A DNA stretch of 64,000 nt, from contig NZ_WVID01000022.1 in the NCBI RefSeq assembly GCF_010091925.1, positions 1 through 64,000 on the forward strand, written 5' to 3'. Below are positions 1 through 64,000 of this stretch, piece after piece. The stretch comes from Nostoc sp. B(2019) (GTDB lineage: Bacteria > Cyanobacteriota > Cyanobacteriia > Cyanobacteriales > Nostocaceae). The translations under genes and the position numbers were made by a program. The notes beneath the pieces are model-generated. The model did no database searches and had not been told where the DNA came from. It saw only the letters and a list, made by a program, of their open reading frames with translations. The number at the start of each line of letters is the position of its first letter. Position 1 is the first letter of the stretch.

Positions 1-71
1 ATCCTAAATCGTGACCTATTTGCTGCCTATAAAGCCAGTTTGGGCTACATTTGGGCTTAATTTCTGTTTAA

Positions 72-236
72 GTCCCGCTAGATGCTAATTTTCAAAATAT
101 AGCCTTGGCAAGGATATCTGGAAAAAGCTGGGAAGAAATTTCAGTAAAACTTGGAGGAATTAAAGTAGCAGCACTTAGTAATTTTTTTCAGCGTTGTTGT
201 CGGGAATTTGCACCTATTTTTTGGGAATGTTTGTAG
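72..236 (+). pseudogene. decayed C-terminal gene fragment upstream of DUF1822 gene
   Basis: An open frame without a start codon encodes about 54 residues containing ALARISGKSWEEISVKLGG and ending in FAPIFWECL. A second coding-like stretch in another frame at 1-60 (reads NRDLFAAYKASLGYIWA then stop) suggests that the end of one gene has been broken by frameshifts. The helix-turn-helix-like flavour, and the frequent pairing of DUF1822 genes with sigma-factor-like genes in cyanobacteria as I remember it, make a relic of such a regulator plausible, but the fragment is too short to be sure. No function is claimed. Confidence 0.3.
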
Positions 237-266
237 ACTTAGTTAGACTGAGCGGAGTAATCAATT

Positions 267-1226
267 ATGACCCAGATAATCGAACATTTAAAATTTACAG
301 TTTCGCTAACTTTGTCCGCTCATTTAAAAGCGAAACAGTTTGCGCGTCATCAATCCAATCCTCAGAAAGCTGAACATGTTTATTACAATACTTTGGCAGT
401 GTATGCCGTGAATTATTACTTGCAGTACCTGGGATTTGAAACTGACTTGGAAAAGAGCGATAGTTGGAATCCGGTGATGCAGTCACTGATGGATATTGCT
501 GATTTAGAAGTAAAAAATTACGGTAAATTAGAGTGTAGACCAGTGTTGCCTGATTCCCAGGTCTGTCAGTTTCCGGCAGAAGTTTGGTCAGAACGTATTA
601 GCTATGTGGCTGTGCAACTGAATGAATCATTGACAGAAGCGACGCTGTTAGGGTTAGTTGAAAAAGTGGAGACGAAGGAACTACCCTTAAGCAAATTGCG
701 ATCGCTCGCAGATTTGCCAAGGTACTTGAGGGACACTAAGCTGGTGCCGACATCGGTATCCCTGAGACAATGGTTTGAGGAGGTCTTTGCGGCTGAATGG
801 CAGACTTTAGAAGCACTGCTCTTGGCAGAAGCCATCAATCCAGCTTTTATTACTAGAAGCGCTCATCATCTGAGAAAAATTGATGCTGACAATCCAGCTA
901 CTGATGTAAGCGCAGGCAAGCTAATTGACTTAGGAATGCAACTGGCAGGTCATCAAGTGGTGCTAATTATCACGCTTGTAGCAAAAGCCGATGAGGAAGT
1001 GGACATTCGCCTGCGGGTTTGTCCTACTGCTGATCAACCTAATCTGCCACCTAATCTGCGATTAAGTGTGTTGGATGAATCCGGAGCTACTTACCCAGAA
1101 TTGAAAGTTAAAGCTAGAAGTGAGGATAACTGGATACAACTAGAATTTAGTGGTGAACTGGGAGAACAGTTTAGCGTTAAATTGGCTTTAGGGGATATTA
1201 GCATCACCGAAAATTTTGTGATTTGA
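267..1226 (+). CDS. DUF1822 family protein
   Basis: A 319-residue protein starting at ATG 267. The N-terminal half (residues 1-160) carries the pattern I associate with the cyanobacterial DUF1822 family: an early AEHVYYNTLAVYAVNYYL stretch, then LPDSQVCQFPAEVWSERISYVAV. The C-terminal third (residues 220-319) is beta-rich, with GHQVVLIITL, LSVLDESG and WIQLEFSGELGEQFSVKLAL. There are no transmembrane segments or signal peptide, so it is probably cytoplasmic. Members often lie beside sigma-like and CHAT-domain genes; here the upstream partner looks decayed and no CHAT gene follows. The biochemical role is unknown. Confidence 0.75.
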   Translation: MTQIIEHLKFTVSLTLSAHLKAKQFARHQSNPQKAEHVYYNTLAVYAVNYYLQYLGFETDLEKSDSWNPVMQSLMDIADLEVKNYGKLECRPVLPDSQVCQFPAEVWSERISYVAVQLNESLTEATLLGLVEKVETKELPLSKLRSLADLPRYLRDTKLVPTSVSLRQWFEEVFAAEWQTLEALLLAEAINPAFITRSAHHLRKIDADNPATDVSAGKLIDLGMQLAGHQVVLIITLVAKADEEVDIRLRVCPTADQPNLPPNLRLSVLDESGATYPELKVKARSEDNWIQLEFSGELGEQFSVKLALGDISITENFVI

Positions 1227-1685
1227 GTGCATCGCGCTTCAGACTGGGTAAAAACGGTGGTATAGGACAGAGCTATGTGACATTTGACGAGTCGTTTAAA
1301 CCGTAAACTGGGCTGGGTCTAGCAAAGATGACACCAAGGGCAAAACGCGACCGAGCAAGAACAGTGCGAAACAATGGCTTCTGTAATCCTTTATAGATAA
1401 AGCTTTTGAGTAAGTAATAAAATATTGTTACTTACTTTTTTATTACTTCCGCTAAATTCCATAAGTAAAGTCCTCAGAAAATCTATAAATGCATTAGTTT
1501 ATATCTATGTCATAACTCAATTGGCCAGGACGAACTGAAGTCGCCTAGAGAACTCCCAGTTTTTAATCCTTGACGTTGAAATAACTATGACCATGCTTAA
1601 ATGCTGTTCCAAACAGCCTGATAGGGGAACCTGAGCCGAGAAAGTAACATGATTAAATATGAGAGATTATGGAAGCGAACAAACC
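1227..1685. other. intergenic region with one hairpin, no convincing gene
   Basis: About 460 bases between the DUF1822 gene and the antitoxin gene. It contains a terminator-like hairpin (separate entry). I see no ORF with coding character and no RNA gene that I recognise. Confidence 0.5.
1409..1442 (+). terminator. rho-independent terminator-like hairpin
   Basis: Arms AGTAAGTAA (1409-1417) and TTACTTACT (1428-1436) pair perfectly around a 10-base AT-rich loop and are followed by TTTTTATT. It lies 180 bases after the DUF1822 stop codon and may end that transcript; the stem is AU-rich and therefore weak. Confidence 0.45.
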
Positions 1686-1931
1686 ATGATTGCTAAAGAA
1701 GAAATTACCATCAAAGTCCCGTCCGAGGTAGCAGAGGCATACCGCAATGCCACGGAAGAAGAACGGGAACAAATTGAAGCCCGGATTGCAGTGTTACTAA
1801 AGTCTTCAATGACAAGCAAGCAAGAAGCCATTGCCAAGCTCAGGCAGACAATGGATGAAATTGGCAAACGAGCCGCCCAAAGGGGTTTAACGCCAGAGAT
1901 TTTGGAGTCAATCTTGAATGACGACGAATGA
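1686..1931 (+). CDS. antitoxin of a PIN-domain toxin-antitoxin pair
   Basis: A small charged protein of about 81 residues from ATG 1686; an upstream in-frame ATG at 1659 would add nine unlikely residues. It begins MIAKEEITIKVPSEVAEAYRN, a strand-helix start resembling ribbon-helix-helix antitoxins, followed by a Glu-rich helix and the conserved-looking AAQRGLTPEILESILND tail. Its end overlaps the start of the PIN toxin gene by 14 bases, the usual antitoxin-then-toxin order with translational coupling. Family experience suggests autoregulation, but I see no clear operator. The assignment rests mainly on the neighbour. Confidence 0.65.
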   Translation: MIAKEEITIKVPSEVAEAYRNATEEEREQIEARIAVLLKSSMTSKQEAIAKLRQTMDEIGKRAAQRGLTPEILESILNDDE

Positions 1932-2334
1932 AAGACGGTTTGTGTGTGATGTCAATGTCATCATTAGCGCGGTGTTATTACCAGGGAGCAAACCAGATCG
2001 CGCACTCAGAAAAGCTCAAGATTTAGGAGAATTGTTGGTGTCCGAGTCCATTTGGCTGGAGTTAGAACAGGTACTCGCTCGACCCAAATTTAATCGGTAC
2101 ACCACGCTACAAGAACGCAACGATTTCCTGGTGGATTTGTCCGAAACTGTACAGTTCATTAAGGTGACTGAACAGATTAATGAATGTCGAGATCCAAAAG
2201 ATAACAAATATCTAGAATTAGCAGTCAGTGGAAAAGCAGAATGTATTGTGACCGGAGATGATGATCTGCTAGTGCTAAACCCCTGGAGAAGCATTGAGAT
2301 TCTGACTGTTCAAGAATTTTTAGCAAAGAACTAG
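1918..2334 (+). CDS. PIN-domain toxin (putative ribonuclease)
   Basis: A 138-residue single PIN domain. The expected acidic residues are visible: Asp in FVCDVNVIISA near residue 11, Glu in the SIWLELEQVL helix, Asp in RDPKDNKYLELA, and Asp in IVTGDDDLL. Length and motif order fit the 'putative toxin-antitoxin system toxin component, PIN family' group, which are Mg-dependent RNases. It overlaps the antitoxin by 14 bases and should be co-translated with it. Together with the adjacent parAB genes it could serve as a maintenance module of plasmid ancestry; that is inference. Confidence 0.8.
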   Translation: MTTNERRFVCDVNVIISAVLLPGSKPDRALRKAQDLGELLVSESIWLELEQVLARPKFNRYTTLQERNDFLVDLSETVQFIKVTEQINECRDPKDNKYLELAVSGKAECIVTGDDDLLVLNPWRSIEILTVQEFLAKN

Positions 2335-2411
2335 CATGAATTACCCTACACCCTTTACCTTTTACCGCTATAACTAAAACTCTGTTCATTGGTCAAATTT
2401 AATTCTGGTAA

Positions 2412-3335
2412 CTACCCCTCATCAGCCATCAAAGCTTCCAACTCTCCCAACAAAGATTCTAGTTTTTTCTGCTTCTGGGAATTTTCCCAAACCTTTGACT
2501 TTTTCGCTTTCTTGTATGTAGCTTCTAAACGACTTTGCAGTGGTGGAGGGGTGGCAGCTGGTTGTTTAGTTTTGACCTGCTGTTGAATTTCTGAGAGGGA
2601 CAAAGACATCGAAACAGCAGCTTCTAGGAGTTTAGTCCTTTCTTCTTTCGATGTCAGCTTGGCAATCTCCTTGGCTTTAGTGTACTCAATTTGTCCAGCA
2701 CGCAGGGCTGATAAAATATCAAGAGGCAGTTTCAACAGTGGTAGCCGGGTGCGAACAAATGATTGCCAATTCATCTTTCCCAAATCAGCGAACACTTTTT
2801 CTACTATTTCTGCTTCGGAATTACCCGAAACGTTTCGGGTAATTTTTCCTTTGGCTTCATTTTCCATTCTGTAAAGTACAGAGGACACTTCTGCTGTTTC
2901 GCATCCCAATCGCAGCGCCAACAGTTGCAAGATTCCTTCAGTTTCTTCGATTGGGTTTAAGCCTTCTCGTTGGAGATTCTCAGTCAGAGCATACTGTACC
3001 GCCTGCTCATCTGACATCTCATGCACCGTTATAGGCACTTCCGTTAAAGCCGCTTCTTGCGCTGCCCTATATCTCCGCTCTCCTGCTACTAACTCATACT
3101 TATCCTCTACTGGTCTGACCAATAATGGCTGGAGGATGCCTTCACGTTTTACTGACTCTACCAAAGATTGCATAGCCTTGGGGTCAAAATAACGCCGAGG
3201 TTGAGTAGAGGGGAGAATAATCTTGTCCAGTGACACCTTAGTAGGGACTAAATTTTCATCATCCTCTTTGAACAGGGCGACGTTCTTGAGTTTACTTCTA
3301 TCAGCAGGTGGTTGGCTTGCTCGTCTGGGACTCAT
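2412..3335 (-). CDS. parB: ParB-family partition protein
   Basis: A 307-residue protein. The N-terminal ParB/Sulfiredoxin domain shows the usual boxes: LPSTQPRRYFDP, GILQPLLVRPV, YELVAGERRYRAA and the CTP-contacting TENLQREGLNPIEETEG (roughly residues 40-135). A helix-turn-helix-like DNA-binding region follows (140-230), then a basic, proline-containing linker and a coiled C-terminal tail (KQKKLESLLGELEALM) suited to dimerisation. Its ATG lies inside the end of parA (35-base overlap when the parA frameshift is corrected), indicating translational coupling. The overall type resembles plasmid or secondary-replicon ParB. The gene contains a 26-bp perfect palindrome. Confidence 0.85.
   Translation of the reverse strand: MSPRRASQPPADRSKLKNVALFKEDDENLVPTKVSLDKIILPSTQPRRYFDPKAMQSLVESVKREGILQPLLVRPVEDKYELVAGERRYRAAQEAALTEVPITVHEMSDEQAVQYALTENLQREGLNPIEETEGILQLLALRLGCETAEVSSVLYRMENEAKGKITRNVSGNSEAEIVEKVFADLGKMNWQSFVRTRLPLLKLPLDILSALRAGQIEYTKAKEIAKLTSKEERTKLLEAAVSMSLSLSEIQQQVKTKQPAATPPPLQSRLEATYKKAKKSKVWENSQKQKKLESLLGELEALMADEG
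2819..2844. repeat. 26-bp perfect palindrome inside parB (parS-like candidate)
   Basis: The half-site AATTACCCGAAAC is followed directly by its exact reverse complement. The core GAAACGTTTC resembles ParB-binding palindromes in style but is not the classical parS consensus. It lies in frame within the region encoding ITRNVSGN of parB. Confidence 0.5.
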
Positions 3336-4105
3336 CTATAAAACCTCCATACGCTTCTGCTATTTCATCAAAGATGCGGAGAATAGCAGGATTTTTATTA
3401 GAGCATAATGCCAAAGGTTTACCATACTCAGCTGCTTCTGCCACTGCTGTAGCACGAGGTAGGGGGGGGAAATATCGTAGCCAAACTCGACAGCTGCTCA
3501 CGAATTGATTCTAAAGTTCTTTGGTCTAAGGAATTACTAGCAGAGTACATTGTGGGGAAAAACCCCGCTATCTTGAGAGAGCGGTTCAGCTTGCGTTGTA
3601 CTCTTGCCACCGTTTTTAACAGCGAGTCTGTTCCCTTCAATGCCTTGAACTGACACTGAATGGGAACCAGCACATGAGTAGAGGCAACTAAGCTAATTTG
3701 ACTGAGAATACCCAAGCTGGGCGGACAGTCAATCAAAATAAAATCGTAGCTATCTAATAAAGGAGCAAGTATCTCTTTAAGTCGAAATTCTCTCAGTTCA
3801 GCAAATATAAGTTCTTGTTCGGCATTAGCTAACAAAATGTTAGCAGGAGCTAAGTCTATGCCGTCTAAGTCCCGATGTATCGGGATGGGTTCGTCTGACT
3901 CCGATACCAAGGCATCGTAAATAGTTTTTTCTAGATCAGCTGGTTCCAACCCCATGAACGTGGTGAGGGAACCTTGGGGGTCTATGTCTATCAACAATAC
4001 CCGGTGGCGACGTATTGAAAGATGATAGCCAAGATTTTGGGCTGTCGTCGATTTTGCGACACCACCCGCTTGATTGAAGAGTGAGATTATCTTGGTCAAT
4101 TTCAC
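3301..4105 (-). pseudogene. parA: ParA-family partition ATPase, frameshifted at a C8 run
   Basis: The first part of the ATPase reads from about 4105 down to the poly-C tract. It contains the cyanobacterial-style P-loop FNQAGGVAKSTTAQNLGYHL, LLIDIDPQGSLTTFMG (Walker A') and FILIDCPPSLG (Walker B). At 3462-3469 the coding strand has eight C residues; with seven, the frame would continue as FPPLPRATAVAEAAEYGKPLAL to a stop at 3301, the normal ParA C-terminus. As it stands translation runs into about 13 aberrant residues and stops at 3428. Possible causes are a true mutation, a sequencing indel, or slippage that restores the frame. A GTG at 4105 is preferred over ATG 4180, because 4160-4180 is a palindromic operator-like site. 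The end overlaps parB. Confidence 0.75.
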
Positions 4106-4159
4106 CGCCAGCACATGACACTGGACAAAATATACCCCATTGTGCCAAATCATGAGCAG

Positions 4160-4180
4160 TTGTATACGCCCTGTATACAA
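4160..4180 (-). promoter_or_regulatory. operator-like palindrome upstream of parA
   Basis: The inverted repeat TTGTATAC / GTATACAA with a 5-base GCCCT centre is perfect and lies about 55 bases upstream of the likely parA GTG start. ParA- or ParB-type autoregulation through such a site is common for plasmid partition operons; binding here is inferred. Confidence 0.5.
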
Positions 4181-4320
4181 ATTATTTTAAAAATACATGA
4201 TAAGTAGCCGTGCGTCAAACTTTTCTTTCAAAAAACGCACAGCAACATACTATAGATTTTATAAATCTAAACATTGATGTAATCTAGATGTCAAGCCATT
4301 TTCAATGTTTTTTTAAATTT

Positions 4321-4656
4321 TCATGTCAAGTGTTTTTTTACATCTAGATCAACTTTAGGAATTCCTGAATTGTTTAAGCGGCCCAATACCTCGGCTTCTC
4401 GCTTAAATAAATTGATGACTTTATGTTTTTTTGGTAAATTACTAAATCGAGATAAACTCAACATTTTTAGGACTTTTTTAGTACCATTATCTTCTACCTC
4501 AAAAGTTCTAGCGAAGCCTCCAATACCCAAAAGTTTAATTACTCGATATCTATTTTCTATTAATAGATTTGCCCCACAATTACGACAGAAAATTTTGCCG
4601 TTTTCATTCATTGGGTCAGCAGGATTTGTACAATTGGGATTTAGGCAATAGCTCAT
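4321..4656 (-). pseudogene. truncated zinc-ribbon Ser/Thr protein kinase (N-lobe only)
   Basis: A 111-residue ORF. Residues 1-30 form a four-cysteine zinc ribbon (C4, C9, C24, C27 in the style CLNPNC..CRNCG). Kinase N-lobe elements follow: YRVIKLLGIGGFARTFEV (glycine-rich loop) and KKVLKML (ATP-binding lysine), then a helix FKREAEVLGRL. The frame stops after GIPKVDLDVKKHLT, before any hinge, HRD or DFG motif. Full-length cyanobacterial relatives with the same zinc-ribbon start are several hundred residues long, so this is a 5' remnant that cannot be an active kinase. No remaining kinase sequence was seen downstream on the minus strand. Confidence 0.7.
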
Positions 4657-5165
4657 ATCTATCAGCCAAATGAGTATTTTAGTGGGGCAATCTGATCAAT
4701 TCATCTAGCGCAGGCAACATCAACCGACAACATACCTACGCTCTCAAGGCGTAAATTTGCTTACAACTAAATCCACCCTAATACTTTTTGGATAAGCGCA
4801 CTCTGAATCTCCTTTGTGGTTTGGGTAAAGGGTAAAGAGTAAGAGGTGAATTTCAGTTTTTTCTTTCTCCCTTGATCAAAAGGTATTGAAATCCACCCTG
4901 CATATAACAATCTAAATTAGAGTTAAATTTAGAATTTTTTAATAAAATTTAAATATCCTAAGTTGATAAAATAATTAGCTGAATTCATCAGGGTTGTGAT
5001 TATAGAGCAGAAAATAGTCAGCAATGAGTACGACTGACTAATAACAATCATAAGATCTTCTTTGTTTATTTGTAGCCAGATGCTTAGTAATGTATAATAA
5101 ATTTCGAGAGTTCCGGGTGCTGGTCAAGGATTAAATTGCTTGCTGGTGCTGCTAAATTATGTTGT
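4657..5165. other. AT-rich intergenic region
   Basis: About 500 bases between the kinase remnant and the divergent MoaD-like gene. It holds a sigma-70-type promoter candidate near its right end (separate entry); otherwise I see nothing specific. Confidence 0.5.
5070..5098 (+). promoter_or_regulatory. sigma-70-type promoter candidate for the MoaD-like gene
   Basis: TTGTAG (5070-5075), a 17-base spacer, then a perfect TATAAT (5093-5098), about 68 bases upstream of the preferred ATG at 5166. Confidence 0.5.
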
Positions 5166-5426
5166 ATGTCTAAACCTGCAATCACCATTACTGTGAAATT
5201 ATTTGCTGCTTATCAAGAAGCCTTTGGGGTTTCAGAACTGGTACTGAGAATTCCATCTGGTACACCGGTAAGTGCAGTATGCGATCGCCTCATAGCTGAA
5301 CACCCTGAACTTACCCAATGGCGAGACGTAACCCGCTTTGGGATCAATCTAATATTTGCCGAACCAGATACCCTATTGCAAGATGGCGATGAAGTAGTTT
5401 TAATTCCACCCGTCAGCGGTGGTTAA
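5166..5426 (+). CDS. moaD: MoaD/ThiS-family sulfur carrier protein
   Basis: An 86-residue ubiquitin-like beta-grasp protein when started at ATG 5166 (MSKPAITITVKLFAAYQEAFG); an upstream in-frame start at 5136 is less likely. It ends in the diagnostic GDEVVLIPPVSGG, with the Gly-Gly tail that is adenylated and thiocarboxylated by MoeB/ThiF enzymes. KLFAAYQEAFG plus PPVSGG fits MoaD, the small subunit of molybdopterin synthase, better than ThiS, but no other cofactor gene is adjacent, so the pathway is uncertain. It converges with the DUF11 protein gene, with only two bases between stop codons. Confidence 0.75.
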   Translation: MSKPAITITVKLFAAYQEAFGVSELVLRIPSGTPVSAVCDRLIAEHPELTQWRDVTRFGINLIFAEPDTLLQDGDEVVLIPPVSGG

Positions 5427-5428
5427 GT

Positions 5429-8209
5429 CTATTTCACCTTGGCGCGGAAGCGAATAAAGCCATAAGAGTTAGCTGGCCTACCAGATTGAGATGCTGCGGG
5501 TAAATTGGGTAAATCTGGACTCCGGGTAATATTCACCACCACAGCCCCATTAGTGTTAGTGCCACAGTATGATGGTGTAGCTGGATCGTTAGCAACATAA
5601 AAACGTCCGCGATCGCCTGAGTCTTCTATATTGCTAAAGTAAACTGTAGGCGTATTAGAACCAATAGCAAAGGCAATACCTTGATTTGCTGTTGTTAGAC
5701 CACCATCATTAGGAGTTTTACCATTAAAAGCAGTAGGAAAAAAAGCAGTATTAACAGGAATTAAATCACAGAATTTGACATTAGTAGAGTTGCTAGGGCC
5801 CTTGGAGAGGAAGTAAATAGTGTATTCTAACTCATCCCCTGGCTTGACAGTGCCAGCATTAATCAATCCTCGCAAGTAGCTAGCAGGCCATTTACTATCG
5901 TTATCGTCAGCAGCATGGGGTTCTGGTATATAGTTGGCAGCACTAACAGCAACATCGCTGCGGCCATCCACAATATCATTTAAGTCCTGGTTATTAATGC
6001 GGGTGATGCGTTTAACTAACAAAAGCTTAGGAGTAGCAGTAACAACATTTAATGCTGTGAATAAAGTTGGCTCATCGTCTGCGGTGTCGTTGGGATTGTT
6101 ACCAGTATTCACATTATCGTTAGCAGTTTGTGAAAAGAAATTGCCGAGGGTAGGCGGGTTAGTAGTAGCGCCAGCCGAGTCTGCATCAGTGAGCGCTGTG
6201 CCAACTGTTCCAGAAGGATTATCGGGTGTGTTAAAGTTAGCAATTGCCTGGTTACTAATTGCATTACCGCCATTGGCATTATTAATTGTGCCAGTGATTG
6301 CGATCGTGATCGTGTTGCCTACACGCAAAGTACCAGAATTAGTAACAGCACCAGAGCCGTTGTAACTGGAATTGAGCGTGATATTATTCCCCGGAGTACT
6401 AGCAGTAATTGCCGCACTTACAAAGGTTAATTGTGCAGGCAAAGAATCATTAATGACAAAGTTGATAGCATCACTGTTGCCTGGACTTAAGTTGGAGTAG
6501 GTTATTTGATACTGAACAATATCACCTACGGTAACTGTAGCGCTACCATCATTGTCTGTTAAGAAGCGAACAGATTTAGTTCCTCTAACATTTGCCTGGT
6601 TGTTTGTAGTAATTACTAGGGGAGTAATTACTGCTTGACTGGGGAAATATGTCCACGTATCTATTCCTTTAAAGTCACCATAGCCGCTACTAAATTCATG
6701 CTCTCCTGTCGCACTATTGACTCCTCTGGCAGCATTTCGGGGGTTAGTGGCTCCCGTACCATCTAAATTAACTGCTGTTCCATTGGCAGTGGTGTAGTTG
6801 CTGTCATTGTAATAAACTGTAGTTGGCCCAATCTGTTGACCATTTCGATCCAAAATGTTGGGAAACGGAGCCGGAGGGTTTTCCATTGTGATTTTGAACC
6901 CCAGAGGATTATTCTCAGCATCCAACATGGGGAAGTGATATTCGCCCGCCCTAGTGGTAATTTGAGCTTTGTAAGGTGAATTATTAGCTAGGGGTTGGAG
7001 ATTGGTTCCATTAGTATCCTTCCCATCCCACAACACCACATTAAAGCCAGAAGACAGTGGGTTCTGTAACACGCGATCGCTACTGGGGTCATATATGTCA
7101 TCATTGTTGGTGTCAATGATGATTTGATAACTACCGCTAGTACTGGAATTAAAGCTAAAATAGCCTCCAACCCCAACAGAAGTTTGGTTGCCGCTTCCCC
7201 CAGTCCCCCCTGTAAATTGGAAATTTGTCGGTGTTGCGGGAACAGGTGGTGTTGTAGGAATGCCCAAAGCGATAAGCGTTGTAGTGTTGTCCCGCTCCAA
7301 AAAAACTAGGTGAGTCACGTTTGTTGTTGTATCAGCAGCATTCGGATTTTGAACTTGTACGCCACCAAAAAAGCTGAGAGCATTGCTATTAGAACTAGCA
7401 GAACGATAAAGTGTAGAACCGTTACTGTCAAGGTATCCCCGGCTATTAGCAAAAAAGACAAAGCCAAAAGGATCGACTCCATTCATATCGGTTTCGTACC
7501 GATAGCCATCTTTAGTTTGAATATAAAGTTTGGAGTTAAGTCCTACGTCACTAGGAGCACCTAAACCAGCATTTGCTCCCATACTCATGGCAATGTAATT
7601 AGTAAATACCCGCCCTTTTTGAGTGATACCGTTACTATTTCTAACTGTGATATCCCAAGCAGCTACCGCATAGTTTTGGTTGCCATCTGTAGGAAAAGGG
7701 TCAGTTACTCTTAGAGCAGGAGGTTGATTAGTAGCAGCAGGGTTGGGTGAATGAAACTCGACTGTATAAATACCCGTTTCTGTAGCAGTGAACTTACAGG
7801 GGTTGTAGCCTCCTGCATTGGGTAAAGGGCCTGCTGTTTCTTTGGCAACGGTGTTAATGAAACCCACGCCAGTAGTGGCATTAACATCACAAGAACCATT
7901 TTGACCACCAAAGGGACTTGTATAAACAATATCTTGTGGGTTAGAGAAACTGCTTTCAACACTAGAGCCAAGATTAACAGTTTCTCCTTGTTGAACATAG
8001 ACTTGGAATTTCGGTTGCCTGGTAATACCGGCAATAGTCGAGTTTGACCATTCCAAATAAGGTCTGTAACCACCATCGGAGACTAAATCTTTACTGCCCT
8101 CAGCCCAGCTAGGCTGTATTCCCTGTCCCAGGATACATAAAAAAAAGGCTAGGCTAGCTAATTTTCCTTGGTAGCTGCTTAGCAATGGACGTTTCATCCT
8201 AATGTTCAT
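5429..8209 (-). CDS. large secreted DUF11-repeat surface protein
   Basis: A protein of about 926 residues if started at ATG 8209; alternative in-frame starts lie at 8254, 8224 and 8197. A signal peptide is clear: MKRPLL then the hydrophobic LASLAFFLCILG and a cleavage-like PSWAEG. The body is Asn/Thr/Gly-rich and beta-strand-rich. One DUF11-type module reads TVGDIVQYQITYSN with a following AINFVINDSLPAQLTFVSA; a second near the C-terminus reads KPGDELEYTIYFLSKG with FCDLIPVNTAFFPTAF. In the middle it has FlgD-like text (NVVLWDGKDTNGTNL). It is the last gene of a five-gene minus-strand cluster. DUF11 modules are Ig-like cell-surface folds. The exact role is unknown; a surface or fibrillar component is inferred. 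Confidence 0.75.
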   Translation of the reverse strand: MNIRMKRPLLSSYQGKLASLAFFLCILGQGIQPSWAEGSKDLVSDGGYRPYLEWSNSTIAGITRQPKFQVYVQQGETVNLGSSVESSFSNPQDIVYTSPFGGQNGSCDVNATTGVGFINTVAKETAGPLPNAGGYNPCKFTATETGIYTVEFHSPNPAATNQPPALRVTDPFPTDGNQNYAVAAWDITVRNSNGITQKGRVFTNYIAMSMGANAGLGAPSDVGLNSKLYIQTKDGYRYETDMNGVDPFGFVFFANSRGYLDSNGSTLYRSASSNSNALSFFGGVQVQNPNAADTTTNVTHLVFLERDNTTTLIALGIPTTPPVPATPTNFQFTGGTGGSGNQTSVGVGGYFSFNSSTSGSYQIIIDTNNDDIYDPSSDRVLQNPLSSGFNVVLWDGKDTNGTNLQPLANNSPYKAQITTRAGEYHFPMLDAENNPLGFKITMENPPAPFPNILDRNGQQIGPTTVYYNDSNYTTANGTAVNLDGTGATNPRNAARGVNSATGEHEFSSGYGDFKGIDTWTYFPSQAVITPLVITTNNQANVRGTKSVRFLTDNDGSATVTVGDIVQYQITYSNLSPGNSDAINFVINDSLPAQLTFVSAAITASTPGNNITLNSSYNGSGAVTNSGTLRVGNTITIAITGTINNANGGNAISNQAIANFNTPDNPSGTVGTALTDADSAGATTNPPTLGNFFSQTANDNVNTGNNPNDTADDEPTLFTALNVVTATPKLLLVKRITRINNQDLNDIVDGRSDVAVSAANYIPEPHAADDNDSKWPASYLRGLINAGTVKPGDELEYTIYFLSKGPSNSTNVKFCDLIPVNTAFFPTAFNGKTPNDGGLTTANQGIAFAIGSNTPTVYFSNIEDSGDRGRFYVANDPATPSYCGTNTNGAVVVNITRSPDLPNLPAASQSGRPANSYGFIRFRAKVK

Positions 8210-8279
8210 AAACAGTTTTTGCATCTGGCAACTACTAGTTAAGTAAATGGACATAATTAGATAAAAAATACTTCGTAGT

Positions 8280-8314
8280 TTGTAGTAGGCGCTTTAGCGC
8301 TGAAGCGCTAACTA
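8280..8314. repeat. dispersed palindromic repeat (copy 1)
   Basis: A GTAGTAGGCGCTTTAGCGC arm meets GCTGAAGCGCTAACTACTAA, an imperfect palindrome of the same family as the perfect one at 50840-50873. It sits between the barrel gene and the last DUF11 gene and could form a hairpin in the mRNA. Confidence 0.6.
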
Positions 8315-8372
8315 CTAACTTTTAGATTTAACTTCTAAGGGAAATCACATAAAAGATTTTGTATAAATATAT

Positions 8373-11300
8373 TTATATTCTTATTTTCTCTACTTCCCCA
8401 GCCTGATCAACCACTGGTTGTTGGGGTGGTGTAATTTTTTGCTGTCCAAAACCATCAAATAATTCGTTGAGTTTAACCGTTAAACCTAAATAGAAGCCAC
8501 CGGTGGAACGTGTCCCGGAAAAATCCCGGTCATCGACTTGACCAAAAACATATCCAGTCGAAAGGCGCAAGTTAGGAGTCAGGTAGTAGCCTGTTTCTAT
8601 GACAAAGCCTGTTTCAGTGTAGTTATCTTGACCAATCCAGCGAGCTTCACCCACTAAATCCATGCTGTATCCTAAGCGATATGTAGCTCGGATTTGCGCT
8701 AGATTTACCATACTAGTGCCAGCTAAATCACTGGCTATGTAAGATGTACTGTTACGCAGAGCATACTTGCCATAAAATTCCCATTGCCAATTGGGTGCAT
8801 AAATAGCTTCTAAAGCAAAGGTATGATCTTCAGAACCCGTACCAGTGCCCAAAAGAATGGTGTCAGGAATCACAGCAGGATTTTGGCGATATTCATACCG
8901 CAATAAAGCATTGAACTGATCGTTGTTGGGGTCGCGGTAGGCTAAACCCAGCTTTAGGTTAACCGTATCTCCTAGTAAACCCGTCAGCTTTTGATTGGAA
9001 GAGTTGGCTTGTTGATAGCGCACCAAGGCTGTGAGAGCCGGAGAAATCTTACCCGTAGCAGCAGCAGAAATAACAGTGTTGGAACCACCAGACGAAGTAC
9101 GATGCTCGTAGCGAGCGCTGGCTTGAAACTGTGGATTATCACTGTATTCTAGTCCGACGCTGTAGCTATCACCTCCATTAAATGCGATCGCCGATGCTGC
9201 TTGACCAAAGGCGTAGGGTTGAGCAAATTGCTGACCCGTCGCAGTCCGTCCGAAGAAGCTACCAAATACGTGTTCATAAGCCAAGTTCAACCGCAACCCA
9301 GGAGCAATAGACCAACGGTTATTCAGACCAATTGCCCCTTGGGTAGTCATTTCGTTAGCACCACCCAAAATAGAATAACGACCGATCAAGGTGGTATCGG
9401 GCCCAAGTTTGTGTTCACCGTTGACACTTAAACTAGTGATGGAGTTACCCGAAAATTGACCACGAGTGTAAAACTGTTGGGCAAGACTGACATTGATACC
9501 AGGAATTACAGCCCAATTTAACCCCAAAACTGTACGGTCTGGATAAACACTATCAGTATCAGAAGATAAGGTGAGTTCATTTTGCGCTTGGAAAGTCAGG
9601 TTCTTGACGATGGGAACTGAAAGGCGTGAACGCAACTGATCAGAATTACTATTTAGAGCATTGCTAGAGATGCGGTCTTCCCGATGACGATGAATCCAAT
9701 CCACATCAACGGTAGCGCTACCCAAGCGTTGTTGAATGCCGGCAGTAATTGTTGTTAACGAATTATCAACTTTACTACCGGGTATCGCCTCAGAACGTGG
9801 TGCAAACAGTTCTTCAAAAGTATCTAGCGGTTGAGGTGCAATACCAAAATTATCTTCATGATCATATTGCACTCTGACGTTAGTGCTTGAGGTCAATTTT
9901 CCTGTTACCTGCGCTCCATAGCGAGTTTGTCCTGGTACAAAGCTGATAGTGGCATTATTAGCAAAGCCTGTATCAGCAAAGCGATAATAGGCACGACCTT
10001 GAATACCATTAGCAATCTGTCCCTCAACTTCCAAGCGGTAGGCATCACCGCTAACCTTTCCCATGAATTCAGAATCATTAGTAGAGTGGGCATATTCTGC
10101 GATTAACTTACCCTTGTCACCTAAAGCGATGAGTGCATCTGCGCCATAGAGTTGAAACTCACGCACCCCCTGATTTTCTTGAATATAAGTTGCTCCTAAC
10201 CAACTTTCAGAGTTGAGTTTACGAGAGAGGTTATATTGCAGGCGACCAGCATAGATATTGCTATCAGAGTCTTGGCTGTCATATTGATAGCTAACAACAA
10301 GCCGACGTACTAATACTTGTCCAGTCTGATCAATATCGGTGCGAAGCAGGGGTTCGCGGAATAATAAAGTACCGCGATCGTAATCTATCTCATAATCTGG
10401 CCCTCGATTTAGTTGTTTGCGTTCTAGTACAGTCCCAGGGCGATTGAGTTCTTCTAACTCGATAAAGACATTTTCACTACCTGGTTGTAGTAGTCTGCGA
10501 GAGAGAAAGTAATAACCGCTAGTACCATCGGGAGCAATGGTATCTCGTTGAAATCCTTCTAAGTGGTTGCCATAAAAACCTGTAATTTGTAGGTTTCCCA
10601 AATTGTAGTTAGCTTTAAAACCGTGAAGCTGACGAGTGATAGAAGTAAATTGCTGTGATAGACGAGCAAATTCTTCAGTATTGTAGTCACCCCACATGGC
10701 GTAATCAGGAGCAGATCCGGGGATACGAGTTGAACGCTCAAAACGCAGAAATACGCTATCAATTGAAGGAGCGATCGCATCAACTTTGGAGCTATCGCCG
10801 TAGACAGGATAGTTTTGCTCGCTAAATTGGTAGGTTCTAAATAGGCGATTATCACAGTTGCAATCTTCGTTGAGACTACGAGAACTGTTGTATGCACCCG
10901 TAAATAGCCACTCACCGATCGCACCAGTCGCAAATACTGCTGAGTGAAAATCCAATTGCGTTCTATTGTCTTTGTCAGGAGGCAAGAAATCACGAAAACT
11001 TCCGTAATAATTTGTCCCTCTAGCACCCAAACGCAAATCCACTACCCCTGTCACCAAGCTGGGACGCAATGCTGTTTCAAATTGCAGTTGGGTGAAGGCT
11101 TCTAAATCATTAGCTATTGCCCGAATTCGGACAATTTGCGCTTTGAGATGCGATCGCAAACTAGCCGTGAATTGTCCTGCTTTCGCCTCTACCTGAAATC
11201 CGGGTTGATCGGGTTTAAAATCCACTCCAACCAAATCCCCAGCCGAAGGTATCAGGGTGACAACAGCATCCCGGTTAGAGCGATTACCATTTGCATCCAC

Positions 11301-12224
11301 AAGTTGACCCCGAATTGTAGCCGTGGAACGTCCATCAGCTGGAATCCGAGACTCAACCGTTTCTATAGTTAGTTGCTGTGGCGCTCCTCGTACCGCTATC
11401 CGCACTGTCACAGGCAGTTCTGTTGTCCCTGCTACTTGTGCAGAGATAGTGTTATCACCTTCTTTTAACGAGACACCGTACCATGTCTGCGTTACTAAGT
11501 TAGTGCTGATATCACTCTGTGTCCGTCCCACTAAAGAAGAGTCTACCAACTCGCCATTCACTCGCAATTCCACTTGACTACCAACGGGAAATTGGACAAT
11601 CACAGTGGTAGCTGCGACATCTACAACACTGTCAACCGTGGGCGTCAGGATTTTTACGGTTGTTGAGGTTGGGGAGAGGGTAATTTTTTCTTTGTCCTCA
11701 GCTACTACTGCAATTTTCTTTAAGCCTTTTGGTAATTGGATATAAGTTGCTGGTTGAAATGGTTGTATTTCTTTTGGGCTTCTTTGCTTGTTTTTGGCTC
11801 TTGCTGCAATTTCCCTTAAGCCTCTAGGCAACTGGGTATTAGTTGCTGGTTGAAATGGTTGTATTTCAGTACCAGTTGGCTTAATATTTAGAGTTACAGT
11901 TTCAGTGGATATGCTGTGCTCCTGAAAATCTTCTTGGTTTTCGATACCAATCTCAACTGGTAAAGATGTTGTGGAAAAGAGGTTTTTGCTAGTTTGAGTT
12001 TGTATTTGCATATCCTCAATGGCTTCAGCTTTGACTATGGTGGGATACAAAACGAGGCTGATAGCTCCTATAAAAAACCATGTCCATAAGAGACGTGGTT
12101 TTTGGTCATTGGTAATTTTTCCATATCCCATATCCCGTATCCCCCAAGCAGCGAGGCGGCTTGACGACAACGCCACAAACAAGGTTCTCTCGCCGCTTTC
12201 CATAAAGTAAAGTCTCGGTTTCAT
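8373..12224 (-). CDS. large outer-membrane beta-barrel protein with Ig-like N-terminal domains
   Basis: A 1283-residue protein. After the hydrophobic export signal (LLWTWFFIGAISLVLYPTIVKAEA, about residues 45-68) there is a tandem duplication of a 32-residue segment (IQPFQPATNTQLPRGL... then IQPFQPATYIQLPKGL...). Next come a strand-rich domain (VEVRVNG-like, EGDNTISAQVAG) and a bacterial Ig-like domain (IPADGRSTATIRGQLVDANG). From about residue 390 to the end there are alternating-hydrophobicity strands with aromatic girdles (LRYEYRQNP, WQWEFYGKYALRN, TGYVFGQVDDRDF) typical of an outer-membrane barrel. Its ATG overlaps the stop of the upstream gene (ATGA), so the two are coupled. The first about 31 residues look repeat-derived; ATG 12131 is an alternative start. 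It may anchor or export the neighbouring DUF11 proteins (inference). Automatic pipelines may call it TonB-dependent; I see no plug or TonB box. Confidence 0.7.
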   Translation of the reverse strand: MKPRLYFMESGERTLFVALSSSRLAAWGIRDMGYGKITNDQKPRLLWTWFFIGAISLVLYPTIVKAEAIEDMQIQTQTSKNLFSTTSLPVEIGIENQEDFQEHSISTETVTLNIKPTGTEIQPFQPATNTQLPRGLREIAARAKNKQRSPKEIQPFQPATYIQLPKGLKKIAVVAEDKEKITLSPTSTTVKILTPTVDSVVDVAATTVIVQFPVGSQVELRVNGELVDSSLVGRTQSDISTNLVTQTWYGVSLKEGDNTISAQVAGTTELPVTVRIAVRGAPQQLTIETVESRIPADGRSTATIRGQLVDANGNRSNRDAVVTLIPSAGDLVGVDFKPDQPGFQVEAKAGQFTASLRSHLKAQIVRIRAIANDLEAFTQLQFETALRPSLVTGVVDLRLGARGTNYYGSFRDFLPPDKDNRTQLDFHSAVFATGAIGEWLFTGAYNSSRSLNEDCNCDNRLFRTYQFSEQNYPVYGDSSKVDAIAPSIDSVFLRFERSTRIPGSAPDYAMWGDYNTEEFARLSQQFTSITRQLHGFKANYNLGNLQITGFYGNHLEGFQRDTIAPDGTSGYYFLSRRLLQPGSENVFIELEELNRPGTVLERKQLNRGPDYEIDYDRGTLLFREPLLRTDIDQTGQVLVRRLVVSYQYDSQDSDSNIYAGRLQYNLSRKLNSESWLGATYIQENQGVREFQLYGADALIALGDKGKLIAEYAHSTNDSEFMGKVSGDAYRLEVEGQIANGIQGRAYYRFADTGFANNATISFVPGQTRYGAQVTGKLTSSTNVRVQYDHEDNFGIAPQPLDTFEELFAPRSEAIPGSKVDNSLTTITAGIQQRLGSATVDVDWIHRHREDRISSNALNSNSDQLRSRLSVPIVKNLTFQAQNELTLSSDTDSVYPDRTVLGLNWAVIPGINVSLAQQFYTRGQFSGNSITSLSVNGEHKLGPDTTLIGRYSILGGANEMTTQGAIGLNNRWSIAPGLRLNLAYEHVFGSFFGRTATGQQFAQPYAFGQAASAIAFNGGDSYSVGLEYSDNPQFQASARYEHRTSSGGSNTVISAAATGKISPALTALVRYQQANSSNQKLTGLLGDTVNLKLGLAYRDPNNDQFNALLRYEYRQNPAVIPDTILLGTGTGSEDHTFALEAIYAPNWQWEFYGKYALRNSTSYIASDLAGTSMVNLAQIRATYRLGYSMDLVGEARWIGQDNYTETGFVIETGYYLTPNLRLSTGYVFGQVDDRDFSGTRSTGGFYLGLTVKLNELFDGFGQQKITPPQQPVVDQAGEVEKIRI

Positions 12225-13768
12225 TTCTTGACTTGCTCCTGGAAGGTGGGAGTAACTGCGAAGTTCATGCGTACCAAGCCCCCAGGCTCTAAGCGCACCA
12301 AGCGAGATTGGCTATTACGTTCCCGGAATTTCCGGTTGGGCGCTAGGGTGTAGCCGGGGAGACTACTGAGGTCTAGTACACCCGTGTGGCTTCCAGGCAA
12401 GACATTGGCTAAGGAGAACAAACCTTTAGGATCTGTGGTGATGCGGTTGCCATCCTCCATAAAAATCACTGCATTGGGTATCCCTGGTTCACCAGGTTGC
12501 TGTTCACCGTCAAAGTTTTTATCAACAAATACGCGGCCGATGATCGTCCCGCAATCTGAGACAATCCCCGGTCGAATTTTCAACTGATGTGTTACTGGGC
12601 CATCCTTGGTACTAAAACCGTTATCAGCACGTTGTGCATTGACGATCGCACTGTTGCGACCATTACCGCGTAGAGAATCACTCGTTAGTTGAGCAGCATA
12701 AGCAATATTCAGGACTTTCTCTGTGGGAATTATTGCTTGTGTGCGGAATGTTACAGTGTTGCCGTTACGTTCCGAGGTGATGGTAACTGGTTTGCCATCG
12801 AGTTCACCTCGCACAGATTTAGGCGAGAAGTTAAATCCTAAAGGTAGATTGTCAGTGACAACTACATTATTCAAATCAGTATCAGCCAGATTTTTCACCG
12901 ACAGGCGATAAATCACCGTATCTCCAGGTTCAGCAGTAGCGCGATCGCCTGTTTTGATCACCTGCACCTGATTTGCTTGACACATATTTGTGGTAAGTTC
13001 AAATGCTAATAAGTCCAGTCCCACTACTTCTGCATTCGGAACAAAGACAACTGTGCCTTCTACCTTGGTGTCGCCTGTAAGACTGATTGGTTGACCGTCC
13101 AAGGAGGTAGCAAGATATCGAATTACACCGTTATTAACACTACCAGTACTACCAACAATTTGAATCTTGAGCCGTCGCTGCTTGTAAATTGAACTTGGTG
13201 GTGGATTAACTACAAAAATGTAGGTTTTCCCTGCATCTGTCTGACTCTTACTCGGATCAAGTAGAAAATTATAGATACCTGCGGGATTATTTGTAATAAA
13301 GTAAGGGTTACTATTCTCAGTGTTCGGTGCTTTTCCGCCAGGAATATTGTTGTTAGGAATATCGGGTAACTCTGTCCGAGTCAAAGAAGTCAATTTTCCT
13401 AATTCTGTCCCTGTTGGATCACTAAGGTTTGGTTCGTATAAGCTGACTGAAAAACCTTTATAGTCAGGTATAAGTGCACCTGCACAACCTAAAATCCGCC
13501 CTATTGGGTCAATTAATGGATTAGGACTCAGGTTAATCTGACTAGAAATTCCTTGAAAATTATAATTACTAGTAGAATCTGTATAAGTATAAGTAGCTTG
13601 ATTTATTAAGTTGATTACAGACTTAAGACCAACCTGATTGTTAGCCTGTTGGGCGATCGCTGGTATAGGTATGGTATGCAAAACACTTCCTAAAAGAATA
13701 GTTGCTGTTAACCGTCGCCACCAGCGCTTACTAGAATTAATTTGCTTTTTGCTGTTAGGAAGAATCAC
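12221..13768 (-). CDS. secreted DUF11 and SdrD-B-like domain protein
   Basis: A 515-residue protein. The signal peptide is basic RRLTATILLGSVLHTIPIPAIAQ. Residues 45-260 are a beta-rich domain with a TYTYTDST start similar to other proteins of this cluster. Residues about 265-385 are a DUF11 module (TAEPGDTVIYRLSVKN, then VTDNLPLGFNFSPKSV). The C-terminal domain from about 395 is SdrD-B/Cna-B-like (GRVFVDKNFDGEQQPGEPGIPNAV, GLFSLANVLPGSHTGVLD). Such folds occur in adhesins and as repeat linkers in surface proteins. The stop overlaps the start of the barrel gene, strong evidence of co-translation. Function is otherwise unknown. Confidence 0.75.
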   Translation of the reverse strand: MILPNSKKQINSSKRWWRRLTATILLGSVLHTIPIPAIAQQANNQVGLKSVINLINQATYTYTDSTSNYNFQGISSQINLSPNPLIDPIGRILGCAGALIPDYKGFSVSLYEPNLSDPTGTELGKLTSLTRTELPDIPNNNIPGGKAPNTENSNPYFITNNPAGIYNFLLDPSKSQTDAGKTYIFVVNPPPSSIYKQRRLKIQIVGSTGSVNNGVIRYLATSLDGQPISLTGDTKVEGTVVFVPNAEVVGLDLLAFELTTNMCQANQVQVIKTGDRATAEPGDTVIYRLSVKNLADTDLNNVVVTDNLPLGFNFSPKSVRGELDGKPVTITSERNGNTVTFRTQAIIPTEKVLNIAYAAQLTSDSLRGNGRNSAIVNAQRADNGFSTKDGPVTHQLKIRPGIVSDCGTIIGRVFVDKNFDGEQQPGEPGIPNAVIFMEDGNRITTDPKGLFSLANVLPGSHTGVLDLSSLPGYTLAPNRKFRERNSQSRLVRLEPGGLVRMNFAVTPTFQEQVKK

Positions 13769-13961
13769 TTAACATATCTCCTCTGGGTCGCCACATTTTC
13801 TGTTAATTAAGGGATTTGCTATCTCTGAAATCTATAACTTTTAAATAGCATTTACCCACAAGCTAACTGCTGCAAGTAGTTACGTTGGCTCTTTCAAAAT
13901 CTATTTTTCTTAGTATCTTAGTAGTTAAAAAATCAATTTTCTAACCACTAAGAATTGCAAA

Positions 13962-14525
13962 TCAACGCACCTGGGTTTGATAAGTTGCTTTGACTATCGC
14001 CTTCGCCGCTACTGATGAAATCTGCAACCGGATGTGAGTGTAAATACTTGCGGGTGCTGGTTTAGTTTCTACTTTGCCTTTGGGGAGAGTGACTTTAATG
14101 GTGGGATTTTCCACAAAACTGCGTCCGCCATCAATGCTGTAGGTAATTTGAGCATTGTTGGTGATATTGGCAGACTTCAGCACATATTGCATTCCTTGAG
14201 GAATGGGTTGATTGAGAGTTAAATTTTTGAGTTGGCGATCGCTCTTATTTTCACCAATCAAGGTATAGCGCAATATATCTCCCGGTCGCACCATAACTTG
14301 ACCTTTCAAAGGTTCCCATTTCTGGCTTTGCTTACCCTGCTGATCCTTTGCCACTACTTGCTTTTCTGCTTCTAGACGCAATTGTATTTGCCCTTGAGTT
14401 TTGATATTCTGAGCAACGGCACTTCCTGAATGCCAAATATTAGCTACTCCCGGTATTTGACTGACAAAAGGAACTGTTGTAATTAGCGCGAACGCTCCTA
14501 TACTTGCAATAGAAACACGGTTCAT
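13962..14525 (-). CDS. small secreted DUF11-like protein
   Basis: A 187-residue protein from ATG 14525, preceded by GAGG at a suitable distance; an upstream ATG at 14552 is possible. The N-terminus MNRVSIASIGAFALITTVPFV is a signal or anchor sequence. The rest is one DUF11-type module: MVRPGDILRYTLIGENKSDRQLKNLTLNQPIPQGMQYV and later YSIDGGRSFVENPTIKVTLP. It lies between the 864-residue DUF11 protein and the SdrD-like protein, in the same orientation, about 190 bases before the latter. It is probably a periplasmic or surface subunit of the same structure. Confidence 0.7.
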   Translation of the reverse strand: MNRVSIASIGAFALITTVPFVSQIPGVANIWHSGSAVAQNIKTQGQIQLRLEAEKQVVAKDQQGKQSQKWEPLKGQVMVRPGDILRYTLIGENKSDRQLKNLTLNQPIPQGMQYVLKSANITNNAQITYSIDGGRSFVENPTIKVTLPKGKVETKPAPASIYTHIRLQISSVAAKAIVKATYQTQVR

Positions 14526-14599
14526 ATCAATAGCCTCAAAAAAATTTCCCAAGTCCTGATTGCTGACTTATCTTTCTCTGCTTTTAAGGGTGAAACTAT

Positions 14600-17146
14600 C
14601 TAGTTCACCTTGCGTCTGAAGGTAAATGTTCTTTGAATACCCGGTGCGATCGCGCCAGTAACGGTATTCACATACTTAGTGACATCAGTGTTTACCGTGG
14701 TTCCAGTCTGGTCAATGCCAGAGGTACTAGCTGGATTCCCACTGTAAAATTGGATGGTTGCAGCCCCAGAATCTTGAGCTGAGCCAACAATATTACTAGT
14801 ATCAATTTGAGTATTGCTATCGTTATCTAGCGCCCAATTATTAGGAGATTGCGTACCATCTTCAGTAATCACCAGCTTGTCAGCATTCAAAATCACATTA
14901 CCTGTTCCAGCTTGAGCATTAGAAATATTTGTGTACTGAATTTGATACTCAATAATGTTTCCTGGTGCAGGTTTTTTCGGAGCAGTACTGAAAGTACCAT
15001 CATTCCCCTGGACTACTGGCCCAATTCCTTGTAAGACTCGTGATACTTTTAACAGTTTTAGGAAGCCAGTGTACACGCGATCAATAGTGATATTTTGACT
15101 ATCAGATGTATTATCGTTGTTGGTATCAATGGAGCTAACCATATAAACTGGGAAGCCAAATTCTTGATCGCCTGTGTAGTCGGGGATAGTATCAGTTGAC
15201 AGGGATGTGTTACTTGGTAAATCAACTTCCACACCATAGTTGATGCTTGCACCAGCAGCAACATTAGAAATCACAATTGGTGTACCAGTGATTGTAAAGG
15301 TTCCTGCTGCTTGATTGTAGGTATAGACAGCAGACTGACTATTATAAGTAACTGTCACTTTAGTCCCATTCGGCAAATCTTTAGGATTCGCTGGTGCTGG
15401 TACTGTTGGCGCGATCGTGATGTTACCGGGGCTAGTACCACTATTCTTAACTGTGTTTGTGAAGCCAACTGATTGGGGATCGAGTGTACTACCAGGTGTC
15501 GTACCAGTAGGAACGAGGGAAGATTTGTTAGTGAAATCATCGTTAGTTTGACCCGATGGCCCAGTCGCATCTGGCGCACCTTGCGGCCCGTTGAGAATCG
15601 CTGAAGCCACAGGCGTCTGTAGTGTAAAGATGTTCGCTTCACCACCTGTTGTGCCATCACCGCTATTGTTATTGCCGATGTCAACTCCTGTTTCTGGAGT
15701 TGTTGGGTTGTTAATAAAACCGTCATCAACACTATTAGGTGGTAGAGTATCGGGAACACCATCACCAGGCTGACCAACAGCAACAGGCGTATCTGTACCC
15801 GCACGAGGTGTCATGTTGCCTGGAGGCCCGTCGTAGTTACTGGGGTTTTGGTCGCCTGATTCGTCGTATACCGGGAAATTATTGGTAGGAGTTTGACCAA
15901 ATAATTGGGCAATATTGGCGACAGTTAACGGTGAAGTTGCAGTTGATTCAACGGCGAGCTGAATCGAGAAGCCATTCACCGTTGTACCAGGAGCGATGGA
16001 AGTAATAGTAGCTGGATTATTGATAAAACCAACGCGAGTCACTGAAGCCAAGGGTGGTACTACCGTAGTCCAACTAGCTGCATTCGCATTAGTTGTAACT
16101 GGGCTAGTGGTATAAACAGTTTGCCAACCAGGAGGTGCAGTTGGTGCGGCTGCCAAATCTGTACCCGCAGGAATCGCATCAGAAACCAAGATATGGGTGC
16201 TAGCAACACCATTAACATTGATGCTTGTACCCGTCAAAGCTGCTGGTGTAATTCCTTGTCCTGTGGGATCGTTGGACTCAACTCGCAAACTCAAATCGTA
16301 AGTCAGCTTGTCATCTGTAATTGCGATCGTGCCACCATTGTTGTAAGCACTACGAGTCTTGAGAATTGTTGCTAAAGCGTAGGTCTTGAGCGTTGAACCT
16401 ACCTGGATTTGATCGGTAGCACTAGCTTCTCGTGTACCGTTAACTGGTGGCCCAGCTACCTCACCAGGACTACCATCAGGGTTATCTACAGTAAAAACGT
16501 CACCACCATCAGGACTCCGCAATTGGTTTTGAGCATCACCAGGGGTGTTACCAAGGGTGACAGTAATTACATCGTTGGGGTTAGCACCATTCTGTACAGT
16601 AATTGGCACACGCACCAACACAGTACCACCAGACGGAACCGAGGGTGTATCTACACCACCTGGAGATACGTTTATCCAAGTTGTGCCGCCGTTGGTGCTG
16701 TATTGCAGGTTATTAGGCGTACCACCATTTGGTAATGTGCCAGAAAGTATACCTGGCCCAGTTGTTGTAACTTGGTTAGGAATACGAAATTTGGTTGGGT
16801 CATTACCTACGTTGGTTAGAGTATAGGTATAGATAAGTAAGTCGCCAACCTGAACTGTTGTATTAGTAGGGCTAGAAGTGGCATCTGTTACACCAGCAGC
16901 CGTCACAGTAATACCAGCAACCTCTGCCACAGTCACAGTTACCGTGTTAGAAGTCGCATTTATGATTGTCCCTGGATTGTTGGGATCTTCATAAGTTGCA
17001 GTCGCAGTGTTACTGATGGATTGACCCGCAGTAGTCCCGTCAGCTAGTACAGGAGCGATAAATTGGAAAAAGCTACCAGTTAATAATGCTGTTATTACTA
17101 AAAATTGGTAGTGCTGATTTTTAACAGATTTATTTCGTTTAACCAT
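14600..17146 (-). CDS. large secreted DUF11-repeat surface protein, first gene of the cluster
   Basis: A protein of about 848 residues from ATG 17146 (MVKRNKSVKNQHYQFLVITA), with a clear signal peptide ending IAPVLADG; ATG 17194 is an alternative. It opens with AGQSISNTATATYEDPNNPG, an opening seen in cyanobacterial DUF11 proteins, followed by repeated modules with VQVGDLLIYTYTLTN, SGTSPGNITIAP and APGNIIEYQIQYTN. The composition is rich in Asn, Thr, Gly and Pro with almost no Cys, typical of exposed filaments or S-layer-like proteins. It ends in a FTFRRKVN tail comparable to the FIRFRAKVK tail of the 941-residue relative at the other end of the cluster, so the two may share a C-terminal sorting feature (inference). 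Confidence 0.75.
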   Translation of the reverse strand: MVKRNKSVKNQHYQFLVITALLTGSFFQFIAPVLADGTTAGQSISNTATATYEDPNNPGTIINATSNTVTVTVAEVAGITVTAAGVTDATSSPTNTTVQVGDLLIYTYTLTNVGNDPTKFRIPNQVTTTGPGILSGTLPNGGTPNNLQYSTNGGTTWINVSPGGVDTPSVPSGGTVLVRVPITVQNGANPNDVITVTLGNTPGDAQNQLRSPDGGDVFTVDNPDGSPGEVAGPPVNGTREASATDQIQVGSTLKTYALATILKTRSAYNNGGTIAITDDKLTYDLSLRVESNDPTGQGITPAALTGTSINVNGVASTHILVSDAIPAGTDLAAAPTAPPGWQTVYTTSPVTTNANAASWTTVVPPLASVTRVGFINNPATITSIAPGTTVNGFSIQLAVESTATSPLTVANIAQLFGQTPTNNFPVYDESGDQNPSNYDGPPGNMTPRAGTDTPVAVGQPGDGVPDTLPPNSVDDGFINNPTTPETGVDIGNNNSGDGTTGGEANIFTLQTPVASAILNGPQGAPDATGPSGQTNDDFTNKSSLVPTGTTPGSTLDPQSVGFTNTVKNSGTSPGNITIAPTVPAPANPKDLPNGTKVTVTYNSQSAVYTYNQAAGTFTITGTPIVISNVAAGASINYGVEVDLPSNTSLSTDTIPDYTGDQEFGFPVYMVSSIDTNNDNTSDSQNITIDRVYTGFLKLLKVSRVLQGIGPVVQGNDGTFSTAPKKPAPGNIIEYQIQYTNISNAQAGTGNVILNADKLVITEDGTQSPNNWALDNDSNTQIDTSNIVGSAQDSGAATIQFYSGNPASTSGIDQTGTTVNTDVTKYVNTVTGAIAPGIQRTFTFRRKVN

Positions 17147-17194
17147 AGAATTAATTAATTTATTGGACTTGTATCCTAGATTTTTAGACAGCAT

Positions 17195-17969
17195 AAATTT
17201 TGGCAGTTCCCTAAAGAATTACCAGTTGTATTAGCCCAAAACTTTGGTGCTTTGAGAATGCATATTTGAGGAGTTAAATTATTGACTTCCCTCAAAACCC
17301 ATATTGAGGCGAGTGCAGAAATAAATTGCTATTTAATTCGCGCTAGTCCTTGTTTATTAAGGCTTGTAGCTATGAATATGGGCAACTTGTTCTTGCGTAC
17401 TGCCTAATTACCTATGTGAATAAGAATGTAACTTTCGCTGCAAGAAAAGTCTTCCGTATAATTAAGTAACTTCTCTATGAGCTAATCCGTATATTTTAAG
17501 TATGAAATTCAACTTTCGTGGTGAAAGATATATACCAAATATAGTAACTGATTCTGATGGTAAAACGGCTAAAGCTTATATATGAAAAGGCTTTGAGGTA
17601 TTCACTGTTAGATGTAGAAACTACCCTAAAAAATTATTTAAATCAAAAAAGATAAAGCAAGTAAGTGAGTTAAATCACTAATGAAGTGATATTAATTTAA
17701 ATAAATGCAAATTTAGCATACTGACAATACAATTTGACCGTAGTAATTAACGGTATTAAGACTGAGAGACTTAAAGTACTTTTTTAATTTGGACAGAGAA
17801 TAGTTTAAGCAAAAACACTGGCTATAGGTTTGCTCATATCAAATGAATATATTGTGCCCTTACACAGTTTGACGTCACTCCCTCACAAGAATGCGGCGAT
17901 GTCGTGTAATCGCCGCTACCTGATTTATTGGAATCTTAATAAAGATTCGGGTAATAGATAACTCTTCGC
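17195..17969. other. 775-base intergenic region upstream of the DUF11 cluster
   Basis: AT-rich and probably containing the promoter of the minus-strand DUF11 cluster. At 17502-17585 a 27-codon ORF (MKFNFRGERYIPN...) resembles the start of DUF4278 proteins but stops early; it may be a relic. A GC-rich hairpin at 17893-17916 is listed separately. Confidence 0.45.
17893..17916 (-). terminator. hairpin downstream of the deoxyhypusine-synthase-like gene
   Basis: Arms GCGGCGAT and ATCGCCGC pair perfectly around an 8-base loop about 55 bases past the stop codon. There is no long U tract, so termination is only possible. Confidence 0.35.
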
Positions 17970-19145
17970 TTAACGAGTGTTGGGTATCAACCTACCGCAA
18001 GGATAAGTTGCTATCTGCTGTGAAGCACTCTCAGTTACCGCTGCTGGGATCTGGTCTGATGATTGGGTTTTAGCTGCTAGATAGTCTGTCTGAAGTTTGT
18101 TAAACATGGCTTCTCGTCTATCATACAGACGCTTTAGGGAACGAGGCTGGCACTTATTCAAAACATACGCTGTCACCAGAGGTATCGCAATTGTACTATC
18201 TGTGTAACAAACAATCGTATTAGGCAACTCTTCCGGGTCAATCTTACCCCAACTGACTGCTTCTGAAGGGGTTGCTCCTGACAAACCGCCTGTATCTGGA
18301 CGAGCATCGGTAAACTGCACAAAGTAATCGTGTCCTCTTTCTTCTAGTCCGAGGACTTCGTGAATTTGCGGTTGAGTTTGTAGCAAAAAGTTCTTAGGAC
18401 TACCACCACCGAGAATTACAGCCGCACTTTTACCTTTTGATTCACGAGCACTGTAGGCGATCGCTGCTGTCTCATTCACGTCAATTGACGGATCTAATAC
18501 CAACTGCGAACCTTCTAATGCCAAAGCTGCTACGTTCATCCCAATTGAACTATCTCCTGGTGAAGACGTATAAATGGGTACGCCATATTCATAAGCTGTT
18601 GCTAGTAAGCAGGAATGCTGCACTCCCAATTGCTTTTCTACTTCCCGGACATACTTACCTAGTAAATGGTGAAACTCAGCGGTTCCCATCCGCTTTTGAA
18701 ACGGTTCTGCTTGCAAAATCTTGCGAATGAATGCATCGGTTTCCAGCAACACGTCGTAGCCAAAAATAATGTCGTAAATGCGGATAGTGCCTTCCTGGCG
18801 CAATTTCACATCATCTAAAAACGGATTACCAGCAAAGAGTTCAAAACCCAAACCGTAATGCATATCGTGGTAAAGATTTGCACCAGTGCTAATCATCCAG
18901 TCAATAAAGCCGTTGCGAATTAAGGGTGCAAGTGCTGAAACCCCAAATCCTGCTGGTGTCATTGCACCGGAAAGACTAACTCCCACCGTGACACCCTCCG
19001 TCAGCACATCACGACTCAGTAATTGACAAATTTCCCGCAAACGCGCCGAGTTGTAAGCAGTGAAGTAGTTATCAATTAAATCCACCACCCCAATATCGGT
19101 TGATATCGGTGTGGGTGCGATTTTTTGACCCAGATGTTTAGACAT
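17970..19145 (-). CDS. deoxyhypusine synthase-like protein
   Basis: A 391-residue protein of the deoxyhypusine synthase superfamily: [99 protein letters not shown] and [25 protein letters not shown]. These cover the NAD-binding fold and the spermidine-type substrate pocket. Bacteria lack the eIF5A substrate; bacterial relatives are thought to work in polyamine metabolism, for example homospermidine formation, so that role is likely but unproven. The expected catalytic lysine could not be confirmed by eye. The gene stands alone, with an ATG at 19145. Confidence 0.8.
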
Positions 19146-19561
19146 TTTTGCACTCCCGAACAGTAAACACGCCGAATCTAATGTTAACTAGCTTTTAGCA
19201 AATTCTTTCACTACCTTTGAAACAAAGGGGGTGGGCGATCGCTATTTTAGCTGAAACAAAAAGAAGTCTCTCGCCTACCCGAAGGGAGGCGATGAGATGA
19301 ATTTTTGGGCGATGACGAGTTGACAAGGCAGCTTTTGGGAAAGAATCTTCTTTCCCAAAACGTGCCGCCCCTAACTAATTCAAGCCGTAGGTTTGACAGG
19401 GCGTTCGCGCAGCGTGTCGTAGACAGGGGTCGAGGAGGAATCGCCATTGTCAACTTCAAGAGAATCTATAAAATCTTCAATTACATGAGTCATAGTTTTA
19501 TCATTTTGAGCCGAATATAAGCGTAGTTTATTTAATCTACGTTCTGATATCCTTAAATTTA
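19146..19561. other. intergenic region with short dispersed repeats
   Basis: GC-rich short repeats typical of Nostoc genomes occur here, for example CTACCCGAAGGGAGGCGATG near 19275 and GGGCGTTCGCGCAGCGTGTC near 19398. An open frame at 19305-19520 runs through them and is not considered a gene. The region ends at the IS boundary, with the TTA target copy at 19559-19561. Confidence 0.5.
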
Positions 19562-19579
19562 GAGGCTGTTTGTAAATGA

Positions 19580-20379
19580 TTATGAAGTAATCGAAGAAGA
19601 CTTTGCTAGCCGTTTCAACATTAAACGGATCATGACTGTGTAAATCATAGATTCGCTCACTTCTGGTAAAAGTTCATAATCCTTGCTCAGGCGACGGTAT
19701 TGGTTCCACCAGGCAAATGTACGTTCGACAATCCATCGCTTGGGCAATACTTGAAATCCCGGTTGAGTACGACAAATCACATCAACTTTGGCGTTACATA
19801 ATTGCTGAATCACGCGCTGAAAATTCTCACCGCTAAAGCCTTGATCTACCCAAATCACAACTAAATCAACAGCGACTTCTGCGGCTTCCATTACAACTGC
19901 TGCGCCACCTAAACGTTCTGGAAAGTTTGCCTCAGTAACAACAACTGCCAATACAAGCCCCAAAGTATCAACGAGGATAAAGCGTTTACGTCCCTTAACT
20001 TGTTTTCCACCGTCATAGCCATATACCTCCCCTTTTTTTCCGCCGTCTTCACTGATTGACTATCAATGATGGCAGCAGTTGGCTCTTCTTTTTTATTCAT
20101 ATTTTCACGAACTTGGTTCGGTAATTGTGTATGGATTTCCTGCCACACTCCTAACTGTTGCCAACGTCTAAAGTAGTTGTATACTGTTTGCCAAGGTGGT
20201 AAATCATGCGGTAATCCACGCCATGTACATCCCTCATGTAAGACATAGAAAATTCCGTTGATAATTTCTCGTAAATCTACTTGACGGCGACGACCAATGG
20301 GTTTTGAAGCTGGAAGCAAAGGCTCGATAATTCCCCACTCTGCATCATTTACATCACTGGGATATGGTTTGCGTGCCAT
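19580..20379 (-). CDS. IS5-family transposase, OrfA-OrfB joined by -1 frameshift
   Basis: OrfA starts at ATG 20379 (MARKPYPSDVNDAEWGIIEP) and carries the helix-turn-helix and first catalytic region (TWRGLPHDLPPWQTVYNYFRRW, then AAIIDSQSVKTAEKKG with the first Asp). After the slippery site at 20032-20038 the -1 frame continues as EVYGYDGGKQVKGRKRF, LVDTLGLVLAVVVTEAN, then VIWVDQGFSG (second Asp) and WIVERTFAWWNQYRRLSKDYE (Glu of the DDE triad), ending at 19580. Without the shift OrfA ends at 19909. Each frame alone lacks part of the catalytic triad, so the fusion should be the active enzyme. Confidence 0.85.
20032..20038 (-). other. A AAA AAG slippery heptamer (programmed -1 frameshift site)
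   Basis: On the minus strand the transposase mRNA reads GAA AAA AAG GGG in the OrfA frame, giving the classical A_AAA_AAG heptamer. A -1 slip here joins exactly to the OrfB reading frame. Confidence 0.7.
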
Positions 20380-20504
20380 TTTGACACCTCCATTCTCTCG
20401 CCCCAAATTCTATTTTCTTTTGATAACTTTAATCTGATTCTACTCTCTTTACATTTCTTTAGAAACAGCCTCTTACATATTATTACTCTAGTAAGGAGAA
20501 AAAT

Positions 20505-20893
20505 AGAATACATACCTTGGCATTCTACAACTATTCTCAATCAAGAATTTCCTAAAGAAGTAGGCAAACTTTAGGGGAAAAGCAGAGAACTGGCATACTG
20601 CATTATCTTATGATGCAACTCGTGCATTGCTGGCAGCTTTGGAAAAAACACCATCACCCAGTCGTGTAAATGTGCAGCAGGCAATGGCTGATACTAATTT
20701 TAAAGCAACTGGAGCCACAGGAATAATTTCTTTCAAACCAAGTGGCGATGCCTACGGCGGGCTTCGCCAACGCCAGCAAGAAAATATTCATTTAGTTAAA
20801 GTTGTACGGAATAGCAAAACAGGACAAATTGAATTTATACCTTTGCCAATGAGTGGCTTATTTCAACAATCTGAGTCCACTAAGAGTAACTAA
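20505..20893 (+). pseudogene. decayed C-terminal fragment of an ABC transporter substrate-binding protein
   Basis: Recognisable text is QEFPKEVGKL (one frame), a frame break, then NWHTALSYDATRALLAALEK, SPSRVNVQQAMADTNF, GATGIISFKPSGD and NIHLVKVVRN, ending TGQIEFIPL. This is the C-terminal lobe of a branched-chain-amino-acid-type periplasmic binding protein (receptor family ligand-binding), often fused to Ser/Thr kinases in cyanobacteria. The start and most of the protein are missing and the frame is broken near 20570, so it is non-functional. An IS element lies directly upstream and a short repeat is inserted inside. The end overlaps the coaT 3' end by 36 bases. Confidence 0.75.
20741..20772. 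repeat. short dispersed repeat inserted in frame in the relic gene
   Basis: The segment starting GGCGATGCCTACGGCGGG and continuing CTTCGCCAACGCC resembles other GC-rich dispersed repeats of this window, for example the one near 57018-57045. It is read as extra residues (DAYGGLRQR) between FKPSG and QENIHLVKV. Confidence 0.6.
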
Positions 20894-22777
20894 CACTGTA
20901 GAACCTTCATGCCCAATTACGCCAATGGGTAAGTTGATATTCCCCAAAAAGTTGCCCACCAAAAGCAACATAATAAAACCCAACGCTACGACTATATTCT
21001 GTTTCACTATGGCTTGCGATCGCCTACCCAAATGTATCGCCACAGCAATTTTTTCTAACCTGTCTGCCATCAGTACTATATCTGCGGTTTCTAATGCGAC
21101 ATCGCTACCAGCTTTTCCCATCGCTATGCCTACAGATGCTTGAGCTAGAGCAGGTGCATCATTGATCCCATCTCCTACCATAGCCACAGTTTGATACTGT
21201 TGCTGTAGACGACGGATAATATCCAGTTTATCTTCTGGTAGTAGTTGGGCATATACCCGATCAATCCCAACTTCTTGAGCGACGCTATGAGCAGTTTCCT
21301 CATTATCCCCCGTCAACATGACAATTTGCTCAACTCCCAGTTTCTTTAAACGGGTAATAGTTGCGGCTGCTTGTTTTCTCACCTCGTCTGCAATTGCGAT
21401 CGCACCCATCACCTGATACCCCTCTTCCCCTCCTCCACTCGCTACCCAAACAACAGTTTTACCCTCTTGCTCCAGAGATTGAGCCATTTCCCGCAATTCT
21501 TCAGGTAAATTAATCACATACTGTTGTAAAAAAGCAGCATTCCCCACAATCATTTTTTGTTCTTTGACAATTCCTACAATTCCCTGTCCGGGTATCGCTT
21601 GCACTTCAACCGCACTAACCCAATCCAAATCACTAGCCGCCTGCACAATTGCCTTACCGATGGGATGTTCTGAGCCAGATTCCACCGCTGCTGCTGCTTG
21701 CAATACATCTTTGTGCGTGTATTCACTAGCTGGAATTACCTGAAATACCTGCACCTGTCCTGTTGTGAGAGTACCAGTTTTATCAAAGGCGATCGCCCGG
21801 ACTTTGCCAATCTTCTCCAACTGAGCGCCATTTTTGAACAAAATTCCCTGTCTTGCACCGTTGGCAATTCCTGAAAGCAGGGTTGGCATAATTGCAGCCA
21901 TCAGCGCACAGGGAGAAGCCACCACTAAAAAAGTCAAAGCGCGATAAATCGTAGTTTCCCAACTCCAACCCCAAAGAAATGGCGGTAAAACTGCTAGTAA
22001 TACCCCAGCTACCACAATTACTTTTGCATATCCCCGTTCAAAGCGATCGATAAACTGTTGCGAAGGTGGTTCTTCAGTCTGCGCCTGTTCTACCAAGCGA
22101 ATCACCCGCTGAATCAAACTACTTTCCGCTGGTTTATGTACCTTAATTTGTAACGCACCATAGCCGTTGAGTGTACCTGCAAACACTTCCTCACCTACAG
22201 TTTTCTCTACAGGTAAAGACTCTCCTGTAATCGCAGCTTGGTTGAGGGTGCTGTAACCAGACACAATCAATCCATCAGTAGGAATTAACTCTCCGGGTTT
22301 AACAACAATCTCATCACCAACCTTGAGCTGACTAATAGAAACCTCCTCTTCCCTTTCCTGACGCAAAACCCTTGCTGTGTCTGGCGTGAGACTCATCAAA
22401 CTGCGGATACTCCGCTCAGTTCGCCGCATTGCATAGCCTTCTAGTGCGCCACTTATAGCAAAGATGAGAATCAAAATCGCCCCATCAATAATTAAATAGT
22501 ATTCCCTGCGCCATAAGCCCAAGCTAGCAGCACCAACAGCCGCCACAATCATCAGCAAATCTACATCCAGTTCTCTTTCTTTAAATAGAGTAGTCAATCC
22601 CTCACGCGCACTTTCATAACCACCTATCACATAAGCCGCAGGTAACAGCAGCAACGCCAATCCCAACCAGCCAAAATGCAAGGCGAACCATCCGAGAAAT
22701 AACAGCAAGCCACAGAGCAAGGCTGCTAAGGTATCTGCGTGTTCTTCGGTGAATTGGGTAAAACGCTGTGGGTACAT
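20858..22777 (-). CDS. coaT: P1B-4-type heavy-metal (cobalt) exporting ATPase
   Basis: A 639-residue P-type ATPase without an N-terminal CxxC metal-binding domain. It shows TGES (AAITGESLPVEKT), the SPC motif in the metal-transporting helix (VVASPCALMAA) in place of CPC, the phosphorylation site DKTGTLT, the HP locus (GSEHPIGKAI), MLTGDNEETA, and the hinge MVGDGINDAPALAQA. The last helix carries HEGSTVLVTLSGLRLL; SPC plus HEGxT is the signature of subgroup P1B-4, whose members export Co2+ and sometimes other divalent metals. The gene is preceded by a MerR-type promoter with 20-bp spacing, and a coaR homologue lies 1.9 kb away. Both facts support CoaT. Confidence 0.88.
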   Translation of the reverse strand: MYPQRFTQFTEEHADTLAALLCGLLLFLGWFALHFGWLGLALLLLPAAYVIGGYESAREGLTTLFKERELDVDLLMIVAAVGAASLGLWRREYYLIIDGAILILIFAISGALEGYAMRRTERSIRSLMSLTPDTARVLRQEREEEVSISQLKVGDEIVVKPGELIPTDGLIVSGYSTLNQAAITGESLPVEKTVGEEVFAGTLNGYGALQIKVHKPAESSLIQRVIRLVEQAQTEEPPSQQFIDRFERGYAKVIVVAGVLLAVLPPFLWGWSWETTIYRALTFLVVASPCALMAAIMPTLLSGIANGARQGILFKNGAQLEKIGKVRAIAFDKTGTLTTGQVQVFQVIPASEYTHKDVLQAAAAVESGSEHPIGKAIVQAASDLDWVSAVEVQAIPGQGIVGIVKEQKMIVGNAAFLQQYVINLPEELREMAQSLEQEGKTVVWVASGGGEEGYQVMGAIAIADEVRKQAAATITRLKKLGVEQIVMLTGDNEETAHSVAQEVGIDRVYAQLLPEDKLDIIRRLQQQYQTVAMVGDGINDAPALAQASVGIAMGKAGSDVALETADIVLMADRLEKIAVAIHLGRRSQAIVKQNIVVALGFIMLLLVGNFLGNINLPIGVIGHEGSTVLVTLSGLRLLK

Positions 22778-22804
22778 GAGAGTTGAATTAACAGGGACTC
22801 TCTC

Positions 22805-22837
22805 ACGTTAAACCTTGACATTGATGTTAATGTCAAG
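22805..22837 (-). promoter_or_regulatory. coaT promoter with MerR/CoaR-type operator
   Basis: On the minus strand TTGACA (22831-22836) and TAACGT (22805-22810) are separated by 20 bases, the long spacing typical of MerR-activated promoters. Within it lies a perfect inverted repeat CTTGACATT / AATGTCAAG with 6 central bases (22814-22837). It starts about 28 bases upstream of the coaT ATG. Confidence 0.75.
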
Positions 22838-23098
22838 AGTTACTAGCTCATAAACGCACAAAGGCACAGATTAAAAACTTACTCTAAATTTCCTAAAAAT
22901 CACGAAACCTTAGTAATTTGCTGTATCCTAAACTAGAAAGAATGTATCTATTTTGCAGGTTAGTAAATTTTGAATTTAACTATATCAAATAATACATGCT
23001 GCTCTCCTTAAAAACATGAAGAAACTTTCAATAAACCTATTTTTGAAATAAAAGTTCTTTCAATAATTTTAATTTTGATAAAAAACTCTCAACCAAAA
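22838..23098. other. AT-rich gap between coaT promoter and the membrane protein gene
   Basis: About 260 bases, very AT-rich, probably carrying the promoter for the plus-strand genes. No specific motif stands out. Confidence 0.35.
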
Positions 23099-24643
23099 AT
23101 GCTAGTCAAAAAAGTAATCAATCATATTTCGATATTATCTTTTCGTTCTCCTTGGTTTATTATAATTATTTTTTCGGTTCTCGGTTTAATAGGTATTCTT
23201 AACCATTCGATGTGGCGAGATGAACTAAATCCCTGGCTCATTGTCAGAGATAGTGAATCTTTTGGAAACTTAATTGCAAATATTAATTATGAAGGACATC
23301 CTGTACTGTGGTATTTTTCTCTTGCCTTTTTGAGAAAATTTGCTGATACTCCCGTTGTTATGCAAATTTTTCATTGGGCTATTACAAGTGTTTCAATTGC
23401 TATTTTTTGCTTATATAGCCCCTTTAATTATAAACAAAAACTTCTTTTTACATTTGGCTTTTTCCCTTTTTATGAATATCTTTTAATTTCTCGAAACTAT
23501 GCATTCAGTATTTTGTTTGTTTTTACTTTTTGTACAAGTTTCCCATCGAGAAAAAAAACTTACTTTTACTTAGCGATATTATTGGGTTTACTAGCAAATA
23601 GTAGTGTCCATGCTTTATTTGTATCATTTTCTTTGTCATTGACTTTGCTAGTAGAATTTTGTGTAGATAGTGAACATCGAAAGCAATATTTTAGTCAAAG
23701 CCCAAAATACGACTTATTTTTAAGTATTGCTATTATCATATTTTCTTTTCTTTTAGCCATTTATATTATTACTCCTCCAGCAGATAGTTATCTTCATGGA
23801 GGATTAAAAAATGGATGGTTGATTCAATTAGATATACGTCATTTCTTGAGAAGCATAGGTAGGTTATTTGGTAGTTTTTTGTTAATAATACCATCACATA
23901 AAAGATGGCTAGATTTAATTATTTGTGCTTTAATTGCCCTAGTTATTGTAGCTTTAACCTTAATTAAATTATGCGTAAAGCCATTTCCTCTCTTTTTCTA
24001 CTCCATAGGTAATTGTATAATATTTGCATTTACATACTTAAGATTTTTAGGTGTGCCTCGACATTTTGGTCATTTTTATTTAATTTTTATAGCCGCGTTA
24101 TGGCTGGAAAGTTATTATCAAGAGTCTACATTTTTGATTAACAAACTTTCTATCCGAAAGAATTCACTTAAATTGGCTCATAAATGGCATCATATTGCCT
24201 TTATGTTAATCCTTTATATCCAGTTTATTGTAGGAGTTTGGAGTTTTTCAAGAGATTTAATTATCCCATTTTCTGCTAGTCATGAAACGGCTGATTACAT
24301 TCAAAAATCTCAGTTAGAGAATGAATTTATTGTTGCTAGTCGAGATGCAAATATGGCTGCATTATCAGGTTATCTTAATCGGAAATTTTACTATCCTGAA
24401 GTTCAAAGAATGGGAAGTTTTACCATATTTAAAAAAGGTCGTCAAGATGTTGAACAAGCGGAGATATTAAGACAAATTACTTCTCTGTTAAAGAGTCAAG
24501 AGAGCAGAAACAAAATTTTGCTGATTTTAAATAAAAAACTGAATTTAAACTCAAACGATTTAAAGATTATTCCGATCAAGAACTTTGAAAGAGCTTGGGT
24601 GGATAGTGAACGATATTATCTTTATTGGGTATCTGAAGTATAA
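23099..24643 (+). CDS. GT-C-like multi-spanning membrane protein
   Basis: A 514-residue protein from ATG 23099 (an in-frame TTG at 23075 is less likely). A first hydrophobic segment IIIIFSVLGLIGIL is followed by NHSMWRDELNPWLI, an acidic loop motif like the catalytic first periplasmic loop of GT-C glycosyltransferases. Then come GHPVLWYFSLAFLRKF and about 8-10 more hydrophobic helices, with a soluble C-terminal segment. The probable role is a lipid-linked sugar transferase in the plasma membrane; donor and acceptor are unknown. The gene is noticeably more AT-rich than its neighbours, suggesting acquisition. It ends 26 bases before coaR and may be co-transcribed with it. Confidence 0.6.
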   Translation: MLVKKVINHISILSFRSPWFIIIIFSVLGLIGILNHSMWRDELNPWLIVRDSESFGNLIANINYEGHPVLWYFSLAFLRKFADTPVVMQIFHWAITSVSIAIFCLYSPFNYKQKLLFTFGFFPFYEYLLISRNYAFSILFVFTFCTSFPSRKKTYFYLAILLGLLANSSVHALFVSFSLSLTLLVEFCVDSEHRKQYFSQSPKYDLFLSIAIIIFSFLLAIYIITPPADSYLHGGLKNGWLIQLDIRHFLRSIGRLFGSFLLIIPSHKRWLDLIICALIALVIVALTLIKLCVKPFPLFFYSIGNCIIFAFTYLRFLGVPRHFGHFYLIFIAALWLESYYQESTFLINKLSIRKNSLKLAHKWHHIAFMLILYIQFIVGVWSFSRDLIIPFSASHETADYIQKSQLENEFIVASRDANMAALSGYLNRKFYYPEVQRMGSFTIFKKGRQDVEQAEILRQITSLLKSQESRNKILLILNKKLNLNSNDLKIIPIKNFERAWVDSERYYLYWVSEV

Positions 24644-24669
24644 AGTAGAGAAGCAGTGAGAAGGGTGAT

Positions 24670-25806
24670 ATGCTGCAAATGAATACTAGTTGCTTAACTA
24701 TTAAAGAACTTACTGATGCAGTGGGAGGCGGTTTAACTCCTCGGATGGTGCGGCATTACCATCAATTGGGGCTAATACCGCAACCAGTGCGATCGCCTAG
24801 CAATTACCGTCTCTACACCAAGAAAGATGTCCTCAGATTGCAACGGATTGTCGCACTCAAACAACAAGGGTTCCAACTAAACCACATCCGCCACATTTTG
24901 GAAGTGGAACCAGAAGCAGACACAACTACAAACATGATCGGGCAACTTCAGCACCAATATCGAGCAGTGATGCAACAAATTGTCCAATTGCGGCAAACTG
25001 CATCAGCACTCGAAGGATTATTGGGGCGCGATCGCCATTGTCAAATTATGCAAGCTGAAGTCTTGGCACAACTCAAATTACTCGATGTCGAAACTCAAGC
25101 CGGATTAGGGGGACTCGAACAACTCTGGAGTGGGTTGGATGCCGAAGTTCATACGCACTCAGAAGCTTTTCCCGAATCGCTACAACGCTTACTACCTGAT
25201 TTATCTCACCGTTCGGAAATTGAACAACACTTAATTTCTCAGCTGGTTTTGGCTTGTGGCGATGTCAGCTTGGTGTCGTTTGTGAAGTTGAGTCGAGATG
25301 CGATCGCCGCCAGTCGGGAAGCACTCAAATCAGGCTGTCAGATTGTTGTAGATATCCCCACGGTTGCTGCTGCTTTGGATCAAACACGATTAGTTCACTT
25401 GGGATGCCAAGTTGAAACATTGATTGATAACCCCCACGTCACGACTGTCACAGAGGCAGAACTTGCTTTTTGGCAACATCAGGAATGGCGAAAAAAATTG
25501 CAGCAAGTAACTAAGGGTTGTGTACTAGTGATTGGTTATGCCCCCTCAGTACTGCTGGAAGCTTCTCAAGCCATTGCAAACCAGAAAATTCAGCCTGCAC
25601 TAGTGATTGGAATGCCCATCGGCTTTAGCCATGCTCCCGCCGCTAAGCGACAACTAACGCAAAACGAAGTACCTTTTATTACAATTGAAGGAACTTTGGG
25701 AGGTGGGGCCTTAGCTGCTACTACCTTGAATGCACTGGTTGAGTCACTGATTGATAAGCCAGATTGTCATTGTTATACAAAGGATGCAGCAATACCTCCC
25801 GGTTAA
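24670..25806 (+). CDS. coaR: CoaR: MerR-family regulator fused to a precorrin isomerase-like domain
   Basis: A 378-residue fusion. Residues 10-80 are a MerR winged helix (LTPRMVRHYHQLGLIPQPVRSPSNYRLYTKKDVLRLQRI), followed by a coiled dimerisation helix (about 90-135). Residues about 170-360 are a CobH-like precorrin-8X methylmutase domain (DVSLVSFVKLSRDAIAASREAL, IVVDIPTVAAAL, VIGMPIGFSHAPAAKRQL). The C-terminus has the Cys-His-Cys motif DCHCY, which in the characterised Synechocystis CoaR is needed for cobalt sensing. The protein should activate coaT in response to cobalt. Unusually, a large membrane-protein gene separates it from the coaT promoter. Confidence 0.88.
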   Translation: MLQMNTSCLTIKELTDAVGGGLTPRMVRHYHQLGLIPQPVRSPSNYRLYTKKDVLRLQRIVALKQQGFQLNHIRHILEVEPEADTTTNMIGQLQHQYRAVMQQIVQLRQTASALEGLLGRDRHCQIMQAEVLAQLKLLDVETQAGLGGLEQLWSGLDAEVHTHSEAFPESLQRLLPDLSHRSEIEQHLISQLVLACGDVSLVSFVKLSRDAIAASREALKSGCQIVVDIPTVAAALDQTRLVHLGCQVETLIDNPHVTTVTEAELAFWQHQEWRKKLQQVTKGCVLVIGYAPSVLLEASQAIANQKIQPALVIGMPIGFSHAPAAKRQLTQNEVPFITIEGTLGGGALAATTLNALVESLIDKPDCHCYTKDAAIPPG

Positions 25807-26436
25807 GGGAAAAGGGAAAAGGGAAATTCCATCCTTTTCACCCTTACTCCTTCACCTTTTCCCGACTTCTGCAAGAAGTCTCATATCTAAATCTGAGGCA
25901 GCTTTCGCAATTATCGCTGCCATTCACTAAATTGTTAAATTATGTTTAATTTATTCAACTTCGCCACTTTATAGTAATTCAATAATCCATAATTGCGGCG
26001 ACATGCTAATAACGTGGTATAAGTTGCACTAGAAATCCTTCAAGATTTTAAGTAAATAAACTCTGCAATCAAGGTATAAATTATCATAATATGAATGCTC
26101 TGATGATTTTACTTAATGTGAATCAGGTCGATAAGTAACACTAGAATCAAATTGGAAAAGTTATATCCTAAAATAGGCACTAAAATGAGCAAAACTCTCT
26201 TTGATTCTGGATTTAAGCGCTGATTTGGAATACTGAAAAAAAACAATAAACAGTCGCTAAATATAACTTTGAGACAAACTAAAGTAGTTTTAAAGTATAG
26301 TTTTACACTAGTATCTACCGAAACTGAGAAGCAAGATAACAGGGATGTATAATTAGCGCGTCTCCTCCATCATCTATAAAAAGATAATGATTAGGGCTGG
26401 CGGGCTTTCTATTTCCTTTACTTTGATAAGGGGCAT
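25807..26436. other. 630-base intergenic region
   Basis: It begins with a GGGAAAA-type tandem (about 25806-25825) and contains a small inverted repeat GACTTCT / AGAAGTC near 25864. Most of it is AT-rich without ORFs and probably contains the promoter and 5' UTR of the next gene. Nothing more was recognised. Confidence 0.4.
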
Positions 26437-29400
26437 ATGTGGCAACAAGAAAAAAAAGATAATTCGATAGTCAGTTTGGCATTATGGCTTGCCTTAGCAA
26501 CGACTCCTGTAGCAGCAACTATGTTTGTATCAGCACCAATGCTGGCACAATCTGCACCTGATACTCCCTCTTTCTCACTGCCGCAAACGGTGGATAATGG
26601 GACGACAGTAAGGATTGATGGGTCAAATAGCTTGGCTACAATCAACCAAAGCCTGAAAGAAAATTTTGAAAAACAATTTTCTGGGACAAAAGTTGAAATT
26701 GCGGCTAACGGCACAGATGCGGCACTAAAAGCCTTACTAGATGGCAACATCGACATAGCAGCAATTGGTCGTGGCTTGACGCCAAAAGAAAAAGCACAAG
26801 GTCTAGAGCAAGTTCGCTTGCGCCGAGAGAAAGTTGCGATCGTGGTAGGCGCGGAAAATCCTTTTAAGCAGAGTTTGACCAGTCGGCAGTTCGCGCGGAT
26901 TTTTCGGGGAAGAATTACAGATTGGTCGGAACTAGGCAGATCAGCGGGTAAGATTCGGGTAATTGATCGCCCAGAAACGAGTGATACCCGCGAGAATTTT
27001 CGTGATTATCCAGCCTTCAAGAATGCTAAATTTGCCACAGGCTCTAATGCTACCCAACTAGCTGAAGATAATACCGCCGAAATCGTCAAACAACTAGGCA
27101 AAGACGGCATCAGCTATGTGCTAGCTAATCAGGTGTCAAAGTTGGAAGGCGTGCGAGTTCTCAAACTGCATCAAACCTTACCAGACGATCCTAAATATCC
27201 TTTCTCACAACCTTTAGTTTACGTTTACAAGAAAAATCCTAGCCCAAATGTAGCGAGCTTTCTTGGCTTTACACTAGCACCGCCGGGACAGCAGGCTATA
27301 GAACAAGCTAGAGCAACTGAAGCAGAAGCGATCGCCTCAAGCGTATCGCAAGTAGTCACTCAGGCTACACCTGCTACAACGGATTCCCCCAATGCACAGA
27401 CTACACCTGTTGCAACGGCTTCACCTAACGCAAATACTCCTGTTGGCGAGCCGTTTGTGACTCCTGCGGCTACTCCTCCTGCTGGCGAACAAGCGTTTGT
27501 GACTCCTGCTAACGATCCAGCTGTGAACAGGGAAACACCATTTTGGTTACTGTTGCCTTTGTTTGTTACTGCTACAGGTGGATTGTTACTCTGGTGGTTC
27601 CTGGGAAGACGCTCATCGTCAACTAGGGAAGACAACCTACCGGAATCACCTCCTAGTCAGCCTGGTGAAGAAAGTATACCAACAACGACGCTGAACGCCA
27701 GTGTTGCTCCTTCCGTTAACGAAGCAACGTCTGTTGACTCAACACACCAGAAGTTCCAATCAGATAGCGCCGATTCGCCGAGTCCGCTAACGTCGGAAAC
27801 TCCTGAGCGCACTTCTTTCAGCATCTATAATCAAACATCATCTGAACTGGCAGAGAAACCGACTCAAACGGCATCCAATCTGGCACATTCAAATAATTCC
27901 AACCACGCTGAAAGCATAGCCTCAGCCGCATCCAATGGATCGGACAAAAATATTGGCAATGGAGGAGCAGCCTTAATCGGTGGTGTTTCCCTAGCAACAG
28001 GAGCAGGGGCCGCTTTGTGGTCTGCAATTTCCGGGAAAGAAACTGATGAGACAAAAGTAGTAAATGGTTATACTGAGGTAACTCCTCCTGAGTCTAGTGA
28101 AGCATGGGATATAGAAGCACCTGCGGCTGTCGTTAATAATTCATATCCCCAATTGCCCAATGTTCCAGAAGAGGCAGCCGACGATGTAGAATCACCTGCG
28201 GCTGAAATCCCTACCTCAATTCTGGAATCGCCTGATTCTTCAAAAGTTTCTGAGGTAACATCTTCGCTGCCTGAATTACCAGATGTATCAGAATTTACAT
28301 TTGAATTAGAAGATTATTGGGATACAGAAGTCACTCAAGACCCGACAGAAGAAGAACTTCAAGCAGAATTTAACTGGCTAGAAAGTATCACCTCTCAAGA
28401 TAATGCTTTAGAAACAGAAGAAACAGATGCCGCAAGCATCTTGTCTACCATTACCATCCCCGGCAAAGACTCAGAAGCACAAGTAACTAATGAGACTGCT
28501 GAAAACAATACTTCTGCTGAATTAGCTTCACCTGACTCTGATGAAGTGGAAATATCTTCGGCGGAAACCACAACCTCAATTCCCGAATTGCCAGATCTGC
28601 CAGAAGAAGTATTGAATGTGGTTGCGGACGCGGCTGAACCCACTGCTGATTTGCCAGAGGAAGTATCTCAGGTAGAGCCTAGCCCAGAGAAAGATATCAC
28701 TCAAACAGCTACAGCAAACTTTGCTGGCGATGCTACTTTGGCCGCAGGCGCAGGAATAGGAGCATGGGCTAGCGTTTATGGCATTGAAGAAACTGCGGAA
28801 TTAAATACGCAAACACTAAGTAATACTACGGTTGACAATACACCAGTAGAAGAAGTGTTTGGCTTGGTAGATGCAGATGAGGAGAGCAGTATTGTCTTCA
28901 CACCCCGTACTTCCAAGTGGGCTTATGTTTCTTGGTACATTTCCGACACCAAGAAGGAAGAACTGCGACAACAGGGCGGCTCCCAATTGGTTGTGCGGCT
29001 TTATGATGTCACTGATATTGACTTGAGTTATCAGAGTCCTCAGCTTGTACAGCAGTATGAATCTGAAGAAGCAACAAGCGATGGACTAGTGGCGATTCCA
29101 GTGAGCGATCGCGATTACATAACTGAAATTGGTTACATTACTGATGACGATCGCTGGTTACTCATAGCCCGTTCACCGATTGTTCGTGTCTTTAGCCCTC
29201 TAGATACTGATACCACAGAGGAAAATGCACCTTTAGTCAACGCATCAGCCTCTAGCTTGGTAAATGCAGGTGAGGAAAGCAGTATTATCCTCACACCCCG
29301 TACCCCCAAGTGGGCTTATGTCTCTTGGTACGTTTCCGACACAAAAAAGGAAGAACTGCGACAACAGGGCGGCTCTCAATTGCTCGTGCGGCTTTATGAT

Positions 29401-29829
29401 GTCACTGATGTTGACTTGAGTTATCAGAGTCCCCAGCTTGTACAGCAGTATGAATGTGAAGAAGTAACACGCGATCGCTTTGTGGCAATTCCAGTGAGCG
29501 ATCGCGACTACATAACTGAAATTGGCTATACCACTGATGATAATCGCTGGTTATTCATAGCCCGTTCAGGTATTGTTCGTGTCTTCAGTCGTCCCCACGG
29601 AGATTCCTGGTTTGTGGCAGATGCCGAGTTAATTATCCACGGAGCAACAGAACCAAATACAACCGTAACCCTTGGTGGCCATACCATCAAAATTAAACCA
29701 GATGGTACTTTCCACTTACGTATTCCTTTTTCCGATGGCTTAATTGACTATCTTATGACGGTAGCTTCTGATGGAGAACCCACTAGAACTATCCATAAGA
29801 AGTTTTCTCAAGAAACTTCAAATAGTTAG
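26437..29829 (+). CDS. PstS-like substrate-binding domain fused to two DUF4912 domains
   Basis: An 1130-residue protein. Residues 1-35 form a signal-like sequence (ALWLALATTPVAATMFVSAPMLAQ). Residues about 45-290 are a PBP-like phosphate-binding-type domain (DGSNSLATINQSL, IAAIGRGLTPKEKAQG, VAIVVGAENPF, FRGRITDWSELG, ISYVLANQVSKL). A Pro/Thr-rich linker leads to a transmembrane helix at about 367-388 (WLLLPLFVTATGGLLLWWFLG). A long acidic linker with two small Gly/Ala-rich hydrophobic segments follows. Two near-identical DUF4912 repeats (about 815-925 and 945-1052) share RTxKWAYVSWY and KKEELRQQGGSQLxVRLYDVTD. The final about 75 residues are beta-rich. Ligand and role are unknown; DUF4912 is carbohydrate-binding-module-like. 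Confidence 0.8.
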   Translation: MWQQEKKDNSIVSLALWLALATTPVAATMFVSAPMLAQSAPDTPSFSLPQTVDNGTTVRIDGSNSLATINQSLKENFEKQFSGTKVEIAANGTDAALKALLDGNIDIAAIGRGLTPKEKAQGLEQVRLRREKVAIVVGAENPFKQSLTSRQFARIFRGRITDWSELGRSAGKIRVIDRPETSDTRENFRDYPAFKNAKFATGSNATQLAEDNTAEIVKQLGKDGISYVLANQVSKLEGVRVLKLHQTLPDDPKYPFSQPLVYVYKKNPSPNVASFLGFTLAPPGQQAIEQARATEAEAIASSVSQVVTQATPATTDSPNAQTTPVATASPNANTPVGEPFVTPAATPPAGEQAFVTPANDPAVNRETPFWLLLPLFVTATGGLLLWWFLGRRSSSTREDNLPESPPSQPGEESIPTTTLNASVAPSVNEATSVDSTHQKFQSDSADSPSPLTSETPERTSFSIYNQTSSELAEKPTQTASNLAHSNNSNHAESIASAASNGSDKNIGNGGAALIGGVSLATGAGAALWSAISGKETDETKVVNGYTEVTPPESSEAWDIEAPAAVVNNSYPQLPNVPEEAADDVESPAAEIPTSILESPDSSKVSEVTSSLPELPDVSEFTFELEDYWDTEVTQDPTEEELQAEFNWLESITSQDNALETEETDAASILSTITIPGKDSEAQVTNETAENNTSAELASPDSDEVEISSAETTTSIPELPDLPEEVLNVVADAAEPTADLPEEVSQVEPSPEKDITQTATANFAGDATLAAGAGIGAWASVYGIEETAELNTQTLSNTTVDNTPVEEVFGLVDADEESSIVFTPRTSKWAYVSWYISDTKKEELRQQGGSQLVVRLYDVTDIDLSYQSPQLVQQYESEEATSDGLVAIPVSDRDYITEIGYITDDDRWLLIARSPIVRVFSPLDTDTTEENAPLVNASASSLVNAGEESSIILTPRTPKWAYVSWYVSDTKKEELRQQGGSQLLVRLYDVTDVDLSYQSPQLVQQYECEEVTRDRFVAIPVSDRDYITEIGYTTDDNRWLFIARSGIVRVFSRPHGDSWFVADAELIIHGATEPNTTVTLGGHTIKIKPDGTFHLRIPFSDGLIDYLMTVASDGEPTRTIHKKFSQETSNS

Positions 29830-29857
29830 GATAGAAGTTACTAACTAAAACTCAAGA

Positions 29858-29894
29858 AGAGAGAAGCAAGTTTTTCTTCTCTCTCATTTTTTTT
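29858..29894 (+). terminator. rho-independent terminator after the DUF4912 gene
   Basis: Arms AGAGAGAAG (29858-29866) and CTTCTCTCT (29876-29884) around a 9-base loop are followed by CATTTTTTTT. It lies about 30 bases after the stop codon. Confidence 0.75.
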
Positions 29895-30237
29895 GACTTT
29901 CAGTTAAGTTATACCAATTCTCTAAAATCTGGCAACAGATTCCAGCCCGGAAACCCAGATGAAATATGACTTTCATAATTATGAATTATGAATTATGAAT
30001 TATGAACTGGTATTGTGCCCTTTAAAGGGTAAGCGATCGCCTTCATCTTGTACGAATGAATTGTTCTTTCTACCTTTGCGACGCCAGTTGCTTCAAGTAA
30101 ACTTAGAGCCAGGGCGGTTTCTAACCGCCGATTTAACGTTAAGTTGACACTTTTCATACCTGATTCAGCAACGCCATATTTTTTATATGTAGATTGTTAC
30201 TTGGGATAACTTTTTGGGAATTCTATAGATCAGACAT
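29895..30237. other. intergenic region with a heptamer tandem repeat
   Basis: About 340 bases. It contains the GAATTAT tandem (separate entry), one HIP1-like GCGATCGC near 30031 and a GGGCGGTTTCTAACCGCC palindrome near 30112. No gene was seen. Confidence 0.45.
29983..30003. repeat. short tandem repeat (GAATTAT)3
   Basis: Three perfect copies of the 7-mer GAATTAT with partial copies on both sides; heptanucleotide tandem repeats are common in Nostoc intergenic DNA. Confidence 0.7.
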
Positions 30238-31485
30238 TTGAATCCCAATAACCCATCTCAGCAAATGCAGACTAGTTTACATACAGCCCTAGGTGCTATG
30301 AGTGCATTTACTGCACTACTTCAAGAACCGCAAAATTTAACCAACTACCTCACCCAGATCCAACAAAAACCAGATCAACTGCTCCAAGATCTAGCGATTA
30401 AAGGCAAAAACATGGAGCAAGACATTACTAGCTTTGTTAAAACATACTTCTGCGGAGGTGCTCGCCCATCATACCCTCAATATATTGAACGAGCAGATGG
30501 CCAGGCTTTTAATCAACCCTATGAAATCAAAGGGACAAAAATGTATGGCTTTGTCATCGAAGGTTCAATGACAAACCTCCAAGAGATGTGTGATAAATAT
30601 CTCAACAATCCAAGCAACGGGGAAATCGAATATCGCCCAGCTACAAACTATGTCATCCTTACTTTCAACACTATAGACTCCTTAAGTTCCATCTATCCGC
30701 CTGATCGTGATAAAGGAAAAGTAGATGAAGCGGAAGCAGTTTTTTGGATGTTGACAGTAGTTGGAAAAAAAATCGGGCCCTTCTTTGTTGCAGAACGTCT
30801 TGCTTGGTTCTTGCCTTACCTTTATGTTAATAATTCACCCGTCTTAGTTTCAGGGCGAGAAGTGTATGGTTTCATGAAAGAACTTGGCAAGCTTCACATT
30901 CCAACAATTGATCAGGAACCAGATTTATTTACCGCAGACACATTGGTATTTAAAGAATTTTCTCCCGAAGCCAAGGCTAAAGATGAGCGACTATTAGAAG
31001 TCCGTCGAATTGCGCAAGGAGATAAACATCAAGCAATTAAGACTTGGGACACTTTTGAACAAGTAATCCGAGAGATCACTGGCTTACTTTTTGGCAACAA
31101 TAGTCAGATTATTATTCCTGGTTTGGGATTACCTTTTAATCTGCTTGATTACCTCATTGAGAAAGATTTGCCTTTCGTTAGTCTTAAGCAATTGCGCGAT
31201 GTCGAAGATAGCAAACGAGCGTGCTACCAAGCGCTACTTGAGTCCACAATGCAGCTACAAACCTTTTATAGTGGAAAGCTCCTAGGCTTTAAGAATTTCG
31301 GCGATCAATTTGAGTTAATAATAAATAACTACGCTAGCCAACCTCTTGTTCAAGATATGGGCTTGCACAAAGGGTATTCTCCAGGAAGCGAATCAACACG
31401 TATTCCTGTTAAGCTGGCTTTCTTGCTTAATTTCGACTTCATTCTCAATAATGGCATTACTGTTTGGCAAGCACCACAGAAATGA
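30238..31485 (+). CDS. acetoacetate decarboxylase-like protein
   Basis: A 415-residue protein; the start is uncertain: TTG 30238 or ATG 30265 (MQTSLHTALGAM). From residue about 95 on it has the feel of the acetoacetate-decarboxylase fold: KMYGFVIEGSMTNLQEMCDKYLN, YRPATNYVILTFN, WFLPYLYVNNSPVLVSGREVYGFMKELGKL, and KQLRDVEDSKRACYQALLES. ADC-family barrels bind small hydrophobic or keto-acid substrates; whether the Schiff-base lysine is conserved could not be judged. The next plus-strand gene is a carotenoid-desaturase-like flavoprotein, which suggests a shared pathway for a lipid or pigment-like substrate. That link is inference. Confidence 0.65.
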   Translation: MNPNNPSQQMQTSLHTALGAMSAFTALLQEPQNLTNYLTQIQQKPDQLLQDLAIKGKNMEQDITSFVKTYFCGGARPSYPQYIERADGQAFNQPYEIKGTKMYGFVIEGSMTNLQEMCDKYLNNPSNGEIEYRPATNYVILTFNTIDSLSSIYPPDRDKGKVDEAEAVFWMLTVVGKKIGPFFVAERLAWFLPYLYVNNSPVLVSGREVYGFMKELGKLHIPTIDQEPDLFTADTLVFKEFSPEAKAKDERLLEVRRIAQGDKHQAIKTWDTFEQVIREITGLLFGNNSQIIIPGLGLPFNLLDYLIEKDLPFVSLKQLRDVEDSKRACYQALLESTMQLQTFYSGKLLGFKNFGDQFELIINNYASQPLVQDMGLHKGYSPGSESTRIPVKLAFLLNFDFILNNGITVWQAPQK

Positions 31486-31853
31486 GCATAACTTTTGCTC
31501 ATCTAACTAACGTCAGCTAATGCGTTTTTAAGTTGTAAATACTTTTCGTTAAGACCGTCTTTGCTATTCATCATTTAACCTCTTACAAAAGTCCAAAAAT
31601 CAGGGATGTCATTCTGTAGCCGCAGAAGCGGCTACTCTATGAGTTCTCCAAAGGAGTACCCGCAGGGTGTGGATTGCTTGGGTAGGAAAGAATCTCACTC
31701 CGCTCAACATGACAACTTGAGCATTTATGGACAAGACTCTATGAGTTGTACTCACAACGAAAGATGAAAATCTCTCTTGCTATGCCCATTGCCATAAGCC
31801 TGATTTTCAATAATTATTGCCTGTTCATAGTTATCACATAAGGACAAATAACC
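31486..31853. other. intergenic region between the paired genes
   Basis: It begins with a small hairpin ATGAGCA / TGCTCAT (31482-31502) without a U tract. A dispersed repeat-like stretch (CCGCAGAAGCGGCTACTC near 31620 and onward) follows. No ORF of note. Confidence 0.4.
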
Positions 31854-34175
31854 ATGTCTGAAAAATTTAAACCACAAAAGCTCGCTATTTTGGGCGGAGG
31901 AATAGCATCTTTAACCACAGCATTTGAATTAACAAGCCAGCCAGGGTGGGAAAGTCTTTACGAGATTACTATTTATCAAATGGGTTGGCGTTTGGGAGGA
32001 AAGTGTGCAAGTGGACGTAACATCAAACCCCATGAACCTTATCATGAGCCTGATTACCGCATTGAAGAACATGGGTTGCACATTTTTTTTGGATTCTATG
32101 AGAATGCCTTTCGTCTGCTCAAGCAATGCTATGACGAATTGGGAGGCAATGGGCCTTTCAGTACTATAGAAGACGCATTCAAGCCCCACAGTCTGATTGT
32201 TTTAGAAGAATACATCAATCAGCATTGGACAAACTTACCCTTCGACTTTCCGACAAATTCCTTAGTTCCGTGGCAAGGTGGTCGTACTTGTTCGATGTGG
32301 AAGCACATTTGTACAACTATTAAATTCGTTCTGCAAATGTATACAGAATGTAAGCAGTTCCAGCCTACGAATAGCTATTCTCAGAATTCAGGCTGCTTAG
32401 AAGCTTTCACTCAACAGATGGCATTTGGCAAAGAGGTTCTCGAATTTCTCTGTGATGGGGGCATCTTGCAACTTTCTGACCAGTTTATTCAGTTATTACT
32501 TAAAGAACCTAGCCGTTGGGGAGCATGGCTTGGGAACATCAACCAAGATATCAGAACAGCTTTAGAGGGACTTGACTTTAGTTCCGAAGAAGTGTTTCTG
32601 AATCTTGCTTATAACTTAGCTCAATTACTGCCCATTAATCCTAAGACTCACAGACGTGAACATCGCCAGCTAATTCTGAAGCTTGTAGAGCGATTTACAG
32701 AACACTTACACGGTCAACTAGCAGCTAATATTGGGCTAAATGCTCATACCATTTGGCGCTTGACACTAATTGACCTTGCACTAGCAAATATCCGTGGTTT
32801 ATTTATAGATGAGGTAATTTATTATCGCTCCCTAGATAGTTTAGATGAGTATGACTATAAGGAGTGGCTACGAAAACACGGAGCGCGGGAAGCAAGCGTC
32901 AATTCTGCGTTTGTTCGAGTTTTATACGACCTCGTTTATGGGTTTCCAGAAGGTAACGTTGCTAAGCCACAATTAGCAGCAGGAACAGCTATTCGCATCC
33001 TCACAACGATCATTTTCCAGTACAACGGTGCGATCATGTGGAAAATGCAAGCAGGGATGGGTGATACTGTTATTGCTCCGCTCTATAAAGTGTTAGAGCG
33101 TCGAGGTGTTAAATTTAAATTCTTTCATGTCGCCAAGCAGTTGCACTTAGACGAAGACCAAAAGTCTATAGCCAGTATTACAATGGCTCGTCAGATTAAT
33201 TTAAAAAATCCAGAGCAGGAATATCAACCGCTCATTAAGGTTAAAGACCTCCTTTGTTGGCCCACTGAGCCTCTCTACGATCAGATTGTGGATGAAGAGG
33301 CTAAAAAGCTCCAGGAAAAAGACATTGACTTAGAGTCATATTGGACACCGTGGCAGCCTATAGAAGAATTTACCCTCAGTGCTAAAAATGGCGACTTTGA
33401 TATTGTACTTCTTGGCATTTCTATAGCCGCTTTACCCTCTTTGTGTGATGAATTAATTCATGCCCAGAAAAATCCGGCTCATCAAAAATGGCGCAATATG
33501 GTAACTCAAGTCAAAACAGTTACCACTCAAGGCGGACAGCTATGGCTCAAGCCTAGCTTGCCACAATTAGGATGGAAGTTGCCCAGTCCTGTGCTAGGTG
33601 CTTATGTTGAGCCTCTCGATGTCTATGCAGATATGAGCGAGTTACTTCAACGAGAAAACTGGCCTTCTGAGCACTATCCTTATAACCTTGCTTACTTCAC
33701 TGGAGTGATTGCAGACCCAGGAATTCCTCCCAACACTGAATATGGTTTCCCAGCACAAGAACAGAAAAAAATAGAGACACAAGCGATTAATTTCCTCAAA
33801 AATCACATTGGACATCTTTGGCCTGATGCGACTCTCCCGGAAAACCCTCAAGGGTTGAACTGGGATTTGCTTGTAGATTTTCAAAATCGTCAAGGGGTCG
33901 AACGGTTTGATGCTCAATACTGGCGAGTTAACATCAATCCTACAGAGCGCTATGTGCTTTCTGTGCCTGGAAGCACTAAGTACCGTCTCAAAACCGATGA
34001 ATCTGGGTTTGAAAATCTTTACTTGGCAGGTGACTGGATTAACAACGGTTATAATTCTGGATGTGTCGAGGCTACGGTGATGTCAGCAATGCAAGCGACA
34101 CGAGCAATCTTACAGCAACAGTTTCAGATCAAGTATACAAAGGAAATTATTCGTGAGTCGGATTCTTGGCTCTAA
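31854..34175 (+). CDS. FAD-dependent phytoene desaturase-like oxidoreductase
   Basis: A 773-residue flavoprotein. The N-terminal dinucleotide-binding motif LAILGGGIASLTTAFEL is followed by YQMGWRLGGKCASGR (the second Gly/Arg contact of the amine-oxidase/desaturase superfamily) and EEHGLHIFFGFYENAF. The C-terminal FAD-binding signature is NLYLAGDWINNGYNSGCVEATVMSAMQATRAI. Compared with phytoene desaturase (about 470 residues) it is much longer, with extra helical insertions between residues 100 and 350. It could act on a polyprenoid, sterol-like or other lipid substrate. Its ADC-like neighbour 370 bases upstream in the same direction suggests a small pathway. The exact reaction is unknown. Confidence 0.75.
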   Translation: MSEKFKPQKLAILGGGIASLTTAFELTSQPGWESLYEITIYQMGWRLGGKCASGRNIKPHEPYHEPDYRIEEHGLHIFFGFYENAFRLLKQCYDELGGNGPFSTIEDAFKPHSLIVLEEYINQHWTNLPFDFPTNSLVPWQGGRTCSMWKHICTTIKFVLQMYTECKQFQPTNSYSQNSGCLEAFTQQMAFGKEVLEFLCDGGILQLSDQFIQLLLKEPSRWGAWLGNINQDIRTALEGLDFSSEEVFLNLAYNLAQLLPINPKTHRREHRQLILKLVERFTEHLHGQLAANIGLNAHTIWRLTLIDLALANIRGLFIDEVIYYRSLDSLDEYDYKEWLRKHGAREASVNSAFVRVLYDLVYGFPEGNVAKPQLAAGTAIRILTTIIFQYNGAIMWKMQAGMGDTVIAPLYKVLERRGVKFKFFHVAKQLHLDEDQKSIASITMARQINLKNPEQEYQPLIKVKDLLCWPTEPLYDQIVDEEAKKLQEKDIDLESYWTPWQPIEEFTLSAKNGDFDIVLLGISIAALPSLCDELIHAQKNPAHQKWRNMVTQVKTVTTQGGQLWLKPSLPQLGWKLPSPVLGAYVEPLDVYADMSELLQRENWPSEHYPYNLAYFTGVIADPGIPPNTEYGFPAQEQKKIETQAINFLKNHIGHLWPDATLPENPQGLNWDLLVDFQNRQGVERFDAQYWRVNINPTERYVLSVPGSTKYRLKTDESGFENLYLAGDWINNGYNSGCVEATVMSAMQATRAILQQQFQIKYTKEIIRESDSWL

Positions 34176-34370
34176 GGATACGTTGAATTTCAATTGTGTA
34201 ATTTTGACAATCTGAACAGAATTAAGCACTAATTGGGTTGCTAAAACCTATACTAGCTGTACAATCGATACACTTACAAAGTCAGCCTTAGAACTAACTT
34301 GTGAATGTATCGATTATGCTAGGGCTTTCCTTATAAGCCTCAAAATCCATCTCGAATACTACTATCAGCC

Positions 34371-37300
34371 ATGATTAACTTATCTAACTACGAAATTCTA
34401 GAACTAATTTATGATGAAATGAAGACCGCTGTTTATCGAGCACGAAGAAATAAAGATGGCATATTAGTAGTTATTAAATTATTAAAGTTAGAGTATCCTG
34501 ACTTAAAAGATATTGCCGGATTAAGACATGAGTATGAGCTAATTAAAAATTTAGATATAAAAGGAGTTATTAAAGCTTATAACCTAGAAAAATATAACAA
34601 GAGTTTGGCTTTAATATTGGAGGATTTTGACGGAATATCTCTTTACAATATTATAAAAAAGCAAAATATCGGATTATTCAATTTTCTAAAAATAGGAATT
34701 CATATCACCCAAGCTTTAGGTGAGTTGCATCAAAATTACATTATTCATAAAGATATTAAACCGCAGAACATTCTTGTTAATAAGGAAACAAATCAAGTTA
34801 AAGTTATTGATTTTTCTATTTCATCTCTTCTTTCCAAAGAAAAACCTAAACTTAGTAATCCTGATTTACTTGAGGGAACTTTAGCCTATATGTCCCCAGA
34901 GCAAACAGGACGGATGAATCGGTCAGTTGATTATCGTACGGACTTCTATTCTTTGGGAGTCAGCTTTTATGAAATGCTTACAGGTAGGCTACCCTTTAAT
35001 ATCACTGATCCAATGGAATTAGTACACTGTCATATTGCGAGACAGCCAGTACCAGTAAATCAGTTAATGCCTGAGATTCCCCAAGTGATTTCTGCAATTG
35101 TCATGAAGTTACTCAGCAAAACTGCTGAAGATAGATACCAAAGTGCTTTTGGTCTGAAAGCTGATTTGGAAAATTGTCTCAATCAACTAGAGAAAACTGC
35201 TCAAATATCTAGCTTTCAAATTGGTCAGCAGGATCAATCAAGCCAACTGCAAATTCCAGAGAAACTATATGGTCGAGAAGCTGAAATAGATACTTTATTG
35301 ACTGCCTTTGAACAAGTAAATCAAGGGAAACAAGAGTTATTACTAGTTGCTGGTTATTCAGGAATTGGTAAATCTGCATTGGTGAGTGAAATCCATAAGC
35401 CTGTTATACAAAAAAGAGGCTATTTTATCACGGGTAAATTTGAGCAGTTTAAGCGGAATGTTCCTTATGTCTCTTTAATTCAAGCCCTGCAAGAACTGAC
35501 ACGACAATTGCTGGCAGAAAGTGAGGTACAGCTAGCTGCTTGGAGAGAAAAGCTACTAGTGGCTTTGGCTCCTAATGCTCAAATTATTATTGATGTCATT
35601 CCTGAAGTGGAACTGATTATTGGCAAACAGCCAGAAGTACCACAATTAGGAGCAACGGAATCTCAAAATCGTTTTAATTTAGTTTTTCAAAAGTTCATAA
35701 GTGTGTTTGCCCAAAAAGAACATCCATTAGTTCTTTTTTTGGATGATTTACAATGGGCAGATTCAGCTTCACTCAAACTAATTCAGCTATTAACTACAGA
35801 CCCCGATAGTCAATATCTATTAATGATTGGAGCTTATCGAGACAATGAGGTCGATACTACTCATCCATTAATGTTGATGTTGCAGGAGATTGAAAAGACT
35901 GATGTAAGTGTTAAGAAAATTATCTGCCAACCTTTAAAAATAACAGACGTATATCAACTGATTATCGACACACTTAAATGTGATATACAAAAAGCTAAGC
36001 CCCTAGCAGAGTTAATTTTTAATAAAACTGGTGGAAACCCCTTCTTTTTAACTCAGTTACTCAAGTTTATTTATCAGGAAAATCTGCTTTCATTTGATTT
36101 TAGTATAGGTCGCTGGCAATGGGAAATTAAGCAAATTCAAGAGATAGGAATCACTGATAATGTTGTAGAATTGATGATCGGTAAAATTCAAAAATTACAG
36201 AAAAATACTCAGGAAACTTTAAAGTTGGCTGCTTGTATTGGCAGCCACTTTAATTTGGATATACTATCTGTTATTAATGAAAAATCTCGAAAGGATACAG
36301 CAGGTGAAATTTGGGAAGCACTTCAAGATGGTCTAATTTTGCCTCTAAATGATGCTTACAAATTGCCGCAACTTTTAGAGCAAGTTGATGATTTTGTAAT
36401 TGATTACAAATTTCTGCATGATCGAGTACAACAAGCAGCTTATGCTTTAATTCCCGATAATCAAAAAAAGGAAGTTCATCTAAAAATTGGTCGACTGCTG
36501 TTAAATAATCTAGACCAAAATTCGCTGGAAGAAAAGATATTTGATATTGTTAACCAGTTAAATATCGGTGCTGAGTTAATTGAATCGCAGGAAGAAAGAT
36601 ATAACTTAGCCGAATTAAATCTCATAACTGGATGCAAAGCCAAGGATTCAGCCGCTTATGAATCTGCTGTCAAATTTTTTAGGCTGGGTTTAGAAATGCT
36701 GGTAGATAGTAGCTGGCAAGATAATTATAATTTGACTCTTTCTCTCCATGTAGAAACAATAGAGGCAGAATATTTAAACACGAACTTTGAGCAGGCAGAA
36801 GCCCTTTTTGAAAGTGTCATACGGCACAGCAAAACTATTCTTGAAAAAGTCAAAGTATATGAAAAAAAGGTTCAATTTTATGTTTCTCAAAATAGGATGC
36901 GAGAAGCATTAAATTTGGATTTGCAGGTGCTAGAAATGCTCGGAGTGCCATTGTCTAAGACTCCACCAGAAGAGATGAGGATTGAGGAGTTAGCAAATCT
37001 GCCTGAAATGACTGATGCTAATAAATTAGCTGCCATGAGAATACTCATGGCGGCAATGCCTCCTAGTTATATAGCAGAACCTTCACTATTACCACTGATT
37101 GCTTTTACGATGGTCAATCTTTGTGTCCAATATGGAAATTCATCTTTTGCAGCTTATTCTTATGGTTGCTATGGATTGATTTTATGTGGGCCTCTTAAGG
37201 ATATTGAATCAGGATATCGATTTGGTAAATTGTCTTTAAAGCTATTAGAACAATTCGATGCTAAGGAGCTAAAGGCTAAGGTATATGGACTATTTAATAT

Positions 37301-39725
37301 TTTTATTAGGCATTGGAAAGAACATATTCAAGAAACTATAGAACCTTTGCAAGAGGGAGTGCAAAGTGGTTTAGAAACAGGCGATACTGAGTATGTAGGA
37401 TATAATGTTACAGCAGTTTGTACCCATCGGTTTTTTGCTGGAGAAAACTTAGAATATATTGAGAAAAAACAAGTTCAATATATAAGTTTGGCGAATAAAA
37501 TAAAACATGATTATTTTACTTTCTCTCTCTATATTTGGAGAGAATTAGTGTTAGAGATGATCCAAGGAGTCAAAGATGAATCTTACCTAAATGGTGAAAG
37601 TTTCAATGAATTAACAATGATGCCGAAGTTGGCAGACAATATTACAGCTATTTTTTATGTGTATTGGGCTAAAACTATTCTTTGTTATTTTTTTAGAAAT
37701 TATGTTCAATCTGTTGAGAATGCCCAGTTAGCTAAACCTTACGAAGCTGCGGTAACTGGATCTGTGCATACAGCCCAATATAATTTTTATTATTCTCTTG
37801 CACGTCTTGCTCTTTATCTTCATCGCTATTCTCAAGAAGCTTCACAGAATGATAATGCATTAAGAGAAACCATAGAAATAGTAGAAGCAAATCAGAAACA
37901 ATTGCAGGAATGGGCATTTCATGCTCCAGTCAATAATCAGCACAAGTATGACCTTGTAGAGGCAGAAAAGGCACAAGTTTTAGGGCAAACTTTAGTAGCA
38001 ATGGAATATTATGACTGTGCTATTCGGGGCGCAAATAGTTCTGGATATACTCAAGAAGAGGCACTAGCTTATGAGCGAGCAGCAGAATTCTATCTAACTC
38101 TAGGAAGAAATGAGTTTGCCTCATCATACATGACAAAAGCTTACTATGGCTATGTTCGCTGGGGTGCGATCGCTAAAGTTAAAGATTTGGAATTGAGACA
38201 CCCAGATTTAATTGCCAAGGCATCAACTAAAGACCAAATAGGATTAACCAATACTGACATAACTGTATCTACTGCTAATACTAAGGCTAGTGGACTAGAT
38301 TTAATCACTGTTATTAAAGCATCACAAGCCCTATCAGAAGAAATCTTACTGGGCAATTTGCTAGAAAAATTAATGAAAATTGTAATTGAAAATGCTGGTG
38401 CTCAAACTGGTTTCCTGATCCTAGAAAAGGAAGGTAGGTTGCTCATTGAAGCTAAAGCAGTTGTAGATAAAGATGAATTGATAGTAGGTCAATCAATACT
38501 AGTTGAAACTAGCCAGCAGTTGCCTGTATCTGTGATCAATTATGTAGAAAGAACTAAGGAAGATGTGGTTTTAGCAAACGCAAATTCTGATGGGAGGTTT
38601 GCAGCAGATCCTTATATTGCCAAAAATCAACTTAAGTCTATGTTGTGTACGTCTATCATTCATCAAGGCAAACTTATAGGTTTAGTCTACTTGGAAAATA
38701 ATTTGACTGCTGGAGCATTTACTCCTGACAGATTGCAAATATTAAAGCTCTTATCTTCACAAGCAGCTATTTCCCTAGAGAATGCTCAGTTATATACGAA
38801 TTTAGAAGAAAAAATAGCAGCTAGAACTAAAGAATTGAATGAACAAAACCTGCGATTAGAAAAAACACTACAGGAATTAAAACTTACACAAACACAACTT
38901 ATTCAAACAGAAAAAATGTCCAGTTTGGGGCAGATGGTTGCTGGTGTCGCTCACGAAATAAATAACCCTGTTACCTTTATCCACGGGAATCTTGCACACA
39001 TTGATGAGTATATGCATAATTTACTTACCTTAATCAACCTTTACCAGGAGATATACCCCAACACCGCACCAGGAATTGATGAATTTTTAGTAAACATTGA
39101 CTTCGATTTTATGAAAGAAGACATACCCAAAACGCTGTCTTCTATGAAAATCGGTACGCAGCGTATTCGTGAGATTGTGCTGACATTACGTAACTTCTCT
39201 CGGTTAGACGAAGCTGACATGAAACCTGTCAATATTCATGAAGGAATTGACAGCACTCTGCTAATTTTGCAGAGTCATCTTCAAACCAAGTCTGGGCATC
39301 CTGCCATTCAAATTATTAAAGATTATGGTGACTTGCCACAAGTTGAATGTTATGCAGGGCTATTAAATCAGGTGTTTATGAATGTCCTGATTAATGGTAT
39401 TGATGCTCTGGGTAAGTTCAACCAAGAACGAACAGCAGCAGAAATTAGCAAAAATCCAAGTACTATTAAAATTCGTACCCAAGTAGTAAATTCTGATTTG
39501 GTAGCTATCTCTATTAAGGATAATGGTACAGGGATGAGCGATAGTGTTAAACAAAGACTTTTTGACCCTTTCTTTACTACTAAACCAGTGGGACAAGGCA
39601 CTGGTTTAGGATTATCAATCAGCTATCAAATTGTCGTGGAAAAACATCAGGGCAAGATTAAGTGTATTTCCGAACCTGGAAAGGGTGCAGAGTTTGTGAT
39701 TGAGATTCCTATTCGACAGAAGTAA
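34371..39725 (+). CDS. HstK-type Ser/Thr kinase - AAA ATPase - GAF - histidine kinase fusion
   Basis: A 1784-residue signalling protein. Residues 1-265 form a Ser/Thr kinase with Lys36 and HKDIKPQN (126-133; HKD instead of HRD); DFG is replaced by DFS (147-149). The next domain is an AAA/MalT-like ATPase starting YGREAEIDTLL, with Walker A GYSGIGKS (about 328-335) and VLFLDDLQWAD. A long helical, TPR-like region runs from about 600 to 1290, then a GAF domain (about 1306-1475). A coiled linker leads to HisKA with His1528 in GVAHEINNPV, and a HATPase (NVLINGIDAL, DNGTGMSD, GQGTGLGLSIS). This architecture is typical of the Nostoc HstK family. Ligand and partner response regulator are not visible here. 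Confidence 0.9.
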   Translation: MINLSNYEILELIYDEMKTAVYRARRNKDGILVVIKLLKLEYPDLKDIAGLRHEYELIKNLDIKGVIKAYNLEKYNKSLALILEDFDGISLYNIIKKQNIGLFNFLKIGIHITQALGELHQNYIIHKDIKPQNILVNKETNQVKVIDFSISSLLSKEKPKLSNPDLLEGTLAYMSPEQTGRMNRSVDYRTDFYSLGVSFYEMLTGRLPFNITDPMELVHCHIARQPVPVNQLMPEIPQVISAIVMKLLSKTAEDRYQSAFGLKADLENCLNQLEKTAQISSFQIGQQDQSSQLQIPEKLYGREAEIDTLLTAFEQVNQGKQELLLVAGYSGIGKSALVSEIHKPVIQKRGYFITGKFEQFKRNVPYVSLIQALQELTRQLLAESEVQLAAWREKLLVALAPNAQIIIDVIPEVELIIGKQPEVPQLGATESQNRFNLVFQKFISVFAQKEHPLVLFLDDLQWADSASLKLIQLLTTDPDSQYLLMIGAYRDNEVDTTHPLMLMLQEIEKTDVSVKKIICQPLKITDVYQLIIDTLKCDIQKAKPLAELIFNKTGGNPFFLTQLLKFIYQENLLSFDFSIGRWQWEIKQIQEIGITDNVVELMIGKIQKLQKNTQETLKLAACIGSHFNLDILSVINEKSRKDTAGEIWEALQDGLILPLNDAYKLPQLLEQVDDFVIDYKFLHDRVQQAAYALIPDNQKKEVHLKIGRLLLNNLDQNSLEEKIFDIVNQLNIGAELIESQEERYNLAELNLITGCKAKDSAAYESAVKFFRLGLEMLVDSSWQDNYNLTLSLHVETIEAEYLNTNFEQAEALFESVIRHSKTILEKVKVYEKKVQFYVSQNRMREALNLDLQVLEMLGVPLSKTPPEEMRIEELANLPEMTDANKLAAMRILMAAMPPSYIAEPSLLPLIAFTMVNLCVQYGNSSFAAYSYGCYGLILCGPLKDIESGYRFGKLSLKLLEQFDAKELKAKVYGLFNIFIRHWKEHIQETIEPLQEGVQSGLETGDTEYVGYNVTAVCTHRFFAGENLEYIEKKQVQYISLANKIKHDYFTFSLYIWRELVLEMIQGVKDESYLNGESFNELTMMPKLADNITAIFYVYWAKTILCYFFRNYVQSVENAQLAKPYEAAVTGSVHTAQYNFYYSLARLALYLHRYSQEASQNDNALRETIEIVEANQKQLQEWAFHAPVNNQHKYDLVEAEKAQVLGQTLVAMEYYDCAIRGANSSGYTQEEALAYERAAEFYLTLGRNEFASSYMTKAYYGYVRWGAIAKVKDLELRHPDLIAKASTKDQIGLTNTDITVSTANTKASGLDLITVIKASQALSEEILLGNLLEKLMKIVIENAGAQTGFLILEKEGRLLIEAKAVVDKDELIVGQSILVETSQQLPVSVINYVERTKEDVVLANANSDGRFAADPYIAKNQLKSMLCTSIIHQGKLIGLVYLENNLTAGAFTPDRLQILKLLSSQAAISLENAQLYTNLEEKIAARTKELNEQNLRLEKTLQELKLTQTQLIQTEKMSSLGQMVAGVAHEINNPVTFIHGNLAHIDEYMHNLLTLINLYQEIYPNTAPGIDEFLVNIDFDFMKEDIPKTLSSMKIGTQRIREIVLTLRNFSRLDEADMKPVNIHEGIDSTLLILQSHLQTKSGHPAIQIIKDYGDLPQVECYAGLLNQVFMNVLINGIDALGKFNQERTAAEISKNPSTIKIRTQVVNSDLVAISIKDNGTGMSDSVKQRLFDPFFTTKPVGQGTGLGLSISYQIVVEKHQGKIKCISEPGKGAEFVIEIPIRQK

Positions 39726-40148
39726 TCGGTAGCTTCAATCAGTGACGCATGGTCTATCTTCTACACCTAAATTAGACCTCCTATAAAAATAGGGACTGGG
39801 GACTGGAGATTGGGGACTGGGGATTGGGGACTGGGGATTGGGGACTGTCCAAGAGATATTTTCATTCCTTCGTTGTGCTCGCGTAGCGTGCGCTTTACGC
39901 TCACTCTGAATCATGGTGTCTCTTGCATAAATATTTTTTGCCTCGCGCATAGACGCGGAGCGGCTTCTTGTAGCATTTACGCAAATTAGTGGTGTTCAAA
40001 AATATTAAGTTTCTGCGAAGCCTTTTGGCAACTTAATAAGTTTTGATAATTTTCAGTCAATTTTGATAAGTTTTAGCCTGGCTGCGGACATAAGACCTTG
40101 TAAGCATCCATATACTCAGGGAATTTGCACAGCAATAGTCAGAGCGAA
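39726..40148. other. repeat-rich intergenic region
   Basis: It contains a 14-bp tandem repeat (separate entry) and GC-rich dispersed repeats such as GCTCGCGTAGCGTGCGCTTT near 39878 and CCTCGCGCATAGACGCGGAG near 39941. No coding region is supported. Confidence 0.55.
39792..39848. repeat. 14-bp tandem repeat (GGGGACTGGGGATT-type)
   Basis: About four imperfect copies of GGGGACTGGGGATT or the related GGGGACTGGAGATT. The strand is extremely G-rich and could form unusual DNA structure. Confidence 0.75.
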
Positions 40149-41360
40149 ATGGACAACAGAGTAAACCAAAGGCATGAAGAACATAAAGCAATACAATATT
40201 TCTGTGCGGTCAAACAACTGCTAAATTTCCTTGCAGAGATGTTTTTCTCCACCAGCCTTGATACTAAGAAGGTAGTTCTACAGTTGCTCCAATGTTTTCA
40301 GTCACTCAAACTCTCTTGCCCAAGGTTCAGACACTCATCTGTAAAAATGCAGCCTGCTCCTCTACCTAAAAATGAAGCAGAAAGACTCAAAGCTTTGGAA
40401 GACTACAATATTCTAGATACTCTGCCCGAACAAGCATTTGACGATCTGACTGCTCTTGCTGCCTACATTTGTAAGACTCCGATCGCTTTAATCAGCTTAA
40501 TTGATACCAATCGCCAATGGTTTAAATCTAAGATAGGGATAGAAGCCATTGAAACACCCAGAGAGTGGGCTTTTTGCTCTCACGCCATTCTTCAACCAAA
40601 TAATATATTAGTAGTTCCCAACGCCATCCAGGACGATCGCTTTGCTAACAATCCTTTAGTTAAAGGTAATCCCAAGATTCGTTTTTATGCAGGTGCGCCA
40701 CTCGTTACGCCTAATGGCTTTCCCATAGGGACGTTGTGTGTCATTGATACAATTCCTCGTTATCTGACCGATAAGCAGTTGGATGGACTGCACCGCTTGA
40801 GCCGTCAGGCGATCGCCCACATGGAGCTGATTAAGGAAGTTCGCAAACGCAAACAAGCAGAAATGGAAGTAAGGCAGTTATCGCTGACTGATGAATTAAC
40901 AGGTTTGCATAACCGACGTGGCTTCTTCATACTAGCTGAGCAACAGTTAAAACTCGCTCACCGCATGAATGTGTCGTGTTGGGTGATCTTCATTGACTTG
41001 GACGGACTCAAACAGATTAATGATACTCTTGGTCACGACATGGGAGATGCGATGATTGTTGATGCTGCTCAAGTACTCAAACAAAGTTTTCGTAACTCGG
41101 ATTTTGTTGCTCGCCTCGGTGGAGATGAGTTTATTGTTTTTGTCGCTAGTCGCTTCAAAGATGCTGATAGTATTCAGGCGCGTCTACAAAAAAATATCAC
41201 CAGTTTCAATCAACAGCAAAATCGTAGTTATCAACTTTCGATGAGCATGGGGATAGAGCGTTACGCTCCAGAAAGCAATATGTCACTAGAACAACTGGTT
41301 ACTAAGGCTGACGAGTTAATGTACGCTCACAAGCGTCTCAAGCAACAATCTCTCGGCTGA
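40149..41360 (+). CDS. GAF-GGDEF diguanylate cyclase
   Basis: About 403 residues from ATG 40149; the frame extends to TTG 40125, and the domain-consistent start may be ATG 40347 ([20 protein letters not shown]). The GAF domain follows ([43 protein letters not shown]). The C-terminal GGDEF domain has [15 protein letters not shown] and the active-site loop [11 protein letters not shown]. An RxxD inhibitory site (RNSD) lies five residues before GGDEF, so product inhibition is expected. The enzyme should make cyclic di-GMP in response to a GAF ligand. No EAL domain is present. Confidence 0.85.
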
Positions 41361-41758
41361 ATCTCCAAAATTCACAAGTATATTTCCTAAAGTAATTTTT
41401 TATACAAAATGTAATCAATTGTAGTAGAAAAGAGTCCGAAGTCAGAATGTCTTCCCTCTAGCCCTTTCAAGGTAAGTAAAAATCCCAAAAAAGTTTACCG
41501 AATTTTAGGCTTTTCACTCTCGTGTTTTGGGGCCTTGGGGGTTCAAAAATTCACTTTTGAACCACTAAAACACTAAGACACCAAGAAAAATACGTTACAC
41601 CTTGAAAAGGCTGATGTTCCTCTTAGATCGCAAGGTAATTAACTTGATAGTTGGAGCTTAAAACAATGATGCTTTGATATGGGATTTGGCTATTTGGAAA
41701 CGAAATAATTCGTTTTATGGTATGGTGATTTTTTGCACAAACTAACCACCTCAATTCA
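41361..41758. other. intergenic region with a hairpin
   Basis: About 400 bases, mostly AT-rich. A perfect hairpin at 41541-41562 pairs GTTCAAAA with TTTTGAAC around a 6-base loop; next to it is a common cyanobacterial spacer-like phrase (CACTAAGACACCAAG). Nothing else was recognised. Confidence 0.45.
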
Positions 41759-42490
41759 ATGATTTATCACCGTCAATTGTCAAAATCTCTGGGATTTTTG
41801 TTTTTCTCAATAGTATTAGGATCTGATTTAGCGATCGCTCAAAATGGCGTGCAGTCATCTATTGCTAAAAGTGTGACATTTAGCTGTGATAATAGTGAAG
41901 CGACTATCAAAGCTAAAAATGGCCCCAAGGTAGTTATTGGGCAATCAACTATCTATATTGGTTATCAGCAAGTATCCTCTCGGAACAAAGATCCTCGCAT
42001 TATCCGTTTCGATAATGGTGTTAAAAAATGGTGTCGCAGTGACTACGAAACAACGAATGACGACGGTACAGGCTACGGATTACTTTGGGATGGAGGAAGT
42101 GTTTTGTATGGTATTTTCTCCTCTACTGGTAGCCAAACTGGTAATGATTTTCGACGCTATGCCAACGGTCGTTGGCTATCTAGTTATGGTAGCGGCGGCG
42201 GTGCGAAAATATCAGTTATAGCCCGTCTTAATCCAACTAATGGCGATGTTTACTATGCGACATTTCTGTCCGCCAAAAAAGCGAATGATGGTAAAACTAA
42301 CTCTTTGGTCGTCACAAAATTATCATTGAATGGTACAAATTTGACTGTACAAGCAGATTCATGGTGGACTCCCCGTCGCGCTGATAGAAATTCCATGATA
42401 TGCATTGATTCATCACCTTATAAATATACAGCTATATTTACTGGTGACTTAACAAAAGTAACTTCGGCTTCGGCAGTTAAATGTAGTTAA
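41759..42490 (+). CDS. secreted protein of unknown function
   Basis: A 243-residue protein with a signal peptide (FLFFSIVLGSDLAIAQ, cleavage near residue 28). The mature part is beta-rich, with YIGYQQVSSRNKDPRIIRFDNG, YGLLWDGGSVLYGIFSSTGSQ and DVYYATFLSAKKAND, suggestive of blades or a beta sandwich. There are four Cys, at least two of them near the C-terminus (SMICIDSS, SAVKCS). I do not recognise a family. It stands alone between repeat-rich DNA and the ArsR operon. Confidence 0.6.
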   Translation: MIYHRQLSKSLGFLFFSIVLGSDLAIAQNGVQSSIAKSVTFSCDNSEATIKAKNGPKVVIGQSTIYIGYQQVSSRNKDPRIIRFDNGVKKWCRSDYETTNDDGTGYGLLWDGGSVLYGIFSSTGSQTGNDFRRYANGRWLSSYGSGGGAKISVIARLNPTNGDVYYATFLSAKKANDGKTNSLVVTKLSLNGTNLTVQADSWWTPRRADRNSMICIDSSPYKYTAIFTGDLTKVTSASAVKCS

Positions 42491-42564
42491 AAGGCTTGAT
42501 TGCTTACATAGAAAGGTAGACATTGCCTTAAGCAGCTTGATTAATACACCAGATAGGCAAAAAG

Positions 42565-42619
42565 TTGACATTTAAGCTAATGCTTATATATTATGTAAAT
42601 AGTTAAGCATTAGCTTAAA
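42565..42619 (+). promoter_or_regulatory. promoter with paired palindromic operator for the arsR operon
   Basis: TTGACA (42565-42570) is followed by TATATT (16-base spacing) or TATTAT (18). The 16-base sequence TTTAAGCTAATGCTTA (42571-42586) fills the spacer, and its exact reverse complement lies at 42604-42619. Each arm is itself a palindrome, TAAGC-N4-GCTTA, as expected of ArsR/SmtB-type half-sites. The arsR ATG follows at 42637. Confidence 0.7.
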
Positions 42620-42636
42620 TATATGTTGAATCTGCA

Positions 42637-42969
42637 ATGAGTAGACCTGTTGCCAGTGCCGATGTTTTTGTGGCGATCGCAGATCCCACACGCAGGGCGC
42701 TACTGGATCTGTTACGTATTGGTGAGCAACCAGTCAAACAATTGGCTGAACCATTTGCCATGAGTTTGCCAGCTATTTCTCAGCACCTACAGATTCTCTG
42801 TGAAGCGGACTTAGTACAAGTGCGAAAAGCGGGGCGACAGCGCTTATATCGGCTCAACCCAGAGCCACTCAAGCAGATATCTAACTGGGTTGCTGATTAC
42901 GAGCAGTTCTGGCAAGAAAAACTGGATGCTCTTGGCAATTATTTGGAGGAAAATTCATGCTCCGATTGA
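42637..42969 (+). CDS. ArsR/SmtB-family transcriptional regulator
   Basis: A 110-residue winged-helix protein: ADPTRRALLDLLRIGEQPVKQLAEPFAMSLPAISQHLQIL followed by AGRQRLYRLNPEPLKQI. The recognition helix is AISQHLQILCEADLV. It lacks the ELCVCDL metal-site motif, so it is probably not a metal sensor; regulators of this subtype usually sit beside AHSA1 proteins. Its stop overlaps the next gene by 13 bases. The operator-like palindromes upstream suggest autorepression of the operon. Confidence 0.88.
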   Translation: MSRPVASADVFVAIADPTRRALLDLLRIGEQPVKQLAEPFAMSLPAISQHLQILCEADLVQVRKAGRQRLYRLNPEPLKQISNWVADYEQFWQEKLDALGNYLEENSCSD

Positions 42970-43532
42970 ATATGGAAGTGTTCTATCCCTATCCCCCGCA
43001 ACAGGTTTGGCAAGTACTTACCAACCGTCACGCATTAGCAGCGTGGTTAATGGAAAATGACTTTGAGCCGCGTTTGGGACACAAATTTCAATTTCAGCAT
43101 TCGACATTGCCAGGACTGATTGAAAACATAGACTGCGAAGTGATTGAACTTGAGGAGCCAAGACGGCTGGCCTTCACTTGGTGTGACAGTATGATGTGTC
43201 AGCTTTCAATTGTTACCTGGATACTCAAACCCGTAGATGGGGGTACTAAACTTCATCTAGAACATAAAGGGTTGAGCCAGAAAACAATCAAGCAAAATGA
43301 ACCAATGCATCTTTCTCAACCGTGGCCCGGTAAATTTATGCATGAGTCCAAGGCGGCAATGCAGACATTAGTACCGAATAATCGTAGCTTTGCATATTCA
43401 TCAACACCTATCGGTAGATATGAGACTTTAGATAGTGTTATTTTTGATTATTTTTTGAATGGTGGGTGGGACTACAGACTGAATCAAAAGTTGCCGCAAA
43501 TCTTAGTTATCGAAAATGAACAACGTCAATAA
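42957..43532 (+). CDS. SRPBCC/AHSA1 domain protein
   Basis: A 191-residue protein with the AHSA1 pattern: MEVFYPYPPQQVWQVLTNRHALAAWLMENDFEPRLGHKFQF, EELEEPRRLAFTW-like strands, and WILKPVDGGTKLHLEHKGL. Such START-like folds bind hydrophobic small molecules. The last about 45 residues (RYETLDSVIFDYFLNGGWDYRL onward) are extra relative to the usual length. It overlaps arsR upstream and the nucleotidyltransferase downstream (17 bases), so the three genes are translationally coupled. Arsr-AHSA1 pairs are common; the ligand is unknown. Confidence 0.82.
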   Translation: MLRLNMEVFYPYPPQQVWQVLTNRHALAAWLMENDFEPRLGHKFQFQHSTLPGLIENIDCEVIELEEPRRLAFTWCDSMMCQLSIVTWILKPVDGGTKLHLEHKGLSQKTIKQNEPMHLSQPWPGKFMHESKAAMQTLVPNNRSFAYSSTPIGRYETLDSVIFDYFLNGGWDYRLNQKLPQILVIENEQRQ

Positions 43533-44373
43533 ACAATTGCTTGCCTTGGCGCAAAAAAACGCAGCTACATACTTAGCTAATCCAAAAGTGAAAGCAATTG
43601 GAATCGCTGGGTCTGTTGCTCGCGGACAAGCCGATGCCTACTCAGACATCGATATGAGCATTTATTACGGCGAACTACCATCTGACGAGGAACTCAAAGC
43701 AGCGTATGAAAAAAATCAGGGGTTAGACTATAGAATCCATGCTAGCGATCGCGAAGTTGGATATATAGTTGAACAATATTTTGTCCAAGATATTAAGTGC
43801 GATTTTGGTCATTTCACCATTCAGCGTTTGGAGCATGATTTAGAAAATGTGCTACAGCAATATGATCCAGATAATCCCCTGCTGAACGTGCTAGCTGGCA
43901 TTGTTGACATGCTGCCATTACATGGTGTCGAACTCATTGAAAAATGGAAGACTAAAGTAGCAAATTATCCTGAGCAATTAGCCCAAGCAATGGTGAAAAA
44001 GCATTTGCATTTTCGCGGATTATGGGTTGTAGAGAATTATGGAATCAAAAGAGATGATGTACTGTTTTTAACAGATGAATTCTTGCAAGCAGTGAAGAAC
44101 ATCATAGGAGTACTACTAGGTTTAAATCGCTTCTACCATCCTGTAAATTCTGTGCCATTTAAGGGTATGGATAAATTCATCAATAAGATGACAATTGTCC
44201 CACCAAACCTTTCATTTCGTCTCAAGCAGATTTTTTGCGAATCTCCCGAAATTGCTGTTATTCAATTAAATCAACTGATTGAAGAAACATTTGCTTTGGT
44301 AGAAAAGTATATGCCAGAGATGGATACAACAGAAGCTTGGCAAAATTACAAGCTGTGGTCAGACAAGTATTAG
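43516..44373 (+). CDS. nucleotidyltransferase-domain protein
   Basis: A 285-residue protein. The N-terminal domain has the pol-beta-type signature GIAGSVARGQADAYSDIDMSIYYG (GS...DxD, residues about 31-55), which binds Mg-NTP. The rest is helical (WVVENYGIKRDDVLFLTDEFLQAVKN, NLSFRLKQIF) and resembles kanamycin-type or DUF4037-like nucleotidyltransferases. The substrate is unknown; a small molecule or protein hydroxyl is possible. It overlaps the AHSA1 gene by 17 bases and precedes a broken cupin gene, forming one operon behind arsR. Confidence 0.72.
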   Translation: MNNVNKQLLALAQKNAATYLANPKVKAIGIAGSVARGQADAYSDIDMSIYYGELPSDEELKAAYEKNQGLDYRIHASDREVGYIVEQYFVQDIKCDFGHFTIQRLEHDLENVLQQYDPDNPLLNVLAGIVDMLPLHGVELIEKWKTKVANYPEQLAQAMVKKHLHFRGLWVVENYGIKRDDVLFLTDEFLQAVKNIIGVLLGLNRFYHPVNSVPFKGMDKFINKMTIVPPNLSFRLKQIFCESPEIAVIQLNQLIEETFALVEKYMPEMDTTEAWQNYKLWSDKY

Positions 44374-44407
44374 CATCAAATTAAACTGAGTTTTTGGAAA
44401 ATTAAAT

Positions 44408-44755
44408 ATGGCTAAATAGACTTTTGTTGACACTGAAACTGAAACATGGTTTGACTTTGAGCCTGTTCCAGGAACAAAATTATTGTCACTAGCTGAACCA
44501 GTGCCAGAAGGTTCAATTTATAGATTACAAATGGTTGCTGGTACAGTAATTCCAGTTCATTACTATCCTTGTGATGAGTGTGTCTATGTCCTTGATGGAA
44601 CTATCGAAACTGCTGGACGTGAATGCAAAGTAAGAACATTCTGGTTTACACCAGCTAATACCAAAAATGGCCCCCACAAAGCAATTACATCTGTTGAGAT
44701 TATTACAATTCGTCTTGGACAAATGGGAGCGTTTGAATCATTATCCAAATCCTAA
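44408..44755 (+). pseudogene. cupin-domain protein with an in-frame amber codon at codon 4
   Basis: The reading frame ATG GCT AAA TAG (44408-44419) continues open to 44755. After the stop the protein reads TFVDTETETWFDFEPVPG, then a cupin: AGTVIPVHYYPCDECVYVLDGTIE and WFTPANTKNGPHKAI. The metal-site pattern is partial (HYYPCDE...E, then H). Initiation at TTG 44483 would bypass the stop and give a 91-residue protein, but it would lack the first strands. It is either a recent pseudogene or a re-initiated short product; amber readthrough is not excluded. Confidence 0.65.
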
Positions 44756-44947
44756 CTCATTTAGAAACTCAACTTAATCCATACAGTTTAGTTAAGCATT
44801 TCTTCCTTCTCTCTGTGTTCTCTGCGTCTCTGCGGTAGCCTGCGGCAAGCCGCTACGCGTCTACGTTAAAAAAATTGACTTTCACAAAGAGTATTAGCCT
44901 TAAGTGAACCGTATTGCAGTTAAAGCTAAATTTTGGAGTCACCAAAT

Positions 44948-45553
44948 ATGAATCCCACTCAACCCAGCATTCCATTTATTATACAAGAATCAGCAAAAGG
45001 TGAGCGAGTATTAGATATTTATTCGCGTTTACTTGCAGAACGAATTATCTTCTTGCGTCACGAAGTTACAGATGAGATAGCTAACCTTATCGTTGCACAA
45101 ATGCTATTTCTAGATGCTGAAGAACCAGAGCAAGATATCACCTTATATATCAATAGTCCTGGAGGTTCAGTAACAGCAGGAATGGCTATTTACGATGCAA
45201 TGAACCAAGTTCGCTCAGAAGTGTGTACTGTGTGTATGGGTACTGCCGCTTCAATGGGAGCATTCTTGCTAGCTTCAGGAACTAAAGGCAAAAGATATGC
45301 TTTACCAAACGCTCGGATTATGATTCATCAACCATCAGGAGGTGTTCAGGGAAAAGCATCAGATATTGAGGTTGCAGCCAAAGAAATTTTATATTTCCGC
45401 CAATTAATTAACAACATACTAGCTGCCAATACTGGGAAATCGCCAGAGCAAATTGAACTTGACTCTGAACGCGACTTTTTCATGAGTGCCCAAGAAGCCA
45501 AAGAATATGGGTTAATTGACAATATCATCCTCAAAACATCTGCATCTATTTAA
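44948..45553 (+). CDS. clpP: ATP-dependent Clp protease proteolytic subunit
   Basis: A 201-residue ClpP from ATG 44948. The catalytic Ser lies in [14 protein letters not shown], His in [15 protein letters not shown], and Asp in [30 protein letters not shown] and the C-terminal [10 protein letters not shown] are standard. It assembles as part of a double-heptamer protease with a Clp ATPase partner. Cyanobacteria have several clpP genes and one clpR; the intact Ser/His/Asp triad marks this as an active subunit. It stands alone, with a repeat-rich spacer upstream. Confidence 0.95.
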
Positions 45554-45642
45554 TCTATAACTGACTTTGACATCAATAAATAGTAATGGAATAGAAAATA
45601 ACAATATCAGTAAATAACTGATTCGTAAAAAGGATAGCAAAA

Positions 45643-46731
45643 ATGAAAATTCTTATTATTGGTGGCACAAATTTTATTGGCCCCCCTTTAGTCCATCAAT
45701 TGGTTGCAATGGGTCATGAAGTGAGTATATTTCATCGCGGAACAACCACAGCTACTTTACCACGAGATGTGCATGAAATTTTGGGCGATCGCTCGCATCT
45801 TTGGGAGATGAGAAGCCAGTTTCAGCAGCTTTCGCCTCAAGTCGTAATAGATATGATTGCTTACACTGAACAAGACGCGCTAACCCTGATGAACACATTT
45901 GAGGGCATTGCTGAGCGTGTCGTTGTCATCAGCAGTATGGATGTGTATCGGGCATACGATGTGCTTTGGGGCAAGGAATCTGATGTTGTACCTGTACCAC
46001 TTACTGAAGATTCGTCCCTACGTCAACAACTCTGTCCCTACCGGGAAATGCCTTCTAGACCTCTCAATGTGCCAGTTGATTATGAAAAGATTCTAGTGGA
46101 ACGGATAGTGATGGGGTGTGACTTACCAGGAACGATTTTACGCCTGCCAATGGTTTATGGTTCTAGAGATGTTCTGCATCGCCTGTATTCCTATCTTCAG
46201 CGAATGGATGATAACCGCCCTGCTATTGTTTTGTCAGAAAGTATTGCAAGATGGCGTGGTTCTTATGGTTATGTAGAGAATATAGCGTATGCGATCGCAC
46301 TAGCAACCACAAATGAAAATGCAGCTGATCGCATCTATCATGTTGCTGAAGTAAAAGTACTCACCGAAGCTGAACGTATCACTAAAATCGGAGAAATAGT
46401 CGGCTGGCAGGGTAAAGTTTTTGTCGTACCCAACAGCCAGCTACCACAAGACTGGAAGTTGCCGCTTAACTTAGAGCAAGATTGGATTGTAGACTCAACT
46501 CGTATCCGTAAGGAGTTAGGATATGAGGAAATTTTGCCTCTAGATGAAGCACTGCGGCGAACTATTGCTTGGCAGAAAACTCATCCACCCCAAGAACCGC
46601 AGCAGTTTGCGATGCCGTGGTTGCTAGATTATCCAACAGAAGACTTAATTCTGGCAGGTTTTAAGTCCAATATAGAATCTCAGCATCAGGATAGCGCCGT
46701 TGAATCTCATCCTCAAAAAAGCGCTTCATAG
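45643..46731 (+). CDS. NAD-dependent epimerase/dehydratase-like protein
   Basis: A 362-residue short-chain dehydrogenase-fold protein. The Rossmann motif is MKILIIGGTNFIGPPLVHQL; then VVIDMIAYTEQDAL, VVISSMDVYRAYD and ILRLPMVYGSRD. The position of the usual YxxxK reads VDYEKILVER, so the catalytic lysine spacing is abnormal and epimerase activity is uncertain. It resembles the UDP-glucose-epimerase-like or CSP41-like group. The last 71 bases overlap the convergent radical SAM gene. Confidence 0.75.
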   Translation: MKILIIGGTNFIGPPLVHQLVAMGHEVSIFHRGTTTATLPRDVHEILGDRSHLWEMRSQFQQLSPQVVIDMIAYTEQDALTLMNTFEGIAERVVVISSMDVYRAYDVLWGKESDVVPVPLTEDSSLRQQLCPYREMPSRPLNVPVDYEKILVERIVMGCDLPGTILRLPMVYGSRDVLHRLYSYLQRMDDNRPAIVLSESIARWRGSYGYVENIAYAIALATTNENAADRIYHVAEVKVLTEAERITKIGEIVGWQGKVFVVPNSQLPQDWKLPLNLEQDWIVDSTRIRKELGYEEILPLDEALRRTIAWQKTHPPQEPQQFAMPWLLDYPTEDLILAGFKSNIESQHQDSAVESHPQKSAS

Positions 46732-47749
46732 CCTTCATTGTGCCAGCATCGTAAACGTACTTAACACCACCAAACTTATTACGCTTGACACTGCGTTTTG
46801 CTTCATCCATGTCTAGCTTTGATTGGGGATACCAAGTTTGCAACACCTCTTTCGACCCTGGTGTAAAGCGATGGGAAATTAGCTCAAAAGTGAGGTCACA
46901 ATCTATATCCAGCGCTTCACTAATCGAGTCAAACAATCGACTATAGTGCATTTGCCAATCATCTATAGGCATAATTGGCGCGATAACCAACCCTACTGGA
47001 TAGCCGCCACCACCGCGCTCCCGTGGTAGCGCCAACTGCCGTAATGCCGCAAGCCGTGATGCTACCGATGCTGTACCACCTTCAAACTTACCAGAAATAG
47101 GTGCTGCATTGACGCTCATCCGGCAGCGAGTATGACCGTTGTGAGGTAGGTCAAGTAAGCCATCTACCGCAGAGAATTTTGATACCCAGCGTAGATGTGC
47201 ATCAGTCCGAGTGCCAAAATAACGGATACATTCAGCCAGGCTACCCGTCAGATGCTCAATACCCAATGGGTCAGTGTAACAGCTGACCTCATAAGTTGTT
47301 ACCTGTCCTGGTCGTTCATAGACTGCTAAATTCTCTAATATTTGCGGCAAATTGGCATAGGTGCGGATAACAGGCGGCCCCGATAAACTACCCGCCAGAT
47401 AACAGTATTGGCAATGTCCAGGACAACCCTCAGCAAGATGAAATTGCCAATCAGCAGATGGAGGGATAGGACTAAGCTTGAAATGACTAGGTGGAGCTGT
47501 CACAACCGCTAAGGTGCGCTTGGCAATATTGTAAGTTTCGCGCTCGTCTTCACCGCGTAAACCTGTAAGGCGGTTGCGTGGTAGTTCTTCTATTGGTAAG
47601 TTTAGTGACTGGACACGCGCTAAAATTTGCTGTCCCCAAGGCTCATTTAAAGCAGCAGGTGTAAACATCACCCGTTCAGGCATCCATAATCTTGCTGAGC
47701 GTATTTGTGTGTCTGCTACCGAAACATGGTCTGTAATTGTATTCAGCAA
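46661..47749 (-). CDS. spore-photoproduct-lyase-like radical SAM protein
   Basis: A 362-residue protein. The radical SAM 4Fe-4S motif is EGCPGHCQYCYLAGSLSGPP (CxxxCxxC, residues about 113-120). Flanking text includes LTGLRGEDERETYNIAKRTL, VSCYTDPLGIEHLTGSL, LRWVSKFSAVDGLLDL, RMSVNAAPISGKFEGGTAS and PVGLVIAPIMPIDDW, all typical of the SPL-like radical SAM family. True spore photoproduct lyase is a spore DNA-repair enzyme; non-spore-formers carry homologues of unclear substrate. Its 3' end overlaps the convergent epimerase gene. Confidence 0.8.
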   Translation of the reverse strand: MLNTITDHVSVADTQIRSARLWMPERVMFTPAALNEPWGQQILARVQSLNLPIEELPRNRLTGLRGEDERETYNIAKRTLAVVTAPPSHFKLSPIPPSADWQFHLAEGCPGHCQYCYLAGSLSGPPVIRTYANLPQILENLAVYERPGQVTTYEVSCYTDPLGIEHLTGSLAECIRYFGTRTDAHLRWVSKFSAVDGLLDLPHNGHTRCRMSVNAAPISGKFEGGTASVASRLAALRQLALPRERGGGGYPVGLVIAPIMPIDDWQMHYSRLFDSISEALDIDCDLTFELISHRFTPGSKEVLQTWYPQSKLDMDEAKRSVKRNKFGGVKYVYDAGTMKAMKRFFEDEIQRRYPDAEILYWT

Positions 47750-48379
47750 TATCGTTCTCCGTTAATTATCTTGCTGATAACTGCAAAAATTCTCTAGGAT
47801 TTGTTCAATTCGTCGCTTTAGTAAAATCTATGCTGAGGTAAAAGCGCTTTTGTAACTTAACTTTATTTTACAATCTGGGCTGAGAACTCTCAAAGCATAA
47901 ATGAAGCGGGTTTTACTAATTTGAGAGTAGTAGTTTCCGGCTGCAATCGTTGTCTGGCTTGTCTGTTTTTAATGGTGGACTCCCAGTATTAAGAACACGC
48001 TCCATCACAAATTTTTTGTCGTGTAGAGTCGGTGCTTGTTGTAGACTGTTGAGAAATTAGAATGCTGACGAGGTAATCAAGAGGTGTTACAACAATAAAT
48101 CGAGAAATCTAGGAGTAATAAGCGGCACAGGTATAAGAGCGTAGACGCATTAGCGAAGCGGTAGCGACGTTCGCGTAAGCGTCTCCCTTTGGGAGAAGGA
48201 GCGTCAGCGGCTTGTCGCCAGACATCGCTAGTTTAGTTGAGTTCATTAGAAGTGAGCGCAATAGTAACATATTTGTACTTGCAGTAGTCATACTACTTAA
48301 TTAAGTTTGATACAAATGCTGGATAACATATAGGCAGCCGATCTAATGTCATTCTTGAACTTTTAATAAATGTAAAGCT
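47750..48379. other. 630-base intergenic region with short dispersed repeats
   Basis: The right part (about 48135-48235) is a run of GC-rich dispersed repeats such as GCGTAGACGCATTAGCGAAG and CTCCCTTTGGGAGAAGGAGC. A minus-strand frame of 60 codons at 48109-48291 is made of these and rejected as a gene. The rest shows nothing recognisable. Confidence 0.5.
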
Positions 48380-48589
48380 ATGATTTCTCACGATTACAAT
48401 GCCATTGATATTGAAGAAAACCTGCTTCGACAAATCGAAATTAAAGAAAATCAGCTAAAAATTGCACAAGAGTCTAATATGGCCTATGTGGCAGAAGCAA
48501 TAGAAAGTGAATTGCTAAAGTTACGCTCTCAATTACCAGAACCACAAGAGCAAGAATTGCAAGCATTGATGAGTTTGTTAGACGATTAA
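48380..48589 (+). CDS. small hypothetical protein, helical
   Basis: A 69-residue protein from ATG 48380 (MISHDYNAIDIEENLLRQIE). It is rich in Glu, Gln and Leu with predicted helices (AYVAEAIESELLKLRSQL, EQELQALMSLLDD). There is no signal peptide. I do not recognise the family. Acidic composition and coiled-coil-like periodicity could suit a partner protein. It lies about 255 bases upstream of the GG-leader peptide. Confidence 0.45.
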   Translation: MISHDYNAIDIEENLLRQIEIKENQLKIAQESNMAYVAEAIESELLKLRSQLPEPQEQELQALMSLLDD

Positions 48590-48830
48590 ATTTTGTAGTT
48601 AAAGAATGCGATCGCAAAACCCAAAAACACCGTGATTTCTGATGTAAACGCTTGATTTTGATAGGAAATAATTGACAACAGAAGTTGTCATCAACCAAAA
48701 GGTAGAACTTTAGCTTACTACTTTCTAACTTTAGATAGTTTAATCTGTATCAAATAAATTTAGAACTAAAAGCAGAGGTATTAAATACTTTTGTTTTTGT
48801 ACATCTGTATGTAATACCTATGTGCTAAAC

Positions 48831-48836
48831 GGAGGT
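48831..48836 (+). promoter_or_regulatory. strong ribosome binding site for the GG-leader peptide
   Basis: GGAGGT lies 8 bases before ATG 48845, unusually good for this genome, and supports real and strong translation. Confidence 0.75.
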
Positions 48837-48844
48837 AGTTAATT

Positions 48845-49057
48845 ATGGCAGCTCAAATAAACACTTCTGATTTACTGGTAGAGTTATCCGAACAAGAACA
48901 GGAGCTTCAAAGTGGAGGTCACTGGGGTCACTATGGAAGACCTTGGGGCTATCACGGAAAACATTGGGGCTATCACGGAAAACCTTGGGGCTACCACGGA
49001 AGACCTTGGGGCTACCACGGAAGACCTTGGGGTTGGGGTGGCGGTTGGCGATATTAA
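48845..49057 (+). CDS. double-glycine-leader peptide with His/Trp/Tyr/Gly heptapeptide repeats
   Basis: A 70-residue peptide. The first 25 residues look like a bacteriocin-type leader: DLLVELSEQEQELQSGG, matching the LSxxELxxxxGG pattern cut by C39-peptidase ABC exporters. The remaining 45 residues consist of repeats of about seven residues, YHGKHWG, YHGKPWG, YHGRPWG, YHGRPWG, after an opening HWGHYGRPWG and before WGGGWRY. The core has eight Trp, seven His and no Cys, so it is not a lanthipeptide core. No exporter or modifying enzyme is adjacent. It resembles in style the short cyanobacterial bacteriocin-like peptides with a similar leader; possible roles are antimicrobial, signalling or metal-binding. 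Confidence 0.7.
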   Translation: MAAQINTSDLLVELSEQEQELQSGGHWGHYGRPWGYHGKHWGYHGKPWGYHGRPWGYHGRPWGWGGGWRY

Positions 49058-49060
49058 ATT

Positions 49061-49089
49061 GACAAAGCCCTGTTTAAAAAGGCTTGTCA
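49061..49089 (+). terminator. hairpin after the GG-leader peptide gene
   Basis: GACAAAGCC and GGCTTGTC pair with one bulged A around an 11-base loop, just after the stop codon; there is no U tract, so termination is uncertain. Confidence 0.4.
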
Positions 49090-49136
49090 TTACCTAACAT
49101 TTTTGTAACAGTCAAATTGTCATAAAAGCATAGCCC

Positions 49137-49158
49137 GCCTGCGATTAAAATCGCAGGC
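49137..49158. repeat. 22-bp hairpin repeat
   Basis: The arm GCCTGCGATT is followed by AA and then AATCGCAGGC, an almost gapless inverted repeat of the kind dispersed in Nostoc genomes. Confidence 0.6.
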
Positions 49159-49220
49159 TGATAGCCCAACTCCACGCTTGCATGGACTCAAACCCTTTCT
49201 TAGTCTTCTAAAGAAAACTT

Positions 49221-49260
49221 TAGCTATTAGCTTGGAAATTTATTCCCAAGCTAATAGCTA
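49221..49260. repeat. 15-bp perfect inverted repeat
   Basis: TAGCTATTAGCTTGG (49221-49235) and CCAAGCTAATAGCTA (49246-49260) pair perfectly around a 10-base AT-rich loop, in the region 3' of both the peptide gene and cupA. It could act as a bidirectional transcript end. Confidence 0.6.
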
Positions 49261-49352
49261 TGATGCAATAAATTGAAAAGATGTGGTAGTGACAAAGACT
49301 TATAGTCTGAAGACGATTCTTTAGCTATTAGCATAAGGATTCATGAAAATTC

Positions 49353-49417
49353 AACCACAGATGAACACCGATAAACACAGATAATTTATCGGTGTTCATC
49401 CGTGTTCATCTGTGGTT
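49353..49417. repeat. 65-bp hairpin repeat
   Basis: AACCACAGATGAACAC (49353-49368) pairs exactly with GTGTTCATCTGTGGTT (49402-49417); an inner CGATAAA/TTTATCG pair extends the stem. The hairpin ends about 20 bases from the cupA stop codon, so it could terminate that transcript; this phrase also occurs as a dispersed spacer repeat in cyanobacteria. Confidence 0.6.
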
Positions 49418-49437
49418 CTAAATAAAAGAAGGATATT

Positions 49438-50745
49438 TTATCTATAATCCTGCTTTTGAATACTCCCCAAACGAGCAGCATCACGAATGTTATATTCAGG
49501 ACGAGTAAAGCGATTTAGCTGCATCTCAAAGAAATCTCGATTGGCTTGTAAATGCCTGGGATTTGGGTCATCTAAAGGATATAAAAGTGCTGTCCGCAAT
49601 GCCTGAATTACCGCAGAAGTAACACAATACATTGACCGTTGGAAACTAACTCCCAACTGAATCAACATATCTTCTTCACCACGGCAATGTTTGCTGTAGT
49701 AATCAACAAGATATGGTGGCAAAAAATGCAACATATCTTGCATTAACAATGTAGGCGGAATACCAGCAGTACCTACTGGAAACACATCGGCGTAGAGAAT
49801 GCCATAGTGGAAGTCTTTTTGATTTTCCGGTACTTGACGTGCTTGAGCATTATAAGATTTTGTACCCCGGAAAGGAGCAGTACGATAGAAAACTGCTTCT
49901 ACATAAGGTAATGCGGCTTCATATAGCCACATAAAGCCTTTAGATTTGGGGATAATTTCGTAACATTCGCCACGAATATAAACGTGATGATAAATGGGAC
50001 GACCTGCGATCGCAAATATACCATTAACCAAGAAACTCATCGCCTCTGGAACGCTGGTAATTGTGCCCTCGTCATAGCGGTCGGACATTTCAAAGAATAC
50101 CGGGGCCATGATTTCCCAGAACAAGCCCAGGTTAGCGTAGTAAGACATCTGGCGGCACTGTTCCAAAAACATATCTGGGAACAGCTTATACAGTCCTAGC
50201 ATCACTGGATTGCCTTGGAAATAAGCTTTAATTGCCTTATCAGCGTTGGCTTTGTATTCTTCTGAGTCTAGATAAGGGTCAAATTGCCCACCCATACCTC
50301 TGTGCCACAGCATTGCCCGCATACAGGCTTCCGCAAATTCCATGTTAATGCGATCGTGCAATAAGTGATGCAACAATTTTGGCATTTTGAAGGTTTCACC
50401 TTTCTCGATAAATGCCAACAGTTCTGGATGTGCAGTAGCTTCGCCGCGCCAAATACGCAAATCGGCATCATCCCCAGCGTAATGATTATGCCGTTCTAAA
50501 TACTCTTTAGGCAAGAAGTATTTAAAAAAGGGCAACGGGTTTAAAAATTCGCGTTCAGCAATATAAAGTAGGTCACGCCAATAAAAATCCATCGGCACGG
50601 CATAAGCTTTATATAAACCGATAATTTGCATCAGATTTTCTGGCGTATCTGGCAACATTGCACCGCCTGCTTCTAGGCGATGAATTACTTCGGCAAATTC
50701 GTGCTGAGAAGGAGGTAATTTAATTGCTGTTTTAATTGCTGTCAT
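49438..50745 (-). CDS. cupA: CO2 hydration protein CupA/ChpY of the NDH-1MS complex
   Basis: A 435-residue protein matching the ChpX/ChpY family throughout: HEFAEVIHRLEAGGAMLPDTPENLMQI, FYWRDLLYIAEREFLNPLPFFKYFLP, LRIWRGEATAHPELLAFIEKGE, RGMGGQFDPYLDSEEY and CYEIIPKSKGFMWLYEAALPY. It converts CO2 to bicarbonate on NDH-1 complexes in the thylakoid. It follows ndhD3 and ndhF3 on the minus strand, which identifies the inducible high-affinity MS form (CupA) rather than CupB. No cupS gene follows it; the next region is repeats. Confidence 0.9.
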   Translation of the reverse strand: MTAIKTAIKLPPSQHEFAEVIHRLEAGGAMLPDTPENLMQIIGLYKAYAVPMDFYWRDLLYIAEREFLNPLPFFKYFLPKEYLERHNHYAGDDADLRIWRGEATAHPELLAFIEKGETFKMPKLLHHLLHDRINMEFAEACMRAMLWHRGMGGQFDPYLDSEEYKANADKAIKAYFQGNPVMLGLYKLFPDMFLEQCRQMSYYANLGLFWEIMAPVFFEMSDRYDEGTITSVPEAMSFLVNGIFAIAGRPIYHHVYIRGECYEIIPKSKGFMWLYEAALPYVEAVFYRTAPFRGTKSYNAQARQVPENQKDFHYGILYADVFPVGTAGIPPTLLMQDMLHFLPPYLVDYYSKHCRGEEDMLIQLGVSFQRSMYCVTSAVIQALRTALLYPLDDPNPRHLQANRDFFEMQLNRFTRPEYNIRDAARLGSIQKQDYR

Positions 50746-50839
50746 GATAATTGGTGTTTGCTAATTGCTATTTTTAGTAGTAGTAATTCTTGACGTAAAT
50801 TAAGTAGACAATAATTGAATAGAAGAGATTTTGTGGCTT

Positions 50840-50873
50840 GTAGTTAGTGCTTTAGCGCTAAAGCACTAACTAC
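50840..50873. repeat. 34-bp perfect palindrome, dispersed repeat (copy 2)
   Basis: GTAGTTAGTGCTTTAGC is followed directly by its exact reverse complement. The same family occurs imperfectly at 8280-8314, so it is a dispersed element. Confidence 0.8.
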
Positions 50874-50929
50874 GAACTCTAATTTGTTTGTGTCTGCTTC
50901 CTTCCTGTATAGGTGCGTAATCTTCTTTA

Positions 50930-52426
50930 CTACTTCAAAGCAAATTGAGAGATTACGGTTTTTTCTGTGGAAGGAATTGCAGCTACCATTGCTGTAGTTG
51001 TGGGTTCACTCCAACGCACTAACCAAGTCGGTTGTACTCCCAAAAAGATAATCAGCGCTGCCAAAATTAAAGCTGGCATTTTCTCAGACCATAAAACTTT
51101 GGGATAGTAGGCAAAGTTATCAAGTTTGCCAAAACAGGTGCGATTGAGGAGGATGACAAAATAAACTGCGGTTAATCCACTAGCCACTACACACAACAAT
51201 GTGGGGATGGGAAAGACTGAGAAACTGCCTTGAAAAACGATGAATTCAGCGATGAATCCTGTTAAACCGGGAATACCAGCACTAGCCATCCCACTTAAAA
51301 CCAGCAAGGCACTAATTAAGGGTAAACCGCGTATAGGACTCATTAAGCCATTGAGTTTATCTAACTCACGAGTACCAACTTTCGCCTCCACGACTCCCAC
51401 CAAATGGAAGAGAATGGCAAGGATAATGCCGTGACTAAACATCTGGGCGACAGCACCAACAAGTGCTAGAGGAGTACCGGCGGCACTAGCTAGCAAGATA
51501 TAGCCCATGTGACCGACGGAGCTATATGCTACCATGCGCTTGATATCTTTTTGAGCGATCGCAATTACTGCCCCATAGATAGCACTGATTGCTCCCCAAA
51601 TTGCCAAAGTTGGCGCGATAGTACTCCAAGTTTGGGGAAACATCCCTAATCCAAACCGCAATAGTCCATAAGTTCCTAGCTTTGCCAACACGCCACCAAG
51701 AAGAATGGCAATTGGTGCTGAAGCTTCAACATAAGCATCTGGCAGCCAAGTATGAAAAGGAATCAGGGGAATTTTGATGCCAAAACCTAATACTATCCCT
51801 GATAGGAGAAGGATTTGCTTTGCTGTTGACAGGTTTTCTGTAGAGATTCCATCAACAGCAAAACTAGTAGAACCAGTCAACCAGACCACGCCTAAGAAGG
51901 TCGCTAGAATAAATGCCCCTGAAACAGCAGTATAAATCAGGAATTTAATACCAGCGTAAGCCCGCTTTTCTCCTCCCCAAATAGAAATCAGTAGATAGAA
52001 AGGGATTAACTCTAGTTCGTAGAACAAGAAGAATAGCAGCAAATTTTCTGCTAGGAAAGCACCGGCAACTCCACCACTAACTAATAAAATCATCGAATAG
52101 AAAAGCCGGGGACGTTCAGTTTGTTGATTACTGCTGTAAATAGCAATCCAGGTGAGTAGGCTATTTAACACCAACATTAATATAGAAAGCCCATCAACTC
52201 CTAATTGATAGCTCAAACCTAGAGTTTCATTCCAGGGTAAATACTCTTGAAATTGCATCTCTGGATTGCTGATATCAAATTTCAGCAATATAAAAAGATT
52301 CCAGAGAAGAACTATTCCCGAAAAGAATAATGCTCCTAAACGAATACGATTGGCGGAGAAACTTCCAGGTAATAATACTATGAAAGCTGCGGCTAAAATT
52401 GGAAGCCAAATCAAAACACTTAACAT
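50930..52426 (-). CDS. ndhD3: NDH-1 subunit NdhD3
   Basis: A 498-residue antiporter-like membrane subunit with about 14 hydrophobic helices. It contains NdhD text: LSYQLGVDGLSILMLVLNSL, FFLFYELELIPFYLLISIWGG (membrane Glu), LPFHTWLPDAYVEA-like IPLIPFHTWLPDAYVEASAPIAILLGGVLAKLG and AIAQKDIKRMVAYSSVGHMGYI. With ndhF3 and cupA close by it belongs to the CO2-uptake type NDH-1MS in the thylakoid. The gap to cupA holds a dispersed palindrome; upstream lies the carbonic anhydrase gene. Confidence 0.9.
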   Translation of the reverse strand: MLSVLIWLPILAAAFIVLLPGSFSANRIRLGALFFSGIVLLWNLFILLKFDISNPEMQFQEYLPWNETLGLSYQLGVDGLSILMLVLNSLLTWIAIYSSNQQTERPRLFYSMILLVSGGVAGAFLAENLLLFFLFYELELIPFYLLISIWGGEKRAYAGIKFLIYTAVSGAFILATFLGVVWLTGSTSFAVDGISTENLSTAKQILLLSGIVLGFGIKIPLIPFHTWLPDAYVEASAPIAILLGGVLAKLGTYGLLRFGLGMFPQTWSTIAPTLAIWGAISAIYGAVIAIAQKDIKRMVAYSSVGHMGYILLASAAGTPLALVGAVAQMFSHGIILAILFHLVGVVEAKVGTRELDKLNGLMSPIRGLPLISALLVLSGMASAGIPGLTGFIAEFIVFQGSFSVFPIPTLLCVVASGLTAVYFVILLNRTCFGKLDNFAYYPKVLWSEKMPALILAALIIFLGVQPTWLVRWSEPTTTAMVAAIPSTEKTVISQFALK

Positions 52427-52636
52427 GGCAATTTTAAATTCAAAAAACTGATAATAAGTAGTGTCTTCAAAACTATTTTATAAAGCTCCAAACAAAAGAC
52501 TTATTTGTATTTTGAATGGAGCGATCGCGCAGTGTCTTCGTAATAGAAATGATAGTCATTAATCCTTATACAAATGACATAGATGCCCAAAGGGCGGCTT
52601 CCCGTAGGGTAAGACTAATGACTAATGACAAAATAA

Positions 52637-53350
52637 CTAACTAACTAAATTGATTCTACCAGTATCCAAATCGTAGTAACCACCGACTATTTTCAACTTT
52701 TCAGTCTTGATTAACTCAGATAACACTGGCGATGATTTCAATTTTTGAACTTGCGCCAAAATATTTGCTTTACAAGCATTTTCTAACTTATCTCCTGATT
52801 GTTTTTTTGAGATTTCTACACTCGGTTTAATTGCTTCAAGCAAACTTCCAATTTGTCCTGGTACTTGAGCACCTTTGATCGCGGCATCTACCGCACCACA
52901 TCTTTCATGTCCCATTACCATAATGACTTTAGTACCTAATACTAAGCTGCCAAATTCTAGGCTACCAATTTCTTCTGGTGTAGCAATATTACCAGCTACA
53001 CGGCAGACAAATAAATCTCCAAGCCCCTGGTCAAAAATAATCTCTGAAGGAACTCGTGAATCTGCACAACCCAAAATAGAAGCATAGGGGTTTTGACCTT
53101 TAGCAACTTCCAACAAACGTGTATATCCTTGGTTGGGATTTCGACGTTTTCTTTTCACAAACCTGTCATTTCCGTCTAGTAATTCTTGTAGTGCCTTTTC
53201 GGGGGTTATATCATTTTTTGCTGAGGCTTGTTCGGGTGCAATCAAGTTTGAACCTATTCCTGCTGCCACCACACCTGTACCGATCGCACCTGCACCAAAC
53301 TTGAGTAAACCTCTTCTAGAAACCTTTACTTTAGCCTGTTTTCCGCTCAC
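52637..53350 (-). CDS. ecaB: Tat-exported beta-carbonic anhydrase
   Basis: A 237-residue protein. The twin-arginine signal KVSRRGLLKFGAGAIGTG (residues 9-26) is followed by a hydrophobic stretch and a cleavage-like ASAKN near 44, so the enzyme should act outside the cytoplasm or in the lumen. The beta-CA zinc ligands are Cys95 and Asp97 in GCADSRVPSE, and His148 and Cys151 in GHERCGAVDA. EcaB is a known cyanobacterial periplasmic beta-CA linked functionally to Cup proteins, which suits the location between ndhF3 and ndhD3. Exact orthology is inferred. It could supply or equilibrate CO2 for the NDH-1MS complex. Confidence 0.85.
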   Translation of the reverse strand: MSGKQAKVKVSRRGLLKFGAGAIGTGVVAAGIGSNLIAPEQASAKNDITPEKALQELLDGNDRFVKRKRRNPNQGYTRLLEVAKGQNPYASILGCADSRVPSEIIFDQGLGDLFVCRVAGNIATPEEIGSLEFGSLVLGTKVIMVMGHERCGAVDAAIKGAQVPGQIGSLLEAIKPSVEISKKQSGDKLENACKANILAQVQKLKSSPVLSELIKTEKLKIVGGYYDLDTGRINLVS

Positions 53351-53419
53351 TCGATTCTCCTCAAAACATTAAACTGTTAGCCGAGATTGAAATGGTCACT
53401 ACCACACGAATGTAGAGAT

Positions 53420-55282
53420 TTAAAACATCAAATCTAAAAACTGTACTCCCCAGAAAGGCCAAGTTACCCACATTCCTAAGACGCTTACCCCTAAAAGAAC
53501 TGTGAATGCATAAAACTGGGTTTGTCCAGAAGTACTGTACTTGAGACTTTCGCCACCTAATAGTGAAAACAAACCAACCATATTAACGATGCCATCAACT
53601 ACAAAGCGGTCAATCATGTCGGCAAATTTGGAAATTTGGGCAACGCCGAAAATAACAGTCATCCGATAGAGTTTCGGGGTATAAAAATCGTATGCCAACA
53701 AGTCTTGTAAACCTTTCCAAGGCAGACGAATAGGTTTAGGAATGTTGCCTAAATAAATCACACCACCAATGCTGCAACCGAAAATACTCGACCAAATTAA
53801 AAGTAGTGCAACATCCTTATTAATGATTGTCCAATCAGGTAGAAGTGATAAGCTTTGTAATATTAAAGGAAGATGCAAAGTAAAGCCGAGTAAAATCACC
53901 ATTGGCAGAATCATCGGCCAGTGAGCTTCAGGCGATCGCTCACTCATCTGTGTCGGTTTACCACCAAAAAGTAGACCGAATTCTCTGGTTAAACTAAAAG
54001 CTGTTAAAGCGTTGACGGCTATTACCACTCCTACTAACCAAGGTTGCGTTCCCCACAGCCCATCTGCTAACTTCATCAATGCCCAAAAGCTACCCAACGG
54101 TGGAAAACCAATTAACCCCAAAGTCCCGACGATAAAGGCTAATCCTGAGATGGGGCGACGTGACCACAATCCGCCTAATTGGGTGACATCTTGAGTGATG
54201 CTGTTCCAGATAATTCCCCCAGTACTCATCACCAACAAAGCTGCTGATATGGCATGGGTGAGTACCAACAATAGCGCGGCTTCGTCTTGCTGTACTCCCA
54301 CAGCAATGAACACCAAGCCCATGTAAGCACTGACAGAATAAGATAAACAGCGTTTGAGGTCAACTTGAGCGATCGCAATTAAAGAAGCACCCACCGCTGT
54401 CACCGCCCCAATCGTTACTATGGCTGAGGAAACTATGGGCGACAGAGTTAACACAGGTTGCAATTTAATTAGCACCCATGCACCACTAGCGACTACTACC
54501 GAGTTCCGCAAAATCGTACTTGGAACAGGGCCTTCCATCGCTTCATCTAACCACAGATGCAAGGGAAACTGGGCGCATTTGCCCATCGGCCCAGCAATTA
54601 AAGCTAACCCTACTAGCGCCATTGTCGTAGGGTTGACATCCGCTGTCGCCGCCCATTGCGCCAGATCTGGATAACTCCAAGTTCCAGCAAGGGGCCATAG
54701 TGCTAACACCCCCATCAGCAAGAATAAGTCTCCCACCCGCTTTGTTAAGAAAGCATCTCTCGCACCTGAAACTACCAACGGCTGACTAAACCATAAGCCC
54801 ACAAGTAGGTAGGTTCCGAGAGTGAGGATTTCCAGAATTACATAACTAAAAAACAAGTTATTACACAGAACAAGGGCGCACAATCCCGCTTCAAATAATC
54901 CCAATAAGGAATAGAAACGTCCCCAACCCCAATCCATTTCCATGTAACCAATTGCAAATATCTGCGCTAACAAATTCAAGCCACAAATGACAACTAACGC
55001 GCCGACACTTACAGAGGAAATTTCTAAAGCAATGGTTAGGTCTAAACCAGCTGTAGACAACCAAGGTATAAATACTTCTTGGGGGGGTTGATTCCAAGTT
55101 GCTTGTAATGCGATCGCGCTATGAACGAACGCCAAAAATGTCATCACCAAATTGACATAACCAGCCGGTCTTGGCCCGGTGTGACGAATGATCCCCGGCG
55201 ACCAAGGCACAGCCAACAGCCCACCCATTAATGCATAGCAAGGAACTAGCCAAACAGTCTCAAGTAGAAACTGAGCCATCAA
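53420..55282 (-). CDS. ndhF3: NDH-1 subunit NdhF3
   Basis: A 620-residue membrane protein with about 15 hydrophobic helices and NdhF motifs: FFSYVILEILTLGTYLLVGLWFSQPL, DAFLTKRVGDLFLLMGVLAL, CAQFPLHLWLDEAMEGPVPSTILRNS (inserted in the place of the usual proton path) and AIAQVDLKRCLSYSVSAYMGLVF. The C-terminal YDFYTPKLYRMTVIFGVAQ and amphipathic ending are typical. It is the first gene of the minus-strand NDH-1MS cluster; an 18-bp palindrome and AT-rich DNA upstream probably hold its promoter. Confidence 0.9.
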   Translation of the reverse strand: MMAQFLLETVWLVPCYALMGGLLAVPWSPGIIRHTGPRPAGYVNLVMTFLAFVHSAIALQATWNQPPQEVFIPWLSTAGLDLTIALEISSVSVGALVVICGLNLLAQIFAIGYMEMDWGWGRFYSLLGLFEAGLCALVLCNNLFFSYVILEILTLGTYLLVGLWFSQPLVVSGARDAFLTKRVGDLFLLMGVLALWPLAGTWSYPDLAQWAATADVNPTTMALVGLALIAGPMGKCAQFPLHLWLDEAMEGPVPSTILRNSVVVASGAWVLIKLQPVLTLSPIVSSAIVTIGAVTAVGASLIAIAQVDLKRCLSYSVSAYMGLVFIAVGVQQDEAALLLVLTHAISAALLVMSTGGIIWNSITQDVTQLGGLWSRRPISGLAFIVGTLGLIGFPPLGSFWALMKLADGLWGTQPWLVGVVIAVNALTAFSLTREFGLLFGGKPTQMSERSPEAHWPMILPMVILLGFTLHLPLILQSLSLLPDWTIINKDVALLLIWSSIFGCSIGGVIYLGNIPKPIRLPWKGLQDLLAYDFYTPKLYRMTVIFGVAQISKFADMIDRFVVDGIVNMVGLFSLLGGESLKYSTSGQTQFYAFTVLLGVSVLGMWVTWPFWGVQFLDLMF

Positions 55283-55312
55283 AGCACCTCTAGATTTGCA
55301 GTCAAACTTGTA

Positions 55313-55352
55313 GGGTTTAAAGGGATCAACGTTTGTTGATCCCTTTAAACCC
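55313..55352 (-). promoter_or_regulatory. 18-bp perfect inverted repeat just upstream of ndhF3
   Basis: GGGTTTAAAGGGATCAAC (55313-55330) and its exact reverse complement (55335-55352) flank GTTT. It lies 31 bases upstream of the ndhF3 start on the minus strand, so it would form a strong hairpin in the 5' UTR if transcribed. Confidence 0.65.
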
Positions 55353-55584
55353 AGCGATCGCAGATAAGCAAATTTATCTTTTTTTAATGTTGTTAGAAAT
55401 AGTTTACATTTATCTTCGCTCGAATGGAATAACTTAAATAAATAAATTAGCGATATTTCCTCTAATTAATTCTTATATAATCGAGGATTCTATTTTCCGA
55501 TAATAACTATTATCTCTAATCTATGAATGGATAAGGATGGACTCAATAGTTAATATTAATTTTTATTGCTTGACATAAATGACA

Positions 55585-55608
55585 AGAGACGCAATAGATT
55601 GCGTCTCT
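55585..55608. repeat. 11-bp hairpin repeat (AGAGACGCAAT)
   Basis: AGAGACGCAAT and ATTGCGTCTCT flank AG, a perfect hairpin of a kind often repeated in Nostoc spacers; it also lies about 26 bases 3' of the small minus-strand gene. Confidence 0.6.
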
Positions 55609-55634
55609 ACAAGTTGGCTAAATTTAACTTACAC

Positions 55635-55814
55635 TTAGAGGATTTTGTCAACCTGGCAAGTATAAGCAACAATCGCAGGCATTTGGTCAACTTGGCTAAT
55701 GGGAGCGGGTTTCATATCCCGGTAGTCCAGCAGTTGGACTAAGATGAGGTAGGCGATCGCCAACAGAATAGAAATCGCGCCTGTAATCACGGCAACTATT
55801 TTTGAGCGGTTCAT
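55635..55814 (-). CDS. small single-span membrane protein (59 aa)
   Basis: A 59-residue protein with AGGA placed 7-8 bases before ATG 55814. It reads MNRSKIVAVITGAISILLA followed by IAYLILVQLLDYRDM and MPAIVAYTCQVDKIL. One N-terminal transmembrane helix of about 22 residues (VAVITGAISILLAIAYLILVQL) is followed by a short polar tail with one Cys. It lies upstream of ndhF3 in the same direction, possibly in the same transcription unit. The family is unnamed to me. Two partial copies follow (56191-56262 and about 57037-57075), showing local duplication. A product this short is easily missed by automatic calling. Confidence 0.65.
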   Translation of the reverse strand: MNRSKIVAVITGAISILLAIAYLILVQLLDYRDMKPAPISQVDQMPAIVAYTCQVDKIL

Positions 55815-55892
55815 TAGTAATTCCTATAATGCTGATTGTGCTGTGTCTATCTCTACATTAATACTTGACAAACACACCACACACTTACCAAC

Positions 55893-56141
55893 TCATACAT
55901 GGCGACGAATGTTGTCAAATGCTACAATTTCCACTGCTTCAGCTTCCTGCATAGCTTCACGCAAAGCTTGCTCAAAACCAGGGACATTCAAAAGTTCTGC
56001 CGTCGCCTCGTTTTCTTCTCTTTCTTCTAGATTAGCTAGAAAATCACTCACTACCCGTAGCCTTTCTGGAGACAGTCGCCTTAATCGCTTCTCAGCTTCC
56101 TGAAGAATAGTAGTGTCATCTTGCTTTGATTCCATCGTCAT
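55893..56141 (-). CDS. small conserved-looking protein, antitoxin-like
   Basis: An 82-residue protein from ATG 56141 (a TTG at 56153 and ATG 56135 are alternatives). It is highly charged, with RLRRLSPERLRVVSDFLANLEEREENEATAELL and a C-terminal AEAVEIVAFDNIRRHV. The LSPERLRVVSDFLANLEERE stretch is typical of short cyanobacterial proteins of the antitoxin-like kind (RLxxLSPERLxxVxDFLxxLE). No toxin gene is adjacent. Cytoplasmic; function unknown. Confidence 0.65.
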   Translation of the reverse strand: MTMESKQDDTTILQEAEKRLRRLSPERLRVVSDFLANLEEREENEATAELLNVPGFEQALREAMQEAEAVEIVAFDNIRRHV

Positions 56142-56190
56142 CTTTACACTCAACGCGAAGTGAACGCTATCACCAAGAAGCCACAGAAGC

Positions 56191-56262
56191 TTACCAATGT
56201 GCGATTGCTAAAATGACCGAAATCGCATCTGCAAGAATAGCAATTAATTTTGAACGTTCCAT
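56191..56262 (-). pseudogene. truncated copy of the 59-aa membrane protein gene
   Basis: It reads MERSKLIAILADAISVILAI then AHW and stops, clearly homologous to the start of the gene at 55635-55814 (MNRSKIVAVITGAISILLAI). The 3' two thirds are missing. No ribosome binding site precedes it. Confidence 0.65.
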
Positions 56263-56346
56263 CAGTATTTGCTGTAATGCAAGTAGAATAACTATATTGA
56301 GTCATCAATGAGGATTGCGTAGGCGCAGCCCAACCTAGGTATCGCT

Positions 56347-56934
56347 ATGACTGCAACCACAAAAAAATTTTCTTTTGCAGAATATCTTAAGTATAACGAT
56401 GGCACGGATACCCAATATGAATTGGTAGATGGAGAATTAATTCCCATGAGCCTTGGCACTGGCAAGCACGGTGGCATCTCTAAGTTTTTAGAACGAAGCT
56501 TTGATGATGAAAGTGCCAAAATGGGCAAGAATTGGACAGCACAAAAGTTTTCTGTCGGAGTGCGTTCGCCACGCTCTGGACGCTGGGACACCTCACGAAT
56601 TCCAGATGTAGTAGTATTACCAACACAGCAGTGGGAAGCACTTTCTAATCGAGAAGCGGTGATCGAACTCAACGAAACTCCCCCCATATTAGTGGTAGAA
56701 GTCGTCAGCGAATCTACACAAACCACAGACTATCGCAGCAAACGTTCTGAATATGCTGTTCTGGAAATTCCCGAATACTGGATTGTTGACCCGATTCAAG
56801 AGATAGTAACAATATGCACCCTAGTGGAAGGGTTCTATGATGCTGTTGCATTCCGAGGACAAGAACGCATCATTTCTTTTACTTTTCCACAGTTGGATTT
56901 GAGTGCCGAACAAGTTTTGGCAGGACGGAAGTGA
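56347..56934 (+). CDS. Uma2-family (DUF820) endonuclease-like protein
   Basis: A 195-residue protein with the Uma2/PD-(D/E)xK fold: FAEYLKYNDGTDTQYELVDGELIPM, RIPDVVVLPTQQWEAL (active-site Asp), ILVVEVVSESTQTTDYRSKRSEYAV (Glu-Val-Val pattern, then Lys) and IPEYWIVDP. This family is greatly expanded in cyanobacteria; members are nuclease-like proteins of unknown biological role, often found near repeats and mobile DNA. It stands alone, downstream of the small membrane-protein relic. Confidence 0.85.
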   Translation: MTATTKKFSFAEYLKYNDGTDTQYELVDGELIPMSLGTGKHGGISKFLERSFDDESAKMGKNWTAQKFSVGVRSPRSGRWDTSRIPDVVVLPTQQWEALSNREAVIELNETPPILVVEVVSESTQTTDYRSKRSEYAVLEIPEYWIVDPIQEIVTICTLVEGFYDAVAFRGQERIISFTFPQLDLSAEQVLAGRK

Positions 56935-57213
56935 ACTCTCAATTACTACCAACGCCACTACCAATTTGCAGGCGGCATAATGGACGCTAACACTGTTAAA
57001 AGAGTTGCTCAAATTATGCATAGGCATAGCCCGTCGTAGGCATCGCTAAATTAACAGAAATCGCACCTGTAAAATGAAGCTTTGAATTCCATTAAAGAGT
57101 CTTTGATATTCGTGAACTAGTCTTTGAACTCCATTAACGAAAAATATCTAACCATTCCTGAATTTACAGGGGTAAGCGTGTAGTAAAATTTACTCACCTC
57201 TGTACAGTTGAAC
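56935..57213. other. intergenic region with a repeat relic
   Basis: It contains a GC-rich dispersed repeat near 57018-57045 and, at about 57037-57075, a third short degenerate copy of the 59-aa membrane-protein gene (CAGAAATCGCACCTGTAA compared with GAAATCGCGCCTGTAATC). No gene is supported. Confidence 0.45.
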
Positions 57214-59202
57214 ATGGCTTTAGACTTCTCAGGTCAAAATCTCCGAGGACGCAACTTCAAAGGACAAGACCTTGCGGGTGCAAACTTTAGCTATGCCGAC
57301 ATCCGAGGGGCAAACTTCACCAACGCCAACTTGACAGGCGCAAACTTCAGCCATGCCAAAGCTGGGCTGCAATTGCATTCAGTAACTATTTTGGTATTAA
57401 CATCATTACTTGTATCAACAATAGCAGGCTCTTTCCTGCCATACTTTGGTGCCAATACAATATCTCTAGTAATTAGTAGCAAAGACCCAGCTGGTTTAGC
57501 CGTGATTATAATACTAACGGTATTTTTTATTTTTCTTTTTGCCATCCGTCAACAAAGTGTATTAACGGCTTTAATAGTTGTAACCTTAGGCGCAGCTATG
57601 ACTGGGATGGGGGCTATGGCAACATCTTTAACAGCATCTGTAATTGTAACTGTAGCGGTAGTAGTGGCAGCAGTTGAAGGTAGTGCGGCTATGGCAGCAA
57701 CTGTAGCAGCAGCTCTAATAGCGGCTTTGACTACAAGTGTAATGGTGTTTGCCAAGGTGGGAGTAGTTGCAGGATCTGGGGTAGCAACTGCTACTGTGGC
57801 TACAGTTGCATTATCGCTTTACATGAGTTGGCGAGTGTTAGCTGGAGATGAGAAGTATGTCTACATTTGGAGGATTGCTATTGCATGTGGTGATGATGGC
57901 ACTAGTTTTCGCAGCGCTAATTTAACAGATGCTAACTTCACTCTAGCGACGCTCAAAAATACAGATTTTAGAAATGCTAGTCTGACTCACACTTGTTGGT
58001 TCCAAGCGCAAAAGCTTGATTTTGCTGGCGTTTGGACGACTTATCTAGAAAAATCACTAATTCGGCAGTTGGTAACAACAAGAGAAGCAAAAGACAAAAA
58101 CTTTGATAGTTTATCGCTACGAGGTGTAAATTTATGTAGTGCAAACCTAGCAGATACCAGCTTTATCGGCGCTGACCTCAGTGAAGCCAATTTGCAAGAT
58201 GCTGATTTGTCAAGAGCAAAGCTGAAGCAAACCCAACTAGACGGCACTGATTTAACAGGTGCAACACTCACCGGAGCTTACATTGAAGATTGGGGTATTA
58301 CAAATACAACTAAATTGCATGGGGTGAGGTGTGAATATGTCTTCATGCGCTTACCCACCAAAGAAAACCCCGACCCCCTCCGCAAACCTGATAATAAACA
58401 AGAGGTATTTACAGACGGGGATTTTGCCGACTTTATCCAGCCAATTTTTGACACCCTCGACCTTTACCACAATCAAGGCGTTGACCCCCGCGCTGTTGCG
58501 ATCGCCTTCAAAAAACTTGCCGAAAATCATCCCGAAGCCGAGTTAGAAATCGTGGCAATGGAGAAACGCGGCGAAGATAAAATCTTGCTCAGAGCTAAAA
58601 CCGCAGCAGGTAGCGATAAATCTCAACTGAGTGCAGAATATTTTGATGACTATAATCAACTCAAAGCTTTATCACAGAGCCAGCAATTATTGCTTGTAGA
58701 AAAAGATAGTTATATTAGTGATTTAAAAAATATGATCACCACTGCACTCCAGCAGCCTAAATCTTATACACAAGGAAATACCATTATGTCTGATATCAGC
58801 GGCATCAATATTCAAGGCAGCAGTAATGTCAGCGGTATCGCTGGGAGTGGTTCTGTTGCTAATCTAGGAACCATCAGCGGTAATGTGAGTATTGCCCTCA
58901 ATCAATTGCCTGATGCAACCGATGCAGATAAACCAGGCATTAAAGAATTGTTGACGCAGTTGCAAGAGGTAATTTCACAGTCCTCAGATTTGCCTGAAAC
59001 AGACAAAGCTGATGCATTGTTACAGGTAAAAGCTTTAGCAGAAGCAGGTACAAATCCCCAAGAATCCACCAAGCAAAAAACTGCAAAAAATGCAATCACC
59101 ATGTTGAAAGGGATATTTTCTGGTTTACCTGCTGTTGCCACATTAGTTGAATCGACTAATAATTTATTGCCTGCGATCGCCAAACTATTCGGTTTAGGAT
59201 AA
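57214..59202 (+). CDS. pentapeptide-repeat membrane protein with helical C-terminus
   Basis: A 662-residue protein from ATG 57214. N-terminal pentapeptide repeats (LRGRNFKGQDLAGANFSYAD, about residues 8-48) are followed by a membrane region of about five to six hydrophobic helices (about 55-215), among them TILVLTSLLVSTIAG and an Ala/Val-rich stretch. A second pentapeptide block (about 235-345; FRSANLTDANFTLATLKNTD, LSEANLQDADLSRAKL) follows. Then comes a DGDFADFIQPIFDTLDLYHN domain, as in several cyanobacterial effector-like proteins, a segment with SGINIQGSSNVSGIAGSG and a C-terminal coil. The function is unknown. Confidence 0.75.
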   Translation: MALDFSGQNLRGRNFKGQDLAGANFSYADIRGANFTNANLTGANFSHAKAGLQLHSVTILVLTSLLVSTIAGSFLPYFGANTISLVISSKDPAGLAVIIILTVFFIFLFAIRQQSVLTALIVVTLGAAMTGMGAMATSLTASVIVTVAVVVAAVEGSAAMAATVAAALIAALTTSVMVFAKVGVVAGSGVATATVATVALSLYMSWRVLAGDEKYVYIWRIAIACGDDGTSFRSANLTDANFTLATLKNTDFRNASLTHTCWFQAQKLDFAGVWTTYLEKSLIRQLVTTREAKDKNFDSLSLRGVNLCSANLADTSFIGADLSEANLQDADLSRAKLKQTQLDGTDLTGATLTGAYIEDWGITNTTKLHGVRCEYVFMRLPTKENPDPLRKPDNKQEVFTDGDFADFIQPIFDTLDLYHNQGVDPRAVAIAFKKLAENHPEAELEIVAMEKRGEDKILLRAKTAAGSDKSQLSAEYFDDYNQLKALSQSQQLLLVEKDSYISDLKNMITTALQQPKSYTQGNTIMSDISGINIQGSSNVSGIAGSGSVANLGTISGNVSIALNQLPDATDADKPGIKELLTQLQEVISQSSDLPETDKADALLQVKALAEAGTNPQESTKQKTAKNAITMLKGIFSGLPAVATLVESTNNLLPAIAKLFGLG

Positions 59203-59240
59203 TATACATCCAGTTAAAAATATCTCAGGAATGTAAAACT

Positions 59241-60318
59241 ATGCTGGAACTATTAAATATCAAAAGTGAAGTAGAAAGATTGTCGAATATCCTGGACAAA
59301 GCTGAGGACTGTCTTTGACCTCAGAGAACTGATTACAAGAATTCAAGACCCAGATCAATTAATTGCTCAATCTACTTTTTGGGAAAATTCTCTTACTGCC
59401 TATCAGACACTTAAAGAGATTGAATTCCTTATCTCCAACAAGAAAAAATATCAGCAATGGCGCACCATTCTAGAAGATATCAAAGTTGCTCTGGAACTGT
59501 TGGAATTATCAGCTGATGAGCAATTGTTACAAGAGGCGCAAAGCAACCTCACGCAACTCCAGTAAGAACTCAACACACTCGAAATACAACAGTTACTATC
59601 TAATCCCTGCGACCAAAATGGAGCATTCTTAACTATTACTGCTAGTGATAGCGTAGATGCTCAAGATTGGGGAGCTATCCTACTGCGGATGTATCACCGT
59701 TGGAGTGTCAAGCAAAATTATTTAGTACATGTAGGAGAAGATTCTGATGCGGATCTCACTGGAATTAAGTATGTTGTGGAAATTATCGGGCGTTATGCTT
59801 ATGGCTACCTTAAATCAGAACAAGGAACTCATGCAAAAATAATGCGGCTTTCTTGTTTGAAGGGTGATGGTAAACGACATACTTGCTTTGCCAGTGTAGA
59901 AGTCAGCCCTATCTTGGATGAGTCTGTTGAGGTTGAAATTCCAGATAAGGATTTGCAAATCACTTTGCCACGTTGTCACAGGAATGTTAACCGCCCAGAA
60001 ACATGGGTGCAGTTGTTTCATATTCCTACTGGGATTACTGTGTCTTGTAACCTGGAGCGCAGTCAGCTACACAACAAAGAGAAAGCCTTAGCTATTCTTA
60101 AGAGTAAGCTATTTGCGATCGCACTAACTCAAGGTGTCCAACTTTCCAAAATTCAACCTCAGCTGATAAAATCTTTATCCAACAAGCTAATCCGTGAATA
60201 TGTATTACATCCCCACAAAAACGTGAAAGATCTGCGTACCAAAGTGCAAACAACTGCTGTAGCAGAGGTTTGAGATGGTGAAATCGATTTGTTTATCAAA
60301 GCCTATCTGCAACAGTAA
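59241..60318 (+). pseudogene. decayed tandem copy of prfB (release factor 2)
   Basis: The whole length of a second prfB can be followed: start MLELLNIKSEVERLSNILDK, then the frameshift window CTT TGA C at about 59314, then the +1 frame through QDPDQLIAQSTFWENSLTAY and further. The internal stop TAA at 59563, TGA at 60271 and TAA at 60316 break it. The conserved RF2 tripeptide SPF is replaced (RLSCLKGDGKRHTCF), and the catalytic GGQ loop is gone (TLPRCHRNVNRPETW in place of [14 protein letters not shown]). It cannot terminate translation. It lies about 300 bases upstream of the intact gene. Confidence 0.85.
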
Positions 60319-60393
60319 AATCAAAACACTGAAGTAACTTATACAAGTAGTGTAGAAAAAATTTGCCAAACTCCAGCTAAAATCAAAAAGATA

Positions 60394-60549
60394 TAGGACT
60401 TACGCACACTCTACGAATTCTTCTCTACGAGACGCTACGCGAAGGCGCTCTTGGCGTCTTCTCTGCGAGACGCTGCGCGTTGGCGGAGCCTCTCGCAGAG
60501 AAGGCGGTTCGATAAATTAAGCTTTTTAGCAATTTTTGCGTAAGTCCTA
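60394..60549. mobile_element. MITE-like element with 13-bp terminal inverted repeats
   Basis: TAGGACTTACGCA at the left end and TGCGTAAGTCCTA at the right end are exact inverted repeats bounding 156 bases. The interior is GC-rich palindromic repeat DNA (GCGAGACGCTGCGCGTTGGC near 60462) without an ORF. It separates the dead prfB copy from the intact gene. Confidence 0.7.
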
Positions 60550-60613
60550 AAATAAATAGAATCAAGAGCAATCTCCCAATCTAAAACGCTCTATCTTTCG
60601 TTTAGCAACCACT

Positions 60614-61736
60614 ATGGAAGTCTTAGAACTCAAACGCGAAATCGAAACGTTGTCTGGTCGCCTGGGTAAAACCCAGCACTATCTTTGACGTACCTGCATT
60701 AACAGCCAAAATTCAAGACCTGGAACAAATATCAGCTCAGCCAGAATTTTGGAATGATCAAACCCAAGCTCAACAAACGCTACAAGAACTCAACGACCTG
60801 AAAGCCCACCTTCAGCAATATGATCAGTGGCAAGCCAGTCTAGAAGATACTAAAGCAGTAGTTGAGTTATTAGAGTTAGAAACCGACGAAGCACTGTTGC
60901 AAGAAGCAGAATCCACAATCACCAAGCTCAATCGTGACCTTGACCAGTGGGAGTTACAACAGTTACTTTCCGGCCCCTATGATGCGGAAGGCGCTGTACT
61001 AACGATTAATGCCGGTGCTGGTGGTACAGATGCCCAGGATTGGGCATTTATGTTACTACGAATGTACACACGTTGGGCAGAAGCTCACGGCTATAAGGTA
61101 AGTCTAGCTGAAGAGTCTGAGGGTGATGAAGCCGGAATCAAATCAGCAACCCTAGAAATTACTGGTCGTTATGCTTATGGTTATTTGCGGTCTGAAACAG
61201 GCACACATCGCTTAGTGCGAATTTCACCCTTTAACGCTAATGGCAAACGACAAACCAGTTTCGCCGGGGTGGAAGTAATGCCGCAAATAGATAACTCTGT
61301 ACAGTTGGACATTCCAGAGAAAGATTTGGAAATCACCACAACTCGCTCTGGCGGTAAAGGCGGACAGAACGTCAACAAAGTAGAAACAGCGGTAAGGGTT
61401 GTTCACCTCCCCACGGGGCTAGCCGTGCGCTGTACAGAAGAACGTTCTCAACTGCAAAACAAAGAGAAGGCTCTTGCTCGCCTTAAAGCCAAGCTGCTGG
61501 TCATCGCCAAAGAGCAACGCGCCCAAGAAATTGCTGAAATTCGTGGTGATATGGTGGAAGCCTCTTGGGGCAACCAAATCCGTAACTATGTGTTTCATCC
61601 TTACCAAATGGTGAAGGATTTGCGTACAAACACGGAAACTACCGCGATTACAGATGTGATGAATGGCGAACTTGATACATTCATTCAAGCTTATCTACGG
61701 CAAGAAAACCAACTCGTAGAAAGCACCCCTACATAA
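60614..61736 (+). CDS. prfB: peptide chain release factor 2, with programmed +1 frameshift
   Basis: A 373-residue protein made from two frames. The first 24 codons (ATG 60614, [18 protein letters not shown]) end at CTT TGA C; shifting +1 at 60686 continues as [14 protein letters not shown] to 61736. The second part carries the SPF stop-codon reader ([18 protein letters not shown]) and the GGQ loop ([15 protein letters not shown]). It hydrolyses peptidyl-tRNA at UAA/UGA codons; the frameshift autoregulates its own level. A decayed duplicate lies upstream. Confidence 0.95.
60683..60689 (+). other. prfB programmed +1 frameshift site CTTTGAC
   Basis: CTT TGA C at codons 24-25 is the canonical RF2 frameshift heptamer, identical in the dead copy upstream. 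The UGA is read slowly when RF2 is scarce and the ribosome shifts +1. Confidence 0.9.
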
Positions 61737-61753
61737 TTTAAAGATTAGTTATG

Positions 61754-61795
61754 GGTACTAAGTATTTTTTTGCTGTATACTTAGTACCTTTTATT
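61754..61795 (+). terminator. prfB terminator
   Basis: GGTACTAAGTAT (61754-61765) and ATACTTAGTACC (61777-61788) pair perfectly and are followed by TTTTATTTATTT. It lies just after the prfB stop codon. Confidence 0.85.
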
Positions 61796-61882
61796 TATTT
61801 TTTTAGTATTGATATTGGTGCGATCGCAACTCTACTCCATACCAACTGTTACATTTATAAAAGAGTCTGTGATCAAATAATT

Positions 61883-62038
61883 ATGAGTAACTCCCCTTCA
61901 ACAGAACCTCAACCCAGCTACGTGAAACTTGCCATGCGAAACATGGTGCGAAAGGGTAGCACGTCCTTAAAACATTTTGCACTGACCGCCGTAGGGCTTT
62001 TAGCTGTCCTCGTTGGTCTTGCTTATCTAACACGCTAA
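61883..62038 (+). CDS. DUF3285 family small membrane protein
   Basis: A 51-residue protein from ATG 61883: [20 protein letters not shown], then [28 protein letters not shown]. The C-terminal helix is membrane-spanning. Upstream in-frame codons from 61751 belong to the prfB terminator and are not coding. This DUF3285 gene commonly sits between prfB and ybeY in cyanobacteria, and does here. The function is unknown. Confidence 0.8.
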
Positions 62039-62070
62039 CGATAAATGCTCACCTCAGCCTAGGAGACTAC

Positions 62071-62601
62071 GTGCCCCTGAGAGTTGAACTATATGTAGAA
62101 AATTATGATTACGAGTCCCCAGTAGCATCTGGAAAGATTGGGGACACACATCCCCCAATCACTTCTGAAGCTTGGGAAAACTGGTTTGATATCTGGTTGG
62201 AAATACTTCACCCTCATCTTCCAGCCGCGCCAAGTTACGAAATCGGTCTGTGCTTGACCGATGACTTGCAAATTCAGACCCTCAATGCCCAATATCGGCA
62301 ACAAAATAAGCCAACAGATGTTTTGGCCTTTGCTGCTTTAGAGGTAGACTTTCCTCAAAGCGAAGAAATGCTTGGCTCCATGCCTTTGTACTTAGGTGAT
62401 ATTATTGTGTCTGTAGATACAGCCCAACGTCAAGCCCAACAGCAAAAACACAGTCTACCAACTGAGCTAGCTTGGTTAGCTGCTCACGGCTTATTACATC
62501 TGTTGGGCTGGGATCATCCTGACGAAGAAAGTTTGGGGCGAATGTTAGAACAGCAGGTGATATTGTTACACGCAATAGGTATTTCTATTGACATAGAATA
62601 G
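62071..62601 (+). CDS. ybeY: endoribonuclease YbeY (rRNA maturation factor)
   Basis: A 176-residue protein starting at GTG 62071 with AGGAG five bases upstream. It carries the metal-binding [11 protein letters not shown] (HxxxHxxxxxH, residues about 142-152) and DVLAFAA, typical of YbeY, a zinc-dependent endoribonuclease in 16S rRNA processing and ribosome quality control. The N-terminus (about residues 1-45) is longer than in many homologues. It belongs to the conserved prfB - DUF3285 - ybeY - dgkA order. Confidence 0.9.
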
Positions 62602-62753
62602 CAGTGATTCGCGTGTCAGTAAGTGTTAATCTTGGGTAATAATTTTATAATATTTCTGGAGAAAATTCCCTAAAACTGCCCCAAAGTTTATCAAGCCATG
62701 ATAAATGGCAAAGATTCCCACTGTAGCTCCTATTTTTTTGTATTTTTAAGCCT

Positions 62754-63209
62754 ATGTCCCAAAAAGTTTCCCCACCACCAACGTCCAACACCTTACAAAC
62801 ACTGGTGACAAATGAACGGGAATTCTCCTGGCAGGTTGCCTCTAATTTATTAGTTAGTTTTAAGTATGCTTGGGCAGGAATCAGCTATAGTTTTCAAACT
62901 CAACGTAACTTTCGCATCCACGTAAGTGTTTGCGCTTTAGCGATCGCTTTAAGCGTTTTTTTACATCTGCAAGCCGTGGAAATAGCTGTTATTGGTATAA
63001 CTAGTGGTTTAGTTTTAGCATTAGAGTTACTCAATACAGCGATTGAGTCTCTTGTAGACTTGACTGTTAAGCAGACATACCATGATTTGGCAAAAGTTGC
63101 TAAAGACTGTGCTGCTGGCGCTGTACTGGTTTCTTCTTTGGTAGCAGTGCTGGTAGCTGCTACACTCTTGCTCCCTCCTCTAGTATCCTTAATTATGTCG
63201 GCTTTCTAG
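62754..63209 (+). CDS. dgkA: diacylglycerol kinase
   Basis: A 151-residue protein; after a variable N-terminus (1-50) it has the DgkA pattern: SYSFQTQRNFRIHVSVCALAIALS, LELLNTAIESLVDLTVKQTYHDLAKVAKDCAAGAVLV and a final hydrophobic helix LLPPLVSLIM. The three transmembrane helices and the catalytic Glu in NTAIESLVD are present. It phosphorylates diacylglycerol or undecaprenol at the membrane. It follows ybeY in the usual cyanobacterial order. Confidence 0.92.
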   Translation: MSQKVSPPPTSNTLQTLVTNEREFSWQVASNLLVSFKYAWAGISYSFQTQRNFRIHVSVCALAIALSVFLHLQAVEIAVIGITSGLVLALELLNTAIESLVDLTVKQTYHDLAKVAKDCAAGAVLVSSLVAVLVAATLLLPPLVSLIMSAF

Positions 63210-63413
63210 ATGTAGTTTGTGATCCTGCCCTGTCCGATTCCATTTAAAATTTAGATGCCAGATTAAAGGCGTCTGAAGGGAGATAGTCCGTCCGCACAGC
63301 TTTGCTTTTGTGGAAATGGAATTGAAGTTGAGGAAGCAGCTTTTTGTACTCTGGTTAACTGAATTCCGTACCACTATTCAGCCATCAATTAAGTCAATTT
63401 AGTAGGAAAGATA

Positions 63414-63602
63414 ATGACCCAAGTAATCGTAGGTGAAAATGAACACATTGAGTCAGCCTTACGTCGATTTAAGCGAGAAGTTTCCAAAGCAGGAATTTTC
63501 CCAGACATGAGAAAACATCGTCACTTTGAAACGCCACTGGAAAAACGCAAACGCAAAGAAATTGCCAAGCACAGGCAGAGTAAAAGAAGTTTCCGCAATT
63601 AA
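63414..63602 (+). CDS. rpsU: 30S ribosomal protein S21
   Basis: A 62-residue basic protein from ATG 63414: [20 protein letters not shown], then a [29 protein letters not shown] region typical of bS21. Length and composition fit. It has its own terminator and is monocistronic here. Confidence 0.93.
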
Positions 63603-63626
63603 CAACTAACATAGGTATAACTCAAT

Positions 63627-63656
63627 GCCCTCATCGTATTTATGAGGGCTTTATTT
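63627..63656 (+). terminator. rpsU terminator
   Basis: GCCCTCAT (63627-63634) and ATGAGGGC (63642-63649) pair around a 7-base loop and are followed by TTTATTT. Confidence 0.85.
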
Positions 63657-63815
63657 ATGAAATCCACCCACAAAGGGCAAGCGCAAAAGTTTCTCCACGA
63701 TTGCTACCAAAACGACATAAACGTTATTTTGATTAGAGTTGCAAAATTAAAATAGTTGCAACCATCAGAAAAGTACTCGTATGAGTTATCACTCCTAATG
63801 TAAGGATTACAGATA

Positions 63816-64000
63816 ATGCAAGTTCTAAAAAGAGCCATCAAACCAGAAAGCTATATATCGTTCCTCTATATCTACCAAACTACTTGGGGGACTGCTGGTG
63901 ATATCTGTTTAATCCGTGAATCTGTAGCTAATTCAAGTCCAGCGACGAAGTTTGTCGGTAACAAACTCCAACTAGCCCTGCCAAAAGGGCTGGAGCGCGA
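63816..64000 (+). CDS. partial unrecognised ORF at the window edge
   Basis: An open frame from ATG 63816 (MQVLKRAIKPESYISFLYIY) remains open for 61 codons to the end of the window. It contains GTAGDICLIRESVANSS and a Lys/Leu-rich end. No family was recognised. The last about 45 bases (CCCTGCCAAAAGGGCTGGAG) form a small inverted repeat and may be a repeat element rather than coding. Confidence 0.35.
   Translation, partial: MQVLKRAIKPESYISFLYIYQTTWGTAGDICLIRESVANSSPATKFVGNKLQLALPKGLER

Follow-up and report, generated by a model that had tools for sequence, protein, structure and literature searches.

A double-glycine-leader peptide with Gly/aromatic heptad repeats in Nostoc sp. B(2019), very probably exported in trans and possibly a matrix peptide

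Introduction

What use might a cyanobacterium have for a peptide of 70 amino acids, 45 of which form a run of YHGxPWG heptads? The question is raised by an open reading frame of Nostoc sp. B(2019), found in a 64,000-nucleotide stretch of contig NZ_WVID01000022.1. This whole stretch is called the window here. A preliminary description, made from the letters alone, held that the frame encodes a precursor cut after Gly-Gly by a C39-peptidase ABC exporter, and that its core might be antimicrobial, signalling, metal-binding or adhesive.

The question has, of course, several layers. One must ask whether the frame is a gene at all, how its product might leave the cell, what might govern its expression, and then what the core might do.

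The gene and its product

The frame (48845-49057, forward strand) encodes a 25-residue double-glycine leader, which reads MAAQINTSDLLVELSEQEQELQSGG, followed by the 45-residue core. Its features are these:

48831-48836, forward: Shine-Dalgarno sequence GGAGGT, 8 nt upstream of the ATG
48845..48919, forward: double-glycine leader, residues 1-25, with a predicted helix at residues 7-23 (46.2 bits to the leader profile, of which it is itself a row; AlphaFold)
48920..49054, forward: core, residues 26-70, of YHGxPWG heptads with no predicted fold (translation, DNA repeat, orthologues, AlphaFold)
49060..49089, forward: inverted repeat TGACAAAGCC/GGCTTGTCA directly after the stop, a possible terminator (read from the sequence)

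The ribosome-binding site, the leader and a core with eight Trp and seven His are all as first described. The core also has six Arg/Lys and no acidic residue. The preliminary description gave it no Cys and few Ser/Thr; in fact Cys, Ser and Thr are all absent, which sets it apart from lanthipeptides and heterocyclised RiPPs, and the judgement that it is unlike common bacteriocins is borne out. Neither of the two scanned neighbours (a chpY-type protein and an Spl-type radical-SAM protein) is a lanthipeptide or cyclodehydratase enzyme.

In the DNA, the core is a tandem repeat of a 21-bp unit (4.7 copies, 93% matches, score 161). The repeat is also open in one antisense frame and in one other forward frame; the family leader is found in the reported frame only. 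AlphaFold, run on the single sequence, predicts the leader helix and an unstructured core (mean pLDDT 59), which is weak evidence for a double-glycine leader. A PDB sequence search with the peptide gave a best E of 0.8, PADLOC gave no match for it, and the plasmid and phage collections held no relative at E<=0.01.

The frame is a real, conserved gene. This follows from the eleven genes in the genome that share its leader, from its orthologues, and from an excess of synonymous over non-synonymous differences in the core. Three of the four other genomes of the genus examined have an orthologue, at 83-87% identity, within DNA that aligns piecewise at 86-95% across related genomes. Core pS (0.13-0.48) exceeds pN (0.02-0.13) in all six pairs, per site and with small counts. 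The homologues of variable repeat number for which the preliminary description proposed to search do exist; all three orthologues are one heptad shorter. They retain G-K/R-P-W-G, while six of the seven core His of the window peptide are replaced or absent, so that the heptad His is not conserved. Even close relatives differ in repeat number and in His/Tyr residues. A search of genome contigs for related loci returned four, in Desmonostoc geniculatum, Nostoc calcicola, Acaryochloris and Hydrococcus, with matches that cover the leader and hardly extend beyond it.

The gene lies between a convergent chpY-type CO2 hydration gene (49438-50745, reverse) and an Spl-type radical-SAM gene (46661-47749, reverse). 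The latter scores 308.9 bits with Pfam SPL and 313 bits with TIGR04070, whose cut-off is 400 bits, and its region adjoins the peptide gene in related genomes too. The stretch 49438-55282 (reverse) looks like a low-CO2 uptake cluster, with the chpY-type gene, two NDH-1-subunit-like frames and a beta-carbonic-anhydrase-like frame at 52637-53350 (all but chpY assigned by eye). Upstream, a 69-codon frame at 48380-48589 (forward) is intact and little altered in three related genomes and has no Pfam or NCBIfam match. A long near-palindrome (CACAGATGAACACCGATAAACACAG..., 49356-49417) resembles a repeat-like intergenic element.

One leader, many cores

The leader belongs to a family with the common form MSxQxIxSDLLVELSTEEQQLLSGG. 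The profile built for it (A2) has 42 rows, across which M1, L14, Q19, G24 and G25 are invariant, and it finds the eleven genes of the host genome at E<=1e-7. The cores behind these leaders are unrelated and often repetitive: Trp/Arg/Gly repeats, Tyr/Phe/Gly repeats, Asp-rich, Cys-rich, and one with 12 His. Neither this set of genes nor the upstream elements described below figured in the preliminary description.

The family is widespread close to home. At E<=0.1, the profile matches in 45 of 60 genomes of the host's family. In a class-wide sample of 145 genomes, 7 have the leader at E<=1e-7; all 7 come from the 8 members of the host's family in that sample, and none of the 137 others has it at that threshold. 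Weaker leader-like matches outside the family occur in Acaryochloris and Hydrococcus.

From 56 loci (seven of the host genome, 48 around better-scoring leader matches and one around an exporter), 122 distinct peptides were drawn, among the better-scoring matches listed; frames were left out if the Met or the GG was missing from its usual position, and some of them return among the R1 matches described below. Sorted into classes that were defined after the sequences had been inspected, their cores comprise 29 Gly/aromatic, 18 Cys-rich, three motif groups of 10, 9 and 9, and 47 others. In the Gly/aromatic class, Gly makes up 41% of residues, Trp/Tyr/Phe 28% and Arg 10%, and 25 of the 29 cores have no acidic residue. 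A Trp, Tyr or Phe stands at the C-terminus in 24 of the 29, against 15 of the 93 others, a contrast that is partly built into the definition of the class.

Sister peptides with the same leader, then, have acidic or Cys-rich cores, and a single common function is therefore not required. The sister with 12 His (G000:C30:65925, at L074) also has 4 Cys in its core, is likely a metal binder, and has a close relative in genome G046. Genome G001 carries a same-leader peptide whose core has a run of His.

An exporter elsewhere in the genome

A double-glycine leader calls for a C39 peptidase, and the preliminary description proposed to look for one in the same genome. The genome has eight matches to PF03412 (C39), six of them with E<1e-30. 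At one locus, on contig C14, a HlyD-like frame (recognised by eye) is followed by a 736-codon C39-ABC frame and then by four peptides with the same leader. This exporter matches many models of ABC export, those listed all below their cut-offs, and PADLOC gives it five matches, mostly in the ATPase part.

Its clade was taken as sequences of at least 78% identity, the next sequence being at 74%. So cut, it is present in 28 of the 60 family genomes, and two of the 28 copies have an in-frame stop. Leader (E<1e-8) and exporter clade occur together in 27 genomes, the leader alone in one, the exporter alone in one, and neither in 31 (Fisher 8.6e-15, kinship ignored). Of the 97 leader genes counted in exporter genomes, 68 are no more than 10 kb from the exporter, 59 of these 68 on its strand and downstream of it; in four of the 27 genomes that have both, none of the counted leader genes is so close. 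Genome G013 has the exporter clade, with the leader gene absent at E<=0.1. Gly/aromatic members are found inside exporter clusters, for example in G046, G038, G036 and G029. That of G046, a genome of the same genus, is a Gly/Trp relative with 58% identity and GGRPWG in its core.

The window gene is one of seven members in its genome that lie away from the exporter, and export in trans would therefore be needed. Because the gene is not beside the exporter, its pairing with the C14 exporter rests on the leader, and the five further strong C39 matches in the genome count against a single-exporter pairing. Nevertheless, since leader and exporter clade co-occur and most leader genes of exporter genomes lie near an exporter, the peptide is very probably exported and cleaved after its Gly-Gly, by an exporter acting in trans. 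To this extent, the C39 export reading of the preliminary description is well supported by what the sequences offer.

A promoter box and an inverted repeat upstream

The upstream regions of many members can be aligned by eye. The alignment shows, in order, a box close to ACTTTRGGAKARTTTAATC, an element like TATAAA, then an inverted repeat and a GTGAGG-type Shine-Dalgarno sequence. A covariance model, called R1, was built from 22 of these untranslated regions in their long form, with the Shine-Dalgarno sequence and the ATG included. At the window gene, R1 matches 48759-48847 with 88.2 bits, this sequence being one of the 22 on which it was trained. The elements are placed as follows:

48725..48745, forward: promoter box, a copy of ACTTTRGGAKARTTTAATC minus one base, 13 nt before the R1 match (by eye)
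48759..48766, forward: putative -10 region, here TTTAGAAC and in many relatives close to TATAAA (from the alignment)
48774..48788, forward: conserved stem, 5' arm (pairing and covariation)
48807..48821, forward: conserved stem, 3' arm (pairing and covariation; R1)

Is the arrangement specific to leader genes? With at most two mismatches, the box has 10 sites in the host genome, of which 9 precede leader genes, each 13 nt from an R1 match. A further 38 sites have three mismatches, and no leader gene follows any of them. The total of 48 compares with 23 for a reversed-pattern control. The ungapped pattern found no site for the window gene, whose copy is one base short, or for C14:15926.

R1 behaves similarly. 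At E<=10 it has 11 matches in the host genome, and these mark the starts of exactly the 11 leader genes (five of the matches are training sequences; 150 of 4001 first-look candidates were scored). At E<=0.01 in the 60 family genomes, where strict filters left 72 candidates scored per genome, it has 37 matches in 13 genomes, every one of them no more than 30 nt from a leader gene; the host genome supplies 11 of the 37, and 11 (5 of the host, 6 others) are training sequences. With 30 candidates scored per genome, the class-wide sample gave matches in two of 145 genomes, both of the host's family, and none in the 137 sampled genomes of other families. Loci retrieved almost entirely for their leader genes, 460 kb in all, contain 89 R1 matches at E<=1. 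Eighty belong to listed peptides, 76 of these ending exactly at the ATG. The other nine comprise seven before further leader peptides, one antisense to a true match and one before a five-codon frame.

Conversely, 42 of the 122 peptides, and most leader-bearing genomes at E<=0.01, have no R1 match; the element is therefore common, not universal. It comes in short and long forms. Among genes with a match, 16 of 24 Gly/aromatic genes have the long form, against 13 of 56 others (p 0.0003), an enrichment that is biased because the training set of R1 consists of long forms, to which Gly/aromatic genes contributed many. Four genes (L189 10284, L212 2570, L223 3490 and L225 2567) have the hairpin match and the leader with GG replaced by RG, SG, SG and AG, and may be decayed or differently cut precursors.

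The stem was examined in an alignment made from sequence only (A1) of the 22 long-form regions, which were chosen by eye. The named 15-bp stem is 85.6% paired, against 80.1% in shuffles, a figure that is favoured by the choice of the stem from single-sequence folds of partly the same sequences; control stems slid along the alignment pair at 24-55%. Covariation is seen in eight pairs, with 18 cells changed on both sides, values reached by 1 of 500 and 0 of 500 shuffles. One of five measures, further pair types, is not extreme (30 of 500 shuffles). With four near-duplicates removed, the remaining 18 rows give 85.7% pairing, 8 pairs and 15 cells, matched by 0, 14 and 0 of 2000 shuffles. Comparing longest stems with those of mononucleotide-shuffled sequences was uninformative in DNA this rich in AT.

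These measures are consistent with an RNA hairpin. Against it, RNAalifold derived no common structure from A1. Folded singly, the window sequence has another hairpin as its lowest-energy fold, and the orthologue L037 also folds best in another way; L038 and L039 adopt the conserved stem. The inverted repeat could instead be a DNA operator for a dimeric regulator, for which the RNAalifold result also speaks. In its short form the repeat varies little and reads almost as a palindrome, TAGGTG-n-CACCTA, and a palindromic operator would likewise preserve covariation. However, the better-scoring long forms keep their pairing at lengths of 79 to 95 nt, which an operator of fixed spacing would not be expected to do; the pairing exceeds that of shuffles, and the repeat sits between the putative -10 region and the Shine-Dalgarno sequence. 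On balance, an operator seems less likely than not. Pairing of the 3' arm with the Shine-Dalgarno sequence was considered and dropped, because the latter is often GAGGC.

Rfam returned six matches at E<=10 for window positions 48600-49300, all below gathering thresholds. In ten loci it matched only CyVA-1 and PsrR1, neither at the untranslated region of a peptide gene; these two lie in stretches of the host genome (L077 7142-7218; L074 373-456). The element is thus outside the Rfam families in the searches made and, if it acts as RNA, would be a new cis-regulatory motif.

What the core might do

The reading that we prefer is that the gene encodes the precursor of a family-specific export system, and that its core is a self-associating cationic peptide of the matrix or cell surface, by analogy with the EbfG proteins considered below. 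We put the probability of this reading at about one half. Expression would begin from a promoter common to several loci, which would give an mRNA that starts at or near the stem-loop; the stem-loop, just upstream of the ribosome-binding site, might determine how abundant or how stable the message is. Very probably, the 25-residue leader would then be bound, and cut after Gly-Gly, by the C39 peptidase of an ABC exporter, most plausibly that of the C14 locus elsewhere in the genome with its HlyD-like adaptor, and this exporter would secrete the core. By analogy, the disordered Gly/aromatic/basic core would then self-associate through Trp/Tyr stacking and cation-pi contacts, and adhere to the anionic polysaccharide of sheath or matrix to serve as a "brick" of surface or matrix. 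The exporter would also carry the cores of other members, which are acidic, rich in Cys or of other kinds. The core may also be modified, with the Spl-type radical-SAM gene 1.1 kb away.

Peptides exported by C39 transporters are classically bacteriocins. The same export machine might therefore deliver a cationic, Trp-rich antimicrobial, and this is ranked second after a matrix or surface role. The composition of the core (six Arg/Lys, eight Trp, nothing acidic) would suit such a peptide, as would the net charge of the Gly/aromatic class, which averages +4.4 (range -4 to +11), and the leader has a weak match to the CTB bacteriocin model. However, no immunity gene was recognised among the scanned neighbours (chpY, the Spl-like gene and the 69-codon frame), same-leader sisters are acidic or Cys-rich, and neither repeat number nor the His/Tyr residues are stable among close relatives. 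A bacteriocin is, on this evidence, unlikely.

A core with seven His also invites the thought of metal. Its His/Trp/Gly repeats might chelate copper or a similar metal, and we take them to resemble the copper-binding repeats of other proteins. The same-leader peptide with 12 His and 4 Cys points this way, as does a same-leader gene on contig C20 near a frame that resembles, by eye, the end of a P-type ATPase. But the His presumably needed for chelation are not conserved. A conserved metal role is disfavoured because the orthologues lack six of the seven while keeping GxPWG; further, just 7 of the 29 Gly/aromatic cores have three or more His. The metal-binding suggestion of the preliminary description is weakened accordingly, to the point of being improbable.

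Cargo of peptidase-containing ABC exporters can also be signals, and one regulatory head common to several loci would not be out of place in a signalling system. Yet a low-complexity core of 45 residues with drifting repeats would presumably make a poor ligand for a specific receptor, and no linked receptor gene is apparent in the surrounding list of open reading frames. A signal is the least probable of the roles considered here, and very improbable.

Relation to known systems

Double-glycine peptides and C39 exporters are already known in cyanobacteria. Precursors with NHLP or Nif11 leaders also combine Gly-Gly cleavage with a single leader type and diverse cores. In this they are like the window family, whose leader has 25 residues; a Pfam scan of the window peptide and 42 leaders found no NHLP or Nif11 domain, nor did an NCBIfam scan of the window peptide. 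The CTB family of bacteriocins (NF038167) has a leader that can be aligned in part with residues 1-25; the window peptide scores 18.1 bits against a cut-off of 32 bits. The four CTB genes of the host genome that exceed this cut-off, on contig C11, have other leaders and cores, and their own C39 ABC frame downstream. In Nodularia, CTB-type genes are reported to be raised under phosphate limitation (PMC9846622). For HetC, the substrate is given as unknown in PMC10986499.

The closest functional analogy is with EbfG1-4 and PteB of Synechococcus elongatus. There, as the parts of the reports used here describe it, double-glycine proteins are needed for biofilm, efficient secretion depends on the C39 cysteine (PMC4997328), and EbfG1-3 form amyloid (PMC9981879). 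Both systems have small cyanobacterial proteins with double-glycine leaders, a C39-peptidase transporter and several peptides per exporter. The likeness is one of description: EbfG1-3 cores carry an A-hydrophobic-N-I hotspot, whereas the window core has Gly/aromatic heptads. Unlike the EbfG genes, as these parts present them, those of the window family are scattered, with a common hairpin and promoter box.

Wang et al. (2011; PMC3140520) described cyanobacterial "bacteriocin" clusters with very diverse cores. Their group III clusters have HlyD, a short-type C39 ABC protein and several arrayed precursors with little conservation of the core. The C14 locus has just this content, with a HlyD-like frame (by eye), a short C39 ABC frame and several precursors, and the window gene lies outside it. 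That survey, according to its main-text parts, limited its hunt for precursors to 20 kb around the clusters, a range that would miss orphans like the window gene. Those same parts make no mention of a common untranslated region or promoter, or of Gly/Trp heptads.

In the open-licence literature searched, the combination of leader, promoter box, hairpin and scattered low-complexity cores was not found. No open-licence title or abstract start on the leader or the untranslated region was found, and four literal leader strings were likewise absent.

Implications

Although double-glycine-leader peptides are common across cyanobacteria, a role is known for few of them, and it is easy to overlook orphans that lie at a distance from any exporter. 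Tentatively, and with more doubt than attaches to the reading of the single gene, the family may be seen as a regulon, spread across the host's taxonomic family, in which one promoter box, one previously undescribed RNA hairpin of the 5' untranslated region, one leader and one dedicated exporter serve interchangeable cores, the Gly/aromatic repeats among them being self-assembling extracellular matrix material made of units that change fast from one species to the next. Box, hairpin and leader, all pointing to one exporter, would define a testable regulon and a way to find its orphans. Short repeats of Gly, aromatic residues and Arg that leave the cell through so simple an ABC system would, in turn, be relevant to work on secreted materials that assemble themselves.
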